DNA from: an uncultured Caldilineaceae bacterium
Lineage (GTDB): Bacteria; Chloroflexota; Anaerolineae; Caldilineales; Caldilineaceae
Assembly (NCBI GenBank): GCA_958295915.1
Contig: OY282381.1
Coordinates: 1,510,722 to 1,574,721, forward strand
Length of the DNA: 64,000 nt
Direction: 5' to 3'
This document shows positions 1-64,000 of this stretch, in pieces (within the stretch, counting starts at the first letter, position 1; each line of letters begins with the position of its first letter). The notes beneath the pieces are model-generated. The model was not told the DNA's origin. It saw only the letters and a program-made list of their open reading frames with translations, and made no database searches. A program made the position numbers and the translations under genes.

Positions 1-2086
1 CGCCGGCCTCCAGCAGCCCCACTTCCACATAGGGGGCATCGGCCAGGGTCAATAGGGGGTATCTGTCAAAGTTGGCTGATACCAGCTTGCCGTCGGCGAC
101 CTGCGCCTCCTCCAACAGAGCTGAGCCGACACCCAGCATCACAGCCCCTTGCACCTGGGCAACGGCTCCGTCCGGGTTGATGACCCGTCCGCAGTCCATC
201 ACCGCATCCACCCGATGGACGCGCAGCTGTCCACCTTCATTCATTGAAACTTCAGCGACCTGCGCCACGATTGTATCCACATCCTCGGAAACGGCGATGC
301 CTTGGGCATGGCCGCTGGGCAGTATCCCGCGCCAGTTCGCCTGCTCCGCTACGGCCTCCAGCACGGCGCGAAAACGCCTGCCCTTATCGCCACTGGGTAA
401 ATGGTCCAGGCGGAAGGCCAGGGGATCTGCACCGGCCACAGCCGCCATCTCGTCCATAAAACTCTCGAGGGCGAACGTATTCGCCAGCAGGCCGAGTCCC
501 CGCCACCAGCCAGTGTCCAGCGGCAGCGTACGCACCCATGTACGCACGTGGCGATGGGGAATGGCGTACTGAATCATCGCCCCTCGCCAGGCGCCGAAGT
601 CCGCGCCGAGGACGGCCGCCATCACATCGGGGATGAAGCCAAAGGCGACCTGGCCGCTGGCTTGCAGATGCTCCATCACTTCGATGCGGCCTGCGTCATC
701 GAGCCGTGCCCGCAATCGGTGATGGGTCGGAGGGCGCAGATATCCGTTGCGCATCTCCTCGGCCCGGTTCCAGCCTACATGCACCGGCGCGCCTACCGCC
801 TGAGAAAGTCGAGCCGCTTCGATCGCCGCTTTGGAGTCGATTTTGCAGCCCAATCCTGCGCCCAAGTAGGTGGGAATGACCTCCACCTGCTCTGGCTTCA
901 GCTCCAGCGCTGCGGCGATGGCTCCACGGATGACGTGGGGACCCTGAGTGCTGGTCCAAATCGTGGCCGAGTCAGTCCGCACGTCAGCAAGAGCGGCCTG
1001 GGGTTCCAGCGTAGCATGGAAGGCGCAGGGCGTGCGATACTCAGCGCTGAAGACATCGCCGCTTCTGAGTGGGCTCGAGCCGTCACCTTCCACCTGGATC
1101 GTAATGCCACCGCGACCACCGACGGAGACTGTCTCATCGATCTGCGCTTGTGTCCACAGGCGTGGAGCCTTCCAGTGGGCGTCGATGCGGTTGCGAGCCT
1201 GCCAGGCATGCCAGCGGGTGTCGGCCACGACGCCGACAAAATCGCCATCCACGACGATCTGTTGAACGCCAGGCGAGCGCGCAGCTTCAGAGGTATCGAC
1301 CGAGTCCAGCGTAGCGGCCAGTTGGATAGGTTTGAGCACCGCGCCGTAGCGCATCCCCGGCACTCGCATATCATAGCCGTAGTCGGCCTGACCTGTGACC
1401 TTGAGCGGGATGTCCACCCGGGGCAGAGAGCGCCCGACGAAGCGCAGTGCATTGTCAGAAAGCAGTGGGGCCGGCTCTTCCGGCGTCTGCCAGCGTTCCG
1501 CATCAGCATCAACGATGATATCTCCAAACGTGCGGCGTCGCGCCGATTCGGCGGTAACGAAAACCATACCCTCGGCGACGGTCACAGCCATCGGCGCGAC
1601 GCCCAGTTGGGTTGCGCCTTCTGCCCGCAGCATCTCCCGTAGCGTGGCAGCAGCCTGTCGCAGAGGCTCCCAGCTGCTGGCCACGGAGGTGCTACCGAAG
1701 GTACCGAACGCATCCACCGGCCCTTCATTCGTGCCCGCGGCCATGACTTCCAACTGCTCCCAAGCGATAGAAAGTTCATCGGCGGCGATCTGGCCCAACG
1801 CGGTGTGAATCCCCTGACCCATCTCCATTTTGGGCAGGATTAGCCGCACCCGGTTATCTGCGGTCACTGTAAACCAGAGAGCCGGGTCGGTGGGATAGTT
1901 GCTCGGCAGCGCGCCACTGTCGAAAAAGCCGGCCACTTCCCGCCGCAGGATCGGCAGGCCAATGGGAACGCCGAGCGCCAAGCCGCCGGCCAGTATGCCG
2001 GTACCGATCAGAAAGCCGCGCCGGCTGGGCCGCCAGCGCCATCGGCGCGCCGGTTTTGCCTTTTTCTGAGACTTCTGTTCTGTCAT
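1..2086 (-). CDS. Molybdopterin-binding subunit of an isoquinoline 1-oxidoreductase-like enzyme (3' end outside window)
   Basis: Large catalytic subunit of a xanthine-oxidase-family molybdenum hydroxylase. The ATG at 2086 gives a twin-arginine-like signal (SRRGFLIGTGILAGG, about residues 19-33), which predicts Tat export or membrane association. A Mo-cofactor-domain stretch follows (KMEMGQGIHTALGQ), typical of the IorB/aldehyde dehydrogenase large subunit. The frame stays open to the window edge, where it reads YPLLTLADAPYVEVGLLEAG, a segment normally close to the C terminus, so only some tens of residues are missing. The [2Fe-2S] subunit gene lies 58 bp upstream on the same strand and is probably co-transcribed. 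The family oxidises N-heterocycles or aldehydes and passes electrons through the small subunit; the substrate here is unknown. Confidence 0.85.
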   Translation of the reverse strand, partial: MTEQKSQKKAKPARRWRWRPSRRGFLIGTGILAGGLALGVPIGLPILRREVAGFFDSGALPSNYPTDPALWFTVTADNRVRLILPKMEMGQGIHTALGQIAADELSIAWEQLEVMAAGTNEGPVDAFGTFGSTSVASSWEPLRQAAATLREMLRAEGATQLGVAPMAVTVAEGMVFVTAESARRRTFGDIIVDADAERWQTPEEPAPLLSDNALRFVGRSLPRVDIPLKVTGQADYGYDMRVPGMRYGAVLKPIQLAATLDSVDTSEAARSPGVQQIVVDGDFVGVVADTRWHAWQARNRIDAHWKAPRLWTQAQIDETVSVGGRGGITIQVEGDGSSPLRSGDVFSAEYRTPCAFHATLEPQAALADVRTDSATIWTSTQGPHVIRGAIAAALELKPEQVEVIPTYLGAGLGCKIDSKAAIEAARLSQAVGAPVHVGWNRAEEMRNGYLRPPTHHRLRARLDDAGRIEVMEHLQASGQVAFGFIPDVMAAVLGADFGAWRGAMIQYAIPHRHVRTWVRTLPLDTGWWRGLGLLANTFALESFMDEMAAVAGADPLAFRLDHLPSGDKGRRFRAVLEAVAEQANWRGILPSGHAQGIAVSEDVDTIVAQVAEVSMNEGGQLRVHRVDAVMDCGRVINPDGAVAQVQGAVMLGVGSALLEEAQVADGKLVSANFDRYPLLTLADAPYVEVGLLEAG

Positions 2087-2144
2087 GCGTTCTGTTCCTT
2101 GGCGAACATCACGGCGATGATCCACATCTCTTCATATCTTTGCT

Positions 2145-2639
2145 TCATGCCTGCCCCTGCGCCGCCTTTTCTACCGCGGCATAGATCCGCGCATAACAGC
2201 CGCAACGGCAGTAGTTGCGGTCCATGCCTATATGAATCTCCTCGGCCGTCGGTGATGGGTTCTGGGCCAGCAAGGCAGCGGCGGTCATAATCTGGCCGCT
2301 CATACACCAGCCACACTGGGGCGCCTGCAGATCGATGAATGCCTGCTGCACCGGATGCAGGTTATCACCGTCGGCCAGTCCTTCAATCGTGCGGATGGGA
2401 CGGTCCACCACTGCGGCCAGCGGGGTAATGCAGGTTCTCAGCGCTACGCCATCCACGTGAACGGTACAGGCGCCGCAGATGCCGACGCCGCAGCCAAAAC
2501 GGGTGCCCGTCAACCCTAATTCGTCGCGCAACACCCACAGCAACGGCCGGTTGGGCTCGGCATCGTCCACTTGGAACTGTTCGTCGTTGATCAAGAGATT
2601 CAATTGCGCTTCCTCAAAATAGATCGAATCGTTTGGCAT
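2145..2639 (-). CDS. (2Fe-2S)-binding small subunit of molybdenum hydroxylase (IorA/CoxS type)
   Basis: 164 residues, the usual length for the family. The N-terminal plant-type ferredoxin domain binds one cluster through Cys50, Cys55, Cys58 (CGVGICGAC) and Cys70. The C-terminal helical domain binds the second through Cys109/Cys112 (QCGWC) and Cys144/Cys146 (YCRCGC). It relays electrons from the molybdenum site of the downstream subunit to an outside acceptor. There is no FAD subunit nearby, which fits the two-subunit isoquinoline-oxidoreductase type rather than the three-subunit CO-dehydrogenase type. The ATG at 2639 has a close AAAGGA just upstream. Confidence 0.92.
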   Translation of the reverse strand: MPNDSIYFEEAQLNLLINDEQFQVDDAEPNRPLLWVLRDELGLTGTRFGCGVGICGACTVHVDGVALRTCITPLAAVVDRPIRTIEGLADGDNLHPVQQAFIDLQAPQCGWCMSGQIMTAAALLAQNPSPTAEEIHIGMDRNYCRCGCYARIYAAVEKAAQGQA

Positions 2640-2652
2640 ATCCTTTTCTAAA

Positions 2653-2681
2653 ATTGTATGCTAATTTGTCATACTATACAA
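2653..2681 (-). promoter_or_regulatory. Putative promoter for the molybdenum hydroxylase pair
   Basis: On the minus strand TTGTAT (2681-2676) and TACAAT (2658-2653) are separated by 17 bp, a reasonable sigma-70-type promoter. The start codon is only about 14 bp from the -10 box, so the leader would be very short. Confidence 0.4.
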
Positions 2682-2823
2682 GCCTAGCCCTTCCTGACTA
2701 GAAAAGAAAGGAGAGGGGGGAGAGTTTGCTTAGCGGCCCAATCAATGGGACAATTGCCATTCGAACGTGCGGCGATCTCTCGGAAGTGGGCCGAGCATAC
2801 CGAAAAAACAAGTCAGATTTCTT

Positions 2824-3414
2824 ATGCGGCAAGCCAGAATCGAACGAACGACACAAGAAACGCAGGTCGTCCTGGAGCTGATGCTGGATGGCAGCGGCAA
2901 AGCCGAGGTCGACACGGGCATTGGCTTTCTCGACCACATGCTGACACTCCTGGCCGGGCACGGCCTGTTCGATCTGACGGCGCACGCCCGCGGCGATCTG
3001 CACATCGACGAACATCATACCGCTGAAGATGTATGTATCTGCCTGGGCCGAGCCATTGATCAGGCGTTGGGGGACCGCCGCGGGATCGTACGCGCCGCGC
3101 ACGCGTATGTGCCGATGGACGAGACGTTGGCCCGGGTTGTCATTGATCTCAGCGGCCGGCCGTATTGCGTTTTCGACGCTGAATTCACCACTCCCAGATT
3201 AGGGCAGATCAGCGCTGATCTCCTCTTTCATCTGTTCGAAAGCATTGCCATCCACGGACGGATGAACCTGCACGCGTCGATTCTGTACGGACGCAACGAT
3301 CACCACAAGGCCGAGGGGCTGTTCAAAGCCCTGGGCCGCGCCCTGGACGGGGCAACGCGGCTCGATGCCCGGCGGACAGGGGTTCCCAGCACGAAGGGGA
3401 CGTTGATTGCATGA
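2824..3414 (+). CDS. hisB: Imidazoleglycerol-phosphate dehydratase
   Basis: Dehydrates imidazole glycerol phosphate to imidazole acetol phosphate in histidine synthesis. The ATG at 2824 gives 196 residues, the normal length of monofunctional HisB. Metal-binding motifs are intact: GFLDHML around residues 34-40, DEHHTAED at 62-69 and [17 protein letters not shown] near the C terminus. An upstream in-frame start at 2767 would add a tail with no family match. The gene is apart from the minus-strand hisHAFE genes at 13-19 kb, so histidine genes are dispersed. No clear Shine-Dalgarno precedes it. Confidence 0.95.
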
Positions 3415-3512
3415 AAAGTAGTTTTTAGTTTCGAGTAACTGCTGGTAGGGGCGGGCCTCGTGTCCGCTCTGGGCAACCACAAGTGTTGCCCCTACTAAAA
3501 ACTGCAGTTTTC
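3415..3512 (+). repeat. Family E intergenic repeat
   Basis: Contains the recurring words AGTTTTTAGTTTCGAGTAAC and CTAAAAACTGCAG around an inner palindrome with arms GGGCAA and TTGCCC. It fills the gap between hisB and the next gene. Confidence 0.75.
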
Positions 3513-3533
3513 GAATGCGCCAAGGCTCAAACC

Positions 3534-4526
3534 ATGACCGCTGACATTCCGACCGCGCTTGAAATCCCCTCTCTCGACGAAATCCGCGCCACGCGCCAAC
3601 GGATCGATCCGTATATTGTGCGCACGCCGGTCTGGCGTTGGCAAAGCGAAACGGTCACTGCGGCAGTTGGCGCTGATTCTGAGATCTGGCTGAAGCTGGA
3701 ACTGTTTCAGAAGACCGGCACATTCAAGTCCCGGGGCGCGGTGAACAACCTCCTGCAACTGAGCGCGGCGGGCAGGGAACAGGGCGTGACCGCGGTCAGC
3801 GCTGGCAATCACGCAATTGCTGTGGCCTACGCCGCTCAGATCTTCGGCAGCAACGCCAAAGTTGTGATGCCCGCCTCCGCGCCACACTTTCGGGTGGAGA
3901 AGGCCCGCAGCTATGGCGCCGAAGTGGCGCTCGTCGATGACGTATACCAGGCATTTGCCGAGGTCGAGCGCATCCAACAGGAGGAGGGGCGCGCGTTTAT
4001 TCACCCCTTCGAGAGCCGCCCGATCATCGCGGGGCAGGCGACCGTCGGCCTGGAGCTATGCGAGGACGCTCCCCCCTTGGAGCTGCTGATTGTTCCCATC
4101 GGCGGCGGTGGCCTGGCCGCGGGCATTGCCGCGGCCGTGAAACAGGTCCAGCCCAGCTGCGCTATCTTCGGTGTGGAGCCTGAAGGAGCTGACACAATGC
4201 GGCGCAGCTTCGCCAGCGGCAGGCCCCAATCTATCGAACAGGTGCGGACCATCGCCACCAGTCTGGGCGCGCCGGCGGCTCAACCCTATAGCTACAGCCT
4301 TTGCCGCCACTTTCTCGACGATGTGGTCCTCATCAGCGACGAGGAGATAAAACGCTGTATGCGGCTTCTCTTCCACGAGATGAAACTGGCCTGCGAGCCG
4401 GCCTGCGCCGCCACGACTGCGGCTTTGCTCGGCCCTCTGCGCCAGAAAGCTGTCGGCAAACGGGTCGGGCTGATCTTGTGTGGATCGAATATTGGCGTTG
4501 AAACATTTACAGAGTTGATGAGTTAG
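3534..4526 (+). CDS. Threonine/serine dehydratase (fold-type II PLP enzyme)
   Basis: Deaminates threonine (or serine) to the 2-oxo acid. The Schiff-base lysine is in TFKSRGA (Lys65 from the ATG at 3534), SAGNHA follows at 89-94 as substrate loop, and GGGGLAAG is the phosphate-binding glycine loop. At 330 residues it has only the catalytic domain and no C-terminal ACT regulatory domain, as in catabolic TdcB-type or serine-racemase-like members rather than the full IlvA. An upstream start at 3483 would be read from the family E repeat and is less likely. Followed closely by a DHOD-like gene. Confidence 0.88.
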   Translation: MTADIPTALEIPSLDEIRATRQRIDPYIVRTPVWRWQSETVTAAVGADSEIWLKLELFQKTGTFKSRGAVNNLLQLSAAGREQGVTAVSAGNHAIAVAYAAQIFGSNAKVVMPASAPHFRVEKARSYGAEVALVDDVYQAFAEVERIQQEEGRAFIHPFESRPIIAGQATVGLELCEDAPPLELLIVPIGGGGLAAGIAAAVKQVQPSCAIFGVEPEGADTMRRSFASGRPQSIEQVRTIATSLGAPAAQPYSYSLCRHFLDDVVLISDEEIKRCMRLLFHEMKLACEPACAATTAALLGPLRQKAVGKRVGLILCGSNIGVETFTELMS

Positions 4527-4536
4527 GCCGGCCTTG

Positions 4537-5412
4537 ATGCTCGAACTCGCGCCTGACCACAAACTCGGTCTGTCTCTGGACAATCCGGTGATGCTGGCGG
4601 CTGGCAGCATCGGTTACGGTGAGGCAGTGCATCGAGAGATGGAGCTGAGCAGGTTCGGGGCTGTGGTGGTTGGACCGATCACCCGCCGCAGTCGTGGCGG
4701 CAGTCCGCGGCCCCGCTTGGCGGAGACTGTCGGCGGATTTGTGCGCCACATGGATGTACAGAATCGAGGCGTGTCGGCCGCGGTGAAAAAATTCGCCCCT
4801 CTCTGGTCCCGGATTGGCTGTCCGGTCATCGCCCAGATCGCTGACGCCTCCGGCGCAGAAGCCGCCGGCACAGCGCGGCGCCTTTCCACCACAGACAGTT
4901 GCCAGGGATTCGAGCTTCTCTGCCCGCCAGAGGCTACCGAGTCGGAGATCGCCCAACTGCTGGAGGTATGTTTGTTGGAGTCCGATCTGCCGGCGCTGGC
5001 AAAGCTGCCGCTGACACGAGCGGCCGCGTTGGCGCCGGCAGTGGTCGCGGCTGGCGCAGCTGGTGTTGTGATCGGCAGTCCGCCGCTGGGCGCGGCAGTG
5101 CGTGCGGACGGACAGGCGCTCACAGGGGAAACGTTCGGGCCGGGGGTCTTTCCCATGATGCTGGCAGCGCTGCTGGCAGTGAAAGCGCTGAACCTGCCTG
5201 GCTCCCTTATCGCCAGTGGCGGCATTCACACGGTCGAACAGGCCCACCACTGTCTGGCTGTCGGTGCAGATGCGCTGCAACTCGACAGCCTCGTCTGGGT
5301 CGAACCGGCTGCGGCGATGGCGTTGGCGGCAGAGTTGACCACTGATTTTTATGATTTGTATGATTGCGGTGATAACGGCAGGTCATCATCCCCATCACAT
5401 ATTGAGAACTGA
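4537..5412 (+). CDS. Dihydroorotate dehydrogenase-like flavoprotein
   Basis: A TIM-barrel flavoprotein resembling class 1 dihydroorotate dehydrogenase. The N terminus has DNPVMLAAGSIGYG and the C-terminal FMN phosphate-binding region reads IASGGIHTVEQAHHCLAVGA. The usual catalytic segment (N-x-S/C-C-P-N) and the conserved lysines are not recognisable; the equivalent region reads IAQIADASG. It may therefore act on another substrate or be inactive. ATG at 4537 (TTG at 4534 is an alternative), 10 bp after the dehydratase stop, so probably one transcript. The last 20 residues look unrelated to the family. Confidence 0.65.
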   Translation: MLELAPDHKLGLSLDNPVMLAAGSIGYGEAVHREMELSRFGAVVVGPITRRSRGGSPRPRLAETVGGFVRHMDVQNRGVSAAVKKFAPLWSRIGCPVIAQIADASGAEAAGTARRLSTTDSCQGFELLCPPEATESEIAQLLEVCLLESDLPALAKLPLTRAAALAPAVVAAGAAGVVIGSPPLGAAVRADGQALTGETFGPGVFPMMLAALLAVKALNLPGSLIASGGIHTVEQAHHCLAVGADALQLDSLVWVEPAAAMALAAELTTDFYDLYDCGDNGRSSSPSHIEN

Positions 5413-5415
5413 AGG

Positions 5416-5889
5416 ATGAGCCGGCGCTCACTTCACTCTGCAATCATTCTTTTCTTTCTCGCCTTCCGCCTCATCTATATTCCCGCCAGCGTCCTCACCC
5501 ATACGGGCCACGGTCTGCCCTGGTTGACCGCGGCGCTGGGCTGGGTGGTCACCTTCGGCGGGGAGTGGCTGACCCGACGGATGGGAGGTGACCCGTCGCT
5601 GCGCGAGCGACAACGGGGGCTGGCTGTCGTTATGCTGGCGCTCATTCTGCTTGGTTTCTTTCCGGAGGAGGCGCCGATTGGATTGATCCTGTGGGCTGGT
5701 ATCGGCGCGGCCTGGGGTGTGGCTACGCGCGGTCTAAAGCTTCTATCCAATCAGACGTTCACAGTCGTCGGGGCCGTGGCGCTCGGCGCGCTGTTGGGCG
5801 CGGCAGGGTTTTTCGGTCCAGGCAGTTGGGTCGCAGCGCTTGTTATCGGGCCGGCTCTGCCGCTGCTGGATCTTATCTGGTCAGAATAG
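5416..5889 (+). CDS. Small integral membrane protein of unknown function
   Basis: 157 residues with about five hydrophobic segments (roughly 8-28, 35-50, 68-85, 88-105 and 118-150), separated by a basic loop (TRRMGGDPSLRERQRG). It starts 3 bp after the DHOD-like gene and has AAGG just ahead of the ATG, so it is likely in the same operon. I do not recognise a family. Its 3' end carries one arm of a 40-bp direct repeat. Confidence 0.6.
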   Translation: MSRRSLHSAIILFFLAFRLIYIPASVLTHTGHGLPWLTAALGWVVTFGGEWLTRRMGGDPSLRERQRGLAVVMLALILLGFFPEEAPIGLILWAGIGAAWGVATRGLKLLSNQTFTVVGAVALGALLGAAGFFGPGSWVAALVIGPALPLLDLIWSE

Positions 5890-5931
5890 AGAGGCAGTTG
5901 GGTCGCAGCGCTTGTTATCGGGCCGGCTCTG
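5820..5931 (+). repeat. 40-bp direct repeat straddling the membrane-protein stop
   Basis: An identical 40-bp stretch occurs at 5820-5859 (inside the membrane-protein gene) and at 5892-5931 (just after its stop), with 32 bp between. It looks like a recent local duplication. The 174 bp between the two genes holds nothing else recognisable. Confidence 0.9.
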
Positions 5932-6063
5932 TGGCATAGGCGAGGAATTTGAGCCGGGTGTATGCCGTTTCAGGGGAACTCAGGCTTCAGGCGGGCCACG
6001 GAGCGGGCAGGAGCTCTGCTTGATCGATCCAGGTATCTGAAAATCAAATGTAAGGGAGTCTCT

Positions 6064-6534
6064 ATGCGCGCGCTCATTCAGCGAGTTAGCCGGGCCAGCG
6101 TGACCGTTGATGGCCAGGAGGTGGCCAGCATCGGGCGCGGATATCTCGTGCTGCTAGGGGTAGCCCGGGACGACAGCGAAACCCAGGCGCGCTGGCTGGC
6201 GCGAAAGATAGCGGGGTTACGGCTTTTCGAGGACGATGCAGGGAAGATGAATTTGGGACTGGCGGATGTCCAGGGCGCGGCGCTGGCGGTGAGCCAGTTC
6301 ACGCTGTACGGGGATGCGCGCAGAGGCCGGCGGCCCAGTTTCACCCAGGCGGCGGCGCCCGCGCAGGCGCTTGAACTCTACAATGCCTTCTGTGAACTGC
6401 TGACGGCGGAAGGCGTCCCTGTGGCAAAGGGCGTTTTTCAGGCCCATATGGAAGTGGCTCTGGTCAATGACGGCCCGGTGACGTTGTGGCTGGAAAACGA
6501 GGGGGATGCGTATCACAGCCACATTACACCTTGA
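6064..6534 (+). CDS. dtd: D-aminoacyl-tRNA deacylase
   Basis: Hydrolyses D-aminoacyl-tRNA (and glycyl-tRNAAla) to recycle mischarged tRNA. 156 residues, near the standard size. Family signatures are SQFTLYGD (residues 77-84) and NDGPVT near the C terminus (the Gly-cisPro region). The ATG at 6064 is preceded by AAGGGAG at suitable spacing; the longer frame from 5962 starts in duplicated non-coding sequence and is rejected. Confidence 0.95.
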
Positions 6535-6551
6535 GAAACGAAGGAGGAACA

Positions 6552-7271
6552 GTGGCTACCAAACTCAGTACTGTTATCGCCGCCACTCCAGCAACCGATC
6601 TGGCGGTCGTGCAGGCGATGGCCGAACAGTTGGACAGTTACATTTTGCGCGGTGAGGTATACCGGACGATTGCTCTGCGCACACCCTTGCACGGCGAGGA
6701 ACGGATGCAGAGCGGCGGCGGAGATCTGCTGGCGCGCCTGCACAAACTGTCAGCGCAATCTGACGCTTTGTCCAGCGCGCAAAAGCAGGCGCTTGCGGAT
6801 GCCAAAGCGAAGATCGAGGAAACAACGGGCCGCCTCCGGGTTCCATACCAGGCGCTGCTGCTGCGCGAGGCAAAGGCCCGTCTGAACAGTTTGAAGTGGT
6901 TTCTCGACGATTGCCAGGAGAACCGCAGGGAGTGCCGGGTGCAGTATCCGTTTGAAATTCGCAACCGCCAGCGGGTTGCAGAGATAGGCAAAGCATTGGA
7001 TGCGGAAGGCATTGAATTGCGCGCCACTGTGGGGCGCGACCCTGTTGAATTGCGCGCCACTGTGGGGCGCGACCCTGCGGCGCGCTCAGCCCTCATTGCT
7101 CGACAGAGGCGCGTTGCCGCAGACGTGACGGCGCAGCTCACTGCCATCGACCAGCGTTTACGGGCATTGACAGGCGGCAGCGAGTTTGTCTGGGATGCGT
7201 CCGTGGCGCACATCTACCCGCGCAGTGAGTACTGGTATCTGTATGCGTTGCCGCTCGGGTCAGCTACCTGA
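6552..7271 (+). CDS. Hypothetical protein with a tandem family A insertion
   Basis: 239 residues, predicted cytoplasmic, helical and charged. No family is recognised. The GTG at 6552 is chosen because a perfect AAGGAGG lies at 6541-6547; the dtd stop is 17 bp upstream. Around residues 156-178 the protein reads ELRATVGRDP twice, 11 residues apart. This is the translation of two tandem family A palindromes and interrupts an otherwise continuous helical region (LDAEGI before, AARSALIARQRR after). The C terminus (WDASVAHIYPRSEYWYLYAL) looks folded and probably marks the conserved part. Confidence 0.7.
   Translation: MATKLSTVIAATPATDLAVVQAMAEQLDSYILRGEVYRTIALRTPLHGEERMQSGGGDLLARLHKLSAQSDALSSAQKQALADAKAKIEETTGRLRVPYQALLLREAKARLNSLKWFLDDCQENRRECRVQYPFEIRNRQRVAEIGKALDAEGIELRATVGRDPVELRATVGRDPAARSALIARQRRVAADVTAQLTAIDQRLRALTGGSEFVWDASVAHIYPRSEYWYLYALPLGSAT
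7017..7096 (+). repeat. Family A palindrome, two tandem in-frame copies
   Basis: Copies at 7017-7043 and 7050-7076, period 33 bp, each with arms CGCGCC and GGCGCG around ACTGTG. The second copy continues into the longer form ending near 7096 that is also seen at 22282 and 29257. Confidence 0.9.
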
Positions 7272-7281
7272 CGCAGGCGTC

Positions 7282-8445
7282 TTATGTTTCTTTCAATTTC
7301 AGGTGTATGGTAGCTTCACTGCGGTTGTGGAACAGTTGCCGCCTGCGCAAGATGGCGTAGCGCTCTTGTAAAATGGCGCAGGCGCGGTCGAGCAGGGCAT
7401 CGCTCTGGCTCAGTTTGAGGGTCATCAGCGCTTCGGCGTGGGGATACAGAAAGTCGGCGAAGGCGTTCATCAAGCGGGCCGAAGCGCGCGCATTCATGCG
7501 CATGTCGTTGACGAGGAGATCAAAGGTGTCTGGCCCCTCACGCAGATAGGTCTCAGCGGTCATCCGTTTGTGGCGCACGCCCCGATCGGTTGCCAGACTC
7601 GGGTGCAGGGCCGCTGGGTCGACTGCGGTTACGTACTGCCCCGTTTGTCGCAGCACTCTTGTCCACCCTCCTGGGGCTGCGCCCAGATCCAGGGCCACTC
7701 CGCCGCTTGGCAGCTCGATATGAAAGGCCTCCAGCGCCTCCAGCAGTTTGAACTCCGCCCGGCTGATCTGTTCCTTCTCCCGACGAAAACGGCGCACGCC
7801 GCCAGCCCAATCAGATATGTTGTGGGAGGCGAGGGAGAGGCCAAGGAATGCGTTTTGCATATCCGGCGCGAGCGGTTGCGGGGGGCAATGAGGGCGCGAC
7901 ACGGAAGCGGCAGGCACAGCCGCGCAGACGACGGACAGTATCTGAAATGGCTGGCGTACGTCCAGGGCGGCGCCTGTGGCGTCGATGAGAGCGGCGGAAA
8001 TGGCTTGGTTGATGTCGAAAGGTTTGTACGGCAGGTCAATCAGGATGCGGCTCTGGACGGAAAAGCTGACGTCCGGGTCGATTCGTTCCGCATACTCCGC
8101 TACGGCCACGTCGGAGAGTCGGGCCAAGCCCTTGTTGATGGGTATTGATTGTTTTGCGCGCCACTGTGGGGCGCGACTTCGATGCGCTACCGCTTCACTA
8201 TATGCGCGCGTGGCGATGAGGGGGATGGCGAGGTCCACAGGGCAGATATGGCGCACAAAGATCGGCGGCTCGTCGATCCACGTCTCCGCCAATCCCCAGA
8301 ATCCCTCATCGCAGTCCACCAGCCACACGCCGGGCGCCAGTTCGGTCAGCTGCTGCCCGTTGATGCTGTCCCGTCGGAACTCCTCCAGGGCCAGTTGGGC
8401 GGATCCCGGGGCGGCAGTCATGACGAGTTGGGGCATTTCAGGCAA
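7282..8445 (-). CDS. FtsJ/RlmM-like S-adenosylmethionine-dependent RNA methyltransferase
   Basis: 387 residues with a C-terminal Rossmann methyltransferase domain. The SAM-binding motif is ALDLGAAPGGWT, followed by VTAVDPAAL, the catalytic-type NDMRMN and LKLS motifs, and a last SEATIHLKLK. This matches FtsJ-like 2'-O-methyltransferases, closest in layout to RlmM, which modifies 23S rRNA; the target here is inferred. The N-terminal part (about 1-190) would be RNA-binding. Around residues 80-97 it carries an in-frame A+C repeat insertion (EAVAHRSRAPQWRA). Its ATG overlaps the purB stop by 8 bp, so translation is probably coupled. Confidence 0.8.
   Translation of the reverse strand: MPEMPQLVMTAAPGSAQLALEEFRRDSINGQQLTELAPGVWLVDCDEGFWGLAETWIDEPPIFVRHICPVDLAIPLIATRAYSEAVAHRSRAPQWRAKQSIPINKGLARLSDVAVAEYAERIDPDVSFSVQSRILIDLPYKPFDINQAISAALIDATGAALDVRQPFQILSVVCAAVPAASVSRPHCPPQPLAPDMQNAFLGLSLASHNISDWAGGVRRFRREKEQISRAEFKLLEALEAFHIELPSGGVALDLGAAPGGWTRVLRQTGQYVTAVDPAALHPSLATDRGVRHKRMTAETYLREGPDTFDLLVNDMRMNARASARLMNAFADFLYPHAEALMTLKLSQSDALLDRACAILQERYAILRRRQLFHNRSEATIHLKLKET
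8154..8210 (+). repeat. Family A palindrome joined to a family C palindrome, in-frame
   Basis: Family A at 8154-8177 is followed directly by family C at 8181-8210 (GATGCGCTACCGCTTCACTA start). Both are translated inside the methyltransferase. Confidence 0.85.
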
Positions 8446-9838
8446 CCGCCGTGCGGATTGCAGCTGCTATGGCCCTGGCCCGTTGCGGCGCGTCGCCCAC
8501 GTAATCGGATACATCCAGCAGCTTGCGGGCGCGAGCCGGCGGCACCAGGGCAGAGATGCGCGCGTCGGTGAGCAGGTTGTCTGCCAAGGGATTGGGTTGG
8601 CCTTCTTGCAGGGACTGCCAGGCAAGCAGACTCTGCTCGCGGATGACTTCGTGCAGCGCCTGCCGGTCCCCGCCGGCTTTGACTGCCTCCATCAGCAGCC
8701 GTTCCGTGGCGGCAAAGACACCGTACTCGCGCAGGTTGCGGGCGGTGGGGCCAGGCCATATAGTCAGGCCTTCGAACAGCCGCAAGCAGCGGGTCAGCGC
8801 CTCATCTGTCAGCAGGAAAGCCTCCGGCAGGAAGAGGCGCCGGTTGGCAGAGTCATCCAGAGTGCGCTCCAGCAGGCTGAGCGCGCTATTGTCCCAGGCG
8901 ATGCGGGGCAGGGCCGCCACTTGCCGGGTCAGGCTATCGACATTCTCGGCAGAAATGGGGTTGCGCTTGAAGGGCATTGCGCTGGAGCCTACCTGTTTGG
9001 CGCCAAAGGGTTCGCTCCACTCGCCAAAGGGGGGCGACTGCAAAATACGCAGATCGAATGCGAATTTGTGCAGGCTGGCGCACAGTCCTGCCAGGGCATT
9101 CACCACCAGCCAGTCCTGTTTGCGTGGGTAGGTCTGTGTGGCGGCCTCAAAAGCCTGCAGGCCCAATTTCTGCATCACCCGATCTTCCAACTGCCGGGCG
9201 CTCCAGTGGCTGCCAGAAAGAAGCTGGCTATAGCTGGCGCTGGAGCCGACGGCCCCCTTCAGCCCCTTGCCGCGGATGCCTTTGCGCGCCCGACACAACT
9301 CGGCCCGATCGGACAGCAGATCCTGACCGTACTGGGCGAGCCGGTAGCCGACGGTCGTGGGTTCGGCGGGCTGAATGTGGGTAAAAGCGATAGCGGGTGT
9401 GTCGGCTTCCGCTTCGATGCGCGTCGCCAGTGCGGCAAGCGCAAGGTTCAGCCTCTCGACAATGCGGTCCAGGGCCGCTCGTAAGCGCAGAGCGTCCACA
9501 TTGTCCAGCACATCCATTGACGTCGCGCCCAGATGGATGATCGGGGCGCCCAGCGGACACTGCTCGGCGAAGACGCGGATCTCGGCCATCAGATCGTGGC
9601 GGATCTCGCGTTCGATCTCCTGGGCGCGTTCGATATCGATATCATTCTGGTGGGCTTGCAGATCCGCCACCTGATCCGCTGTCACAAGTCCTGCCTCATG
9701 TTGGGCTTCCGCCAGGGCCACCCACACTCGGCGCAACAGCCGCCGTTTCTCGGCTTCGCTCCAGATTTCGCGCATCGCCTCGCTGCCGTAGCGCCAGGTC
9801 AGGGGTGACAGATAGGTGTCGTGGGTATATGTAGCCAT
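8438..9838 (-). CDS. purB: Adenylosuccinate lyase
   Basis: Cleaves SAICAR and adenylosuccinate in purine synthesis. 466 residues from the ATG at 9838 (MATYTHDTYLSPL), typical for the family. The fumarase/aspartase-superfamily signature GSSAMPFKRNP is at 284-294; THIQPAEPTTVG (153-164) carries the catalytic His region. The upstream ATG at 9925 would add 29 residues with no homology across a promoter, so it is rejected. It lies in a minus-strand run near purA and guaB, i.e. the AMP and GMP branches are grouped. Confidence 0.96.
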   Translation of the reverse strand: MATYTHDTYLSPLTWRYGSEAMREIWSEAEKRRLLRRVWVALAEAQHEAGLVTADQVADLQAHQNDIDIERAQEIEREIRHDLMAEIRVFAEQCPLGAPIIHLGATSMDVLDNVDALRLRAALDRIVERLNLALAALATRIEAEADTPAIAFTHIQPAEPTTVGYRLAQYGQDLLSDRAELCRARKGIRGKGLKGAVGSSASYSQLLSGSHWSARQLEDRVMQKLGLQAFEAATQTYPRKQDWLVVNALAGLCASLHKFAFDLRILQSPPFGEWSEPFGAKQVGSSAMPFKRNPISAENVDSLTRQVAALPRIAWDNSALSLLERTLDDSANRRLFLPEAFLLTDEALTRCLRLFEGLTIWPGPTARNLREYGVFAATERLLMEAVKAGGDRQALHEVIREQSLLAWQSLQEGQPNPLADNLLTDARISALVPPARARKLLDVSDYVGDAPQRARAIAAAIRTAVA

Positions 9839-9881
9839 TTGTATCCAGTCAGTCGCTCGTGGCCTTGTGATCGATGCGCTC

Positions 9882-9911
9882 ATTATAGCAAAGCAGTAGT
9901 GCATTGAACAA
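9882..9911 (-). promoter_or_regulatory. Putative purB promoter
   Basis: Minus strand TTGTTC (9911-9906), 18-bp spacer, TATAAT (9887-9882). It lies about 45 bp upstream of the purB ATG, giving a leader of roughly 37 nt. Confidence 0.6.
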
Positions 9912-9991
9912 TCACAAACGCACAATCTGGCGAAAGAATTTGCGATCGATAACCCAGGTGTCTGATTGGAAATCTTGCTCTTGCCCGTTGG

Positions 9992-10375
9992 CTACCGATT
10001 GGGGTCCTCGAAGCGGGCCAGACTTTGCCAGCGGTTGGCTGCACGGCTCAACTGTTCTGTCACGTAGCCGGTGAGCCGATCGCCGGCCAGGCTCTGAAAG
10101 GTTGAGGAGAAAGGCTGGATGAGTTGCCCCAAGGCCAAAGCTGCCGCAGCCAGTCCAATCCAGGGCAGCAGAGGAAGCTGGATCGCCATGGAATCCATTT
10201 CAGTGAGCAGACCCAAGTCGAACGCTGCGCGGTCGATCACTGCCCGGGACAACGCAAGTTGCAACGGCAGCAGGAGCGCTTGCAGCATCAGCAACAAGAG
10301 GATGCCGATCAGCAAGCGAGGACTGGCGCGCCACACCAGATGCACGGCCAGCCCGAGGAGTCGCCTGGTCTCTGT
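9992..10375 (-). pseudogene. Remnant of an ABC exporter (N-terminal membrane segment only)
   Basis: About 127 residues resemble the start of an ABC transporter permease/ATPase: HLVWRASPRLLIGILLLL, a second hydrophobic segment, and GDRLTGYVTEQL...LARFEDP, the stretch that normally precedes the second helix pair in ~600-residue exporters. A TAG at 9992-9994 ends it right after FEDPNR, and no transporter sequence follows in any frame I checked. The open frame extends upstream to 10495, but that part is antisense to purA. It lies between purA and purB and is likely a decayed gene. Confidence 0.6.
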
Positions 10376-10406
10376 GCACTGCTGCCTGAATGGTTTGGAA
10401 TCAGTC

Positions 10407-11693
10407 TCAGAATGGCGAGCCGCCCCTGTCGAACATATGGTCCCGCTCCGGCCCGACAGAAACGTAGGCGACGGGCACGCCGGCCAGCTCTGCAATGCGG
10501 TTGATGTAGTTCTGGGCGGCAGAGGGCAGATCCTCCCAGCCGCGGCAGCCGGTTGTGGGTATGTTCCAACCGGGCATTTCCTCCCAAATCGGCTGCGCGT
10601 CTATCAGCAGGGAGGTGTCGGGGACGGTATTCGTGATCTCTGAGCCGTCTGACAGGCGATAGCCGGCGCAGATTTTGAGGGTTTGGATGCCATCGAGAAC
10701 ATCCAATTTGGTAACGGCCAGTCCGGTCATGCCGTTCAGCCAGGCGGCATACCGAATGGCGACGCCGTCAAACCAGCCGCAGCGCCGTGGACGACCGGTG
10801 GTGGCGCCGAACTCCTGGCCCACATCCTGCATGCGTTTGCCGATGGCGTCATGAAGCTCGACCGGGAAGGGACCGTCTCCAACGCAGGTGCTGTAAGCTT
10901 TGCAGACGCCGTAGATCTTATCGAGGGAACGGGCAGGCAGGCCAGCCCCGGACGTGGCGAAGGCCGCTGTCGGGTTGCTGCTGGTGACATACGGATAGAT
11001 GCCCCAATCCAGATCGCGCATGACGCCGAGCTGGCCTTCCAGCAGCAGATCATTGCCTGCGTCCAGCGCCATCCGCAGCATCGGCACCGTGTCCACAATG
11101 CGGGGAGCCAACTGCAGACGGCACTCCATCAGCAGGCCGTACAACTCGCGGCCATCGACCGCCTCGCCCCCGAGGATTTCCAGTTTACGGTTAACGACGC
11201 GCAGGGCGCTGTCCAGACGCCCCTCCAGCCACTGCGGCTGTAAGAGATCGCCCATACGCAGGCCGGAGCGGGCTGCCTTATCGCTATACGCAGGGCCAAC
11301 GCCCCGTTTCGTGGTGCCGATCGTGTCTGCGCCTCTGGCTTTCTCTTCCAACTCATCGAGGGTTCGATGATAGGGCAGGAGCATCTGTGCCCGACTGCTG
11401 ATCCACAGTCGGGCACAACTGACACCGATGGATTTCAGATGCGCGATCTCTTGCAGCAGGGACTGGGGATTGACCACACAGCCGGAGCCGATGATATTGT
11501 GGACGTTCGGGTAAAAGATGCCACAGGGGACCAGATGAAGCACATTTTTGCCAAAGTCGTTGACGACCGTATGACCAGCATTGTCGCCTCCCTGAAAACG
11601 TATGACAAAATCGGCGCGTTTCGCCAGAAAATCAATAATCCGGCCTTTTCCTTCATCACCCCATTGGGCGCCCACAACGGCTGTAACAGTCAT
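10407..11693 (-). CDS. purA: Adenylosuccinate synthetase
   Basis: Joins IMP and aspartate with GTP to give adenylosuccinate, the first step to AMP. 428 residues from the ATG at 11693, the normal size. The P-loop-like QWGDEGKGR is at residues 10-18 and the GHT motif at 40-42; [16 protein letters not shown] and [13 protein letters not shown]-type segments follow (here [13 protein letters not shown]). The start is 1 bp after the guaB stop, so the two IMP-consuming enzymes, to AMP and GMP, are tightly coupled. The longer frame reaching 11975 lies over guaB and is spurious. Confidence 0.96.
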
Positions 11694-11694
11694 T

Positions 11695-13254
11695 CTATGT
11701 CCCTGGTCTCGCTTGATAGTTCGGCGCTTCTTTGGTGATGACAACGCTGTGCGGATGGCTTTCCTGATAGCCTGCCGGGCTAATGCGCACGAAATGAGCT
11801 TTGCGCCACAGATCCGGCAGACTCTGCGCGCCCACGTACCCCATCCCGGCGCGCAGGCCCCCCAATAACTGGTAGACGAACTCGTTGAGGAAGCCCTTAT
11901 ACGGCACCTGCCCTTCGATACCTTCCGGCACGGTCTTGCTGCCGATGTCCGATGAAGCAGTCTGCCCGCTGGCATAGCGATCGGCGGTCCGGCCCTTCAT
12001 GACGCTACTGCTGCCCATGCCCCGGTACTCCTTAAAGGAACGACCTTCGCGGATGACGATCTCGCCGGGGGATTCATGCAGCCCCGCTAACAGACTGCCG
12101 AGCATCACGGCAGACGCGCCACAGGCCAAGGCTTTTGTGATATCGCCGCTGTAGCGGATGCCGCCGTCGGCGATGATCGTCACACCTGAAGTTGTGGCGG
12201 CTTCGCAACATCTGGCTATGGCCGTAAGTTGGGGCATTCCCGCGCCGGCGACGATCCGGGTCGTGCATATAGAGCCTGCGCCCACACCCACTTTCACCAC
12301 ATCCGCGCCGGCTTCGGCCAGCATCTGTACCCCTTGCGCGGTAACGACATTCCCGGCCAGAATCGGCAGTTGCGGGAAACGCGTTCGCACAGCCCGCACC
12401 GTTTCGATGACGCCCTGGGTATGACCGTGGGCCGTGTCGACGGCAACGGCATCGGCGCCGGCATTGACGAGACTTTCGGCGCGCAGCAACCCGTCTGCAC
12501 CGACGCCGATGGCGCCGGCCACAAGCAGGCGTTCCCGTTCATCCTTGGCGGCATGGGGGAAGTCCTGTCGTTTCAAAATATCCGTATGGGTAATCAACCC
12601 CTTCAGGTAGCCGTCCTGATCGACCAGAGGCAACTTTTCGATGCGGTAGCGATGGAGGATCTCTTTGGCTTCTTCAAAGGTCGTGCCCAGCTGCGCGGTG
12701 ATCAGATTCTCCGAAATCATGTAAGCGGAGATCGGGCGGTGGTAATCGCTGGCAAAGCGTACATCCCGGTTCGTCAGAATACCAAGTAGCAACTTGTTGT
12801 CATCAGTAATCGGGATGCCGCTGATATGATAATGACTCATTACCATTTCGGCGTCGGCCAATGTGTCCTCTGGCCGCATGGTGATGGGATCAACGATCAT
12901 CCCACTCTCACTGCGTTTGACTTTGTCGATCTCTTCAGCCTGCTGCGCCACCGGCAGATTGCGGTGGATGACGCCCAGCCCACCCTGTCGGGCCAGGGCA
13001 ATCGCCAACTCAGCTTCCGTGACCGTATCCATCGCCGCGCTGATGATCGGGATGTTCAATGCCAGTTTGGGATGGAGTTGAATCCTGATGTCCACATCGG
13101 CGGGCAGAACTTCAGCGTATCCCGGCACCAACAGCACATCATCGAAGGTCATGGCATCCGGGCCGAAGGGCTGTTCGGTCCGGACAGGATTGGCTGCGCT
13201 GGTCGAGACGTAGGGGGCGCCATTGCGTGTGTTTTCTACCATAGAAACAGTCAT
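11695..13254 (-). CDS. guaB: IMP dehydrogenase
   Basis: Oxidises IMP to XMP with NAD+, the committed step to GMP. 519 residues: a split TIM barrel with an inserted Bateman module (two CBS motifs, about residues 118-230). The active-site loop is [11 protein letters not shown] with nucleophile Cys330; most family members have GIGPGS, so Gly-Pro is Gly-Ala here. The flap and C-terminal YRGMGS and EGIEG motifs are present. The ATG at 13254 has a strong AGGAGGA Shine-Dalgarno 7 nt upstream. First gene of a guaB-purA unit. Confidence 0.96.
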
Positions 13255-13293
13255 TTGATTTCCTCCTAGATTCAGTTGGAATCACTAGGTTGT

Positions 13294-13354
13294 ATTATAC
13301 CACTGGGCGGGAAAGGGGGCGAATTTGACTATAGATTCTCCGTCAATCATAGTC
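13294..13354 (-). promoter_or_regulatory. guaB leader: -10 box and upstream inverted repeat
   Basis: A perfect TATAAT reads on the minus strand at 13299-13294, 40 bp before the guaB ATG; no good -35 box is visible. Further upstream GACTAT (13327-13332) and ATAGTC (13349-13354) form an inverted repeat that could bind a regulator. Confidence 0.4.
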
Positions 13355-13364
13355 GAGATTGTTG

Positions 13365-13658
13365 TTATTCCGTACCTGATCGAAAGCGCCGGGCCAGTTC
13401 GGCCTCCACGTCCGCCCAGGAGAGTTCTCGCTGCGCCAGCAGGACGAGGCTGTGGTAGATCAGATCGGCCATCTCCGAGACAAGCCGTTCATCGCTTTCA
13501 TGCAGGGCGGCGACCACGACTTCCACCGCTTCCTCACCGACTTTCTGGGCAATTTTGCCGGTTCCGGCGGCAAACAGACGGGCCGTATAGGATTCCGGTG
13601 TCGGGTTGGCCTTGCGATCGGCAATCGTGGCGGAGAGGGAGGCAATTCGTTCGGACAT
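13365..13658 (-). CDS. hisE: Phosphoribosyl-ATP pyrophosphatase
   Basis: Second step of histidine synthesis, removing pyrophosphate from phosphoribosyl-ATP. 97 residues, a stand-alone HisE of usual size in the MazG-like all-alpha fold. The metal-binding helix motif EEAVEVVVAA and downstream EMADLIYHSLVLL are visible. No hisI (cyclohydrolase) domain is fused and none is seen in the window. It follows hisF on the same strand, with a family E repeat between. Confidence 0.93.
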   Translation of the reverse strand: MSERIASLSATIADRKANPTPESYTARLFAAGTGKIAQKVGEEAVEVVVAALHESDERLVSEMADLIYHSLVLLAQRELSWADVEAELARRFRSGTE

Positions 13659-13694
13659 TGGGCGTTTGGGTGGGGCGGCTGGGCCGCTGTCGTC

Positions 13695-13773
13695 AACTGC
13701 AATTTTTAGTGGTTCGTGGTTAGTGGCCAGTACCGGCGCTGGCCACTAGAAACTGACTACTGGCTACTGTTTT
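13695..13773 (+). repeat. Family E intergenic repeat
   Basis: AGT/ACT-rich repeat (TTTTTAGTGGTTCGTGG, then GGCCACTAGAAACTGACTAC) filling the hisF-hisE gap. Confidence 0.7.
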
Positions 13774-14772
13774 TCACGAAGTGGGGACGCCCTCTGGGCC
13801 ACTCAGCATCGTCTCTTCCGGCATACGCACGGGAATGCCACGCGCCTGCAGATGTTGTTTTACATCCAGCACCTGCAGTTGCCGAAAGTGGAAGAGGCTG
13901 GCGGCCAGGACCGCATCCGCGCCGCCGTTGGTGAGCGCGGCCGCGAAATCTTCCGGTCTGCCGGCGCCGCCGCTGGCGATGACCGGGATGTTGACCGCGT
14001 CCGAAATGGCCCGAGTCAGGGCTACGTCGTACCCCTCTTGGGTGCCGTCTCCGTCCATGGATGTCAGTAGAATCTCGCCGGCGCCCAGCGATTCGACCTT
14101 CTGGGCCCACTCGACAGCATCCAGGCCGGTGTTGATGCGCCCACCGCTGATGAAAACATCCCAAGCGGGAGCTTCAGGTTTGTCTGTGCGCGCCTCTGTC
14201 GCGCGCGACGCGCTGCTCTCCATGCCGGGTTCACTTCTCAGGGTTCGCGCTATGTCCTCAGGGTTCGCGCTATGTCCGGCGGATGGAGAGCGCTCACGCT
14301 TCGCCGGCGGATGGAGAGCGCTCACGCTTCGCCCCCCTTGCGCGGGGTCGGCGGGCCGCTCCGCGATCTGGCGTCTGCGCGCGTCGATGGCCACAACGAT
14401 ACACTGGCTGCCGAAGCGGCGCGCGCCTTCCTGAATGATCTCTGGATTGCGCACAGCGGCGCTATTCACACTCACTTTGTCTGCGCCGGCCAGTAGGATC
14501 GCCCGCATATCCTCGACGGTGCGGATGCCACCACCGACGGTAAACGGAATGAAGACCGTATCCGCCACCCGTCGCACCATATTTTCGACGATATCGCGGG
14601 CCTCATGGGTAGCGGTAATGTCCAAGAAGACCAGCTCGTCCGCGCCTTCCCGATCATACACTCTGGCCTGCTCCACCGGATCGCCGGCATCGATCAGGTC
14701 AACGAAATTGATGCCTTTGACGACGCGTCCGTCTTTTACATCAAGACAGGGAATGATTCGTTTTGCCAGCAA
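13774..14772 (-). CDS. hisF: Imidazole glycerol phosphate synthase cyclase subunit with a large repeat-derived insertion
   Basis: Partner of HisH; uses ammonia to close the imidazole ring. Catalytic Asp11 ([11 protein letters not shown]) and Asp130 (VVAIDAR) are present, with TVGGGIR (79-85) and IASGGAG phosphate loops. It is 332 residues against about 252 for the family. The excess sits between VVAIDAR and WDVFISGGR (about 134-203), where the family has a loop of a few residues. The insert translates tandem family D repeats ([20 protein letters not shown]). All barrel motifs after it are in frame, so the gene is probably functional with an extruded loop. Confidence 0.92.
14237..14333 (+). 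repeat. Family D repeats, partial tandem copies inside hisF
   Basis: Two left ends (TTCGCGCTATGTCC) followed by two right ends (GGCGGATGGAGAGCGCTCAC) in about 97 bp. It looks like replication slippage or nested insertion of family D. Confidence 0.85.
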
Positions 14773-14808
14773 GGTGGCCTCCGTTCCAATTACGGATTAG
14801 AAATTATG

Positions 14809-14834
14809 AATTAGGAATTGGATAATTCCTAATT
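14809..14834. repeat. Family F AT-rich hairpin at the hisA stop
   Basis: Arms AATTAGGAATT (14809-14819) and AATTCCTAATT (14824-14834), 11 bp perfect. The TAG stop of the hisA fusion lies in it. A relative with a 17-bp stem is at 28971. Confidence 0.8.
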
Positions 14835-16166
14835 GGAGATGCGCCCATCGGAAAACCGGATCGCGGCCTGCCATGCGGGGATCTGTTCCAGAGAAGTCTC
14901 CCTCAGCAGGTTCTTCGCTTCCTCCAGACTGCACCAGCGATATTCGCTATGGTTATCATGACCTAGGCGAACCGTCCCGGCCCCGATTTCCGCTAAAAAG
15001 TAGACGACCGTCTGTTCGATGTCGTATCCGCGAATGCTGACAGTGAAATCCAGGACTGTTGGACAGTCTTCGTATATCTTGAGAATCGGCAGCTCGGTTT
15101 TGATGGCAAACTCGCGCCGGGCACAGTTCAAATCGATTTCGCCCGCTTCGACGCCCCCGCGCGGGAACTGCCACTCCTCGAAAAAGTGATTGTACAGGAG
15201 CAAGAGCTGTGGCCCGCCATTATGATGCGGGTGAGACGCCCGCGATCCCGGGAGCGGTCCATCGCTGGCGACAGCGTCGTCGTTGCGATAGCGAATCGGA
15301 ATGATGCCGGCACTGCGACGTTTGCGCGGCGCCTTGCCGATTTCGATGGCGGCTGGCAACGCCAGGGCGTTCGTATACAGCGCCTGGCCTACGATCACCC
15401 CGTCAATTCCGTAATGTTCATGCCTCTTGAGCGCGTGAATATCGTCCAGGCCGGCGACGCCCCCGCTGGCGATCACCAGCAGACCGGTCATATCGCCAAG
15501 GGTTGCAGTGGCATGCACATTCACGCCGCTGAGCATTCCGTCTCGGTTGATGTCTGTGTACAGCACCCGTTCCACGCCCAGAGCCGCCATTCGATGCCCC
15601 AGTTCGATGGCGCTCAGCTGGCTGACCTTCTGCCATCCGTGCGTGGCGACTTTGCCGTCCTTGGCGTCCAGCCCAACCACCACTTGGCGTCCGCCCCAGC
15701 GCTGAATTGCGGCGCGCACCAGTTCTGGATCGCGCACGGCGACGGTCCCCAACACCACTCGGTCAGCGCCCAGGGCCAGGGCCAGCTCAATATCGTGAAG
15801 GGTACGCAGCCCGCCGCCAAATTGAATCGGCACGTCGACCGCCTTTCGTATCTGCTGCAGACGCTGCAAATTGATCGGCAGTTCCTGGCGCGCCAACTGC
15901 GCGTCCGCAGACAGACGCTGGACGTGCGGGTGAAGGTTGTAATGCGCCTCTGCTCGAAAGAGGCGCGAATTGTATTGCGCGCCACTGGCTGTGCCAGTGA
16001 AGGCTCCGTCCAAATTGACGACGTGAAGCCACTCTGCGCCCAGCCCCACCCAATGGCGGGCCATGCGCGCCGGGTCATGGCCGTAGACGGTCTCTGCGTT
16101 CGGGTCGCCCTGGCGCAGGCGCACACAGCGTCCTTGCCTCAGATCAATCGCGGGATAGATTCGCAT
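14829..16166 (-). CDS. hisA: HisA (ProFAR isomerase) fused to a C-terminal Nudix domain
   Basis: Residues 1-275 are HisA, which isomerises ProFAR to PRFAR: Asp8 (PAIDLRQG), FGGGLR (116-121), Asp167 (GLDAKDG), TDINRDG (204-210) and IASGGV (232-237) are all present. About 37 extra residues (60-97, [12 protein letters not shown]...) come from family B and partial A repeats. Residues about 285-445 form a Nudix domain of diadenosine-tetraphosphatase type ([16 protein letters not shown]). The Nudix box is degenerate: after GGVEAGE and RRE the usual EExG positions read IKTE, so metal catalysis is doubtful. No stop or start separates the two halves, and I do not know HisA-Nudix as a standard architecture. 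Lies between hisF and an antiporter. Confidence 0.88.
15944..15998 (+). repeat. Family B palindrome plus degraded family A, inside hisA
   Basis: Family B at 15944-15966: arms GCGCCTCT and AGAGGCGC around GCTCGAA. A family A left half (TTGCGCGCCACTG, 15974 on) follows. Confidence 0.88.
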
Positions 16167-16235
16167 AATGCTGATAAAGTGAGGAGTGAGAGAACCTCTC
16201 TCCCTTTTTCTCTCCTTGGCTCGCCTCTCTTCTCT

Positions 16236-16347
16236 TCAATGGAGCCATGGCCTTTCAGCCATGGCATCGATCTCATGGGGATCATCGACGCTGACAATGG
16301 CTTCGTCGCTTCACTTCGATGGGGGCCATAGTTTTTCAGCCATGGAT
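16236..16347. repeat. Family G palindromes between hisA and the antiporter
   Basis: The first copy, around 16236-16266, has perfect arms GCCATGG (16244-16250) and CCATGGC (16259-16265). A second, imperfect copy (16315-16346) encodes the last residues of the antiporter. A third relative is near 35470. Confidence 0.6.
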
Positions 16348-17855
16348 TCGTCCAGTTCTGCCTGCAGTTCGAGTAACGTCTCTTCGCTCAATAGGCCGTC
16401 TCGGGCCAGTTCATCCAGCGATGCGCGCTCAGCGCGCAGGGCCTCCATACGAGCCAGGGAGGTGATCTGGTCGCGTAGCTCCGGTTGCTGAGTCAGGAGT
16501 TCTTCGATCTGACCATCGACCTGATCCTCGCGCGCCGTGAGTTCCGCCTTAACGGTTGTATAGGCGGCTGGGATGAGAGCGCCGTCGCGATAGAGCCTGT
16601 CCAGGTAGCGGTTGGCGGCACGAATGGCCAGCAGTTGCCCTTGGATGCGCTCATACTCACGGGATTGCTGCGATCTCTGGGTAAGGCCAAGCCACGTGAG
16701 CAGTTTTGATATCGAAACCGCCTGCACCAGAAGTGTGAAAAGAACGACAGCAAAGGTCATCGCCAAGAGCTGCTGCCGATTGCTGATGGCAGCTGGTAGG
16801 CTCAAGGCCAGCGCCAGGCTGATGGCGCCGCGCAGACCGCCCCAGGACATCACCAGCAGATAGGCGCGCGGCACCGTGTGATTGAACAGGCGCACGATAC
16901 CGGCCAGTAGATAGACCACGAAAAATCGACTGCCCAACACAGCGGCGACTGCGATCAGTGACGGAATAACATATGCGGTCAGTTCGTCCAATTCCACACT
17001 GATGCCGAGCAGAATGAAGATGAACGAATTGGCCAAAAAGGCGATATATTCCCAGACGGTAAAGAGCACGATTTTGGTCGAAGGGGTCATGCCTCGGGGG
17101 CCGATATTGCCGTTGACCAATCCCGCCACTACCACCGCCAGCACACCGCTGACGTGAAATTCTTCGGCCAGAAGATAGCTGCCATAGGCCAGAATCGTCG
17201 TCAGCGTCACTTCGATCAGGTAGTCGTCTATGTGTTCGATCAATTTGGCGACAGCATAACCGAGGGCCCCGCCGATGATAAGCCCGCCAACCGATACCCG
17301 CAGGAAATCAAGGACACCGTCAAGAGGATTGAGGGTTCCTTCCAGAGCCAGGGCAAGCATTATGTGGAAGATGACCACTGCGGTGCCATCGTTGAACAGA
17401 CTCTCCCCTTCCACAAGCGTCATCAGCCGCTTGGGCGCGCCGACAGATCGAAAGGTGGCCACGACAGCCACCGGATCGGTTGCGGATATCAGCGCGCCGA
17501 AGATCAGAGCGGCTGGCAGGGGCAACACATTACTGACGACCAACACTGCGGCGATGATTCCTGTGCTGAGCAATACGCCCGGCGCCGCCATCGCCACGAT
17601 CGGTGTCAGATCTGCCCGCAGATTCTTCAGTTGCAGATGGAAGGCGGCTTCAAAGATCAACGGCGGCACAAACAGGCCAAGCACCAGACCCGGTGTCAGT
17701 TCCAGATGCAGACTGCCCTGAACTGCCAGTACCAATCCAGCGACCACCAGTGCAACTGTGTAGGGAAGCCGCACTCGGCGCACGCCCAGAGCCACCAGCA
17801 GGACGACGACCAGAACCTGGACGATTTCAAATTCCAGTTCGAGAAAAGCTTCCAC
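16311..17855 (-). CDS. Na+(K+)/H+ antiporter, CPA1 family
   Basis: 514 residues: 11-13 hydrophobic helices (about 1-410), then a cytosolic helical tail of about 100 residues. The ion-binding motif SATDPVAVVA, GESLFNDGTAVV, and the SWGGLRGAISLALALSLP segment are classic CPA1/NhaP features. The tail (SREYERIQGQLLAIRAANRY, then DQVDGQIEELL) is typical of this subgroup. It exchanges Na+ or K+ for H+ for pH and salt balance. The final residues (AEKLWPPSK) are encoded by a family G repeat, so the natural C terminus may have been replaced. The start at 17855 is 3 bp before the phosphatase stop. Confidence 0.93.
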   Translation of the reverse strand: MEAFLELEFEIVQVLVVVLLVALGVRRVRLPYTVALVVAGLVLAVQGSLHLELTPGLVLGLFVPPLIFEAAFHLQLKNLRADLTPIVAMAAPGVLLSTGIIAAVLVVSNVLPLPAALIFGALISATDPVAVVATFRSVGAPKRLMTLVEGESLFNDGTAVVIFHIMLALALEGTLNPLDGVLDFLRVSVGGLIIGGALGYAVAKLIEHIDDYLIEVTLTTILAYGSYLLAEEFHVSGVLAVVVAGLVNGNIGPRGMTPSTKIVLFTVWEYIAFLANSFIFILLGISVELDELTAYVIPSLIAVAAVLGSRFFVVYLLAGIVRLFNHTVPRAYLLVMSWGGLRGAISLALALSLPAAISNRQQLLAMTFAVVLFTLLVQAVSISKLLTWLGLTQRSQQSREYERIQGQLLAIRAANRYLDRLYRDGALIPAAYTTVKAELTAREDQVDGQIEELLTQQPELRDQITSLARMEALRAERASLDELARDGLLSEETLLELQAELDESMAEKLWPPSK

Positions 17856-17858
17856 GGC

Positions 17859-18482
17859 TTACTCCGATGAACGAGAAAGACGGGTGGCGCGCGCCGATGT
17901 CGCGTCTCTGGGAACGATTGGAACAGCGGGCGGCACGGTGAAATCTTCAATGATCAGACCGTCAACCACGCAGGCAACCGCGGCAAAGGCCAACTCCTGC
18001 CAATCTCGCAGAGCCACTCGAGGCAGACCCAACAGATGCGCCCGATATAGGCTGAGCGTCAGACCGTGACCAACGAGCGCAAACGCCTCTTGCGGATAGC
18101 GGGCAGTCCACTCGGCAACACCCGACCGGAAGCGGGTCAGCGCCTCTGTCGCCGGTTCCCAGCCGGCAATCGATTCCTGCGGCCGGCGGAATACTTCAGC
18201 GACCCGGGCTGTATAAGCGTACGTCCATTCGGGCGTGCGGCGCAACTCATCAAAGCGGGCATCCTCCTGCACTGGCAAGGATCTGGCCTGCCATAGCGGC
18301 TCAACGGTCAGACGGGTCTTGGGCTCGCTGCTCAGCAGCACCCGGTCCACCCGGTTCCAAAATGGCTGTCGGGCCAGCGCCGCCGCCTGCTTTCGCCCCA
18401 CCTCGTTCAACCGCCAGAGGGTGGCGTCTGTGTCAGGAACCTGTCGCGTATAGGCGTGGGTAATGAGATACAGTGTGGTCAA
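17859..18482 (-). CDS. Histidine-phosphatase-superfamily protein (atypical)
   Basis: About 207 residues of the phosphoglycerate-mutase fold: TTLYLITHAYT at the N terminus, RLNEVGRKQAAALA, RVLLSSEPKTRLT, and ALVGHGLTLSLY with the second catalytic His. The usual RHG core reads THA, so the phosphate-gripping Arg is Thr while the catalytic His remains. The start is placed at TTG 18482, because sequence upstream is family A repeat and then antisense to hisH. No Shine-Dalgarno is visible. Substrate unknown; it lies 3 bp upstream of the antiporter gene. Confidence 0.72.
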   Translation of the reverse strand: MTTLYLITHAYTRQVPDTDATLWRLNEVGRKQAAALARQPFWNRVDRVLLSSEPKTRLTVEPLWQARSLPVQEDARFDELRRTPEWTYAYTARVAEVFRRPQESIAGWEPATEALTRFRSGVAEWTARYPQEAFALVGHGLTLSLYRAHLLGLPRVALRDWQELAFAAVACVVDGLIIEDFTVPPAVPIVPRDATSARATRLSRSSE

Positions 18483-18490
18483 AAGGTATA

Positions 18491-18546
18491 TTGCGCGCCA
18501 CTGTAGGGCGCGATAGGGTCGTATTGCGCGCCACTGTAGGGCGCGA
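18491..18546 (+). repeat. Family A palindrome, two tandem copies
   Basis: Copies at 18491-18513 and 18524-18546, 33 bp apart, with loop ACTGTA. They sit just upstream of the phosphatase TTG, in the hisH-phosphatase gap. Confidence 0.9.
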
Positions 18547-18597
18547 CGTCGCAAACTTGAAAGGGGGAGTATCCGCCCAAGCTGGGCAAGAATGGTA

Positions 18598-19272
18598 TCA
18601 CTGTCCTTGGCGGCCCAACGCCTGGCTTTCCACTGTCTGCATGAAATTACGTAGAATATGCAGTCCAACGGTATGACTTTTCTCCGGATGGCACTGAATG
18701 CCCCAGGCATTGTGATGACGGACAATCGATGGATAGTGAATGCCGTAATCGGTGAGCGTGAGCACCGCGTCCGATTCGGTGGCATCGCAATAATAACTGT
18801 GGGCAAAATAGGCATAGGCGCCATCGGGGACACCCGCCAACAATGGATCCGGGTACTGCCGATGCAACTGATTCCAGCCGATCTGTGGAATGCGCAGGGT
18901 GCGGCTGTTGCGGATTGGATCCGGCATCTCTGGCGGGAAGCGCCGTACCCGGCCAGGTATCAGATGCAGACCTTCGTGGACGCCCATCTCCTCGCTTTCG
19001 TCGAAGAGAAGCTGCATCCCTACACAGATGCCCAGCAGGGGCAGGCCCGCGGCCACACCGTCCAGCAACGGGGCCTCAAATCCCTGGCGGCGCAAGTTGT
19101 CGATACTGTCACCAAACGCGCCCTGGCCCGGCAACACAAGCGCCCGCCAGTGGGTGAAATCCAGTGGACGGTCGACGATATCGACCTGAATTCCCAGAGG
19201 GCCGGCCACCGTCTCAAAAGCTTTGTAGACGCTGCGCAGGTTGCCGACGCCATAATCAACGATTGCAATCAT
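18598..19272 (-). CDS. hisH: Imidazole glycerol phosphate synthase glutaminase subunit
   Basis: Class I glutamine amidotransferase that feeds ammonia to HisF. 224 residues, with nucleophile Cys83 in GICVGMQLLF, PGQGAFGD as oxyanion region, FAHSYY, and His/Glu in GIQCHPEKS near residue 197. ATG at 19272. It heads a minus-strand run (hisH, phosphatase, antiporter, hisA, hisF, hisE) that is interspersed with unrelated genes. Family D and A repeats flank it on both sides. Confidence 0.95.
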   Translation of the reverse strand: MIAIVDYGVGNLRSVYKAFETVAGPLGIQVDIVDRPLDFTHWRALVLPGQGAFGDSIDNLRRQGFEAPLLDGVAAGLPLLGICVGMQLLFDESEEMGVHEGLHLIPGRVRRFPPEMPDPIRNSRTLRIPQIGWNQLHRQYPDPLLAGVPDGAYAYFAHSYYCDATESDAVLTLTDYGIHYPSIVRHHNAWGIQCHPEKSHTVGLHILRNFMQTVESQALGRQGQ

Positions 19273-19295
19273 TGTGAACGGAGCGTACTCTCTTC

Positions 19296-19344
19296 AACTC
19301 AGCGTTCGCGCTATGTCCGGCGGATGGAGAGCGCTCACGCTTCC
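19296..19344 (+). repeat. Family D palindrome at the 3' end of the DUF402 gene
   Basis: Two-part stem: AGCGT/ACGCT outside and GCGCT/AGCGC inside. It supplies the TGA stop of the gene at 19335-19868. Confidence 0.85.
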
Positions 19345-19868
19345 ATAGTGATGGCAAAATTGCGCACCAGCGGTGGGGGGAACTCTTCACGGAAGATAGC
19401 TGCTGTCAGTTCCCGGATGCGGGTCTCTGCTCGCTCAGCCTCCTTGCTGCTGAGAATCCGCCGGCGGACTACTTCGTCGAATTCCTCCTCCCGCAACACG
19501 GAAACCCGTTTGGCTGCATCATACCAGATGGCGAGAATCAGATCCGAAGTGCGGTAGGCCTTGTCATCCTGCACCAGCGGTTTACACACAGGGAGGTAGA
19601 CGCCGATTGCGTCGCCCTCAGCGTTGAAATACTTCTCAACCATCTGATCCAGATCTGGCAGCCAGAAGCGGAACCAGACGAAGCCTGGTCCGCCAATGAC
19701 CGTATTCAGCAGCTCGACTGTGGGGGCGTGCGCAGTCCAGGCAGCCCGCTCGACTAGCAAGGAGTTGAACCACTCGGCGCGGTAGTCGGTCATCGCCGCG
19801 TGCTCTTGCCAGTCTCCACTGATGAAAGATGTAAACAATTGTTGGGACAGTTGCGCCCGCTTGGTCAT
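19335..19868 (-). CDS. DUF402-like protein
   Basis: 177 residues. The pattern WFRFWLPDLDQMVEKYFN, then IGVYLPVCKP, then DLILAIWYDAAKRVSVLREEEFDE matches the DUF402 fold, whose characterised members are nucleoside phosphohydrolases or RNA-associated. The first 40 residues are not conserved to my eye. The stop codon and last residues (TMEA) lie in a family D repeat, so the original C terminus may be lost. ATG at 19868. Function unassigned. Confidence 0.65.
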   Translation of the reverse strand: MTKRAQLSQQLFTSFISGDWQEHAAMTDYRAEWFNSLLVERAAWTAHAPTVELLNTVIGGPGFVWFRFWLPDLDQMVEKYFNAEGDAIGVYLPVCKPLVQDDKAYRTSDLILAIWYDAAKRVSVLREEEFDEVVRRRILSSKEAERAETRIRELTAAIFREEFPPPLVRNFAITMEA

Positions 19869-19987
19869 AATATTCGCTGTCTGTGGTAGCCGTTATCAGA
19901 ACTGCAGTGATCAGGCTGCTGGCTACTCTGTATGTTGGTTGCGTCGCCTCTCAGCCAAGCTATGCAGGTTGTTTGCGCGCGACGCGA

Positions 19988-20803
19988 TTAGTATTTTCTG
20001 ACAATGGTCCGGTAGGCATTCGGCTCGCGGAACTGGATCAATTGGCGCTCCTCGCGTGTCTCCCGCACCTTGTCCAGATCGATGGTAGCGACTGCATATC
20101 CCTCTATAGCTTCCTCCAGAACCGTATACACTTCACCGACTGGTCCGGCCAGCATCGAATCCCCAGCGAACTGAATGGTCGGCTCCTCACCGACCCGGTT
20201 GGCTGCGGCCACAAACACGGCGTTTTCCGCAGCCCGGCTGATAATGTGCGCCCGCCACTGCTCCTGGTGATTGGCTTCCCAGTTGGCCGCCAGTACGAGC
20301 AGTTCTGCGCCATCAAGGGTCAGGCTGCGGGCCGCTTCCGGAAAGATCAGGTCGGATCCGATCATCAGCCCGAAACGTCCCCAGTCCGCGTCCACATTGA
20401 AAAAACGGAAGCCAGAGCGGTAGACCTGGCGTTCTTCTCCCAGCAGATGTACTTTGTGGTAGGCAGCCATCACGTTGCCTTCCGGCCCCAGACAGGCGAG
20501 GCCGTTATACAGAATGCTCTCGACCCTTTCTTTGATGACCATACCGAAAACGATGTGGGTGTTGAAGTCGTCAGCCCGTTTAGCCAAGTAGTTTGTGGCG
20601 TGGCCTGGCGCCTGTTCAGCCAGAGTCGTCGCCCGTAGGCCTAGCTCTGTCCCGGTGTAGCTTAGTTCCGGGAAAACGATCAGATCTGTCGGCTGTTCAC
20701 TACAAATGCGTTCCACAAAATCGCCCATTTTGCGCAGGTTTTCCTCGGCGGTGGTCGATGCGGGGGCCATCTGCACAAGGGCAACTGTTATTTCCCGAGC
20801 CAT
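19988..20803 (-). CDS. Carbon-nitrogen hydrolase homologue lacking the catalytic cysteine
   Basis: 271 residues with the nitrilase-superfamily alpha-beta-beta-alpha layout. The catalytic Glu46 (FPELSYTG) and Lys117 (YHKVHL) are present, but the nucleophile motif (normally I-C-Y-D) reads IGSDLIFPEAAR, with Gly149 at the cysteine position. It therefore should not hydrolyse amides by the usual mechanism. It may bind ligand, or work in another way. GGAGAG precedes the ATG at 20803. It is divergent from lspA, with a repeat and about 150 bp between. Confidence 0.82.
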   Translation of the reverse strand: MAREITVALVQMAPASTTAEENLRKMGDFVERICSEQPTDLIVFPELSYTGTELGLRATTLAEQAPGHATNYLAKRADDFNTHIVFGMVIKERVESILYNGLACLGPEGNVMAAYHKVHLLGEERQVYRSGFRFFNVDADWGRFGLMIGSDLIFPEAARSLTLDGAELLVLAANWEANHQEQWRAHIISRAAENAVFVAAANRVGEEPTIQFAGDSMLAGPVGEVYTVLEEAIEGYAVATIDLDKVRETREERQLIQFREPNAYRTIVRKY

Positions 20804-20858
20804 GCAAGCTCTCCAGTATGGTTGAAACAGCTAACAATACACGCAAACCAGGGTTGTT

Positions 20859-20880
20859 TTGCGCGCCACTATAATGCGCG
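20859..20880 (+). repeat. Family A palindrome (variant loop)
   Basis: TTGCGCGCCACTATAATGCG, in the gap between the nitrilase homologue and lspA. Confidence 0.7.
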
Positions 20881-20961
20881 TAAGTATAGCATAGATGTCT
20901 TCAATTCCTCACTTTTCAATTGGTGTGTTAGAATGGGATGCAAGTCAGAAAGGAGACAGAA

Positions 20962-21564
20962 ATGTCTGACAGATTGCATTATGCCGCTACTGTGGAGCGG
21001 CAAGATGGTTCGATGTTCAGCCGGATTGCACGGCGCGTATGGCCTATCCTGTTGGTGGCTGCTGTTGTGATCTTGCTGGATCAGTGGACGAAGGAACTGG
21101 TACGGCAGAACATCGCTAAATTCGATTACATCGTTCCCATCCCGGCGTTGGGTACATACTTCCTTTTTGAACACGTGGACAATTACGGCGCGGCCTTCGG
21201 CATCTTGCAGGGGGCAGGATCTATCTTTATCATCATCGCCGCGGTGGTGACGGTTGGTGTCTTATATTATGCGGTGCGACATCTGCCGGAAAATCAACGT
21301 TTGATACGCGTTCTCCTTGGTTTGCAGGTCGGCGGCGCGTTGGGGAACGTCATCGACCGCATCAATCAAGGCTATGTGACCGATTTTGTTAAGATCGGCG
21401 TGCCCGGCGTCTACTATTGGCCGAATTTCAATATCGCTGATGCCTCAATCGTTTGTAGTGTCATCGCCTTGGCGGTCATTATCCTGTATCAGGACGTGCA
21501 GAACTCCAGGCAGGCTAAGATCAAGGCCATCGACATGGGCGCAGCTGAGTCATCGGAAGCGTAG
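20962..21564 (+). CDS. lspA: Lipoprotein signal peptidase (signal peptidase II)
   Basis: Cleaves signal peptides of lipidated prolipoproteins in the membrane. 200 residues, four transmembrane helices. Catalytic aspartates are in GNVIDR and NFNIADASI; NYGAAFGIL is also a family motif. ATG at 20962 is preferred over 20938 because AAGGAG lies at the right distance. The first 20 residues (SDRLHYAATVERQDGS) are not part of the family and translate a family A variant, so the N terminus has been extended by a repeat. The window encodes at least two lipobox proteins as likely substrates. Confidence 0.95.
   Translation: MSDRLHYAATVERQDGSMFSRIARRVWPILLVAAVVILLDQWTKELVRQNIAKFDYIVPIPALGTYFLFEHVDNYGAAFGILQGAGSIFIIIAAVVTVGVLYYAVRHLPENQRLIRVLLGLQVGGALGNVIDRINQGYVTDFVKIGVPGVYYWPNFNIADASIVCSVIALAVIILYQDVQNSRQAKIKAIDMGAAESSEA
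20973..21004 (+). repeat. Family A variant, in-frame at the lspA N terminus
   Basis: Stem GCCGCT/AGCGGC around ACTGTGG (20983-21001). It is nearly identical to the copy at 21601. Confidence 0.85.
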
Positions 21565-21600
21565 TCAAGCGAGTCGAGACGAACACCGACGCGTGGCAGG

Positions 21601-21631
21601 TTGCATTATGCCGCTACTGTGGAGCGGCGAT
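21601..21631 (+). repeat. Family A variant carrying the start codon of the pseudouridine synthase
   Basis: Stem GCCGCT/AGCGGC (21611-21629). The ATG at 21608-21610 is part of the element. Confidence 0.85.
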
Positions 21632-22723
21632 ACGGAGAGCCATCTGGCGCAACATTTCATCGTTCCCTCGTCCGCGGCCGGCCAACGTCTGGACCGTTGG
21701 TTAACGGAGCAGTTCCAAGAGACCAGCCGCAGCGCAGTCCAACGCTGGATCACAGGCGGGCACGTTCTCGTCAATGGGCAGCGTCCAACCAAAAACGGAT
21801 TGCCCATCGAAGCAGACGCACAGATCGTCGTGCATAGGCCGGCGCCGGCGGAGACGACCCTGCGGCCGGAAAACATCCCTCTTGATATCATCTACGAAGA
21901 CAGCGATCTGCTGATCATCGACAAACCGGCCGGTCTCGTCGTCCATCCGGGGCCGGGTCACGCGGGCGGCACCCTCGCCAACGCTGTTCTGCACCATTGC
22001 CCTGAGTTAGAAGGGATTGGCGGTGAAAAGCGCCCCGGCATCGTCCACAGGCTGGACAAAGGCACCTCCGGTCTCATTGTCGTCGCCAAGAATGACGCGG
22101 CCATGCGCTTCCTGCAGGAGCAGTTCGCCGGTCGCACAGTTTTCAAGGAATATCTGGCTCTACTAGAGGGCGGAATCGATCCGCCGCAGGGACGCATCGA
22201 CGCGCCCATCGGCCGCCATCCAGTTCAGCGGCAGCGCATGGCCGTGTTGCAGGCTCCTTCCGGGCTGGCGAACGATTTGTATTGCGCGCCACTGTGGGGC
22301 GCGACCCTGCGGCGCGCTCAGCCCTCACGGCGAGGCGCGATGAAGATAACGCCTGAGTCGGAACGGCCGGCCTCGCCGGCGATTGCGCGCGGCCGCGCGG
22401 CTGTGACCGACTACAAGGTTCTGCGCGTCTACGCAAGCCAAGCGGGCGGCCAGACAGTCCGTTTCTCATTCGTCCGCGTTATTCTGCACACAGGGCGCAC
22501 GCACCAGATTCGCGCGCATTTTGCCTGGCGCAAACATCCTTTGGTGGGGGATAGCGACTACGGCTACATGCGACCGCGTCTGTCCCTGGAGCGGCCATTT
22601 CTGCACGCCCACCGCTTGGAGATCCGCCTGCCTGGAACGGCAGAACAGCGGATGTTCGAGTCGTCGCTGCCGGAGGATTTGCAGCGCGTACTCGACCGGC
22701 TGGCAGGATCACAAAATGATTGA
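21608..22723 (+). CDS. RluD/RluA-type pseudouridine synthase with S4 domain
   Basis: Isomerises uridine in 23S rRNA, probably at helix 69 if a true RluD. 371 residues: an N-terminal S4 RNA-binding domain (RLDRWLTEQ...GHVLVNGQ), then the catalytic domain with Asp150 in HRLDKGTSGLIVVAK, FKEYLALLEG, and HTGRTHQIRAHF. The start ATG at 21608 lies within a repeat; no Shine-Dalgarno is visible. About 47 extra residues (216-262, YCAPLWGATLRRAQPS...) interrupt the family alignment between RMAVLQ and AAVTDYKVL and correspond to a full-length family A element plus flanking sequence. The gene follows lspA by 43 bp, a common pairing in bacteria. Confidence 0.93.
   Translation: MPLLWSGDTESHLAQHFIVPSSAAGQRLDRWLTEQFQETSRSAVQRWITGGHVLVNGQRPTKNGLPIEADAQIVVHRPAPAETTLRPENIPLDIIYEDSDLLIIDKPAGLVVHPGPGHAGGTLANAVLHHCPELEGIGGEKRPGIVHRLDKGTSGLIVVAKNDAAMRFLQEQFAGRTVFKEYLALLEGGIDPPQGRIDAPIGRHPVQRQRMAVLQAPSGLANDLYCAPLWGATLRRAQPSRRGAMKITPESERPASPAIARGRAAVTDYKVLRVYASQAGGQTVRFSFVRVILHTGRTHQIRAHFAWRKHPLVGDSDYGYMRPRLSLERPFLHAHRLEIRLPGTAEQRMFESSLPEDLQRVLDRLAGSQND
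22281..22326 (+). repeat. Family A, full-length form, inside the pseudouridine synthase gene
   Basis: Identical for over 40 bp to 7049-7096: palindrome followed by CTGCGGCGCGCTCAGCCCTC. Confidence 0.92.
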
Positions 22724-22991
22724 GAAACTCTACAAAATCGCCGAGGGGTTGGATAATCGCTTCCAGGACGGAGATAATCCATTTTTCACTGTCATCCGTC
22801 TGGCCGAGGGGTGCGGTGAAGTGGCCAGACAGATGAATTACTTCGAGCGCAAGGGCGACAGCGTTCAAATGCGCCCTTTTCGAGAAAGGGCGCGCAAATG
22901 GACGGCGGAGACAAGCCAAAATGACAGCGCGCCTTATGCCCCTATCGCAAATACAACGGGAACTGGCGGCACGGATGAAGGCTGGCGCTAG
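22716..22991 (+). pseudogene. Truncated MazG-like pyrophosphohydrolase
   Basis: ATG at 22716 overlaps the pseudouridine synthase stop by 8 bp. The first 52 residues (IEKLYKIAEGLDNRFQ, then RLAEGCGEVARQMNYFER) resemble the N-terminal helices of MazG-like NTP pyrophosphohydrolases, whose usual E-E-x-x-E motif reads E-G-C-G-E. A family B palindrome then begins and the remaining 39 residues have no family match. The metal-binding C-terminal helix is gone, so this is likely an interrupted gene. Confidence 0.6.
22871..22893 (+). repeat. Family B palindrome at the MazG break point
   Basis: Arms GCGCCCTT and AAGGGCGC around TTCGAGA. Confidence 0.88.
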
Positions 22992-23975
22992 TCATGGCAA
23001 CGAATCGGCGATAGCGGCCCGTTCTGCCAGCAGTTCCGCGCCAGTGGCGGCGATCTTCTCCCGGTCGAAATCATTCAGTTCCAACCCCTGCACAATCCGA
23101 TACACTCCATCCCGGATCGTCACGGGATAGCTGAAGATCACCCCGGTTGGCGAGTGATATTCGCCGGTGCTGGGAACGCCCATACTCACCCAATCGCCTT
23201 CGGCGGCGCCGGCATGCCAGCTCTGCACATGATTGATGCAGGCGTTGGCCGCACTCGCCGCGCTGCTGGCGCCCCGGGCGGCGATCACCTCAGCGCCCCG
23301 CTTCTGTACTGTTGGGATAAATGTCTCTTTTATCCAGCTGTCATCACCCACGACAGCTGGAGCCGGCTGCCCGTCTATCTGCGCATGGAATGCGTCCGGG
23401 TATTGTGTGGCGCTGTGATTGCCCCAGATCGTCACATTCGTCACCGCGTGGAGCGGTCGCCCTGTCTTCTGGGCCAGCTGGCTTTGGGCGCGATTGTGAT
23501 CAAGGCGGGTCATAGCCGTAAAGCGTTCAGCGGGCACATCGGGCGCGTTCCGCATGGCGATCAAACAGTTGGTATTGGCCGGGTTGCCGACTACAACGAT
23601 GCGCGCATCATCGGCGACATTGTCGTTGATGGCTCGGCCCTGGCTGACAAAAATCGGACCGTTGGCGCTAAGCAGATCTTTGCGCTCCATTCCAGCAGCG
23701 CGGGGGCGCGCGCCGACCAGCAGAGCCCAATTGGCGCTTGCAAAGGCTACGTCCGGTTCATCGGTCAGAACGGTCTGTGTGAGAAGGGGAAAGGCGCAGT
23801 CCTCCAACTCCATTGCTACTCCTTCCAGCGCGTCCATCGCCGGTGGAATCTCCAATAGCTGCAGGATGACCGGTTGATCCGGGCCGAACAGATCGCCGTT
23901 CGCGATGCGAAAGATGAGGGCATAGCCGATATTGCCGGCAGCGCCCGTTACTGCTACACGAATTGGGTCTGTCAT
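22992..23975 (-). CDS. mdh: Malate dehydrogenase
   Basis: NAD-dependent oxidation of malate to oxaloacetate. 327 residues, with the NAD-binding [12 protein letters not shown] (9-20), GNPANTNC, the catalytic Asp/His segments MTRLDHNRA and [12 protein letters not shown], and the substrate-binding arginine region. This is the group close to cytosolic/actinobacterial MDH of about 327 residues. It converges with the MazG remnant, with 0 bp between stops. It fits with aconitase at 38-40 kb as TCA-cycle capacity. Confidence 0.95.
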
Positions 23976-24014
23976 CGATTCTGAATCTCCTGATGTGGCA
24001 CAGTGTTCAAATAT

Positions 24015-24033
24015 GCCCTTTTCGAGTAAGGGC
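24015..24033 (+). repeat. Family B palindrome upstream of mdh
   Basis: Arms GCCCTT and AAGGGC around TTCGAGT. Confidence 0.8.
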
Positions 24034-24080
24034 GCGCAAGAGACCCCGTACCATCATTGAATTTCATCAGCATGGCTGCC

Positions 24081-25073
24081 TCAGAGGTCCAGCGTTAATT
24101 CGTACTGTCGCTCAGCAACCCGGAAACCGAAAGATGCGAAGATAGGGTTGAGGCGGCTGTCCGCCGGCTCGTTGGTAAGCGTCAACACGGCATCGGCGTA
24201 ACGGAGCTGAAGGGCCTGCACCAACGGACGTCCTGCGTCCAGAAGATTGGCATTCGGGTCGACGGCGATGTCAAGAATGTGCAGCCGGATTGATGACTCG
24301 TCCCTCGCCGGCGCGTCCGATGCGCCTGTTCGCCATTCTGTCGAAACTATTTGCAAGGGACGCCGACCAGTGTGCAGATTCTTTCGCTTTGCCATTGCCG
24401 GCCCGCTCGATCGCCGCGCCAGTGCGTAGGCAACCGGCGCGCCATCTTTGGCCGGAATCGTAAGGCCAATGCAGTTATGCTGTTCCAGATACTTGAGCAG
24501 ATTCCTGGAGCGCCGTTGCCAGGGCATTGTCAACTCGTGCCAGCGGTAGAACTTCTGCAGAATCTGGACCGGATCGGCCTCTTCCAGCCGCTCGTAGGGG
24601 AGAGGAAGGGCCCCCTGACGGGGGTCCCGCTCCCAGATCAGCAACTCTCGCTGTTCTTGAAATCCGAGCTGCCGATACACTGAGCGGGCCTGCTCGTTCC
24701 CGACCAGCACCTCAAGCCGTAGGCGACTTACGCCCCGCTCCACAGCCCGGCGCTTGATCTGTTCCATCAGGCGCCTGCCCCACCCCTGACCACGGTATGC
24801 CGGCGCAACACACAGGCCACCACACCAACCTTCAACCTGGCGCACGGCCAAAAGGGCGGCCCCAACGCCCTGGGGCCGTCCCTGCTCCACCGCCATCAGA
24901 ACGGCGCAGTCTTCGGCAGTGATGCTGGAACGAAGCAGGTAATCCTGCATTGCAGCCGATTCCAACTGCATGTTGTATGGGTAATCCGCAAATCCCCGAT
25001 TGAACCCTTCGCGTAAGGTATTGATATCTACAGAAGCGCCGAATATGACGGTTGGCTGCCGCGGCTCATGCAA
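24081..25073 (-). CDS. Tandem GNAT acetyltransferase
   Basis: About 330 residues with two GNAT-like halves. The first has the acetyl-CoA pyrophosphate loop (VAPAYRGQGWGRRLMEQ) and SVYRQLGFQEQ; the second is degenerate (RPLVQALQLRYADAVLTL, FASFGFRVAERQYEL). A TTG start at 25073 is preferred because AGAGGAG lies 8 nt upstream; GTG at 25112 is the alternative. Between the halves is a low-complexity stretch (about 230-265) that may be another repeat-derived insertion. Substrate unknown. Confidence 0.75.
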   Translation of the reverse strand: MHEPRQPTVIFGASVDINTLREGFNRGFADYPYNMQLESAAMQDYLLRSSITAEDCAVLMAVEQGRPQGVGAALLAVRQVEGWCGGLCVAPAYRGQGWGRRLMEQIKRRAVERGVSRLRLEVLVGNEQARSVYRQLGFQEQRELLIWERDPRQGALPLPYERLEEADPVQILQKFYRWHELTMPWQRRSRNLLKYLEQHNCIGLTIPAKDGAPVAYALARRSSGPAMAKRKNLHTGRRPLQIVSTEWRTGASDAPARDESSIRLHILDIAVDPNANLLDAGRPLVQALQLRYADAVLTLTNEPADSRLNPIFASFGFRVAERQYELTLDL

Positions 25074-25125
25074 AGCGGATGCTCCTCTTAGCGGGAGATG
25101 GTACGGAAACACAGAACAGGAGGCT

Positions 25126-25208
25126 CTGCAGTTTTTAGTGGTCAGTTTCTAGTAGGGCATAGAGTTGCCAGTAATCAGTAGCCAGTAACTGCAGTTACTG
25201 GCTACTGA
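25126..25208 (+). repeat. Family E intergenic repeat
   Basis: CTGCAGTTTTTAGTGGTCAG at the left and CTGCAGTTACTGGCTACTG at the right. The stop codon of the YceI lipoprotein falls inside it. Confidence 0.8.
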
Positions 25209-26044
25209 TCAGCCCGGGCTACAAAGTCGAACTCGACAATAAACTCCTCTCCGACGTTCGCAACATTTGGCACTTGGGGAATGGTGAGTTCGTACGCCTC
25301 TCTGGTAACGACGGTCGTGGCGCTTCCCCGCAGTTCACTCTCAGAGACGATCTGCAATGTCACAGCGAAGGATACGGGATTGGTGATATCCCGGATTGTC
25401 AGATCACCGGTTACATCGAAGTGTACTTCGTCGCCAACAGACACAGTATGCGGCAGGCCGGAGAGCGCCGTTGTGGTGAAGGTGATGAACTGATGCTGGT
25501 TCGTTTGCAGGATAAAGCGCCGAATGGCCCCATTGCGGCGGTTGTGATCGGTGACGAACGTACTGGCGTCGATCTGAATCGGGCCAATTGCGCTGGTCGG
25601 CGGGTCGGTCGGATTGACAGTCAGTTCTCCGGAAAGCGCGCGCGTTGTGCCGATAACCGTTTTGGGCGCGCCAAAGAGCAGTTCATCAATGAGAAAACGG
25701 GCTTCTGATTCTTCCGCCACAATCGCGAACGTCTGGCTCGCGGTAGAGGGCATACTGTCTGCATCCGCTTCTTCCCGCGCCGGCGGTGTAGGGGTGGGTA
25801 CCGGCTCCGTTTCGGATACGGGTGTGTTGGTCGGCTCCGGTTCTGGTGTGGCGGTATCTGCGGCCACGGGCACAGGCGCCTCCACAGAAGAGGCAGGCGC
25901 CGCCGCAGCGCAGGCCCCCAGAATCAGTGCGCTGATCAGTACATAGGTCATCAATCTCAGGCAGCGCCAGGATCTCTTCTGGGCGGCCTGGCGCAATTTG
26001 GTTGCAATCTTTGTTGATTCTTTATACACCAGATATATTGACAT
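25202..26044 (-). CDS. YceI-domain lipoprotein
   Basis: 280 residues. The N terminus is basic, followed by LISALILGACA, a lipobox with Cys near residue 45, then a Pro/Thr/Glu-rich linker (about 55-95). From about 105 to the end comes a YceI-like beta-barrel domain: FLIDELLFGAPKTVIG, then IDASTFVTDHNRRNGAIRRF, ITNPVSFAVTL. YceI barrels bind polyisoprenoid or other amphiphilic ligands. Likely anchored on the outer face of the membrane and a substrate for LspA. The start at 26044 is not certain; an internal ATG lies just before the hydrophobic core. Confidence 0.85.
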   Translation of the reverse strand: MSIYLVYKESTKIATKLRQAAQKRSWRCLRLMTYVLISALILGACAAAAPASSVEAPVPVAADTATPEPEPTNTPVSETEPVPTPTPPAREEADADSMPSTASQTFAIVAEESEARFLIDELLFGAPKTVIGTTRALSGELTVNPTDPPTSAIGPIQIDASTFVTDHNRRNGAIRRFILQTNQHQFITFTTTALSGLPHTVSVGDEVHFDVTGDLTIRDITNPVSFAVTLQIVSESELRGSATTVVTREAYELTIPQVPNVANVGEEFIVEFDFVARADQ

Positions 26045-26115
26045 GATGTGATTCCTTCATCAAAGCTCGTTCACAGCGTCTGCGGGCGACACGTTTCGGC
26101 CGCGCTGTAAGGAAG

Positions 26116-26218
26116 GTGAGATGCGCCTCTGCTCGAGAGAGGCGCGAAAGGTGAGATGCGCCTCTTGCTCGAGAGAGGCGCGGCAGGTGAGATGCGCCTC
26201 TGCTCGAAAGAGGCGCGA
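26116..26218 (+). repeat. Family B array, three tandem copies
   Basis: Palindromes at 26123-26145, 26158-26181 and 26194-26216, period about 35 bp, separated by GGTGAGAT-type linkers. Found in the 247-bp gap between two lipoprotein genes; nothing else is seen there. Confidence 0.92.
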
Positions 26219-26291
26219 TGCGTATCAGCCCCCATTGTGAATCACTCTTCCATAATTGGCAAAACGGTTCCTCTATGGGGCACTATCTCTG

Positions 26292-27527
26292 CTACCCACC
26301 AGCGCCATAGCCGGTCAGTTCCACGTAACCACGGCCGCGGACAGGTTTGCCGTTCATTGTGCCCTGGACGACCGTAGCGCCTTCATAGTAGGTGAAGGTG
26401 ACGTCCATCTCCTGATCGTCGATCAACGGGTCGATCGTCAGTTCGATGTCGTGTTGCGGAAAGATGACGCGCCAGCCACCAGGATAGGTGATACCGCTGT
26501 TCGGGCTGGTCCACTGATCTGTGGGCATCAGTTCAAAGTCGTTGTGAGAGATCGAGAGCTGTCGCCCATCGGGGAAGCTAAGCGTGCCCTCGAAGATCTC
26601 CTGACTTGCGCCGGATTGCGCGCGAATTTCGGCAAACATCAACACAACGCCGTTGTCCAGAGTAACGGCGAACCAGTCCCAGCCGACGGCATCGCGGCTA
26701 AGCGCAGAGGAGCCGAACTCATGATCCATCCAGCTTAGGCCGGATACGCCGACTTGCGCGTCGCCGAAAACGATCTGTCCGGTGGTATCCATTCTTACGA
26801 GGCTGTAGTAGTGGTTGGCGTTGCCCACTTCCGGGCCCTTGCGACTGAAGCCAGCCTCCCCGTGGAGCAGCGGCGGGCGCGTCTGTGTGAGGGTGAGATC
26901 GATGGCAACTGGGCCGTCTTCGCTGTCGGCGGCAGCCAGCAGGCGCATCTGTCCTGGCCCGGCCTCCTCCGCGCGCCAGTCGTCGAGCCAGACTTGATAG
27001 CGAGGGGCAGTGTTACGTGCGCCCCTGCTCGAAAGGGGCGCGGCGCTTGCGCCAGCCACGCCCCCGGCTCCCCGGCTAAAGCGGTCGAAGCTCACGTGCT
27101 GTCGGGCCGGAGCGCTGGTGACCGCGAAATGGGCCATATAAATCTGTTGCGTAGCGAAATCGGACGGACGCTCGGCTTCACCCGGCGCCAGCGCGCTGCG
27201 GAAAAACGTGAGTTGATAGCCGTACGCGGCATCATCATCAGCGGTCAGATTGCCGGTATAGTACCACCACTCGGTGGCGTAGTCGTTGTGGGGGCCGTGA
27301 TCCTGGGGAAACTGGAAGTCCAGTGGCGCCAGCGCGCGGGCGAAGCCGCCATCCAGTGGCCGACTAAGGACGCTCACGACGTCGGCCGAGGCCAGAGAGG
27401 GCTGAGCTGATGCGCAGGCAGAGATCAAGAGCAGGGATATAAGGAGGAAAAGTGTTGAATGCGCCCCTTTCGAGCAGGGGCGCGTAGACGCAGACAGTAT
27501 AGCGTTCTGGCCATTGGATGGTATCAT
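26292..27527 (-). CDS. CrtC/AttH-like lipocalin-fold lipoprotein
   Basis: 411 residues. A hydrophobic signal with lipobox-like ISACASA precedes the diagnostic DYATEWWYYTGNL of the AttH/CrtC (carotenoid 1,2-hydratase-like) family, then NHYYSLVRM, SWMDHEFGSS and WDWFAVTLDNG. Family members bind or hydrate hydrophobic ligands; in this context it is a secreted lipid-binding protein of unknown ligand. Two family B palindromes are translated: one near residues 160-172 ([14 protein letters not shown]) and one just before the signal (STRPCSKGAHS). The second may have altered the start. Confidence 0.83.
   Translation of the reverse strand: MIPSNGQNAILSASTRPCSKGAHSTLFLLISLLLISACASAQPSLASADVVSVLSRPLDGGFARALAPLDFQFPQDHGPHNDYATEWWYYTGNLTADDDAAYGYQLTFFRSALAPGEAERPSDFATQQIYMAHFAVTSAPARQHVSFDRFSRGAGGVAGASAAPLSSRGARNTAPRYQVWLDDWRAEEAGPGQMRLLAAADSEDGPVAIDLTLTQTRPPLLHGEAGFSRKGPEVGNANHYYSLVRMDTTGQIVFGDAQVGVSGLSWMDHEFGSSALSRDAVGWDWFAVTLDNGVVLMFAEIRAQSGASQEIFEGTLSFPDGRQLSISHNDFELMPTDQWTSPNSGITYPGGWRVIFPQHDIELTIDPLIDDQEMDVTFTYYEGATVVQGTMNGKPVRGRGYVELTGYGAGG
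27019..27041 (+). repeat. Family B palindrome inside the CrtC-like gene
   Basis: Arms GCGCCCCT and AGGGGCGC around GCTCGAA. Confidence 0.9.
27461..27483 (+). repeat. Family B palindrome at the CrtC-like N terminus, opposite loop orientation
   Basis: Arms GCGCCCCT and AGGGGCGC around TTCGAGC, the reverse complement of the usual loop. Confidence 0.9.
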
Positions 27528-27548
27528 CGCGCTGCTTGCTTCATCTTC

Positions 27549-27580
27549 ACTGCAGTTACTCGAAACTAAAAACTACCAAA
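27549..27580 (+). repeat. Family E right end
   Basis: CTGCAGTTACTCGAAACTAA, downstream of the PLP enzyme. Confidence 0.65.
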
Positions 27581-27625
27581 CCGATCGGTTTTCCGTCGCA
27601 ACTTCCGAGTCGATTCGCCCGGCCC

Positions 27626-28930
27626 CTACACCTTCTCTAACGCCTGTTCGAAATCGGCCAGCAGATCGTCGGTATCTTCGATGCCAACACTTAGGCGCAC
27701 CAGCTCGTCGGAGATGCCCAGGTTCAGCCGCGCCTCCGGATCGGTGTCGTAGTAACTGACCAGCGCCGGCTGCTCGATGAGACTTTCGACCCCGCCCAGG
27801 CTGGGGCCGATGCGCGGAATGCGGCAGGCATCAATAAAGTGACCTGTAGCCGGGCCGTCACCTTCCACTTCAAAACTAATGACGCCGCCGAAGCCGGTCA
27901 TTGTACGGACGGCTACCGCGTGATCCGGATGGCTCTCCAATCCCGGATACCAAACCCGGCGGATCTTTGGATGATTTTCCAGAAAACGGGCAATGCGCAG
28001 CCCACTTTCATTGTGCTGGCGCATACGCAGCCCCAGTGTCTTGAGGCCCCGCAGGATCAGATAGGCGCAGTGGGGGTCGAGCACTGCGCCCAGAACGCTC
28101 TGAGACTGGCGCAGGGCTGTCGTGATTTCGAAACCTCCTGTGACGCAGCCAGCCAACAGGTCGTTGTGACCAGCCAGATATTTGGTCAGGCTGTGGATCA
28201 CCAGGTCGGCGCCGTATTCCAAAGGACGGACATTGCAGGGTGTAGCGAATGTCGTATCAATGATGGTGCGTAAACCATGACATCTGGCGATTTCGACGAG
28301 GCGGACGTAGTCCAGGCAGCGCAGAAAGGGATTGGTGGGCGATTCGGAAAAGATCAGCTTGGTGTTGGGCTGGACAGCCGCTTCCAAGGCGTTGTAGTCT
28401 CCTGGAGCGACGGTGGTACAGGTCACGCCGAAACGGGTGAGGAAGGTGTTACAGAAGCCTCGGGTACGGCGATAGCTGTCTTCAGTGATGATAAAATGAT
28501 CGCCCTGACTGAGCAAAATAAAGAGTGTTGTGGTGATGGCGGCCATCCCGCTGGAAAGCACCAACGCGTCCTCGGCAGCGTCCAGCGCGGCCAATTTTGC
28601 CTCGGCCGCGCGCACAGTCGGGTTGCCATAGCGCCCGTACTCTTCCCGTTCCGGCACCTCCCAAAACATATGTTCTTCCATATATTCGACCAGATGGGCC
28701 GTATCCTGGAACGTATATGTGCTCGTTTGGACGATGGGCACGGTCAGGCTATTGTGGGAACGAAAGCGCTCTTCCCCGGCATGGACGGCTTGGGTCAAGC
28801 GGGAGGGAGCGCGCGCGCCGGCTTGCGGGTCTTTATCATTGGAATCGGCTAGGTCTGATGTGCCCTCAGAACGAGGCTCAGGTCCTGCCGAGCCGGAGGT
28901 CTGGACTTGGGTTGCGCTGGAAGCGGCCAT
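27626..28930 (-). CDS. Cys/Met metabolism PLP enzyme (cystathionine/methionine gamma-lyase or gamma-synthase type)
   Basis: 434 residues, fold-type I. The PLP lysine lies in [16 protein letters not shown]; other signatures are [33 protein letters not shown] and [16 protein letters not shown]. The N-terminal 45 residues are acidic and low complexity. Sequence alone does not separate gamma-synthase from gamma-lyase or O-acetylhomoserine enzymes. GAAGGAG precedes the ATG at 28930. A strong hairpin lies 40 bp upstream. No SAM-riboswitch pattern was recognised. Confidence 0.88.
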
Positions 28931-28970
28931 GGTTTTCTCCTTCAGTACGCATTTCTGCTTGTCGCGTTCT

Positions 28971-29014
28971 AATTAGGAATTACGAATTGGACAGTTCATT
29001 CGTAATTCCTAATT
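28971..29014. repeat. Family F hairpin, 17-bp perfect stem
   Basis: Arms at 28971-28987 and 28998-29014 (AATTAGGAATTACGAAT and its complement) with a 10-nt loop, in the leader of the PLP-enzyme gene. It could attenuate or stabilise the transcript. The rest of the 439-bp gap to the SPFH gene holds a short TATGC-rich run near 29127-29147 and the repeats listed next. Confidence 0.9.
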
Positions 29015-29187
29015 GAAAATGGGCCCGCTGTCAAATCTAAAGATCAGTTGTGACTGACAGGCTTTTACAGCCTTTTTTCAGTTACTCGTTCGGCAGAAGT
29101 CAGGTATGATAAGAAAGGGGAGTGGTATGCTATGCTATGGTATACTCAAAAGAGCAGCCGAAATTGACAGTATGTCCAGACTTCTAA

Positions 29188-29355
29188 CCACAGTTTTTAG
29201 TGGTCAGTTTCTAGTAGGGTAGGCAATTCGGGCTTCGCAGGATGCGCAAAGGTTGTATTGCGCGCCACTGTAGGACGCGACATCTGCGGCGCGTTCAGCC
29301 CTTACAAGGCCTGCCTCTACCAGCAACTACTCGAAACTAAAAACCAGAAACTACC
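29188..29355 (+). repeat. Family E repeat with a full-length family A element nested in it
   Basis: E left words (CAGTTTTTAGTGGTCAGTTT) at 29190 and right words (CTACTCGAAACTAAAAACC) at 29327. Family A full-length lies at 29257-29303 between them, so A appears to have inserted in E. Confidence 0.85.
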
Positions 29356-29369
29356 AAAAGGAGTGTCTT

Positions 29370-30533
29370 ATGAACAATGTAACCAACGTGCGCAGGCAGT
29401 TACCCGGCGGGTCGCCGTTTGTTGTGGCGATTGTTGTCATCGTAATCGTCTTCTTTCTGCTGGTCTTTTCCAGAAATTTCTACTACGCCTTTGAGCGCGT
29501 AAATGAACAGGAGGTGGGCGTTCAGTTCCAGGGGGGCAGGATCAAAAATGTGGTAGGGCCGGGGGTCTATTCAGATGTCGGCCTATTTGTCGAAATGGTG
29601 CGGGTCTCCAGCCAGGCTATCCCTTTCACCGTGCAGGACGATGAGATCATTACGAAGGATAAGCAACGCATCGGGTTGGTGGTCAGCGGCGACATCTTTC
29701 GCCCGAATATAGTGGAGAAGGACACAATCAGCGCCCTATGGGCACAGTATCGGAACATCTATCTGAATGATGAACTGGCCCGCAACCGTATGCAGGACCA
29801 GGCCCGACAGGCGATGAAAGTCTGTATCGGTGATCGCACATTCGATGACAATGTCGTCGGCACAGCCAGAGATGTGCTGCGGCAATGCATCGATGATGAG
29901 CTGAATCAACGGGCGGCGAACTTTGGGCTTAACGTTGAAAACCTGGTGGTGCCGGATGTAATTCTATCGCCTGCAGTACAGGCGGCTCTAGACGCAATCG
30001 TACAGAGTCGGTTGGAGACAGAAAAGGCTGCCCAGGATAAACTGCGTGCGGATGCCCAGGCCGACGCCGAACAGGCTCGACAGGAGGGCGAGATCCGCAT
30101 CGAGCAGAGCCGGATTCAGGAGCAGGCCCGTCAGCAGACTTCTCTAGCCCAGTTGGAGCAGGAAAAGGTCGCGGCCCAGAAGGCAGTCATCGAAGCGGAA
30201 CGCGCCAATGAGTTGGCTCGGGTCGAAGCGGAAAAGGCAGTGATTGAAGCGCAGAAGCTGAATGAACTGATCGCTGCGCAGCGGGACATTGAAATCGCTC
30301 AGTCCCTGGCCGTTGCCGCGGCCGAGCAAGCCAAAGCAGCGATCGCCGTGGAGACCGCTCGCGCCGAACTGTACGCTGGCCGGCCGGCGTATGTACAACT
30401 TCTGATCGCCCAAGCCAATGCCAACGCGCTCAAGAGCACGGACAAGGTAATCTTTACGCCCGAAGGCATGACCCCGACGCTGGTCCTTCCCGGCCCCGGC
30501 ATTGTGCCAACAGTGGACACCGCCGGCCAATAG
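29370..30533 (+). CDS. SPFH (band 7/prohibitin-like) membrane protein
   Basis: 387 residues. One transmembrane helix (about 17-36), an SPFH domain (EQEVGVQFQGGRIKNVVGPG onward, to about 215), then a long Ala/Glu/Gln-rich coiled coil (about 220-340) and a short C-terminal region. Such proteins form membrane-bound oligomeric cages or rafts and often scaffold proteases or secretion. No NfeD-like partner is adjacent. AAAAGGAG precedes the ATG at 29370. Confidence 0.9.
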   Translation: MNNVTNVRRQLPGGSPFVVAIVVIVIVFFLLVFSRNFYYAFERVNEQEVGVQFQGGRIKNVVGPGVYSDVGLFVEMVRVSSQAIPFTVQDDEIITKDKQRIGLVVSGDIFRPNIVEKDTISALWAQYRNIYLNDELARNRMQDQARQAMKVCIGDRTFDDNVVGTARDVLRQCIDDELNQRAANFGLNVENLVVPDVILSPAVQAALDAIVQSRLETEKAAQDKLRADAQADAEQARQEGEIRIEQSRIQEQARQQTSLAQLEQEKVAAQKAVIEAERANELARVEAEKAVIEAQKLNELIAAQRDIEIAQSLAVAAAEQAKAAIAVETARAELYAGRPAYVQLLIAQANANALKSTDKVIFTPEGMTPTLVLPGPGIVPTVDTAGQ

Positions 30534-30540
30534 CGGCCGA

Positions 30541-30606
30541 ACTGCAGTGACCAGTGGTTAGTGGCCAGAAACTGCAGTTACTGGTTACTGATCACTGGTT
30601 ACTGGC
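30541..30606 (+). repeat. Family E intergenic repeat
   Basis: CTGCAGTGACCAGTGGTTAG and CTGCAGTTACTGGTTACTG, in the SPFH-YraN gap. Confidence 0.75.
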
Positions 30607-30628
30607 GCTGAACTGGGAGTTTCGCAGC

Positions 30629-31027
30629 GTGCGTGATGCCCGTCGATCTTTGGGAGAACAGGGGGAACGGATCGCAGTGCGCGTCCTGCGAGAAGCTGGC
30701 CTGCGAATCGTGGAATGCAACTGGCGCTGCCGGACGGGTGAGCTGGACATTGTGGCGGAGGAATGCGCACCCGACTTGGTCCAAGGAGAGCCCAACGCCC
30801 GCTGGCTGGTCTTGGTGGAGGTGCGCACGCGCCGAGGCCATGCTTTTGGATCGGCCCGGCAGGCATTCCCGGGAAAAAAGCAGGCAAAGTTACGGCAATT
30901 GGCGACCTTGTACGTTCAGGAAAAGATGTGGCAAGGCCCCTGGCGAATCGATGTCATTGCCGTGCAGATGGACAGGATCGGGCATCTCGTCGATGTGGAA
31001 CATATCCGCCATGCCGTCACCGGCTAA
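30629..31027 (+). CDS. YraN/UPF0102 family nuclease-fold protein
   Basis: 132 residues from GTG 30629, which has TGGGAG about 9 nt upstream; the longer frame begins in the family E repeat. The Holliday-junction-resolvase-like fold of UPF0102 is shown by [27 protein letters not shown], and [13 protein letters not shown] (the E-x-D...E-x-K-like metal site, with Arg in place of Lys). Role uncertain, perhaps DNA processing. It precedes miaA. Confidence 0.87.
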
Positions 31028-31112
31028 CTGCAGTTTTTAGTGGTCGGTTTCCAGTGGGGAGGCCAAACAGTTGCGCCCGCCCCTACCAAGCAGTTACTCG
31101 AAACGAAAAACC
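31027..31112 (+). repeat. Family E intergenic repeat
   Basis: CTGCAGTTTTTAGTGGTCGG at the left and CAGTTACTCGAAACGAAAAA at the right, with a GCGCCCGCCCC core, between yraN and miaA. Confidence 0.8.
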
Positions 31113-31120
31113 AGAGATTT

Positions 31121-32065
31121 TTGAACACGTCTGAGATTCGTACCAAGCCGCTGCTCGTGATTCTGGGTCCTACGGCTGTGGGCAAGACCGCTCTGAGTCT
31201 CGAGTTGGCTGAGTGTTTTGACGGCGAGATCGTAGGCGCGGACAGCCGACAGATCTACCGGGGCATGGATATCGGCACGGCAAAGCCGAGCGCGGATGAG
31301 CAGGCCCGGATCCCTCATCACCTGATCGATGTGCGGGCGCCGGACAGGCATTTAAGCTTGGCGACCTACCAGAAGATGGCCTTCGCCGCGATCGATACCA
31401 TCCATCAACGCCGGCGCGTGCCGTTTTTGGTGGGCGGGTCGGCCCTATATCTGCGGGCAGTGACAGAAGGGTTGCGGATTCCAGCCGTCGAGCCGAATCC
31501 GGCGCTGCGGGCCAAGTTGGAAGAATTTGCGCAGAAAAATGGCCCTGCAGCGCTGCATGCCCGGCTGCAGGCGCTGGACTCGACCGCGGCCGCCAAGATT
31601 CATCCCCACAACCTGCGAAGGGTGATTCGTGCGTTGGAGATCGTGCAGACGACAGGCTGCCGCAAGAGCGACCTGGAGGCTGCAACGCCGCCACCGTACC
31701 GCATTTTGAAGATCGGACTGGATTTGCCGCGTCCTGTTCTGCACGCGCGCATTGACCAGCGGGTGGTGGCCATGGTGGCCGGGGGGCTGGTGGACGAGGC
31801 AGCAGCCCTGGTATCCGCCGACTACTCCCCCGACTTGCCGGCCCTATCCAGCCTCGGATATCAGGAGATCGTCGCTTATTTGCGCGGAGAGATCACACTG
31901 GCGGCAGCAATTGAGCGCATACAGATCGAAACCCACCGTTTCGTCCGTCATCAATACACCTGGTTTCGACGGATGACCGACATCCACTGGTTTGACTGTA
32001 GTGAAGCGCCGCAGCCAGCAATTCGGGATCTGGTCACGGAATTCTTAGCAGAGACAGCCCCCTAA
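31121..32065 (+). CDS. miaA: tRNA dimethylallyltransferase
   Basis: Adds the isopentenyl group to A37 of UNN-reading tRNAs. About 314 residues, with P-loop GPTAVGKT (16-23), DSRQIYRGMDIGTAKP, HHLIDV, FLVGGSALYLRAV and the C-terminal LGYQEI. The family E repeat directly precedes it, and no ATG is present in a sensible place. TTG at 31121 is proposed as start, GTG at 31040 is the alternative. Confidence 0.93.
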   Translation: MNTSEIRTKPLLVILGPTAVGKTALSLELAECFDGEIVGADSRQIYRGMDIGTAKPSADEQARIPHHLIDVRAPDRHLSLATYQKMAFAAIDTIHQRRRVPFLVGGSALYLRAVTEGLRIPAVEPNPALRAKLEEFAQKNGPAALHARLQALDSTAAAKIHPHNLRRVIRALEIVQTTGCRKSDLEAATPPPYRILKIGLDLPRPVLHARIDQRVVAMVAGGLVDEAAALVSADYSPDLPALSSLGYQEIVAYLRGEITLAAAIERIQIETHRFVRHQYTWFRRMTDIHWFDCSEAPQPAIRDLVTEFLAETAP

Positions 32066-32118
32066 AACCCAATGATTCAGCTTTGGGCTATACGGGCATG
32101 GTGTCAGACTGCCTCTTG

Positions 32119-32186
32119 CACTGCAGGTTTTAGTGGTCAGTTTCTAGTGGTCAGTGAACTGCAGTTACTCGAAACCAGAAACTACT
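32119..32186 (+). repeat. Family E intergenic repeat
   Basis: TTTTAGTGGTCAGTTTCTAG then CTGCAGTTACTCGAAACCAG, downstream of miaA. Confidence 0.8.
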
Positions 32187-32239
32187 GCGGGCGCCGTCAC
32201 CACAATACGAATAGCTCCTGCCGATCCCCAAAAACAGCA

Positions 32240-32269
32240 TTGCAGCGCCGGCCAAACTCCTGTTATAAT
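32240..32269 (+). promoter_or_regulatory. Putative rel promoter
   Basis: TTGCAG (32240-32245), 18-bp spacer, TATAAT (32264-32269), about 95 bp before the rel ATG. Confidence 0.55.
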
Positions 32270-32363
32270 GCGTATACGGAAGAGGCTTTCGGCTGCGCCA
32301 CAGAGACCCACCGACCTGATGCGATTTGACCTTCCCATAGGGGCAGAGCAGAAAGAGGTGACA

Positions 32364-34718
32364 ATGGCTGGCACTGAATTGGTATCGCAGAGCGCGCCGG
32401 CAGTCGTGTCCGATATGCACGACTTGGCGGGCTCGGGGGGTAACGGTCTTCCCACGGACAACCATCTTCTACGCAGTATTCCCCGGGAAGCCATTCCCCC
32501 TGTCAGCGACGGCAGATCCTCCCTCCAGCCTCTCTTGCATCTGCATGAGATCAAAGCTCTGGAAGATGTGTACAAAAAGCTGCCCACCTCTTTCACTGCC
32601 GACGAGAAGCTGCGGATTTTGCGCGCCTATCTGGTCGCCAGCGACGCCCATCGGGAACAGAGGCGCATGACCGGCGAGCCGTACATCTTGCACCCTATTG
32701 ATGTGACAAATATCCTGGCAGAGTTGCGGCTGGACGCCGATACGCTGGCCGCGGCTCTCTTGCACGATGTAGTGGAAGATTCTGGCTACACCATAGCGTA
32801 TCTGGAGAAAAACTTTAACCGCGACATTGCCGAATTGGTCGACGGCGTGACAAAGCTCAACCGCATTAAAGAGCTGAGCAACATGCGCCACAGCGTCGCC
32901 GATGAAAAGGCCGAAAGCCTGCGCAAAATGTTTCTGGCCATGGTCGAGGACATCCGGGTAGTGCTCATCAAACTGGCTGATCGAGTCCACAATATGCGCA
33001 CATTGCAGGGCCATCCGGAGGAGCGCAAACGCCGTCACATTGCGCGCGAGACCCTGGAGATCTTCGCCCCCCTGGCGAATCGGCTCGGGATCTGGCAGTT
33101 CAAATGGGAGTTAGAAGATCTCAGCTTCCGCCATCTGGAGCCGGTCACCTATCGCAATCTGTCGCGGGCCATGAACCAGAAACGCGCCGAACGCGTGCGC
33201 TGGGTAGACGAGACGCAGGCAACCCTGACGAAAATCCTTAGCCATGCCGGCATCCATGCAGAGATCAAAGGTCGCCCTAAACACATCTACGGCATCTATC
33301 GCAAGATGCGGCGCAAGGACGTGCCGTTTGATCAGATCTATGACATTCATGGCTTTCGCATCATCGTCGATTCCATTATCGACTGCTACGTTACACTGGG
33401 CGTTGTCCACAGTCACTGGCGGCCCATTTCCGGCGAATTTGACGATTACATCGCCAATCCTAAAGACAATCTATACCGCAGCCTGCACACAGCGGTGGTT
33501 GGCTCCAATGGCAAGCCAATGGAAGTTCAAATTCGCACTCGGGCAATGCACCAAGTAGCCGAATTCGGCATTGCTGCCCATTGGCGCTACAAAGAAGACA
33601 GACAACCGAACCAATCTCTGGACAACAAAATCGCCTGGATTCGCCAGTTGATGGAATGGCGTCAGGATGTGACCGATGCCCAAGAGTTTGTCAGCAGCAT
33701 GAAGACAGACGTTTTCCAGGATCGAGTCTACGTCTTCACCCCACGGGGCGATGTGATCGATCTGCCCCGCAACTCGACACCCATCGATTTCGCTTATCGG
33801 GTTCACACAGAGCTGGGCCACCGCTGCCGGGGCGCAAAGGTCAACGGGCGGATCGTGTCGCTGGACTTCCAGCTTCAGAACGGCGATCAGGTGGAGGTGA
33901 TTGCCGCCAAGCGGGGCGGCCCCAACCGCAATTGGATCAACCCGAATATGGGCTATGTGGCCACCACGCGGGCCCGAGGGGAAATCCGTAGCTGGTTTCG
34001 CAAACAGGCCAGAGAAGAGAATATCGCCCAGGGCCGCCAGATTCTGGAAAAGGATCTGAAGCGGCTGAGCGTTACCCAGCCCTTCGATTTTGTGGCCCGC
34101 ATCTGCGGCTTCAATGCGCTGGACGATTTTCTGGCTGCCATCGGCTATGGCGATGTGACGAGCCAACACATTGCCCAGCGGGTCATCGAACACGAGCGCA
34201 GCCAACAGATCGAAGCGGAACCGGAGACGCTTATCCAACAAACGCCACACCGCGCCGTGTCCATCGAGGGGGTGCAGGTGGCTGGGCTGAACGGCGTCTT
34301 GGCCCATCCAGCTCGCTGCTGTAATCCAGTGCCCGGTGACTCAATCGTCGGCTATGTGACGAAAGGGCGCGGCGTTTCCATACACAAGACCAACTGTCCG
34401 AATATCCTTTCTCTGATTCAACGCGCGGAAAATGCCCGGTTGGTGGAAGTGCAATGGGGGGCCAAAAACGAGGAGATGTATCCGGTCAGCATTCAGGTCA
34501 AAGCCTACGACCGGGCCGGGCTGCTACGCGACGTGACCAGTCTGGTAGCGGACGAAAAGATCAACATGCGATCGGCGAAAGCCGTAACGGGAATGAAGAA
34601 CAACATGGCCCTCATCAACGCCACTCTGGAGCTATCGAATATCTCTCAATTGACCCGCATCCTGACCCGCATTGAACGTCTACCGAATGTATTGGAGGCG
34701 CGCCGCCAGGTGGGATAG
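32364..34718 (+). CDS. rel: Bifunctional (p)ppGpp synthetase/hydrolase
   Basis: Makes and degrades the stringent-response alarmone. 784 residues from ATG 32364 (AGAGGTG upstream). In order: HD hydrolase domain with LLHDVVEDSGYT and RVHNMRTL; synthetase domain with YRSLHTAVVG and VQIRTRAMHQVAEFG; TGS domain (VFTPRGDVIDLP, FAYRVHTELGH); zinc-finger/CC-like region (HPARCCNPVPGD, HKTNCPN); and C-terminal ACT domain. The hydrolase motif is intact, so it should be bifunctional rather than a synthetase-only RelA. Confidence 0.95.
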   Translation: MAGTELVSQSAPAVVSDMHDLAGSGGNGLPTDNHLLRSIPREAIPPVSDGRSSLQPLLHLHEIKALEDVYKKLPTSFTADEKLRILRAYLVASDAHREQRRMTGEPYILHPIDVTNILAELRLDADTLAAALLHDVVEDSGYTIAYLEKNFNRDIAELVDGVTKLNRIKELSNMRHSVADEKAESLRKMFLAMVEDIRVVLIKLADRVHNMRTLQGHPEERKRRHIARETLEIFAPLANRLGIWQFKWELEDLSFRHLEPVTYRNLSRAMNQKRAERVRWVDETQATLTKILSHAGIHAEIKGRPKHIYGIYRKMRRKDVPFDQIYDIHGFRIIVDSIIDCYVTLGVVHSHWRPISGEFDDYIANPKDNLYRSLHTAVVGSNGKPMEVQIRTRAMHQVAEFGIAAHWRYKEDRQPNQSLDNKIAWIRQLMEWRQDVTDAQEFVSSMKTDVFQDRVYVFTPRGDVIDLPRNSTPIDFAYRVHTELGHRCRGAKVNGRIVSLDFQLQNGDQVEVIAAKRGGPNRNWINPNMGYVATTRARGEIRSWFRKQAREENIAQGRQILEKDLKRLSVTQPFDFVARICGFNALDDFLAAIGYGDVTSQHIAQRVIEHERSQQIEAEPETLIQQTPHRAVSIEGVQVAGLNGVLAHPARCCNPVPGDSIVGYVTKGRGVSIHKTNCPNILSLIQRAENARLVEVQWGAKNEEMYPVSIQVKAYDRAGLLRDVTSLVADEKINMRSAKAVTGMKNNMALINATLELSNISQLTRILTRIERLPNVLEARRQVG

Positions 34719-34739
34719 ATTTGTTTGGGAATTTGTTTA

Positions 34740-34769
34740 GATGCGCTATCGCTTCGCTATATGAGCGCG
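34740..34769 (+). repeat. Family C palindrome
   Basis: GATGCGCTATCGCTTCGCTA then ATGAGCGCG, between the convergent rel and response-regulator genes. Confidence 0.8.
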
Positions 34770-34791
34770 AGTTGCCCCCAATACGGCCGCG

Positions 34792-35472
34792 TTACAGGTT
34801 CAAACGGTACCCCTCTCCCCACACAGTTTCCAGATAACGGCTTCGGGATGGGTCGGGCTCGATACGTTCCCGCAACCAGTGGATATGCACATCCAGCGTA
34901 CGCGTATCACCCAGATATTCTGTGTGCCAGACAACCTGCATAATCTCTTCCCGCTTGACTGTTCTACCCACGTTTTCCATCAACAGCGCCAACAGATCAA
35001 ACAGTTTCGGTGACAGTTTGTGCCAACCGGCGGGGCCGTTCACGGCGCGGGCGCTTCTGTCTAAGCGGAAGGGCGCCTGGCGGCGCCCTTCCGCTCCTCC
35101 GAGCGGGAGCCATTGCATGACAGAGCGGATCTGCTCGATGATTAGTGGGCTCGGCAGAAATCTATCGAAAAAACCTTCAGATTGTTCCCTGTAGCGTTCT
35201 TGGCCCACGGCGATAATACAGAGGCCAGGCATACGCGCCCTCAACATGCTACAGAAGCGCTTACGGCTGTTCTTGCGCCTATCCAGCTCCACAAACAGGG
35301 CAGAACACAAGACCAACCGCATCTCTTGCAGTGTCTGCTTCTGGCTGAAAACATGGGCGAACTGTATGGACTGGCATAGTTCAGGCGCACGTAGGCCTGC
35401 TTCATCGAGCAGAATTTCATAGATTTGGCGGGCAAAGGCACGGTTGCGGCCCAGATATAGGATGCGCTTCAA
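34792..35472 (-). CDS. OmpR/PhoB-type winged-helix regulator with degenerate receiver
   Basis: 226 residues. The C terminus (about 130-226) is a clear Trans_reg_C winged helix: LSPKLFDLLALLMENVGRTV, REEIMQVVW, TRTLDVHIHWLRERIE, VWGEGYRLNL. The N-terminal half has receiver length, but the usual acidic pocket and phospho-acceptor Asp are not clear, so it may act without phosphorylation. No histidine kinase is adjacent. Target unknown. Confidence 0.85.
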   Translation of the reverse strand: MKRILYLGRNRAFARQIYEILLDEAGLRAPELCQSIQFAHVFSQKQTLQEMRLVLCSALFVELDRRKNSRKRFCSMLRARMPGLCIIAVGQERYREQSEGFFDRFLPSPLIIEQIRSVMQWLPLGGAEGRRQAPFRLDRSARAVNGPAGWHKLSPKLFDLLALLMENVGRTVKREEIMQVVWHTEYLGDTRTLDVHIHWLRERIEPDPSRSRYLETVWGEGYRLNL

Positions 35473-35500
35473 TGGGGCTATGACCTTTCAGCTCCGAACA
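35470..35500. repeat. Family G relative
   Basis: CAATGGGGCTATGACCTTTC resembles the copy at 16238. It lies upstream of the response regulator. The remaining ~150 bp to 35660 shows nothing recognisable. Confidence 0.4.
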
Positions 35501-35660
35501 GCCGCCGGCACGGTTATCAGGCCTCTCACCAACGTCGTTTTCTCAACCCAGCCAACCGGGACGCCGGATTTGGCACTCTTACAGGTGGTTGCCGGCGCCC
35601 ATCTGCATCGGCAATCTGAAATCCCCACTGTAAGTCGATCTATCTGATTTCAAGATTCGC

Positions 35661-37538
35661 CTAGGCGATCGTCATTGTTTCCAATTCGTCGATCATATCC
35701 CGGATTACATCGAAGCCTCCCTGCCAAAATGAGGGGTCGGTCATATCGATCGCGGCTTCTTCCAGAATGGCTTGCGGTCGGGCAGAACCACCATATGCCA
35801 ACATCTTCAGATAGCCTGGCTTGAAGGTATCGCCCTCCTGCTGATAGCGCCGGTAGAGGGCCAATACCAGCAGTTGGCCGAAACTGTAGGCGTAACAGTA
35901 GAAGGGGGTCCGATAGATATGAGGAATGCTGATCCACTCATACTGGAAATCGTCCGACACGTCCACACTGTCGCCAAACTGCTCCTGCAGATTCTCAAGA
36001 TAGAGGCGATCCAACTCTTGGGGAGAGGCGTTTTCCTGAATGGCCTTATGCGCGCTCAGTTCGAACAGCACAAAATAGGCCTGACGCATAACCGTAGCAT
36101 AGATGTCGTCCACAGACGCTGCCAGAATCTCCCGGCGCGCCAACGGGTCCGTTTCCTCAGCCAACAACTGTTCGTTCATCACCATTTCGGCAAAGACCGA
36201 TGCGGTCTCGGACAAAGGCAAGGAGGAGTGCTGGGTCAGAATCGAATGATCTGCGGCCATCATACTGTGGACTGCGTGGCCCAATTCATGGGCGATGGTT
36301 GCTACATCTCGCACTTTGCCGGTATAGTTCACCAACACATACGGGGTGACGCTCGGCAGCACTGTGGAGCAGAAAGCGCCGGACCGTTTCCCTTTGCGCA
36401 CCTCGCTGTCAATGTGATTTTCGTCGAAGACCCGCTGGGCTTTGCTGGCAAAATCCAAATCGAAGCGCTTAAAGGTGTTCAATACCAGATTCACTGCATT
36501 TTCATAAGCAACATCTCGCGTTGAGCCTGCCAGAGGCGCGTAAATATCGTAGCGGCGCAACTTTTCCATACCCAGCCATTTGGCCTTCAATGAGAAGTAA
36601 CGCTGAAAGAGAGGCGCATTGTGGCGGGCCACCTCCAGCAGTGCATCGACAGCTTTGTCGGGGATGTCATTGACCAAATTGCGCACGGCGATCGGTGAGG
36701 CAAAGTTGCGCAATGTGACATTCTCGTTGTGCCAATCCCGCACCCGGTTGATATAAATCTGCGCCAAAATCGGCGCCTCGTCCTTGAATACCGTATACAT
36801 CGACTGATAGGCGGCCGCGCGCATAGCCGGATCTGGGGAGTAGACGTAGCCCATAATCTCACCCCGAGTCATCCGCTTTAACTCACCATCCACCTCCAGT
36901 TCGAACTCCAAGCGGTTGGTCAACATCATATAGAGGGTCATCACCGCGTTGATGCCGGTGGTATCCTTCACGTTGATGATGCGTTCGGCGGTTTCTTCCA
37001 GCATATAGGGCTTAAAGAGGCGCATCTCTTGCAGATAATGTCGATAATCCGGATAGGCGTCCGCATGCGGCAAGAGCGATTCGGCGTGCTCGTCTTGCAG
37101 CCCTTTCCACCACAAACTGAAGAAGAGCATTCGGTTCTGCGCTTCGGTCAGCGCCTGTTTCATGCGGTTGGAGTAGGTGAGAGCATCCGCCGACTGGGTA
37201 TCCGACGAGAACCAGAGGCTGCCGTAGGCGCCAAGCCGATAGAGCTGTTCGGTGATCTTCTCGTACTGTTGCAGGGCGTTGATCAGAGACTCTGGCTCCA
37301 TTTGCGGCGAGAGCTTCTCCCGCAGAGTCTCAAAGGCGGCGACATTCTCCTCGATCTGCGCCAGGCGCTCTTCAATGACAGAGTCGGAAGGGGCAGCGGG
37401 GGCAGCCGTATCAGACCCATTTGACTCGGAGCTGGCCGGCAGAAGATCGGAAAGATCCCAGCCGGACAGTTGGTAGACTTCCGGCACGGAGTTGTGTTGC
37501 GCGCTACTGTGGAGCGCTTTTTGTGTGCGCACAGTCAT
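35661..37538 (-). CDS. pepF: Oligoendopeptidase F-type M3 metallopeptidase
   Basis: About 625 residues. Zinc motif HELGHAVHSMMA with the downstream Glu in ASVFAEMVMNE; the helical M3 architecture and length fit PepF/PepB. Degrades cytosolic oligopeptides. Starts at 37538 (TVRTQKAL), 37559 or 37586 are all possible, and the first residues (QKALHSSAQHNS) translate a family A variant. Directly downstream of acnA on the same strand. Confidence 0.92.
   Translation of the reverse strand: MTVRTQKALHSSAQHNSVPEVYQLSGWDLSDLLPASSESNGSDTAAPAAPSDSVIEERLAQIEENVAAFETLREKLSPQMEPESLINALQQYEKITEQLYRLGAYGSLWFSSDTQSADALTYSNRMKQALTEAQNRMLFFSLWWKGLQDEHAESLLPHADAYPDYRHYLQEMRLFKPYMLEETAERIINVKDTTGINAVMTLYMMLTNRLEFELEVDGELKRMTRGEIMGYVYSPDPAMRAAAYQSMYTVFKDEAPILAQIYINRVRDWHNENVTLRNFASPIAVRNLVNDIPDKAVDALLEVARHNAPLFQRYFSLKAKWLGMEKLRRYDIYAPLAGSTRDVAYENAVNLVLNTFKRFDLDFASKAQRVFDENHIDSEVRKGKRSGAFCSTVLPSVTPYVLVNYTGKVRDVATIAHELGHAVHSMMAADHSILTQHSSLPLSETASVFAEMVMNEQLLAEETDPLARREILAASVDDIYATVMRQAYFVLFELSAHKAIQENASPQELDRLYLENLQEQFGDSVDVSDDFQYEWISIPHIYRTPFYCYAYSFGQLLVLALYRRYQQEGDTFKPGYLKMLAYGGSARPQAILEEAAIDMTDPSFWQGGFDVIRDMIDELETMTIA
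37497..37520 (+). repeat. Family A variant at the pepF N terminus
   Basis: Arms GCGCT and AGCGC around ACTGTGG, the same variant as the fdhA array. Confidence 0.85.
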
Positions 37539-37559
37539 AGGATATCTATCCTTTTTCAT

Positions 37560-37578
37560 GGTCAGGCACAGCCTGACC
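37560..37578. terminator. Short hairpin at the acnA-pepF junction
   Basis: Perfect arms GGTCAGGC and GCCTGACC with a 3-nt loop. A T-run follows on the plus strand only, although both flanking genes read on the minus strand, so its role as terminator is unclear. Confidence 0.4.
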
Positions 37579-37582
37579 TTTT

Positions 37583-40324
37583 TCATTTTTCCTTGACAAG
37601 ACGGCGCAAAACCGTATGCAGGATGCCGCCGTTCTTGTAATAGTTCACTTCCACTGGCGTATCCAGCCGGCTGGTGACGCGAAACTCGCTGACGGCTCCC
37701 CGTTCACGGGTCACCCGTACTGTATATTCCTGGCGCGGCGCCATCTCCTCCGTCAACCCCAGAATATCGTATGTCTCAAAACCGCTCAGGTCCAGGGAGT
37801 GCATACTCTGGCTGTCTTTGAACTGCAAAGGCAGTATGCCCATTCCCACCAGATTGGAACGATGTATGCGCTCGAAGCTCTCGGCAATCACGGCTTTGAC
37901 GCCCTGAAGCCACGGTCCTTTTGCCGCCCAATCCCGGCTGGAGCCGGCGCCGTACTCCTTGCCGGCCAGGATAATCAGCGGCGTGCCTTCCTGCTGGTAT
38001 TGCTCGGCTGCATCCCAGATCGCCATTTCAAAGGGTCCCGCTGATCCAGCGGAAGAGGCGCGGGGCATGTATACTGTATACCCGCCTTCGACTCCATCCA
38101 GCATCTGATTCTTTATGCGAATGTTGGCGAATGTGCCCCGCATCATGATTTCGTGATTTCCCCGCCGGCTGCCATAGCTATTCCATTCGGAGCGGGGCAC
38201 ACCTTTAGCGGTCAGATACTGACCGGCGGGGCTATTGGGCGCAATGACGCCCGCCGGGCTGATATGGTCGGTTGTCGTGCTGTCCGGCATTACCGCCAGC
38301 ACGCGCGCGCCGACAATGGGCTGCACTGGAGGCGCATCCGTCCCCATCTCTTTGAAGAAGGTAGGCTCCTGAATATAGGTGCTGGCCGGATTCCAAGCGT
38401 AGAGCTCGCCACCGGAGATGGGCACTTCATTCCACTGTTCATTGCCTGTGAAAACATCAGCGTATTGCTCGTGGAACAGCGCCGGTTTCAGGCTGCGATG
38501 GATTTCCGACTGAATCTCTTCTTGACTCGGCCACACCTCCGACAAAAAGACGGGCTCGCCGTTCGGGTCGTAGCCCAAGGGGTCATTGTCCAGATCGATA
38601 TTCACTGTGCCGGCGATGGCGTAGGCCACCACCAGGGGTGGCGAGGCCAGGAAATTGGCCCGCGCATCCGGCCCGATGCGTCCTTCAAAGTTGCGGTTGC
38701 CACTCAGCACGGAAGCCGCCACCAGATCGGCGCTATGAATCTCCTCGCGGATGGGTTGGGGCAGCGGGCCACTGTTGCCGATACAGGTGGTGCAGCCGTA
38801 GCCGACGGTATGGAAGTTCAAGGCTTCCAGATAGGGGATCAGCCCGCTGGCCTGCAAATAGCTGGTGACGACCTTTGAGCCGGGGGCCAGGCTGGTCTTC
38901 ACCCACGGCTTAACGTCCAGGCCCCGTTCTACAGCTTTCTTCGCCAGCAGGCCGGCGCCGATCATCACCGACGGATTGCTGGTATTGGTGCAGGAGGTGA
39001 TGGCGGCGATCACCACATCACCGTGCTCCAGGGTGAAATCGATGCCTTTGAAGTTGACGTTCGCGCGGTTGTCCAGTTCGGCGCTCTCCAGCCCGAAGCC
39101 CTGCGCGCCCACGGGCGCTGTGAGCATTCCATTCCATTTATTTTTCATATCCGACAGATCGATGCGATCTTGAGGACGTTTGGGGCCGGCCAGGCTGGGC
39201 CGCACACTGCTCATGTCCAATTCGAGTGTCTCAGTAAACACTAGGTCCGGCGTGTCATTGGTATGAAAGAGGCCCTGCTCTTTGCAATAGCGTTCTACCA
39301 GATCGATCAGTTCCTGGTTGCGCCCGGTGCTGGCGAGGTAGCGCAGAGTTTCGTAATCTACGGGGAAGAAGCCCATGGTTGCGCCGTATTCCGGCGACAT
39401 ATTGGCGATTGTGGCCCGATCTGGCAGGCTGAGTTTGCCCAAGCCAGGACCGAAATATTCGACGAATTTGCCGACGACACCCTGCTGTCGCAGCATTTCC
39501 GTCACCCGCAGCACCAGATCCGTAGCGGTGGCTCCCTCCGGCAGCGCGCCGGTCAGCTTGAAGCCGACCACATCGGGCAAGAGCATATAGATCGGCTGGC
39601 CCAGCATCACGGCCTCGGCTTCGATGCCGCCCACGCCCCAACCGAGGACGCCCAGCCCGTTGATCATTGTCGTATGGCTATCTGTTCCCACCAGTGAGTC
39701 GGGGTAGGCCTCCGGCGAGCCGTCAGCGGCCACAGAGGAGGTCTGCACAACTTTCGCCAGATATTCCAGATTCACCTGATGCACAATGCCGGTGGCCGGC
39801 GGCACCACGCGGAAATTGTCAAAGGCCCGCTGGCCCCATTTCAGGAATTCATAGCGTTCCCGGTTTCGCTCGAATTCCCGTTCAGCATTGAAGAGCAGAG
39901 CGAATGTCGAGCCAAACCGGTCCACCTGCACCGAGTGATCGATGACCAGATCCACGGGCACCACCGGATTGATCTTATTGGCGTCGCCACCCAAGCGGGC
40001 CATGGCGCTACGCAAGGCCGCCAGGTCCACCACACTTGGCACGCCGGTGAAATCCTGCAGAATCACCCGCGCCGGCTTAAACGGAATTTCGACCTTGCCA
40101 GCGGTCTCTGGGCCCCAGTTGGCGATGGTTTCTATCGCCTCTCGGGTGATTTCAAAGCCTTCGGCCTGACGCAATGCCGCCTCTAACAGCACTTTGATCG
40201 AGAACGGCAGACGGTTCACAGTGGCCACGCCGGCCTTTTCCAGAGCATCCAGCCGATAGATTGTAACCGGGCCGCTATCCGTCTGGAGCGCGTCCCGTGC
40301 GTTGAAATAATCCTGTCGAACCAT
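37583..40324 (-). CDS. acnA: Aconitate hydratase
   Basis: TCA-cycle enzyme, citrate to isocitrate, [4Fe-4S] dependent. 913 residues from ATG 40324, chosen because AGAGGGGA precedes it (40348 is an alternative). Cluster cysteines are in [11 protein letters not shown] and [11 protein letters not shown]; other signatures are [20 protein letters not shown] near the middle of the first half and [11 protein letters not shown] near the end. AcnA/IRP1 type with the swivel domain at the C terminus. Confidence 0.96.
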
Positions 40325-40348
40325 TGCGTCCCCTCTTGGATTCATCAA

Positions 40349-40405
40349 AAGTTTTTAGTTGCCAGTTTTTAGTTTTTAGCAACTGCGCTGGTACTCGAAA
40401 CCGAA
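40349..40405 (+). repeat. Family E repeat
   Basis: AGTTTTTAGTTGCCAG and GTACTCGAAACCGAAC, upstream of acnA. The rest of the 442-bp gap to 40767 holds the promoter/operator and family C listed next. Confidence 0.7.
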
Positions 40406-40584
40406 CACTATGCGCTTGTCGCGTCGGCCCAACCCAGCGTCATGATAGGTCTCTTTATGATACCCGTTTTGGAGAAAGAAAGCATAATTTGGGGAACGCC
40501 AGGCATAGACGCCGAATCCAGTGTAGCCGCCCGGAGACGCGTCAGAAGCTTACCCCATCTTGAGACGCGCCCGCTGAAAAACAC

Positions 40585-40653
40585 TTGTCAGGATTTGGCG
40601 AAACTTGACAAATTGGACAAACTTGTCAAAATATATTGTACATGTAGTATACA
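40585..40653 (+). promoter_or_regulatory. Promoter/operator of the DNA methyltransferase
   Basis: TTGTCA (40624-40629), 18-bp spacer, TATACA (40648-40653) is a plausible promoter. TTGACAA (40605-40611) and TTGTCAA (40624-40630) form a 7-bp inverted repeat over the -35, and another TTGTCA is at 40585. Such an operator suggests regulated methylase expression. Confidence 0.5.
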
Positions 40654-40719
40654 CGAACGGCGGTCTCCTCATCTGGTTCATGCAACCCATACTGTGATTC
40701 AAACAGCGCAAGATGGCAA

Positions 40720-40749
40720 GATGCGCTACCGCTTCGCTATATGAGCGCG
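40720..40749 (+). repeat. Family C palindrome upstream of the methyltransferase
   Basis: GATGCGCTACCGCTTCGCTA then ATGAGCGCG; ends about 18 bp before the proposed ATG. Confidence 0.85.
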
Positions 40750-40766
40750 TAATGGAGAAATCCATA

Positions 40767-41642
40767 ATGACTAACACTACAATGCAGTCATTCGGAACAA
40801 GCGCCAGAATCGGGCATGATTCCAGTTCGTTCTATAGCCGGAAGCTATATGAAGATTCGGTACTGGTAGAGGATGATCCATCTGCAGAGAACACAATTTC
40901 TGATCTGAATCGCCTGTATGCCCATAGCAGCGCGTCAATGTATGAATTGCCAGATAACAGCGTGCATCTTATGGTAACTTCTCCGCCTTACAATGTGGGG
41001 AAGGATTACGACGGGGATATGACCGAGGCCGAGTATCGTGTTGTTCTCCGAGAAGTATGGCAGGAGACGCATAGAGTTCTGGTACATGGGGGTAGAGCCT
41101 GCATAAATGTCGCCAATCTCGGGCGCAAGCCCTATATTCCCCTGAGCGCATATATCACTTCCGATATGATCGATCTCGGTTTCCTTATGAGAGGTCAGAT
41201 TATCTGGAACAAACAAGCCAGCGCTGGATCGTCTTGCGCATGGGGTAGTTGGCGATCTCCATCTAATCCGGTTCTCAGAGATGTGCATGAGTACATCTTA
41301 GTGTTCTGCAAGGGGGACTTCGCCCGCAAGAAACCTGTTTGTGGGAAGCACCCGACCATTCGCAAAGAAGATTTCCTGGAATGGACGAAAAGCGTATGGG
41401 AATTCCCTGCAGAATCGGCAAAAAAGGTGAAACATCCTGCCCCTTATCCGCTGGAACTTCCAGCTCGTTGCATTCAACTGTACACCTATTCGAATGATGT
41501 CGTATTAGACCCATTTATCGGAAGCGGCACAACCGCTGTTGCGGCGCAAGAAGCTGGTCGCAACTGGATTGGATATGATATTTCCCAGGAATATGTGGAC
41601 TTGTCTTATAAAAGACTTGGCCTGCAAATGAGGATGTTGTGA
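40767..41642 (+). CDS. Beta-class site-specific DNA methyltransferase (N4-cytosine or N6-adenine)
   Basis: 291 residues from ATG 40767 (TGGAG upstream); 40752 is an alternative. Catalytic motif IV is TSPPYNVGKDY and precedes the SAM motif DPFIGSGTTAVAAQEAG, the beta-class order. SPPY leans towards N4-cytosine but does not prove it. The local sequence is clearly more AT-rich than the neighbouring genes, a sign of transfer. A short overlapping frame that looks like the start of a restriction enzyme follows, so this is probably the surviving half of a type II system. Confidence 0.88.
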   Translation: MTNTTMQSFGTSARIGHDSSSFYSRKLYEDSVLVEDDPSAENTISDLNRLYAHSSASMYELPDNSVHLMVTSPPYNVGKDYDGDMTEAEYRVVLREVWQETHRVLVHGGRACINVANLGRKPYIPLSAYITSDMIDLGFLMRGQIIWNKQASAGSSCAWGSWRSPSNPVLRDVHEYILVFCKGDFARKKPVCGKHPTIRKEDFLEWTKSVWEFPAESAKKVKHPAPYPLELPARCIQLYTYSNDVVLDPFIGSGTTAVAAQEAGRNWIGYDISQEYVDLSYKRLGLQMRML

Positions 41643-41764
41643 ATCCACACATTGCCAATCTTATGGAGGACAAGGGCATGATGGAGAAGATATCCAGAGG
41701 TCTACCCGAAGCCTTTGCCATCGCATCAGCAGCAAGAAGTACTGGAAGAGATGGGTGGCAGTGA
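41639..41764 (+). pseudogene. Probable remnant of the cognate restriction endonuclease gene
   Basis: A GTG at 41639 overlaps the methylase stop by 4 bp (GTGA), typical of translational coupling. It encodes 41 residues (NPHIANLMEDKGMMEKISRG, then LPEAFAIASAARS) and stops at 41764. In the +1 frame the next codons give an E-M-G-G-S-E-like run, suggesting a frameshift. The pattern resembles N termini of some type II restriction endonucleases, but I cannot name the family. The remaining ~90 bp to family D hold nothing. Confidence 0.45.
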
Positions 41765-41850
41765 GAACTAGTTGCATGTAGCCGTTTCAACTAACCACAG
41801 AGGCATTAATCTCTCCAGTTACTCTTCGCTCTTCACTTCCGCCCCTACAT

Positions 41851-41898
41851 CTCAACGTTGGCGCTATGTCCAGCAGATGGAGAGCGCTCACGTTTCGA
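41851..41898 (+). repeat. Family D palindrome at the lipA 3' end
   Basis: CTCAACGTTGGCGCTATGTC then GGAGAGCGCTCACGTTTCG. The lipA stop codon (41888-41890) is part of it. Confidence 0.88.
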
Positions 41899-42991
41899 CC
41901 ACCCGCGGACTCAAATGCGCCTGACCGTCTGCGTGGTAGCTGCTGCGCACCAGAGGGCCGCATTCCATCCAGCGGAAGCCGCGGCGTTCGCCTTCCTCGC
42001 GTAAGCGGTCGAACTGCGCCGGCGTATAGTAGCCGACGATCGGCAGATGAAAACGGCTTGGCTGCAGATATTGGCCGATGGTCATGATGTCCACGTCATG
42101 GGCTCTCAGGTCATCCATTACGTATAGAATCTCATCCCAGGACTCACCCAACCCTACCATAATTCCCGATTTCGTCAGGGTCAGCGCGTCCATCTCTTTG
42201 GCCCGCTGCAGAAGTTCCAGCGAACGAAGGTATTGGGCCTGGGGACGCACAGTCTTGTAGAGGCGCGCAACCGTCTCTGTGTTGTGATTGAGGATCTCGG
42301 GTTTCGCATCCATGACTGTCTTCAGCGCAGCCCAGTCACCCTTGAAGTCAGGGATCAGCACTTCGACAGTGCAGCCGGGTTGCAAGCGTCGAATCCAATA
42401 TATGCTCTCGGCGAAGACCCATGCGCCGCCATCCGGCTGCTCGTCTCGGTTGACGCTCGTCAGCACCGCGTGTTGCAGATTCATTATCTGGACGCTCTCG
42501 CCCACGCGCTGAGGCTCTTCTGGATCGAGCGCGGCCGGTCGGCCGGTTTTGATTTTGCAAAAGCCGCAGGAGCGGGTGCACGTATCCCCCATCAGCAGAA
42601 ACGTGGCTGTGCCCCGTCCCCAACATTCGCCGATATTGGGGCACATCGCCTCTTCACAGACGGTATTCAGGCTCTTTCCGCGAAATAACCCTTTCAATTC
42701 CCGATATCTGGGCGTATCCGGTGAGCGGACGCGTAACCACGGCGGACGACGTCCGCGCGTGAGCTGGCCCGGCCCTTTCTCACCGACAATGACCGGCACA
42801 GGTTGCAATGCGCCTCTGCTCGAAAGAGGCGCGAATTCAAGGCTGTCCGCTCGATCCAGAGATCCGCTCACCGAATCGTCGGGCATAGAGGACAAGGTTG
42901 GCGGGCCAGTCGGCTCGGTCGGAAGCGGTTCGATACGGACTGCGCCTAGGTCGTTTTCTTCGATATGTAGCTCTACTGTCGCTCTCTTCAT
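41888..42991 (-). CDS. lipA: Lipoyl synthase
   Basis: Radical-SAM enzyme that inserts sulfur into octanoyl groups on lipoyl domains. 367 residues. Auxiliary cluster cysteines 112, 117, 123 ([12 protein letters not shown]) and radical-SAM cysteines 138, 142, 145 (CTRSCGFC) are intact. The family starts near residue 77; the first 75 residues are extra and include a translated family B palindrome ([13 protein letters not shown], 52-64). The C terminus (LSPRVVET) lies in a family D repeat, so the usual terminal serine motif region may be altered. No lipB is in the window. Confidence 0.94.
42810..42832 (+). repeat. Family B palindrome inside lipA
   Basis: Arms GCGCCTCT and AGAGGCGC around GCTCGAA. 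Confidence 0.9.
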
Positions 42992-43028
42992 GTGGAAAGG
43001 GTCTTCCTGTCTTGTGAAAGGAAGGTAT

Positions 43029-43053
43029 AGCGCGCGCCACTGTAGGGCACGAC
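43029..43053 (+). repeat. Family A palindrome upstream of lipA
   Basis: GCGCGCCACTGTAGGGCACG, in the 83-bp lipA/ligase gap. Confidence 0.8.
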
Positions 43054-43074
43054 TTTGTTCACGTCAAGGGACGT

Positions 43075-44676
43075 TTACTCATGTGTTGGCATGACCGGCG
43101 GCGCGGTATCCTCTCTCTCGATCAGAATTATGGCGACGGTCAAGCCGACGAACAGCCAAAACAGGACGGTCATGTGTGGGTACTTCAGGTTGAACCAGTA
43201 ATGGTCGGCCAGGCCGCTGACGAGCGCGCCGAAGACCGCGCCGCCGAAACCCAATAGCAACGCTTCCCGCTCAAGCGCGACGCCGGCCCGCCAGGTCGCC
43301 AGGAACATACTGAAATAGCCGCCCATCGCTGCCAGAAAGATAACAACACCGACGAGGCCCATATTTTCGGCCATGGTCAGATAGAACATACTGACACCCA
43401 AATAGATGTCAAGGTCCGGCGTGCCGGCAAAGCCGACACCGAATAGCGGGTAGCGGCGAATCAGAATCAGCGCGTCTTTATATTCACCGAAGCGCATCTG
43501 CGTCGCTAGATCCGCCCCGGACAGCCCTGCTAGCAAACGGGCCACATACTCCTGGGTTTGGGGCAACAGAAACAGAAGTAGCCCGAAGACGATTCCCATG
43601 GGCAACAGACGCCGGTATCTGAGCGCCGCCGGAATTGCGAGCGCGGCGACCATTCCAAAGAGGGCCGAGCGGCTGAACGTCCAGTAGAGGGCCAATCCCA
43701 CTGTGGCGAACATCACCAATCCCAGCCATCTAGGGAGCAGTGGTCGTTGGGCGAAAAGTTGCGGTCCAAGCACGCCTGCCGCCAAGATCATCATTCCTCC
43801 CAGCACATTCGGATCCACTGCTGTGCCCATAGCGCGCATTGTGCCCTCCGTGTCGTCCTCGATCCAGCGCAGCGAGCCATAGCCGCCGGGGTAGTCGAAG
43901 CGCGCGAGCCGGTCCAGCGCCCAAACGGTCCATACTTCAGGAATGACGTAGAACAAAACTGCAATCGACGCCGCCACCCACGCCACCGTAAACAGCCAGC
44001 GGGCTACCCAATCCAACTCTCGTTGGGTGCGAACCGTATTGATGACAACAAAATACAGACCGATGCCCAGTAGAATTTCGCCAAAACGGCGAATGATAGT
44101 GCTCGTGGGCCGGCTATGGGTCATACCGTAGACAAAGCTGAACACCGCTATCAGCATAAACAGCCCTACCAGTAGGCCGATAGGCGAGATAATAAAGGTT
44201 GAATGCGTCTCTGCTCGCAAGAGGCGAGATTGCCGATTCTGACCGCTCAACGGGTTCAAGGTCGAGGCTGACTGAGCCAAGGGGCCCCTTCTCAACGTTC
44301 GCGCTATGTGCGGCAGATGGAGAGCGCTCACGTTTCGACTTGTCACCAATTTAAGAATCCAGACAAAGACCAACGCGCCCAGCGCTGCATCGAGGAAAGT
44401 CGGCTTGAAACCGAGGCGAAAAGGCAGGCTGGCAAAAGGCAGGACAAAGGCAACACCCACTAGCGCCACATATCCCCAATGGGTGTCCATCAAAATCAGC
44501 GTAGCACTGACGATCGCCACAGCCAGCGCCAGCGCGATCAGTGGTCCGGCAATCCCTACCAGCAGGGCGATCAGCGAGACGCCGGCTACAAGCAGCAGGC
44601 TAATGGCGCTGCGTCGCACCAGCGGTTGGGTCGAGAGCACACTTTCGGCAAAGTATGCGTAGGCGGTCTGAATCAT
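43075..44676 (-). CDS. O-antigen ligase/polymerase-like membrane protein
   Basis: 533 residues from ATG 44676 (44715 is possible). About 12 hydrophobic helices with a large outer loop near residues 255-300 ([17 protein letters not shown]), the Wzy/WaaL (O-antigen ligase superfamily) pattern; the helix with [14 protein letters not shown] and [14 protein letters not shown] are typical. Likely polymerises or transfers a surface glycan. Around residues 112-165 it carries an in-frame insertion translated from family D and B repeats ([17 protein letters not shown]...), between two membrane helices. No other glycan genes are adjacent. Confidence 0.82.
44205..44227 (+). repeat. Family B palindrome inside the ligase gene
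   Basis: GCGTCTCT and AGAGGCGA around GCTCGCA; slightly degraded. Confidence 0.8.
44291..44338 (+). repeat. Family D palindrome inside the ligase gene
   Basis: CTCAACGTTCGCGCTATGTG then GGAGAGCGCTCACGTTTCG, translated in-frame. Confidence 0.88.
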
Positions 44677-44747
44677 CACTGGAGTATACCACAGGGACAG
44701 ATGAAGGTAGAGCATCGCAGCGCTCTTCTGCGAGTTCAGATAGACAT

Positions 44748-44795
44748 CTCAGCCTTCGAGCTATGTCCAGCAGATGGAGAGCGCTTACGCTTCGA
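44748..44795 (+). repeat. Family D palindrome
   Basis: CTCAGCCTTCGAGCTATGTC then GGAGAGCGCTTACGCTTCG, in the 338-bp gap before the formate dehydrogenase locus. Confidence 0.85.
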
Positions 44796-44924
44796 TTTCT
44801 GGTTTCATTATGCTCGCGCCGCCTCAGCGACACACTCGACGGCGGCTCCGATCTGCGGATTTCGAGCCACTTGTACGCTCAGGCTAAGGCCAGTTGGAAC
44901 AACAGCTAATGAACTGGTAGAATT

Positions 44925-44990
44925 CAGGGGTCAGTGAAACCCCACTGATCACTGCAGTTACTGGCACTAGCCACTGGTCATTGCAGTTTG
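44925..44990 (+). repeat. Family E repeat
   Basis: GGGGTCAGTGAAACCCC mini-palindrome, then CTGCAGTTACTGGCACTAG, just before the NuoEF-like gene. Confidence 0.7.
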
Positions 44991-45014
44991 GCACACAAAA
45001 CAGCGTCACAGAAA

Positions 45015-46781
45015 ATGCCCAGAAAAGAACAAACGGACAGCGAGAGCACGGAAAATCAGGTGCGTATGCGCGCCACTGTGGGGCGCGATGTCGTCGCTGA
45101 TACGGATCTGGCACTCAGCGATCGGTATCGGGACGAACCCGCGCCGCTCCTCCCGATTCTCCACGCCTTCCACAACCGGGACGGATACATCGGAGCGCAG
45201 GCGATTGAAGCCATCGGCCAGGAGTTGCGCATTCCGTTGGCAGATCTGTACGGAACGGTCACATTCTATCATCACTTTGCGCGCGAGGCCGGCGGCCTAC
45301 AGAGGCCGCGCGTCTGCACGGGGCCGATCTGCTGCCAGCGAGGCGCGCAGGAAATCGTGAAAAGCCTGGACGGCGCCGAGGAGATGCCCTGCGCCGGACG
45401 TTGCGATGACCCGGTGCCGCTCCTTATCGGCCACGAAACGTTTGTGGCGCGCGTGCCGCTGCAGACGCCGGAACGGCGCATCTCTTCGCCTCTGCCCATG
45501 CCAAATCCGGGTGGGCGAGAGGAATGTGTCTTCGCCTTCATCCGCGAGCAGGGTCGGGCCAGTCTGGACGGTTATCAGCGCACCGGCGGCTATGAGGCCT
45601 TGGTTAAAGCCGTGCAGGAGTTGACGCCGGATCAGGTGATCGAATTGCTGAAGGAGTCGAAGCTGGCGGGCCGGGGTGGAGCCGGCTTCCCCACGGGCAT
45701 GAAATGGCAGTTTGTGCGCGAGGCTGAGGGTGGGCCAAAGAGCGTCGTCTGCAATGCGGATGAAGGCGAGCCGGGCTGCTTCAAAGATCGGGCGCTGATG
45801 GACTACGACCCTTTCGCGGTGATCGAAGGGATGACGCTGGGGGCCTATGCGATGGGCGCTGAACGGGGCTTCCTCTACTTGCGCTATGAATACCCGGAAA
45901 CCTATGATCGACTGGCGACGGCCCTGCGCGCGGCGGAAGAGGCCGGACTCCTGGGAGAACATATCCTCGGCAGCGACTTCAGTTTTCGGCTGTATCTTCG
46001 CCGGGGCGCCGGCGCCTACATTTGCGGCGAAGAGACATCCCTGCTCAACAGCCTGGAGGGCAAGCATCCCTTCCCTCGCAATCGTCCGCCCTATCCCACC
46101 ACGCATGGTTTTGAGGATCTGCCTACCGCTGTCAATAATGTGGAAACGCTGTGCGCCGTGCCGCAGATTCTGCGTCGGGGGGCTGAATGGTATCAGGGCC
46201 TCGGTCTGAATGGACATGCGGGCACCAAAGTGATTAGTCTATCCGGGGATGCGCAACGGCCCGGCAACTACGAAGTGCCGTTCGGCCTGCCCTTGCGTAC
46301 GCTGCTCTACGATTGGGCCGGCGGCCCTCTGCCGGGGCGCTCATTTCAGGCGGTGACCATGGCCGGGCTGTCCGGCGGCTTTCTGGCCGGCGACGCGCTG
46401 GAGGCGATCACTCTCGATGAACCGAGCTTGCGGGCCGCGGGGTCGATGCTGGGCGCGGGCGGGGTGATGATTTTTGACGACAGCCGGGATATCGTGGATA
46501 CGGCCCGCCAGGCGATGGGGTTCTTCGCCCACGAAAGCTGTGGCAAATGCTTCCCCTGCCGTATCGGTACGCAGCGTTTGCTGGAGCGGCTCTCCGGCGG
46601 CGGCCCCACGGAGATCGATACCTGGACACAGGAGGTCCGCGACATCGGCGATGTGCTGCAACTGAGCGCCTGCGGATTGGGTGTGGCGGCCAGCTTTGTC
46701 AGCGAGAGTTTGCTCAGGAACTTTCCGGCGCAGGTAGCGGAATATATGAGTCGGGGCAACAAGACGCACAGGATCGGGTGA
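45015..46781 (+). CDS. NuoE-NuoF fusion: NADH-binding diaphorase subunit of formate dehydrogenase
   Basis: 588 residues. N-terminal NuoE/thioredoxin-like domain with [2Fe-2S] cysteines 101, 106, 126 and 130 (CTGPIC, CAGRC). The NuoF domain follows, with FMN/NAD loops (GRGGAGFPTGMKW, CNADEGEPGCFKDR, GAGAYICGEETSLLNSLEG) and a [4Fe-4S] site (ESCGKCFPCRIGT plus LSACGLG). This is the electron-exit module of soluble NAD-dependent formate dehydrogenases and bidirectional hydrogenases; the following genes point to formate. ATG 45015 or GTG 44988. Residues 18-25 (MRATVGRD) translate family A. Confidence 0.95.
   Translation: MPRKEQTDSESTENQVRMRATVGRDVVADTDLALSDRYRDEPAPLLPILHAFHNRDGYIGAQAIEAIGQELRIPLADLYGTVTFYHHFAREAGGLQRPRVCTGPICCQRGAQEIVKSLDGAEEMPCAGRCDDPVPLLIGHETFVARVPLQTPERRISSPLPMPNPGGREECVFAFIREQGRASLDGYQRTGGYEALVKAVQELTPDQVIELLKESKLAGRGGAGFPTGMKWQFVREAEGGPKSVVCNADEGEPGCFKDRALMDYDPFAVIEGMTLGAYAMGAERGFLYLRYEYPETYDRLATALRAAEEAGLLGEHILGSDFSFRLYLRRGAGAYICGEETSLLNSLEGKHPFPRNRPPYPTTHGFEDLPTAVNNVETLCAVPQILRRGAEWYQGLGLNGHAGTKVISLSGDAQRPGNYEVPFGLPLRTLLYDWAGGPLPGRSFQAVTMAGLSGGFLAGDALEAITLDEPSLRAAGSMLGAGGVMIFDDSRDIVDTARQAMGFFAHESCGKCFPCRIGTQRLLERLSGGGPTEIDTWTQEVRDIGDVLQLSACGLGVAASFVSESLLRNFPAQVAEYMSRGNKTHRIG
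45067..45089 (+). repeat. Family A palindrome at the NuoEF N terminus
   Basis: GCGCGCCACTGTGGGGCGCG-type, in-frame (TGCGCGCCACTGTGGGGCGC). Confidence 0.88.
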
Positions 46782-46883
46782 CATGATGATGAGAAGCGGA
46801 TTGTGACGATTTATCGCGTCAGACATCGCCGGGACGCATATCGGTGACTTTTATATGGATAGCCAAATAACAGGAATCGCGCT

Positions 46884-47594
46884 ATGCAGCCAATGAACGG
46901 TGTAGTGAACGGTGTAGATCGCTCTCCAATGCTGACTCTCGATGGTGAGCGGATTGCTTTCACGCCCGGCGAGACGGTCTACGAAGTCGCGACACGGGCC
47001 GGCAGATCTGTGCCCACGCTCTGTTACGACCCGCGGCTGCAGCCGTTCGGCAGTTGTCGGCTGTGTGTAGTGGAGGTGGCGGGGCAACAGGCGCCGGTCG
47101 CTGCCTGTACTACACACGCCACAGATGGAATGGAAGTGACGACCGCGTCGGCCAAAATCGAAGGTCTACGGCGTACACTGCTGGAGCTGGTGGCGTCCGA
47201 AAACCGAGAGGTGACGGTGGATGCCCTGCGGGGTCATGCCTCGCAGGAGCTTGCGACGCTTGTCGAGCGCTATACCGCTGACAGCGGGCGTTTTGTCGGC
47301 GCGCAGTCGGGCCGCAGCCAGCTGGACGACAGCAACCCGTTCATTCTGCGGGATTACGACCTGTGTATCTCCTGTTATCGCTGTGTGCGCGTCTGCGCCG
47401 AGCAGGAGGGCGACTACGCTATCAGCGTTGCCAACCGCGGCTTTGCCACGCAGATCACCGTCGAGTTCGGCGGTGATCTGCGGGACTCGGCTTGCACATT
47501 CTGCGGCCAATGTGTGCAGACCTGCCCCAGCGGCGCGCTCGCCGATAAAAAGGCGCTGCGGTTTGTAGAGCATAGCGCGCGCGGAGCGCCATAG
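46884..47594 (+). CDS. HoxU/NuoG-N-like iron-sulfur subunit of formate dehydrogenase
   Basis: 236 residues. [2Fe-2S] domain with Cys47, Cys58, Cys61 and Cys75 (CYDPRLQPFGSCRLC), then a segment equivalent to the NuoG His-Cys3 cluster, then two [4Fe-4S] motifs (CISCYRCVRVC and CTFCGQCVQTCPSG). The middle segment reads LRGHASQELATLVERY and has none of the expected cysteines, so one cluster seems to be absent. In many FdhA proteins this module is fused at the N terminus; here it is a separate gene, split from fdhA by the repeat array. Bridges FdhA to the NuoEF-like subunit. Confidence 0.92.
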   Translation: MQPMNGVVNGVDRSPMLTLDGERIAFTPGETVYEVATRAGRSVPTLCYDPRLQPFGSCRLCVVEVAGQQAPVAACTTHATDGMEVTTASAKIEGLRRTLLELVASENREVTVDALRGHASQELATLVERYTADSGRFVGAQSGRSQLDDSNPFILRDYDLCISCYRCVRVCAEQEGDYAISVANRGFATQITVEFGGDLRDSACTFCGQCVQTCPSGALADKKALRFVEHSARGAP

Positions 47595-47650
47595 CTCAGG
47601 ATTGGAATTCGGGACATCACACTGCCTTTTGTCGCAGCGGTGAAGATGTT

Positions 47651-47886
47651 TTGCGCGCTGTTGTGGAGCGCAACGATTTTTACGCGCTACTGTGGAGCGC
47701 AATGACTTTTGGCGCGCTACTGTGGAGCGCAATGACTTTGGCGCGCTACTGTGGAGCGCAATGACTTTGGCGCGCTACTGTGGAGCGCAATGACTTTGGC
47801 GCGCTACTGTGGAGCGCAATGACTTTGGCGCGCTACTGTGGAGCGCAATGACTTTGGCGCGCTACTGTGGAGCGCAATGACTAAGG
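47651..47886 (+). repeat. Eight-copy tandem array of a family A variant ahead of fdhA
   Basis: Copies begin at 47654, 47683, 47713, 47742, 47771, 47800, 47829 and 47858. The last six are in exact 29-bp register and almost identical. Each has arms GCGCT and AGCGC around ACTGTGG, then a CAATGACTTTGG linker with an ATG. There are no spacers, so it is not CRISPR. The last copy overlaps an in-frame ATG at 47877 that would extend FdhA by six residues. It fills the 300-bp gap between the two formate dehydrogenase genes. Confidence 0.97.
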
Positions 47887-47894
47887 ACATTCTG

Positions 47895-50006
47895 ATGAAC
47901 AAAACCGCTTCTTCCAGCGCTTTTTCCGAGCAGAGGCGCATTCAACATTTCAAAACAACCCGTACAATCTGTGGTTACTGCGGCGTCGGCTGCGCGCTGG
48001 ATCTGGTGACCCGGGACAATCGCATCATCGCCGTGCATCCGGCTTTCGATGGCCCGGCCAATGAAGGCGCGCTGTGTGTCAAAGGTCAGTTCGCATACGA
48101 TTACGTCCACCATGCGGACCGGCTGACCTATCCGCTGGTGCGGGGAGCTGATGGTCAGTTGCGGCGGGCTACCTGGGACGCGGCTCTGGAGCGGGCGGCA
48201 CAGGGTTTCCTGGATGTGATGCAAAAGCACGGACGCCACGCGGCCTATGGCGTCGCCTCTGGGCGCACCCCCAGCGAAGCCAACTATATGATGCAGAAGT
48301 TCATACGTGTGGGCTTCGGCACAAATTATATCGACAACTGTAGCCGTGCCTGACACGCTCCGACCGTCGCCGGTCTGGCGGCAACAATCGGACTTGGCGC
48401 TATGTCCAATCCACTGGCGGATATGGAAAAGCCGGATGTGATCTTCTGCATCGGCACGAATATGACCGAAGCTCACCCAGTCGCGGCCACCCGGCTGAAG
48501 AAGGCTCTCGCCCGGGGCGCCAAACTGATCGTGGCCGACCCCCGGCGTATTCGTCTGGCAGAAATGGCCGACCTGTATCTGCCGATCCGGGTCGGCAGCG
48601 ATACTGCATTGTTGCTGGGCATGGCCCACGTGATCGTACGGGAAGATCTCATCGATCGAGAGTTCATCGCTACCCGCACAGAAGGCTACGAGCGGCTGGT
48701 GGATCACCTGCAGGAGAAGACGCCGGAGTGGGCCGAGAGCATTAGCGGTGTGCCGGCGGCCGCTATTGAAAAGGCGGCCATCTTATACGGCTCTAGCGAC
48801 AAGGCCGCCATCTACTATACTCTGGGCATTACGGAACACATCTGCGGCGTAGAGAATGTTCAGAGCCTGTGCAATCTGGCGCTGCTCAGCGGCAATATCG
48901 GTCGCGAAGGCACCGGTATCAATCCGATGCGGGGTCAGAACAATATTCAAGGCGCTGGGGATAGCGGCGCCTTGCCCAACAATTACGTAGGCTTTCAGCC
49001 GGTGACAGAGCCGGCCAATCAGGCCAAATTCGAGAGGGCCTACGGGCGCAAAATCGATCTGGAAAAGGGCATTACAAAAGTAACCGCCTTGGAACAGTGC
49101 GGCGACACGATCCACGCCATGCTCATCGATGGCGAAAACACAGTCGTCTCCGATCCAGATCAGGAGCACTGCATCCACGCGCTGAAGAGCCTGGAGCATT
49201 TCGTGGTCATCGACATCTTCCTGACGGAGACGGCAGAGCTGGCGGATGTGGTGCTGCCGGCCACCTCCTGGGCTGAGACTGACGGTCATTTCACCAACAC
49301 GGAACGGCGTATCCAACGGGTGCGCAAGGCCGTCGAGCCGCCCGGCGAGGCTAAACCTGACTGGTGGATCATCGGCCAACTCGCCCAGCGGATGGGCATG
49401 GCAGGTTTCGACTACGATTCGCCGGTACCGATCTTCAACGAATTGTGCGAATTGTCGCCCATCTATTACGGCATCGACTGGGAACTGGCGGATAGCGGTC
49501 AGTATCACTGGCCGATCCCGTATCGGGGTCATCCGGGCACGCCCCGTCTGCACGAAAACGAGTTCATCAACGGTCGGGGCAAATTCAGCTTCACCGAATA
49601 CCGAGATCCGGCGGAAACCATCGATGATGAGTATCCGTTGTGGCTCACCACCGGGCGGCGGCTGGAAAGTTACCATACCCGCACGCAAACGGGACGCTCG
49701 GCGGGTCTCAACGAGCTGCTGCCGGAGGAGATGTTGGAAGTGCATCCGGCGGATGTAGCCCGGTTCGGCCTGCGCGATGGCGGCTGGGCCAAAGTCAGCA
49801 GTCGGCGGGGGGCAGTGGAGGTTCGGGTCAAGGCGACCAGGCGCTCTCCCCAGGGGACTGTCTTCGCCAGTTTCGCCTTTGCCAACGTGCCCATCAATGC
49901 GCTCACCGGCTCCGGCTACGATCCCATCACCCATACAGCCGAGCTGAAGGTCTGCCCTGTGCAGGTCGAACCGGTGGTGGAAGAGGCGCTGGTGGCCGCG
50001 GATTGA
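47895..50006 (+). CDS. fdhA: Formate dehydrogenase alpha subunit, selenoprotein (UGA = Sec153)
   Basis: Molybdo/tungsto-bis-MGD enzyme that oxidises formate to CO2. 703 residues when the in-frame TGA at 48351-48353 is read as selenocysteine. Upstream: [4Fe-4S] Cys26, Cys29, Cys33, Cys61 (CGYCGVGC, ALCVKGQ). The active-site segment is DNCSRA-U-HAPTVAGL, matching the family pattern of Sec/Cys followed by H-x-P-S/T-V-A-G. Downstream: IFCIGTNMTEAHPV, GMRGQNN-type NPMRGQNNIQGAGDSG, and a C-terminal cofactor domain. The frame is unbroken on both sides of the TGA. Start ATG 47895 has AAGGA 7 nt upstream; ATG 47877 lies in the repeat array. Confidence 0.93.
48351..48382 (+). promoter_or_regulatory. 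UGA selenocysteine codon and SECIS-like hairpin
   Basis: TGA at 48351-48353. Arms GTCGCC (48366-48371) and GGCGGC (48377-48382) pair over 6 bp (one G-U) around a GGTCT loop. The GGTCTG starts 18 nt after the UGA, exactly as I recall for E. coli fdhF, and it is the apical GU that SelB recognises in that system. selA, selB, selC and selD are not in the window. Confidence 0.85.
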
Positions 50007-50151
50007 GTCATTGTGTGGTGGACGGCTTGGCTGGGCGGCGCCACTCCATGATTACTCGGTGAATCAAGGCAAAAGCTTCAGCCAAGATCGTCAGGGTATA
50101 CAATAACAAACCTACCTTGCTAGGCGCGCAGCCGGCTGATGCCGCGCTATG

Positions 50152-50179
50152 TATTGAAAACAGTGTATTGAAAACAGTG
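50152..50179 (+). repeat. Short tandem duplication ahead of fdhD
   Basis: TATTGAAAACAGTG occurs twice in tandem. The rest of the 180-bp gap shows nothing recognisable. Confidence 0.7.
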
Positions 50180-50186
50180 AACCCCA

Positions 50187-51038
50187 GTGACTACCCGCGT
50201 CGGCAGCAAAGTGCGTACCCGCATCACAGTTGTGGAGCAGGGGCAACACAAACGCCGGGACGACCACCTGGCGACGGAAGAGCCTTTGGAAATTCGCTTG
50301 CAGGCCGGGGGTGAAACCCAAACCGTTGCCGTGACCATGCGCACCCCAGGCCACGATTTCGAGCTGGCGGCCGGCTTTCTCCACAACGAAGGCGTCGTCG
50401 GCGAACGCGCGCTGATCAGCGGTATCACCTACTGCGTCGATGCGGATATAGACGCGGACCAGCGCTACAACATCGTGAACGTCGGCCTACGCCTGCCCTG
50501 TCTGCCGGCGTTGACGTCCCTCGAACGCCATTTCTATACCACAAGCGCCTGCGGTGTCTGCGGCAAGGCCAGTCTCGAGGCCATCGAAATGCGCGGCTGT
50601 CCGGTTCTACCGGCGGGGCCACAGATCGACCCATTGCTCCTGGCCGCGTTGCCCCAGCAGATGCGGGTGGCGCAGGGGCTGTTCGATGTCACTGGCGGAT
50701 TGCACGCGGCCGGTCTGTTTGATGTCAAAGGCACACTCCTTTGTCTGCGGGAGGATGTGGGCCGCCACAACGCGGTGGACAAGCTCATCGGCTGGGCGCT
50801 GATGCAAGATAAGCTGCCCCTGCACGACTGCATTCTGTTGGTTAGCGGTCGAGCCTCCTACGAAATTCTGCAAAAATCGACGGTCGCCGGCGCGCCAGTG
50901 GTCTGTGCCGTCTCTGCGCCCAGCCATCTGGCGGTGGAGGTGGCCCGCCGGTTTGGCGTCACCCTGGTGGGATTTCTGCGGGGGGAACGGTTCAACATCT
51001 ATGCGGGCGAAGCGCGGATCAAATGGAATACGCAGTAG
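50187..51038 (+). CDS. fdhD: Formate dehydrogenase accessory sulfurtransferase
   Basis: Transfers sulfur to the bis-MGD cofactor before insertion in FdhA, which needs this step for activity. 283 residues; GTG start at 50187. Signatures: TPGHDFELAAGFL, TTSACGVCGK (active-site Cys pair), LREDVGRHNAVDK and LVSGRASYEI. Its position after fdhA supports the FdhA assignment and a real, used enzyme. Confidence 0.96.
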   Translation: MTTRVGSKVRTRITVVEQGQHKRRDDHLATEEPLEIRLQAGGETQTVAVTMRTPGHDFELAAGFLHNEGVVGERALISGITYCVDADIDADQRYNIVNVGLRLPCLPALTSLERHFYTTSACGVCGKASLEAIEMRGCPVLPAGPQIDPLLLAALPQQMRVAQGLFDVTGGLHAAGLFDVKGTLLCLREDVGRHNAVDKLIGWALMQDKLPLHDCILLVSGRASYEILQKSTVAGAPVVCAVSAPSHLAVEVARRFGVTLVGFLRGERFNIYAGEARIKWNTQ

Positions 51039-51122
51039 ACGGATGCATGCGCCTGGACTACAGATGGTACAGCGCTTCTCTTCGGTAGTGGTCGCATAGT
51101 AAGTGATGAGAGCAGAGAGTTC

Positions 51123-51260
51123 ATGGCCAAGATTGTGGTCAATGATGAACCACTTGGTGACCATAGAATGGTAGGCAAGCGGAATCCTGGTTCAGAGGCG
51201 ACGACAGGTCTTTGCGCTGTGAACGAGGTGAAGTATTGGGTTTTACGGGCCATTCTATAG
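51123..51260 (+). CDS. Possible 45-residue protein
   Basis: A short frame (AKIVVNDEPLGDHRMVGKRN start) with a weak GAGAG ahead, in the 379-bp gap before the subtilase gene. No family recognised; it may be chance or a remnant. Confidence 0.2.
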   Translation: MAKIVVNDEPLGDHRMVGKRNPGSEATTGLCAVNEVKYWVLRAIL

Positions 51261-51323
51261 ATTCTGTGTTCCATTTTTCAGCAACGCGCCTTGCGTTTGA
51301 TCAATCGGGTCAAATGGTGTACA

Positions 51324-51329
51324 TATAAT
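51324..51329 (+). promoter_or_regulatory. Putative -10 box of the subtilase gene
   Basis: Perfect TATAAT about 90 bp before the ATG; no convincing -35 at normal spacing. Confidence 0.35.
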
Positions 51330-51417
51330 AGACTAGACAGCTGCATCTGAAGTGTGCTTCCGCTATGCACCTCGCGAATACCCGCTGGGGCGCAGAACTG
51401 ACGGAGATTAATCCACT

Positions 51418-54400
51418 ATGAAACGGTTTGCCCTTTTCGCGCTATTCCTGGCTATGAGCCTGACTGCCGGCTTCTATCTTTCCAGCGAACGGCTGGCGGC
51501 ATATGTCGATGAGGTCCTGCGGTCGGGCGAAAAGGATATATTGGACCAACAAGATGGCAGGGCCGAAGAGGCTCTTGAAGCGGTCGCGGGTTTTGTGCCC
51601 GGGCAGGTGATCATCCGCTTTAAGAGAGACGTGACTCGCGAGCAGATCTCCGATTTCTATGCGGAGTACGGACTCTCTGAGAAGGACAATCTGGACCACG
51701 ATCCCAATGATGCCGATCAGGGGATGCGATTGGCCGCGGCGCCGGTGGATGTGGACGAGAATCTCATTGAAGTTCTCGAAAGCGACCCCAGAGTGGTCTA
51801 TGCCGAGCCCAATTTCATTCTGCAGATCAGCTCTCCTGTCTGGGATCCTGTAAATCCTGATCGGTTGAATGCGCCTCTGTTCGAGAGAGGCGCGACGCCT
51901 AATGATCCGCTGTTCGATCAGCTTTGGAGACTGCACAATACCGGCCAGACTGGCGGTACTGCCGACGCCGATATCGATGCCCCGGAAGCCTGGGGTATCA
52001 ACACCGGCTCACGGGATGTGATTGTTGCGGTCATCGATACCGGCATAGATCCCAGCCACGAGGATTTGCAGGCCAATATGTGGACGAATCCGCAAGAATG
52101 TCCGCAGGGATTTGACAAATGCGAAGCAGACGGTGTGGACGACGACAACAACGGCTATGTGGATGATTTCTACGGCATCAACGCTATCAACGACAGTGGC
52201 GAGCTGATAGATGATTTCGGCCACGGCACCCATGTAGCCGGCATCATCGCTGCGGTGGGCGACAACGACACAGGCATTGTCGGCGTCAGTTGGAAGACCC
52301 GCATTGTCGGTTGCAAGTTCCTCAGCGCGTTCGGCTCCGGCACTACATCCAATGCGGTCAAGTGCTTCAATTACATCTACGATCTGCGCCACAAACAGAA
52401 ACAGAATATCCTGATCACGAACAGTAGTTGGGGCGGCGGCTCTCCTTCTCGTTCCTTAAAGGAGGCAATGGGCCGGGTTGATTCGCCCTTGCACATGTGC
52501 TCGGCCGGTAATGCCAACACCAATCGCATCGCCTATCCGGCAGGGTATGACCTGGACAATATCATCGCGGTAACGGCAACGGATCACGACGACCTGTACG
52601 CCGGCTTCGCCAATTGGGGCGAGGATTGGGTGGACTTAGCGGCTCCCGGGGTGAATATTCTCTCGACGGTCCCCACCGGTCGCTGCGCTATCTGTGATCC
52701 ATCCGGCTACCGGGCCATTGGCGGCACATCTATGTCTACGCCCCTAGTCGCTGGCGCTGCGGCGCTGGTCTGGTCGGAATTCGAGGGGCTGAACAATGCG
52801 CAGGTGAAGCAGCGCATCCTCTCAGGTATCGATCTACTGAAAAACCGCTTCAAGACGACCGTTACCAACGGTCGTCTGAATCTCTTTAATGTGATGGAGA
52901 AAGATTCGACACCGCCGGCGGCTGTGACTGACCTGTCTCCCACCGGTGTACTGTTGACGAAGATCATCCTTTCCTGGACAGCCACCGGCGATGACGGATT
53001 CAAGGGGATGGCCACGGCATACGATGCGCGCTACGCCACGGCGCCCATATCCGACGCTACATGGGAGCAGGCCACCCGCGTGGCGACGACGCCGGAGCCC
53101 GGTTCATCCGGTTCCAGAGAGACGCTGGAGGTGACGGGGCTTGCTCCGAACACAACCTATTATTTTGCGCTGCGGGCCGCCGACAATGTAGGCAACGTTT
53201 CCGACTTATCCAATATCGTCATCGCCCGTACCAGTGCGGGGACAATCGTCTTTGAAGACGATATGGAAAACGGCGCGGGCAAATGGAGCATCGATGATGC
53301 AAAGAACAACCTCTGGCATCTATCCAATCTGCGCTTCAACAGCCCGGAAACCGCCTGGCACTACGGTCAGGAGAAGGAACGCAACTACGACACGGGCGAG
53401 GCCAATGAGGGCATTATCACCTCGAGCGTCATTGACATCGCCGGCGCTGACGACGCGCTGCTCACGTTCTACGAATGGAGCGAAGTGCAGCGCAATCCGC
53501 GCTTTGACCGTACCCGCGTACAGGTATCCGGCGATGGACGCGAATGGACGACGGCATTTGAATCTCACGGCACAGAGGGGCTCTGGGAACGGCGGGAGGT
53601 CGATCTGACCCAATTCCTGGAAGAGACCAGCTCGATTCAGGTGCGTTTCTGGTTTGATACGGTAGATGAGACGTTCAACGACAACGAAGGTTGGTACATC
53701 GACGACGTGCAGGTGGTTACCGCCAAGCTGACGCTGCCTGGCGAGGAGGAGTTGGCGCCAAATCTGGTGGCGCAGCCGATCAACATTGGCTTCAATCCGG
53801 CCGAGCCGCATGCGGGCGAGCCGACAACTATCCACGGTACGATCATCAACAACGGCAACGCCGATGCCCGCGCAATCACAGTTCAGTTCGTGGATGTCAG
53901 CGATGAAGAGGCAGCAGTCCCGATTGGCGCGCCCCAGACGATCGCTGAGATTCCCGTCGGCGGCAGCGGCGTGGCCCAGGTTCAGTACGACACGGACCGC
54001 AAGGTCGGCAAAGGCGAAGATGGATTGCGCGCCACTGCAGAGCGCGCCATTCGGATGGTCATCGATCCCAACAACTTCATTCCAGAGCGGAATGAAGCGG
54101 ACAACCAGGCCACCCGCATTCTCACCATCAGCGCCGCGCCGGCGCCGAATCTATTCATCAGCTCGGACAATGTGGGCTTCGACCCGTCTTCGCCGCAACC
54201 CGGCGCGCAGGTGACGATCTATGCCACGGTTCTGAACATCGGAACAGCCGACGCCTCGAACGTCGTCGTTCAGTTTCTGGAAGACAAAGACAGACCGATT
54301 GCACCGAATCAGGTGATCGACAGCATCCCCGCAGGCAGTAGCGCTGTCGCCCAGGTAACTTTCGACTCCAGTTCCAGTATGGGCGATCCACGCATCAACA

Positions 54401-57400
54401 TCGAAGTCGATCCAGACAATTTTATCGCTGAATTGGATGAGACTGACAACAGCGCGGCCAAGACTTTGCAGCTTCTGTCAGACGCGGAACCAAATCTGGA
54501 GCTATCGTCCGGCAACATCGGCGTATCTCCAGCCAACCCAATCGATGGCGATGTGGTGTCCATTTATGCAACGGTTCTCAATAGAGGCGATACGGACATG
54601 CAGGACGTGCAGGTACAGTTCCTGGATGCCAACCAGAAGCCAGCGGCGCCGATCGCCGCACAGCAGATCATCCCCGCCATTGCCCCCGGCAGCAGCGGCG
54701 TGGTCGCAATCCGCTTCGATACATCCAATCGAACAGGGGATCAGAAGATCCAAGTGCAGGTGGATCCCCATAACCTCATTTCCGAAGCTGATGAAACTGA
54801 CAATCGCGCCACGATTACCCTGAAGGTAGCGCACAGACCAATGCCCAATCTGGTGGTCGTGGCCGAAAATATCGGCTTCAGCTCTGCTGAGCCAACTGCC
54901 GGTACAGCGGTGACGATCTATGCGACGATTCTGAATAACGGCAGCGCCAAGGCTGCGAATGTGGCCATTCAGTTTGTGGATGTCACCGACGGCGCGGTGC
55001 GACCGATTGGCGAGCAGCAGATACTGGATCACATCGACCCAGGCGCGGCGGCGGTTGCCCATGCCCAATATGAAGTGCCGGGGCGGCAGGGCCGTCGCTT
55101 GATTGAGGTGGTCGTGGATCCGGGCAACTTCATTACCGAAATCGATGAGAGCGACAACAAAGCCAGCGCGGCTCTGTCCGTGGGCGCGCGGCGGACACCG
55201 AATCTCTTCATCCAGTCCAGCAATGTGGCCATCTATCCGGATGAGCCATTTCGCGGAGAAGAGGTAACTGTGCGGGCTTTCGTGGGCAACAACGGCACGG
55301 CGCCGGCGGAGAACGTATCGGTGCAATTTGTCGACATCACCGGCGGCGAAGCTCGGTTGTTGGGCAGTGAGCAGAGCATTGCTGAAATCGGTGTCGGCAG
55401 GAGTGGCGTCGCCACAGTGACGTTCACAGAGCCGGACACGAGCGACAGGCCCATCAGAAACCGCAAGCTACAAGTACTGGTGGATGCCAGCAACCGCATC
55501 CGAGAGTTGAATGAAGACGACAACACCGCTACCCGTCTGCTGACCTTGAAGGCGCCTCCGGCGCCCAATCTGGTCGTATTGGCCGCCAACATCGGCTTCA
55601 ATCCGGCCAGCCCTCGCTTGGGCGACACTGTGACAATTCAGGCGGTGATCCGCAATGACGGGACCGTCGCTGTGAACGATGTGGCGGTGCAGTTTGAGGA
55701 TGTGAGCGCTGGTCGGCCGCTGCCCATCGGTGAGACACAGACGCTTGGCAAGATTCCTGCGGGTGGCAGTGGTACTGTGACGATGAAATTCACGCCGCTC
55801 GGCGTGCCGGGCGCATACAAGGTGCGGGTCGTGGCTGATCCGACCAACTTCATCGTCGAATCGAATGAGATCGATAATAAGGGCACGCGCGTTCTGGAAG
55901 TGATTGCTGCGCCTCTGCCGAACCTGGTGGCTCTTGCCGATAACATCGGCTTCGATCCACCGAATCCTTCTGCAGGGGATGAAGTGATCATCTCCCTCAC
56001 TGTGCTGAACAGCGGCGCTGCCGATGCTGAAAACGCGCAAGTCCAGTTCGCCGACGTAACCGATGGCGGCTTGCGCCCGATTGGTGGGCCACAGACCCTG
56101 TCGTCGGTAGCCGCGGGGGGCAGCGCTATCGCCAGCGTGGGTTATAACACATCCGGACGTTCCGGTGAACGGCGCATCAAAGCGAGCATCGATGGCCTAT
56201 CGATCATCCCTGAAACCGATGAAACAGACAATACTGCCAGCAAAACCCTGCAGATTGTCGGCGGGTCCGCGCCCAATCTGGCAGTCCACACCGCCAATAT
56301 CAGCTTTATACCTCTGAACCCGACCGCCGGTGATGAGGTAAGCGTGCGAGCAGTTGTGCGCAACCAAGGGAGCGAAGATGTCAATGATGTCGTTGTGCAG
56401 TTCCTGGATGTGACTGGGGATGAGGCCGTTCCCATCGGCGTCAGCCGGCAGATCGCAAGCATTCCCGCTGGCAGCAGTGGAACTGCTGAGACAGTGTTCG
56501 ACAGTAGGGGCAAGAGTGGCGAGCGCAAGATTCGCGTGGTGGCCGACCGCAGCAATCTCATCTCTGAAGCTGATGAAACTGATAATCAGGCCGAGGCGAC
56601 GGTTACAATCAGCCTGCCTGCCATCCCCAATCTGGTGATGGAATCCGAAAATATCGGTTTCCATCCCAGCATCCCAGCATTCGGGGATCAGGTTACCATC
56701 AACGCCACAGTTCTGAATAACGGTGGGAGCGATGCTGTTGACGTGATGGTTCAGTTCGTGGAAGGCGGCACCCCCGGCATCCCCATCGGCGAGCCACAGC
56801 GGATCGACCTGATCCCGGCCGGTAGCAGCGGTGTGGTGCAGGTGGTTTTCGACAGCGCGGGGCGGGATGATCCCAGAGTACAGGTGATCGTCGATCCCAA
56901 CAACTTTATTTCCGAGACTGATGAAAGTGACAACAGGGCGTCGGCAACCCTGAACATGGCGAAGCAGCCGGCGCCGAATCTGGTGGTCAACAGCAGCAAC
57001 ATCGCCTTTTCGCCGAAGGGGCCGCGCGCCGGCCAGAAAATCATTGTGACTGCGGTGATCATCAATGACGGCAGCGCGTCGGTCCGCGATGTGGATGTTC
57101 AGTTTATGGACGCTACCGAGAAACCCTCTGTACCCATTGGCACAGCGCAGGCAATCTCGATGATCCCTGCTGGCGGCAGCGCGGCTGTCGGCATCGTTTA
57201 TGACACGATGGACAAGCAGGGCGAGCGCCGGCTCGAAGTGATCGCGGATCCGGGCAACTTCATTTCCGAGGTGAAGGAAAGTGACAACAGCGCCCAGAAA
57301 AAGGTCGAGGTGCTGGAGGCATCTGCGCCCAATCTGATCGTGCAACCTCGCAATGTAGGCTTCAATCCCGCGGCCCCCACCGAAGGCGACCGGGTGCTGA

Positions 57401-59127
57401 TCTATGCGGTTGTTCTGAATGACGGCGCGGAAGACGCGGCCGATGTGGTCGTACAGTTTCTGGACGTGACGGAAGCAGAGGCCGTGCCCATCGGCCAGCC
57501 ACAGGTGATCATGCAGCTTCCGGCCGGGTCGAGCGCCACAGTGCCGATCGTCTACGACACTCTGGACAGACCAGGAGACCGACGCATTCGCGTTGTCGTC
57601 GATCCGAACAACTTTATCCGCGAGAGCGACAAAGAGGACAACCAGACAGTTGTATCGCTGGCAGTGCATGCCGCTATTGCGCCGAATCTGGCGATGTTGT
57701 CCGGTAATATAAAATTCAACCCAGCCTTTCCGCAGATCCACGATCAGGTGACAGTCTCAGCAACTGTGCTGAACAATGGCAGCGACACGGCCCACGATGT
57801 CATCGTGCAGGTGTTGGATGTAACCGATGGAGGTTCGGTTGCCGTCGGCACAGAACAACTGCTCGACGTGATCTCTGCCGGTGGCAGTGGCACAGTTCAG
57901 GTAACATACACGGATACGGAAGAGGTGGGCAACCGTCAGTTACGGATTATTGTCGATCCCAACAATGTTATCGCGGAGATGAATGAACGGGATAACCGGG
58001 CGACCCGTGCGCTGACCATTTCACCGCCACAACTGCCGGACGTAACGGTCAGCGAGGCCGATATCGAATTTGATCCCGCCAACCCTGTCGAAGGCGAGGA
58101 GACGACCATTTCGGCGACGATCACGAACCAGGGTATCACCGCAGCCAAAGGGATTGTGGTGCGCATCATCGACGTGACGAGCCGTGTGCCTGCACCGATC
58201 AACGGGCCGCAGCGCATCGAACAGCTTGGTGTAAATGACAAAGCGGTGGTTTCTGTACCATACGATACGCGGGGCAAAGCTGGCGAGCGCGCCATTCGCG
58301 TGGTCGTGGATCCGGAAAACTTCCTCGAAGAACTCGATGAAGAGAACAATCGGGCTGAAAAGACCCTGCATGTGCGATCTGCCGATGCGTCAGAGGAGGG
58401 GCCCAATCTGGCGGTTCTGGCTTCAGACATCAACTTCAGCCCGAGTCAACCGCAGCCAAGTGATCCGGTAACGATTACCGTCAGAGTACGCAATCGGGGG
58501 TCAGAGAGCGCCAGCGATGTGGTTGTGCGCTTTGAGGACAACACCGACGGGGCAGGCGAACTGATCGGCGCCGTCACAATAACCGGCACTATCGCTGCCG
58601 GCGACCGGGCTTCGGCCATGATCGTCTTCGATACTACGGGCTTGGAGGGCGATCGCGCCATCCGCGTGATTGCCGATCCGGAAAATGCAATTCCTGAGAC
58701 TGATGAGACCGACAATCAGGCCGAGCGCACCTTACGCCTCAACAGATCGACAGCAGGAAAAGCGCGGGAAACGAACAATCTTGCTGTAAATGTCCGAGGC
58801 GTGCAGGTGGATGTGGTGCAAACTGAGGAAGCGGATCTGGTCATCGTGGCAACGACGGTGCAGAATCAGGGCAACACGGATGTGGGCGGTTTTGCCGTCC
58901 ATGTCCTTGACGTGACCGATAACTTCAGGCCGGTCAGTTCGCCACAGACGGTAAAGCGGCTGGCCGCAGGCAGCGCAACCACAGTGCGCATGATCTTCCG
59001 GGTAGCGGGTGGCGTAGGTGTGCGCACCCTGCAGATCGTCGTTGATCCAGCGGATGTGATTGTGGAAAGCTCAGAAAAGGACAACCGGGTCAGTGTGCTG
59101 GTGAGCGATCAGATCACAAAAAGATAA
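51418..59127 (+). CDS. Giant secreted subtilase (S8) with FN3, jelly-roll and about 15 CARDB repeats
   Basis: 2569 residues. Signal peptide (about 1-22), inhibitor-type propeptide (PGQVIIRFKR, VVYAEPNF), then a subtilisin domain with Asp207 (VIDTGID), His269 (GHGTHVAGI) and Ser438 (GTSMSTPLVAGAAA). An FN3 domain follows (about 500-605) and a jelly-roll domain (about 612-770, ending GWYIDDVQV). From residue 780 to the end are some 15 CARDB-like Ig repeats of about 118 residues, each starting near P-N-L and ending with an E-x-D-E-x-D-N motif. Family B (about 152-159) and family A (about 870-877) palindromes are translated in-frame. No sorting signal is seen; it is likely a long surface stalk or a released protease. 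Confidence 0.93.
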   Translation: MKRFALFALFLAMSLTAGFYLSSERLAAYVDEVLRSGEKDILDQQDGRAEEALEAVAGFVPGQVIIRFKRDVTREQISDFYAEYGLSEKDNLDHDPNDADQGMRLAAAPVDVDENLIEVLESDPRVVYAEPNFILQISSPVWDPVNPDRLNAPLFERGATPNDPLFDQLWRLHNTGQTGGTADADIDAPEAWGINTGSRDVIVAVIDTGIDPSHEDLQANMWTNPQECPQGFDKCEADGVDDDNNGYVDDFYGINAINDSGELIDDFGHGTHVAGIIAAVGDNDTGIVGVSWKTRIVGCKFLSAFGSGTTSNAVKCFNYIYDLRHKQKQNILITNSSWGGGSPSRSLKEAMGRVDSPLHMCSAGNANTNRIAYPAGYDLDNIIAVTATDHDDLYAGFANWGEDWVDLAAPGVNILSTVPTGRCAICDPSGYRAIGGTSMSTPLVAGAAALVWSEFEGLNNAQVKQRILSGIDLLKNRFKTTVTNGRLNLFNVMEKDSTPPAAVTDLSPTGVLLTKIILSWTATGDDGFKGMATAYDARYATAPISDATWEQATRVATTPEPGSSGSRETLEVTGLAPNTTYYFALRAADNVGNVSDLSNIVIARTSAGTIVFEDDMENGAGKWSIDDAKNNLWHLSNLRFNSPETAWHYGQEKERNYDTGEANEGIITSSVIDIAGADDALLTFYEWSEVQRNPRFDRTRVQVSGDGREWTTAFESHGTEGLWERREVDLTQFLEETSSIQVRFWFDTVDETFNDNEGWYIDDVQVVTAKLTLPGEEELAPNLVAQPINIGFNPAEPHAGEPTTIHGTIINNGNADARAITVQFVDVSDEEAAVPIGAPQTIAEIPVGGSGVAQVQYDTDRKVGKGEDGLRATAERAIRMVIDPNNFIPERNEADNQATRILTISAAPAPNLFISSDNVGFDPSSPQPGAQVTIYATVLNIGTADASNVVVQFLEDKDRPIAPNQVIDSIPAGSSAVAQVTFDSSSSMGDPRINIEVDPDNFIAELDETDNSAAKTLQLLSDAEPNLELSSGNIGVSPANPIDGDVVSIYATVLNRGDTDMQDVQVQFLDANQKPAAPIAAQQIIPAIAPGSSGVVAIRFDTSNRTGDQKIQVQVDPHNLISEADETDNRATITLKVAHRPMPNLVVVAENIGFSSAEPTAGTAVTIYATILNNGSAKAANVAIQFVDVTDGAVRPIGEQQILDHIDPGAAAVAHAQYEVPGRQGRRLIEVVVDPGNFITEIDESDNKASAALSVGARRTPNLFIQSSNVAIYPDEPFRGEEVTVRAFVGNNGTAPAENVSVQFVDITGGEARLLGSEQSIAEIGVGRSGVATVTFTEPDTSDRPIRNRKLQVLVDASNRIRELNEDDNTATRLLTLKAPPAPNLVVLAANIGFNPASPRLGDTVTIQAVIRNDGTVAVNDVAVQFEDVSAGRPLPIGETQTLGKIPAGGSGTVTMKFTPLGVPGAYKVRVVADPTNFIVESNEIDNKGTRVLEVIAAPLPNLVALADNIGFDPPNPSAGDEVIISLTVLNSGAADAENAQVQFADVTDGGLRPIGGPQTLSSVAAGGSAIASVGYNTSGRSGERRIKASIDGLSIIPETDETDNTASKTLQIVGGSAPNLAVHTANISFIPLNPTAGDEVSVRAVVRNQGSEDVNDVVVQFLDVTGDEAVPIGVSRQIASIPAGSSGTAETVFDSRGKSGERKIRVVADRSNLISEADETDNQAEATVTISLPAIPNLVMESENIGFHPSIPAFGDQVTINATVLNNGGSDAVDVMVQFVEGGTPGIPIGEPQRIDLIPAGSSGVVQVVFDSAGRDDPRVQVIVDPNNFISETDESDNRASATLNMAKQPAPNLVVNSSNIAFSPKGPRAGQKIIVTAVIINDGSASVRDVDVQFMDATEKPSVPIGTAQAISMIPAGGSAAVGIVYDTMDKQGERRLEVIADPGNFISEVKESDNSAQKKVEVLEASAPNLIVQPRNVGFNPAAPTEGDRVLIYAVVLNDGAEDAADVVVQFLDVTEAEAVPIGQPQVIMQLPAGSSATVPIVYDTLDRPGDRRIRVVVDPNNFIRESDKEDNQTVVSLAVHAAIAPNLAMLSGNIKFNPAFPQIHDQVTVSATVLNNGSDTAHDVIVQVLDVTDGGSVAVGTEQLLDVISAGGSGTVQVTYTDTEEVGNRQLRIIVDPNNVIAEMNERDNRATRALTISPPQLPDVTVSEADIEFDPANPVEGEETTISATITNQGITAAKGIVVRIIDVTSRVPAPINGPQRIEQLGVNDKAVVSVPYDTRGKAGERAIRVVVDPENFLEELDEENNRAEKTLHVRSADASEEGPNLAVLASDINFSPSQPQPSDPVTITVRVRNRGSESASDVVVRFEDNTDGAGELIGAVTITGTIAAGDRASAMIVFDTTGLEGDRAIRVIADPENAIPETDETDNQAERTLRLNRSTAGKARETNNLAVNVRGVQVDVVQTEEADLVIVATTVQNQGNTDVGGFAVHVLDVTDNFRPVSSPQTVKRLAAGSATTVRMIFRVAGGVGVRTLQIVVDPADVIVESSEKDNRVSVLVSDQITKR
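51871..51893 (+). repeat. Family B palindrome inside the subtilase gene
   Basis: Arms GCGCCTCT and AGAGGCGC around GTTCGAG; read as NAPLFERGAT, in the linker between propeptide and catalytic domain. Confidence 0.9.
54010..54049 (+). repeat. Family A-derived insertion inside the first CARDB repeat
   Basis: TTGCGCGCCACTGCAGAGCG. CARDB repeat 1 is 386 bp against about 354 for most siblings, i.e. about 33 bp longer, and the extra residues (KGEDGLRATA) coincide with this element. Confidence 0.75.
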
Positions 59128-59149
59128 AGAGAGAGAATAGGAGAGAGAA

Positions 59150-59208
59150 AATCAGTGGTCAGCGCCGTTTCTGGCCACTAGCCACCGATCGCGAGCCACT
59201 GCAGTTGA
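59150..59208 (+). repeat. Family E repeat at the lipoprotein 3' end
   Basis: ATCAGTGGTCAGCGCCG and GGCCACTAGCC, then CCACTGCAGTTGACC. It overlaps the last codons of the minus-strand lipoprotein (LQWLAIGG). Confidence 0.65.
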
Positions 59209-60158
59209 CCCTGGGCCAGCACGCGTAATTTCGAGTATGTTCTCTCGCTGTCCGGCAGGGGAATCTCAAAGGCGAGGGCGGAGCCGGGAGAGATGGTCTC
59301 CTCGCCGAGAAATGTGTCCACCACTTCGACTATGTCCCCGTTTTCGTTGTAGAAGGTAGCGGCAACCACCAGCGACGACAGTTCCATCTCGTGTCCGTTG
59401 CGCAGTTCGCCGATAACGGCAAGATGACCGTCGCGCGGCACCACATCGACAGCCGACACATCCAGCTGCCGAAATTCAATGATGCTTATCTCCTCATAGG
59501 CGATACTTAGCTCGTAACGGTCCACGTGTGACGGGTCTACATCCACCATCATCCGGAACGGATCAGGTCGTTCGATCTCCAACTTGCCAAAGGCAGCCTG
59601 AACCTGCCCTGCAGCGATGAGATTGCCGCTGCGGTTGTAAAAACGGCCGATAACCCGGACGTCGAACACGTCATTGGCGCCGCCGTTTAGCAGCTCTCCC
59701 ACCACCACAAGCTGCGAACCGAGAGCATAACTGGTGTGGCTGCGCACAAACACAGACGCCGGGATCGGTGTCCGCGTTGGCGTTGGCATGGGCGTCGCTG
59801 TGGCTGTCGGCGAAGGTGTCGAGGTTGCTGTCGCCGTCGGCTGCGAAGGGGTGAGCGTGGGTTTCACTGTACTGGTCGGGGTGAGCGTCGGTTGGGGCGG
59901 CGCTGGTGTGGTCGTCGCTGTCTCGGTGGGAGTTGGGCTCGGTGTAGCCTCAACTGTGACCTCGACCTTTGGAGACGCTTCCGGCGTCGCTGTCGCTTCG
60001 TCCTTTGTTTCTGGCCGATCTGTGGCCGTCGCCTCTTCCAACGCATCCATGTCAGGTCTGACGCTTGGCGCGACGGTCTTCGGATCCGAGGATGCGCTGC
60101 AGGACATTACCAGCAGAACCAAGGCCGAAGCGACGCAGAGCGAGACTCGTTTCATCAT
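59178..60158 (-). CDS. Lipoprotein with FxLYD-like domains
   Basis: 326 residues. Lipoprotein signal with lipobox LLVMSCS (Cys20), a Thr/Pro-rich linker of about 110 residues (TPTPT runs, about 40-135), then two similar beta-domains (GSQLVVVGELLNGGANDVFD... and DGHLAVIGELRNGHEMELSS...). These carry the V-x-G-E-L-x-N-G and F-Y-N-x-x-G pattern of FxLYD domains. Presumably anchored outside the membrane; partner unknown. It is convergent with the subtilase gene, so a joint role at the cell surface is possible but not shown. Confidence 0.78.
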   Translation of the reverse strand: MMKRVSLCVASALVLLVMSCSASSDPKTVAPSVRPDMDALEEATATDRPETKDEATATPEASPKVEVTVEATPSPTPTETATTTPAPPQPTLTPTSTVKPTLTPSQPTATATSTPSPTATATPMPTPTRTPIPASVFVRSHTSYALGSQLVVVGELLNGGANDVFDVRVIGRFYNRSGNLIAAGQVQAAFGKLEIERPDPFRMMVDVDPSHVDRYELSIAYEEISIIEFRQLDVSAVDVVPRDGHLAVIGELRNGHEMELSSLVVAATFYNENGDIVEVVDTFLGEETISPGSALAFEIPLPDSERTYSKLRVLAQGQLQWLAIGG

Positions 60159-60164
60159 TAACCT

Positions 60165-60203
60165 CAGTGGTCAGTGATCAGTAGCTAGTGGTCAGTTGGG
60201 CAA
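60165..60203 (+). repeat. Family E repeat
   Basis: CAGTGGTCAGTGATCAGTAG then GGTCAGTTGGGCAACCACAA, between the permease and lipoprotein genes. Confidence 0.7.
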
Positions 60204-60269
60204 CCACAAGGTCGGACGGCGCAACCTCCCAGCTTTCGGGCATCGTTGCGCCGTTCGATATTGCTCCTC

Positions 60270-61172
60270 CTAGCCCTTTATGCCGGAGGTGACGACACCG
60301 CTCACGAAGTGACGTTGAAGAAGCAAATAGATTACAAGCACAGGCAACATAGTCATAGCGCCCAGCGACAGGAACCAGTGAATCTGGTATTGGGCGATGC
60401 CGCCGCCGTGGGCGGCTTCGGCCAATGTTCGTCGGAAGGTCAACATGCCGCGCGCCAACGTCCAGGTATTTTCGTCGGTCAGGTAGATCAGCGGCCCCCA
60501 CAGATCGTTCCACGAATGAAGGAACAGAAAGATCGCGGCGGCGGCCAAGGCCGGACCGATGTTGGGCAGGATCACATGTTGATAGATACCAATCGGCGAA
60601 CAGCCATCGATCTTGGCGGCATCGTCAAGATCGGTGGGAATGGTCATAATATACTGTCGCAGCAGGAAAATATAGAAGGCTCCGCCGCCCATCCAGAAAG
60701 GCACAATCAGCGGGAGGTAGGTATTGAGCCAACCCAAGCGATGGAAGAGCAGGAAAGTCGGGATTGCTGTCACCTGTGGCGGCACCATCATCGTCCCCAG
60801 TACAACCATAAACAGCAGAGTGCGCCCTGCGAAGCGAAGCCTGGCAAAACCATAGGCTACCATTGAGGCCGACAGCAGTCCACCTACCATGGAAGTGGCT
60901 GTGATAATCAACGTATTTGCCAGAAAACGATTGAAGTTCATGGTGGTCCAGGCATCGATGAAGTTTCGCCACTGCCACGGCTGCGGCGGAATCAGATTGA
61001 TGACTGTTTCTTCCAGCAGCAGGTCCTTGGTCTTGAGAGCGCCGGAAAACATCCATAGCAAGGGGAAAATCATGATAATGGCGATGACTACGGCGATGGC
61101 AAAAAGCGCTGCTTGGCGCAGCAGCCGGGGAGACGCCCAGGAACTGGTTAGCAGTCTGAAATCTGTTCTCAC
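60270..61172 (-). CDS. Sugar ABC transporter permease, MalG type (second pair)
   Basis: 300 residues, six transmembrane helices. The EAA loop that docks the ATPase reads LDDAAKIDGCSPIGIYQHVI. GTG start at 61172 directly follows the TAA of the MalF-type gene, so they are translationally coupled. Substrate presumably a carbohydrate; no ATPase gene is here, and shared MsmK/UgpC-type ATPases are usual for this family. Confidence 0.93.
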   Translation of the reverse strand: MRTDFRLLTSSWASPRLLRQAALFAIAVVIAIIMIFPLLWMFSGALKTKDLLLEETVINLIPPQPWQWRNFIDAWTTMNFNRFLANTLIITATSMVGGLLSASMVAYGFARLRFAGRTLLFMVVLGTMMVPPQVTAIPTFLLFHRLGWLNTYLPLIVPFWMGGGAFYIFLLRQYIMTIPTDLDDAAKIDGCSPIGIYQHVILPNIGPALAAAAIFLFLHSWNDLWGPLIYLTDENTWTLARGMLTFRRTLAEAAHGGGIAQYQIHWFLSLGAMTMLPVLVIYLLLQRHFVSGVVTSGIKG

Positions 61173-62099
61173 TTAAGCCACCTCCGACTCATAATGCACC
61201 CAGCGCCGGGCCAGCCAGAATTGCAGTAAGGTCAGGCCCATAATGATCAGGAAAAGCAGCCAGGCCAGCACACTGGCGTAGCCGAATCGCCGTTCGATAA
61301 AGGCAACCATATAGAGGTAGAGCACGTAGAAGAGTGTGGAGCGCGCCGGCCCTCCTTCAGTCAGCATGAAACCTTCAGTGAAGACCTGCAGCGACCCGAT
61401 CAGCCCCACTACCATCAGAAAGAATATAGTCGGCGACAGGAGTGGCAAGGTGATATGCCGAAAGAGGGCCAGGCCGCTGGCGCCGTCGACTTTGGCTGCC
61501 TCGTGGAGATCCTCCGGGATGCTTTGCAAGCCTGCGAGCATGATGACCATGTAATGCCCCACTCCGTAGAGTCTCATGATGATGTAGGAGGGCAATGCCC
61601 ACTCAACCGTCGTCAGCCAACCGATGCGATCGAAGTCGAAGATGCGCAGAACCTGATTGAACATCCCGTAGTCCTTCTCGAACATCGCCGCCCAGACGAA
61701 GGTCATAGCTATGCCGCTGACAGCGGCCGGCAGGTAGAAGACGCCCCGGAAAAATACGTGCCCCCGGAACCGTTGGTTCAAGAGCAGAGCCATGATCAGC
61801 GAGATGATGATGGCCAGGGAGACTGTCCAAAAAGCAAAGACAGCGCTAACGCGCAGCGAGCCTGTAAATCGCAGGTCGTATTGGATTAGCTCCTGGATAT
61901 TCGTCAGGCCCACATAGGTGATCTTTCTGAAGCCGGCGTACTCGGTAAAGATCAACCCCAGCGATACCACAAGCGGTCCTGCCAAAAAGAGCAGAAATCC
62001 CAAGATCCAAGGGGAGATGAAAAGATAGCCGTAGAAATTTTCCCGCCATGCTTCCCCGCGGGGCATTCGGAACCTATTGGGGCGCATCTGTGCAATCAC
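61173..62099 (-). CDS. Sugar ABC transporter permease, MalF type (second pair)
   Basis: 308 residues, six helices, with FYGYLFISPWILGFLLFLAG at the N terminus and EAA loop LHEAAKVDGASGLALFRHIT. Pairs with the MalG-type gene downstream. A family E repeat separates it from the first pair. Confidence 0.93.
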   Translation of the reverse strand: MIAQMRPNRFRMPRGEAWRENFYGYLFISPWILGFLLFLAGPLVVSLGLIFTEYAGFRKITYVGLTNIQELIQYDLRFTGSLRVSAVFAFWTVSLAIIISLIMALLLNQRFRGHVFFRGVFYLPAAVSGIAMTFVWAAMFEKDYGMFNQVLRIFDFDRIGWLTTVEWALPSYIIMRLYGVGHYMVIMLAGLQSIPEDLHEAAKVDGASGLALFRHITLPLLSPTIFFLMVVGLIGSLQVFTEGFMLTEGGPARSTLFYVLYLYMVAFIERRFGYASVLAWLLFLIIMGLTLLQFWLARRWVHYESEVA

Positions 62100-62112
62100 G
62101 GTGTTCGCTCCT

Positions 62113-62205
62113 AACTGCAGTTTTTAGTGGCTAGTTGCCAGTAACGGCACTGGCCACTGGAACCTGCATTGGCCCTGGGCAACCACCAGGGTGGCCCCTA
62201 CAGTT
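62113..62205 (+). repeat. Family E repeat between the two permease pairs
   Basis: CTGCAGTTTTTAGTGGCTAG, then an inner GGGCAACCACCAGGGTGGCC palindrome. Confidence 0.8.
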
Positions 62206-63071
62206 CAAAACTTCAAAGCGCCCTCGGTCAAGCCGCGCTGGATGCGACGATGAAAGAGGATGTATATGAAGATGGGAGGCCAGGCCGCCAGGGAAAGGGC
62301 CGCCACTTGCAGGCTCCACAGACTCACGTATTTGCCTTCAAAGTGCATAATGCCTAGCGGAATCGTGCGCAGCGTATGTTTCTGCAGGTAGATGAGAGGC
62401 CAAAGAAAATCATTCCAGAAAAAGACGAAATAGAAGATGGTCATGGTCGCTATGGCCGGCATCGCCAGTGGGATCATGACATGCCGGAGAATTTGGAATT
62501 CCCTAGCCCCATCCACCCTGGCGGCATCCTCCAGTTCCGGCGGAATGGACATGAAATAGGCCCGGATAAAGAGTATGGCTAAAGAAGACCAACTCATATA
62601 CGTAAGAATGACGGCAAGCGGACTATTCAAGAAAGCGATGGGCAGATGCAAGGCTTTGGCCCAGGATTCCAAAATGGCCATGAGCTTGAAACTGGGCACC
62701 ATGAGCGCCTGTGTAGGCACTGCCATACCAATGATGAAGTAGAGGAACAGCGCTCTGTTGCCGGCGAAATGATATCGGGCCAAGCCGTATGCGGCCGTGG
62801 TCGACACGGTAATGACGCCGATTACCGAGATAACGGCAATATATACGCTGTTGGCATAGAGCCGTGAAAAATTTCCCGTACGCCAAGCTTCGGCGATATT
62901 GGCAAAGGAGATACTGGTTGGCAGCCCAAAGGGCGAGAACATAACTTCCTGATTCGTCTTGAGGGCGGTATAGGACATCCAAGTCAGGGGATAAAGGATG
63001 CTGATGGCGGCGGCCACTAAAACGAGGTAGAACAGGAGCCTGATCGGCAGGCTAAGCTCTCGAAAAACCAT
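62205..63071 (-). CDS. Sugar ABC transporter permease, MalG type (first pair)
   Basis: 288 residues, six helices; EAA loop LEDAARVDGAREFQILRHVM; C terminus HRRIQRGLTEGALKF is typical of MalG-type permeases. Starts 10 bp after the MalF-type gene. Only modestly similar to the second pair, so not a recent duplicate. Confidence 0.93.
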   Translation of the reverse strand: MVFRELSLPIRLLFYLVLVAAAISILYPLTWMSYTALKTNQEVMFSPFGLPTSISFANIAEAWRTGNFSRLYANSVYIAVISVIGVITVSTTAAYGLARYHFAGNRALFLYFIIGMAVPTQALMVPSFKLMAILESWAKALHLPIAFLNSPLAVILTYMSWSSLAILFIRAYFMSIPPELEDAARVDGAREFQILRHVMIPLAMPAIATMTIFYFVFFWNDFLWPLIYLQKHTLRTIPLGIMHFEGKYVSLWSLQVAALSLAAWPPIFIYILFHRRIQRGLTEGALKF

Positions 63072-63081
63072 AGCGGATCCC

Positions 63082-63993
63082 TCAGGAGGTTACGGCTCCC
63101 TTGCCAGCCCGCGCAAGGGAGAATTGCAGCGCGGACATACCCATTATGATTACGGTCAGCACGAGGGCAATGGCCGTGGCATATCCATGCTGCGTTCGGG
63201 CTGTGCCCAGGCCAAGCTGGTAGATATAGGTGACTACTGTCTCCGAGCTATGGAAGGGGCCGCCGCCTGTAAGCGTATATACCAGGTCGAACACACGCAT
63301 CGCATCGATGGAGGTAATGACCGAGGCCACGACCAGCACTTCGCGCAGCAGTGGAATCGTCACCCGCGTCGCCAATTGCCAGGGCGTGGCCCCATCAAGA
63401 CGCGCGCTTTCCTGGAGCGCCCGCGGAATGGCTTGCAAACCGGCGATGAGCAAGAACATGGTGAAGCCAAAGTTTCGCCAGATATGCACCCCGATCACTA
63501 CAAAGACATTCAGCGTCCGTGTGCCAAGCCAGCCGAACTTGGGCCCATCGAGCCCTATCGCTCGCAGCAGGCCGTCGACGATGCCAAGGGTCGGGTCGAG
63601 AAGGAAATTGAAGAGTATACCCACCACCACCAACGACAGCACAAAGGGAACAAAGAAGATGCTGCGGAACCACTTGGCGAATCGCGGCCCTGACTCCAGA
63701 ATGATAGCGAAGATCAGAGCGATACCAACTTGAAAGACAAGACAGCCAATCACAAACAGGAAGCTGTTGCGCAACGCGCCCCAAAAGAACTCATCAGCGG
63801 CCATGTGCACGAAATTAGCAAGGCCGGTGAATTTCAGCGTTGCAAAGCTGATTCCCGTCCAGTCTGTGAACCCGATCACCACTGTGCCCAACAGCGGCAA
63901 GATGAGGAAGAAAGTATAGAAGAAGAAGGCGGGCGCTATGAGGAACAGCGCGAAGCGTCCATCGTAGCGGCCAGTCCGCGCACTTCTTCGCAT
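63082..63993 (-). CDS. Sugar ABC transporter permease, MalF type (first pair)
   Basis: 303 residues, six helices; LIAPAFFFYTFFLILPLLGT start and EAA loop LQESARLDGATPWQLATRVT. ATG at 63993, close to the window edge; a solute-binding protein gene may lie just beyond, as is usual for this order. Confidence 0.92.
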   Translation of the reverse strand: MRRSARTGRYDGRFALFLIAPAFFFYTFFLILPLLGTVVIGFTDWTGISFATLKFTGLANFVHMAADEFFWGALRNSFLFVIGCLVFQVGIALIFAIILESGPRFAKWFRSIFFVPFVLSLVVVGILFNFLLDPTLGIVDGLLRAIGLDGPKFGWLGTRTLNVFVVIGVHIWRNFGFTMFLLIAGLQAIPRALQESARLDGATPWQLATRVTIPLLREVLVVASVITSIDAMRVFDLVYTLTGGGPFHSSETVVTYIYQLGLGTARTQHGYATAIALVLTVIIMGMSALQFSLARAGKGAVTS

Positions 63994-64000
63994 TTTACTT

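What the first reader, a model, noticed from the sequence alone, without database searches (positions are those of the whole stretch)
47651..47886. 29-bp hairpin array amplified directly in the fdhA leader
Eight hairpins, the last six near-identical, stand between the ferredoxin-subunit gene and fdhA. The period is not a multiple of 3, so the ATG carried in each copy falls in shifting frames. The last copy carries an extra in-frame start. Such an array could tune translation, terminate or stabilise mRNA, or vary by slippage in copy number, making fdhA expression phase-variable relative to the upstream genes. Nothing comparable is known to me for formate dehydrogenase.
Basis: partly seen in the sequence, partly recalled or inferred. 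Interest (0 to 1): 0.8.

Follow-up and report, generated by a model that had tools for sequence, protein, structure and literature searches.

The report
Hairpin repeat array ahead of fdhA
The eight tandem hairpins in front of this formate dehydrogenase gene are one insertion site of a short repetitive DNA element that has spread to hundreds of places in this one Caldilineaceae genome and multiplied in tandem at many of them, so it is a genome-wide parasite-like repeat rather than a special switch of the formate dehydrogenase gene.

Summary
The array is real: eight hairpin units, 47649-47882, period 29 (one step of 30), the last six hairpin cores identical. It is not specific to fdhA. The same 19-bp hairpin occurs at 215-244 exact sites in this genome on both strands, and at none (relaxed pattern 0-1) in 16 congeners or 395 relatives of the class. 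Conserved borders give a roughly 33-bp element, AAgGTTGTNTT-GCGCGCCACTGTRGGGCGC-GAC. A second family (H2) with 76 copies is also private to this species.

Congeners have an empty fdhA leader. In the same operon H1 and H2 copies sit in frame inside nuoEF and the fdhA N-terminus. More than 25 other arrays (2-9 copies, private linkers) exist. Nine paralogous leaders elsewhere carry 0 to 4 copies, including an empty site, so copy number is labile. Placement shows no leader preference.

Best reading: a lineage-specific burst of REP/RPE-like palindromic elements with local tandem amplification; fdhA is one case. The native Shine-Dalgarno and start lie intact behind the array; ATGA-overlapping mini-ORFs (MIRU-like) may help tolerate it. 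No active RAYT was found, only a species-restricted homologue lacking the catalytic His and Tyr. Strain variation and expression effects could not be tested.

The parts
47649..47882 (+). H1 tandem array, eight 29-bp units (one step of 30)
47653..47700 (+). two diverged first hairpins of the array (47653-47671, 47682-47700)
47712..47875 (+). six hairpins with identical 19-bp core GCGCGCTACTGTGGAGCGC, read as recent local amplification
47732..47880 (+). chain of 10-codon mini-ORFs MTLARYCGAQ*, each stop overlapping the next ATG (ATGA), GGAG 4 nt before each ATG; function inferred only
47877..47897 (+). last in-array ATG (47877), native Shine-Dalgarno AAGGA and native fdhA ATG (47895); the two ATGs are in frame and the native signals lie downstream of the repeats
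47914..47946 (-). H2 hairpin element (33 nt, inverted, degenerate) inserted in frame in the fdhA N-terminus, absent from congeners
45057..45086 (+). single H1 element (30 nt) inserted in frame in the nuoE/F-like gene of the same operon, absent from congeners
47592..47648 (+). stop codon of the ferredoxin-subunit gene and remaining spacer before the array
7012..7085 (+). H1 pair of period 33, same family
18493..18544 (+). H1 pair, same family
26113..26218 (+). H2 array, 3 copies of 35 bp
51871..51893 (+). H2 element inside the subtilase/CARDB gene, in frame, absent from congeners
54027..54045 (+). H1 element inside the subtilase/CARDB gene, 10 extra residues relative to a congener

Best explanation
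The array is one locus of a species-specific family of short mobile-like palindromic repeats (called H1 here, about 33 bp: AAgGTTGTNTT-hairpin-GAC). Shown: H1 is dispersed at more than 215 sites in this genome and absent from congeners; congener fdhA leaders are empty; H1 and a second family H2 are also inserted in frame in genes of the same operon; arrays elsewhere have private linkers, and paralogous leaders differ in copy number. Inferred: one H1 copy landed next to the fdhA Shine-Dalgarno sequence and was then amplified in place by replication slippage or unequal recombination, the last six units most recently. It persists because the native Shine-Dalgarno and start remain intact behind it, and possibly because ATGA-overlapping mini-ORFs hand ribosomes on to fdhA. 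How single copies move is unknown.
For: Genome census: 244 matches to the relaxed and 215 to the strict pattern, with 0 in the reversed-pattern control; 0-1 in 16 congeners and 0 in 395 class genomes. Conserved borders, with information falling to zero outside them. Empty fdhA leaders in congeners, 83-107 nt against 363 nt here. In-frame 30-nt H1 in nuoEF and 33-nt H2 in fdhA; further in-frame copies in the CARDB gene. More than 25 arrays of 2-9 copies with private linkers. Nine paralogous leaders with 0 to 4 copies, one being an empty site. About 17-fold intergenic enrichment with no leader preference.
Against: No active transposase linked to the repeats was found. No clear target-site duplication (at most an AA at one site). 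Only one genome of this species is held, so movement and copy-number change were never seen between strains. The gene calls behind searches come from a simple home-made caller on 464 kb chosen to be repeat-rich.
Confidence: 0.85

Rival explanations
1. A dedicated cis-regulatory array that tunes or phase-varies fdhA translation or mRNA stability through the number of hairpins.
For: Position directly before the Shine-Dalgarno; copy number is labile in comparable leaders.
Against: Same hairpin at hundreds of unrelated sites, no leader preference; absent from all congener fdhA leaders; folding of the whole leader is only modestly better than shuffles (z -1.55); start and Shine-Dalgarno lie downstream, so the reading frame does not switch.
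Confidence: 0.1
2. A MIRU-like translational relay: the units work as coupled minicistrons (ATGA overlaps) that deliver ribosomes to fdhA, and this is why the array is kept.
For: Five 10-codon mini-ORFs each ending at the next ATG, GGAG before each ATG, last ATG in frame with fdhA. A second group of leader arrays has TAATG overlaps and a last ATG in frame with its gene. MIRUs are described as inserting at start codons with -4 nt coupling (PMC12548453).
Against: Most other array consensus units lack an ATG, so it is not a family property; with period 29 an ATGA in the unit gives the overlap automatically.
Confidence: 0.2
3. Classical REP elements mobilised by a RAYT (TnpA-REP) enzyme.
For: Size, hairpin, intergenic enrichment; a RAYT homologue is present in this genome and in none of 16 congeners, closest solved structure TnpA-REP 4er8.
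Against: The homologue has Gln for both HUH histidines and Ser for the catalytic Tyr, no H1 or H2 copies in the 20 kb around it; no GTAG tag at the element end; no PF01797 hit.
Confidence: 0.15
4. Transcription terminator or mRNA-end element between the ferredoxin-subunit gene and fdhA.
For: The first two hairpins are followed by T-runs and score as terminator-like.
Against: Weak 5-bp stems; later copies have only TTTG; terminator-like hits in the region are not far above chance (9 against 4.9, sd 2.3).
Confidence: 0.05
5. Assembly artefact.
For: Tandem repeats are error-prone in assemblies, and read support could not be inspected.
Against: Units differ at the 5' end, and the family is present throughout the genome in many independent contexts.
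Confidence: 0.02

Closest known systems
REP / REPIN elements (GTAG- and CGTC-tagged palindromic repeats)
   Same: 20-40 bp palindromes in tens to hundreds of copies, mostly intergenic, some inside genes, some clustered (PMC3733652; PMC3116915)
   Different: no GTAG or CGTC tag at the end, stem with a bulge or mismatch, head-to-tail arrays with private linkers, no catalytically intact RAYT found
Rickettsia palindromic elements (RPE)
   Same: short palindromes inserted in frame inside unrelated protein-coding genes (PMC10969869)
   Different: about 33 bp instead of about 150 bp for the RPEs described in that review, mostly intergenic here, no sequence relation shown
Mycobacterial interspersed repetitive units (MIRU)
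   Same: interspersed units at start codons with a mini-ORF overlapping the next start (-4 nt) (PMC12548453); tandem occurrence of MIRUs is from general knowledge
   Different: shorter units, hairpin core, overlap present only in some arrays, also inserted inside genes
MITEs
   Same: small non-autonomous dispersed palindromes
   Different: no terminal inverted repeats of a known transposon and no clear target-site duplication

Membership tests
REP (GTAG superfamily) | GTAG tetranucleotide at one end of the hairpin | tested here: not met
   borders are AAgGTTGTNTT and GAC; no GTAG at either end
REP (GTAG superfamily) | associated functional RAYT (Y1 HUH) transposase | tested here: not met
   no PF01797 hit; one NF047646 homologue below cut-off with HUH and Tyr replaced and no flanking repeats
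REP (general) | 20-40 bp palindrome, high copy, mostly extragenic | tested here: met
CGTC-tagged REP / RPE-4 and RPE-6 | CGTC tag at one end, 8-9 bp stem starting with A/T pairs | tested here: not met
   CGTC (as GACG) in 26 of 97 last copies only; stem starts GCGC; features as in PMC3733652
Rickettsia palindromic element | in-frame insertion inside protein-coding genes | tested here: met
   nuoEF, fdhA and CARDB insertions against congeners
Rickettsia palindromic element | about 150 bp with a conserved encoded peptide | tested here: not met
   unit about 30-33 bp, read in several frames
MIRU | mini-ORF coupled by ATGA overlap at the gene start | tested here: inconclusive
   present between units at fdhA, TAATG form at one paralogous gene cluster; most other array units lack an ATG
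MITE | target-site duplication and TIRs shared with an autonomous element | tested here: inconclusive
   at most a 2-bp AA repeat at one empty-site comparison; no partner element found
Rfam families | match at gathering score | tested here: not met
   no match in the window
Phase-variable locus | copy number varies between cells or strains and changes expression | not testable with these tools
   one genome of the species held; in-genome paralogous leaders vary from 0 to 4 copies

The most novel reading that the evidence does not exclude
Several hairpin families that share the same 5' lead (GTTGNATT) but carry different stems were spread in one species by an unknown machinery other than an active RAYT, with a catalytically dead, species-restricted RAYT homologue acting as a repeat-binding protein, and the tandem leader arrays work as expandable ribosome relays.
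Probability: 0.12. Interest if true: 0.65.

Novelty: new member of a known kind. Interest (0 to 1): 0.42.

Why it matters
It shows a recent, apparently species-limited burst of tiny palindromic elements in an uncultured Chloroflexota lineage, with empty sites and in-frame gene insertions visible by comparison with congeners, and with paralogous leaders that catch array growth in progress. That makes the open question of how REP-like elements without an evident active transposase spread directly testable. For formate dehydrogenase itself it implies nothing special.

Tried and rejected
Replichore-oriented motif: the first pattern list looked strand-polarised, but that was how the list was cut; both strands are used throughout. 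Leader-specific placement: similar density by spacer class, 38 of 76 copies nearer the start. Simple 'no RAYT': PF01797 was negative but NCBIfam found a diverged homologue, so the claim was corrected to 'no catalytically intact RAYT found'. Viral carriage: three single IMG/VR matches, none with the element flanks, taken as chance. Rfam: nothing. Literature on Caldilineaceae or Chloroflexi palindromic repeats gave nothing specific.

Full report
Observation. The array exists as described: eight units at 47649-47882, period 29 with one step of 30, the last six hairpin cores identical. Seven of eight units carry an ATG, and the last one (47877) is in frame with the fdhA start at 47895.

It is dispersed. 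The core GCGC...ACTGTRG.GCGC matches 44 times in the window where 2.2 are expected (up to two mismatches, palindromic sites counted on both strands), and 244 times exactly in the 5.06-Mb genome, 114 + and 130 -, with zero matches to the reversed control. The stricter pattern gives 215 here and zero in 395 other genomes of the class; the relaxed one gives 0-1 in 16 congeners. Named relatives are Caldilineaceae MAGs; that several come from sponges or corals is my reading of the isolate names. The family is therefore private to this species among the genomes held.

Anatomy. First and last copies of about 100 sites define borders: weak A/G-rich lead, then AAgGTTGTNTT, the 19-bp hairpin, then GAC; information drops to near zero outside. 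A second family, GGTTGAAT-GCGCCTCTGCTCGAAAGAGGCGC-GA (H2), has 76 exact copies and is also absent from congeners. A third motif with the same GTTGAATT lead (TTGAATT-GGCGGGAATACCGAATTG) was seen. Single H1 and H2 units fold weakly to moderately (about -8 to -16 kcal/mol as RNA); the whole fdhA leader is only slightly better than shuffles (z -1.55).

Insertion. In congeners the distance from the ferredoxin-subunit stop to the conserved TICGYC codons is 83-107 nt; here it is 363 nt. The excess is mainly the array plus a 33-nt inverted H2 copy inside the fdhA reading frame (11 extra residues). In the same operon a 30-nt H1 copy adds 10 residues to the NuoE/F-like protein. The neighbouring subtilase/CARDB gene has an in-frame H2 and an in-frame H1 copy. 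The native Shine-Dalgarno (AAGGA) and start lie intact 3' of the array.

Amplification. More than 25 tandem arrays of 2 to 9.2 copies were found in 464 kb plus smaller loci, with periods of 29-37 and linkers private to each array; the fdhA array is the second longest seen. Private linkers imply that each array grew in place from its own founder. At 1.803-1.823 Mb nine paralogous genes have near-identical leaders with 4, 2, 3, about 1.5, about 2.5, 2, about 4, 2 and 0 hairpins; the empty one reads GGAGGGAAGGAAACAGAAAATG, an occupied one GGGAA-[AGTTGTTTT-hairpins-GAT]-AAGGAAACAGAAAATG. The first 200 nt of five of the genes are 93-98% identical without gaps; the others differ by indels that shift an ungapped comparison. 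Copy number is thus labile on the time scale of these duplications. Whether it varies between cells is not known.

Context. With a simple hexamer-based gene caller, H1 and H2 copies lie at 1.3-2.3 per kb in convergent, divergent and tandem spacers alike, and about 0.11 per kb in genes. There is no preference for leaders. These regions were chosen for being repeat-rich, so absolute densities are biased upward.

Mini-ORFs. The five ORFs starting at 47732, 47761, 47790, 47819 and 47848 each encode MTLARYCGAQ, whose stop overlaps the next ATG (ATGA), with GGAG 4 nt before each ATG. The paralogous leaders show TAATG overlaps and a last ATG in frame with the gene. MIRUs are reported to insert at start codons with such coupling (PMC12548453). 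Most other array units have no ATG, and with period 29 the overlap follows automatically from an ATGA in the unit, so this is a possible aid to tolerance, not a defining property.

Mobility. No PF01797 protein is found in this genus. NCBIfam NF047646 finds one RAYT-like protein between alaX and a gene I read as ileS, absent from 16 congeners, closest in the PDB to TnpA-REP 4er8. Aligned with relatives, both HUH histidines are Gln and the catalytic Tyr is Ser (the identity of the catalytic residues is from general knowledge of TnpA-REP), and no H1 or H2 copy lies within the 20 kb around it. It may be a relic or a domesticated DNA-binding protein; a causal link to the repeats is not shown, and a single co-occurrence is weak evidence.

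Conclusion. The finding is a correct sighting of one locus of a genome-wide family of REP/RPE-like palindromic elements with local tandem growth. The fdhA-specific and phase-variation readings are not supported; an incidental effect on fdhA expression is possible and untested.

Noticed in passing
L190:1444-2004 (genome C1 4636694-4637233): RAYT (TnpA-REP) homologue with both HUH histidines and the catalytic tyrosine replaced, intact ORF next to alaX, present in this species only among 17 congeneric genomes.
   Followed up: partly
48351-48353: In-frame TGA in fdhA at the expected selenocysteine position (NCSRA-U-HAPTVAGL); a tRNA-Sec gene above the Rfam cut-off is in the genome at 3059768-3059862, so ORF callers split fdhA wrongly here.
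   Followed up: partly
26113-26218, 15944, 42810, 51871: Second dispersed hairpin family H2 (GCGCCTCTGCTCGAAAGAGGCGC), 76 exact copies in the genome, none in congeners.
   Followed up: yes
L147:16955-17040 and other own-genome stretches: Third repeat motif TTGAATT-GGCGGGAATACCGAATTG-AGGTATGAGCGCC with the same 5' lead as H1 and H2.
   Followed up: no
L146/L147 (genome 1803.7-1822.5 kb): Tandem cluster of nine paralogous genes (one tested shows a sub-threshold PMT mannosyltransferase hit) with repeat arrays of different length in their leaders.
   Followed up: partly
L159-L178 (congeners G011, G024): Congeners carry a different abundant repeat, around GGGGGCGCAGCCCCGCAACGCCCCG, suggesting that repeat families turn over between species of the genus.
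   Followed up: no
L051, L066 and other congener fdhA leaders: Several congener fdhA leaders hold a short unrelated palindrome (AAGAGGCGTCGCGCCTCTACGCA) at about the same place.
   Followed up: no
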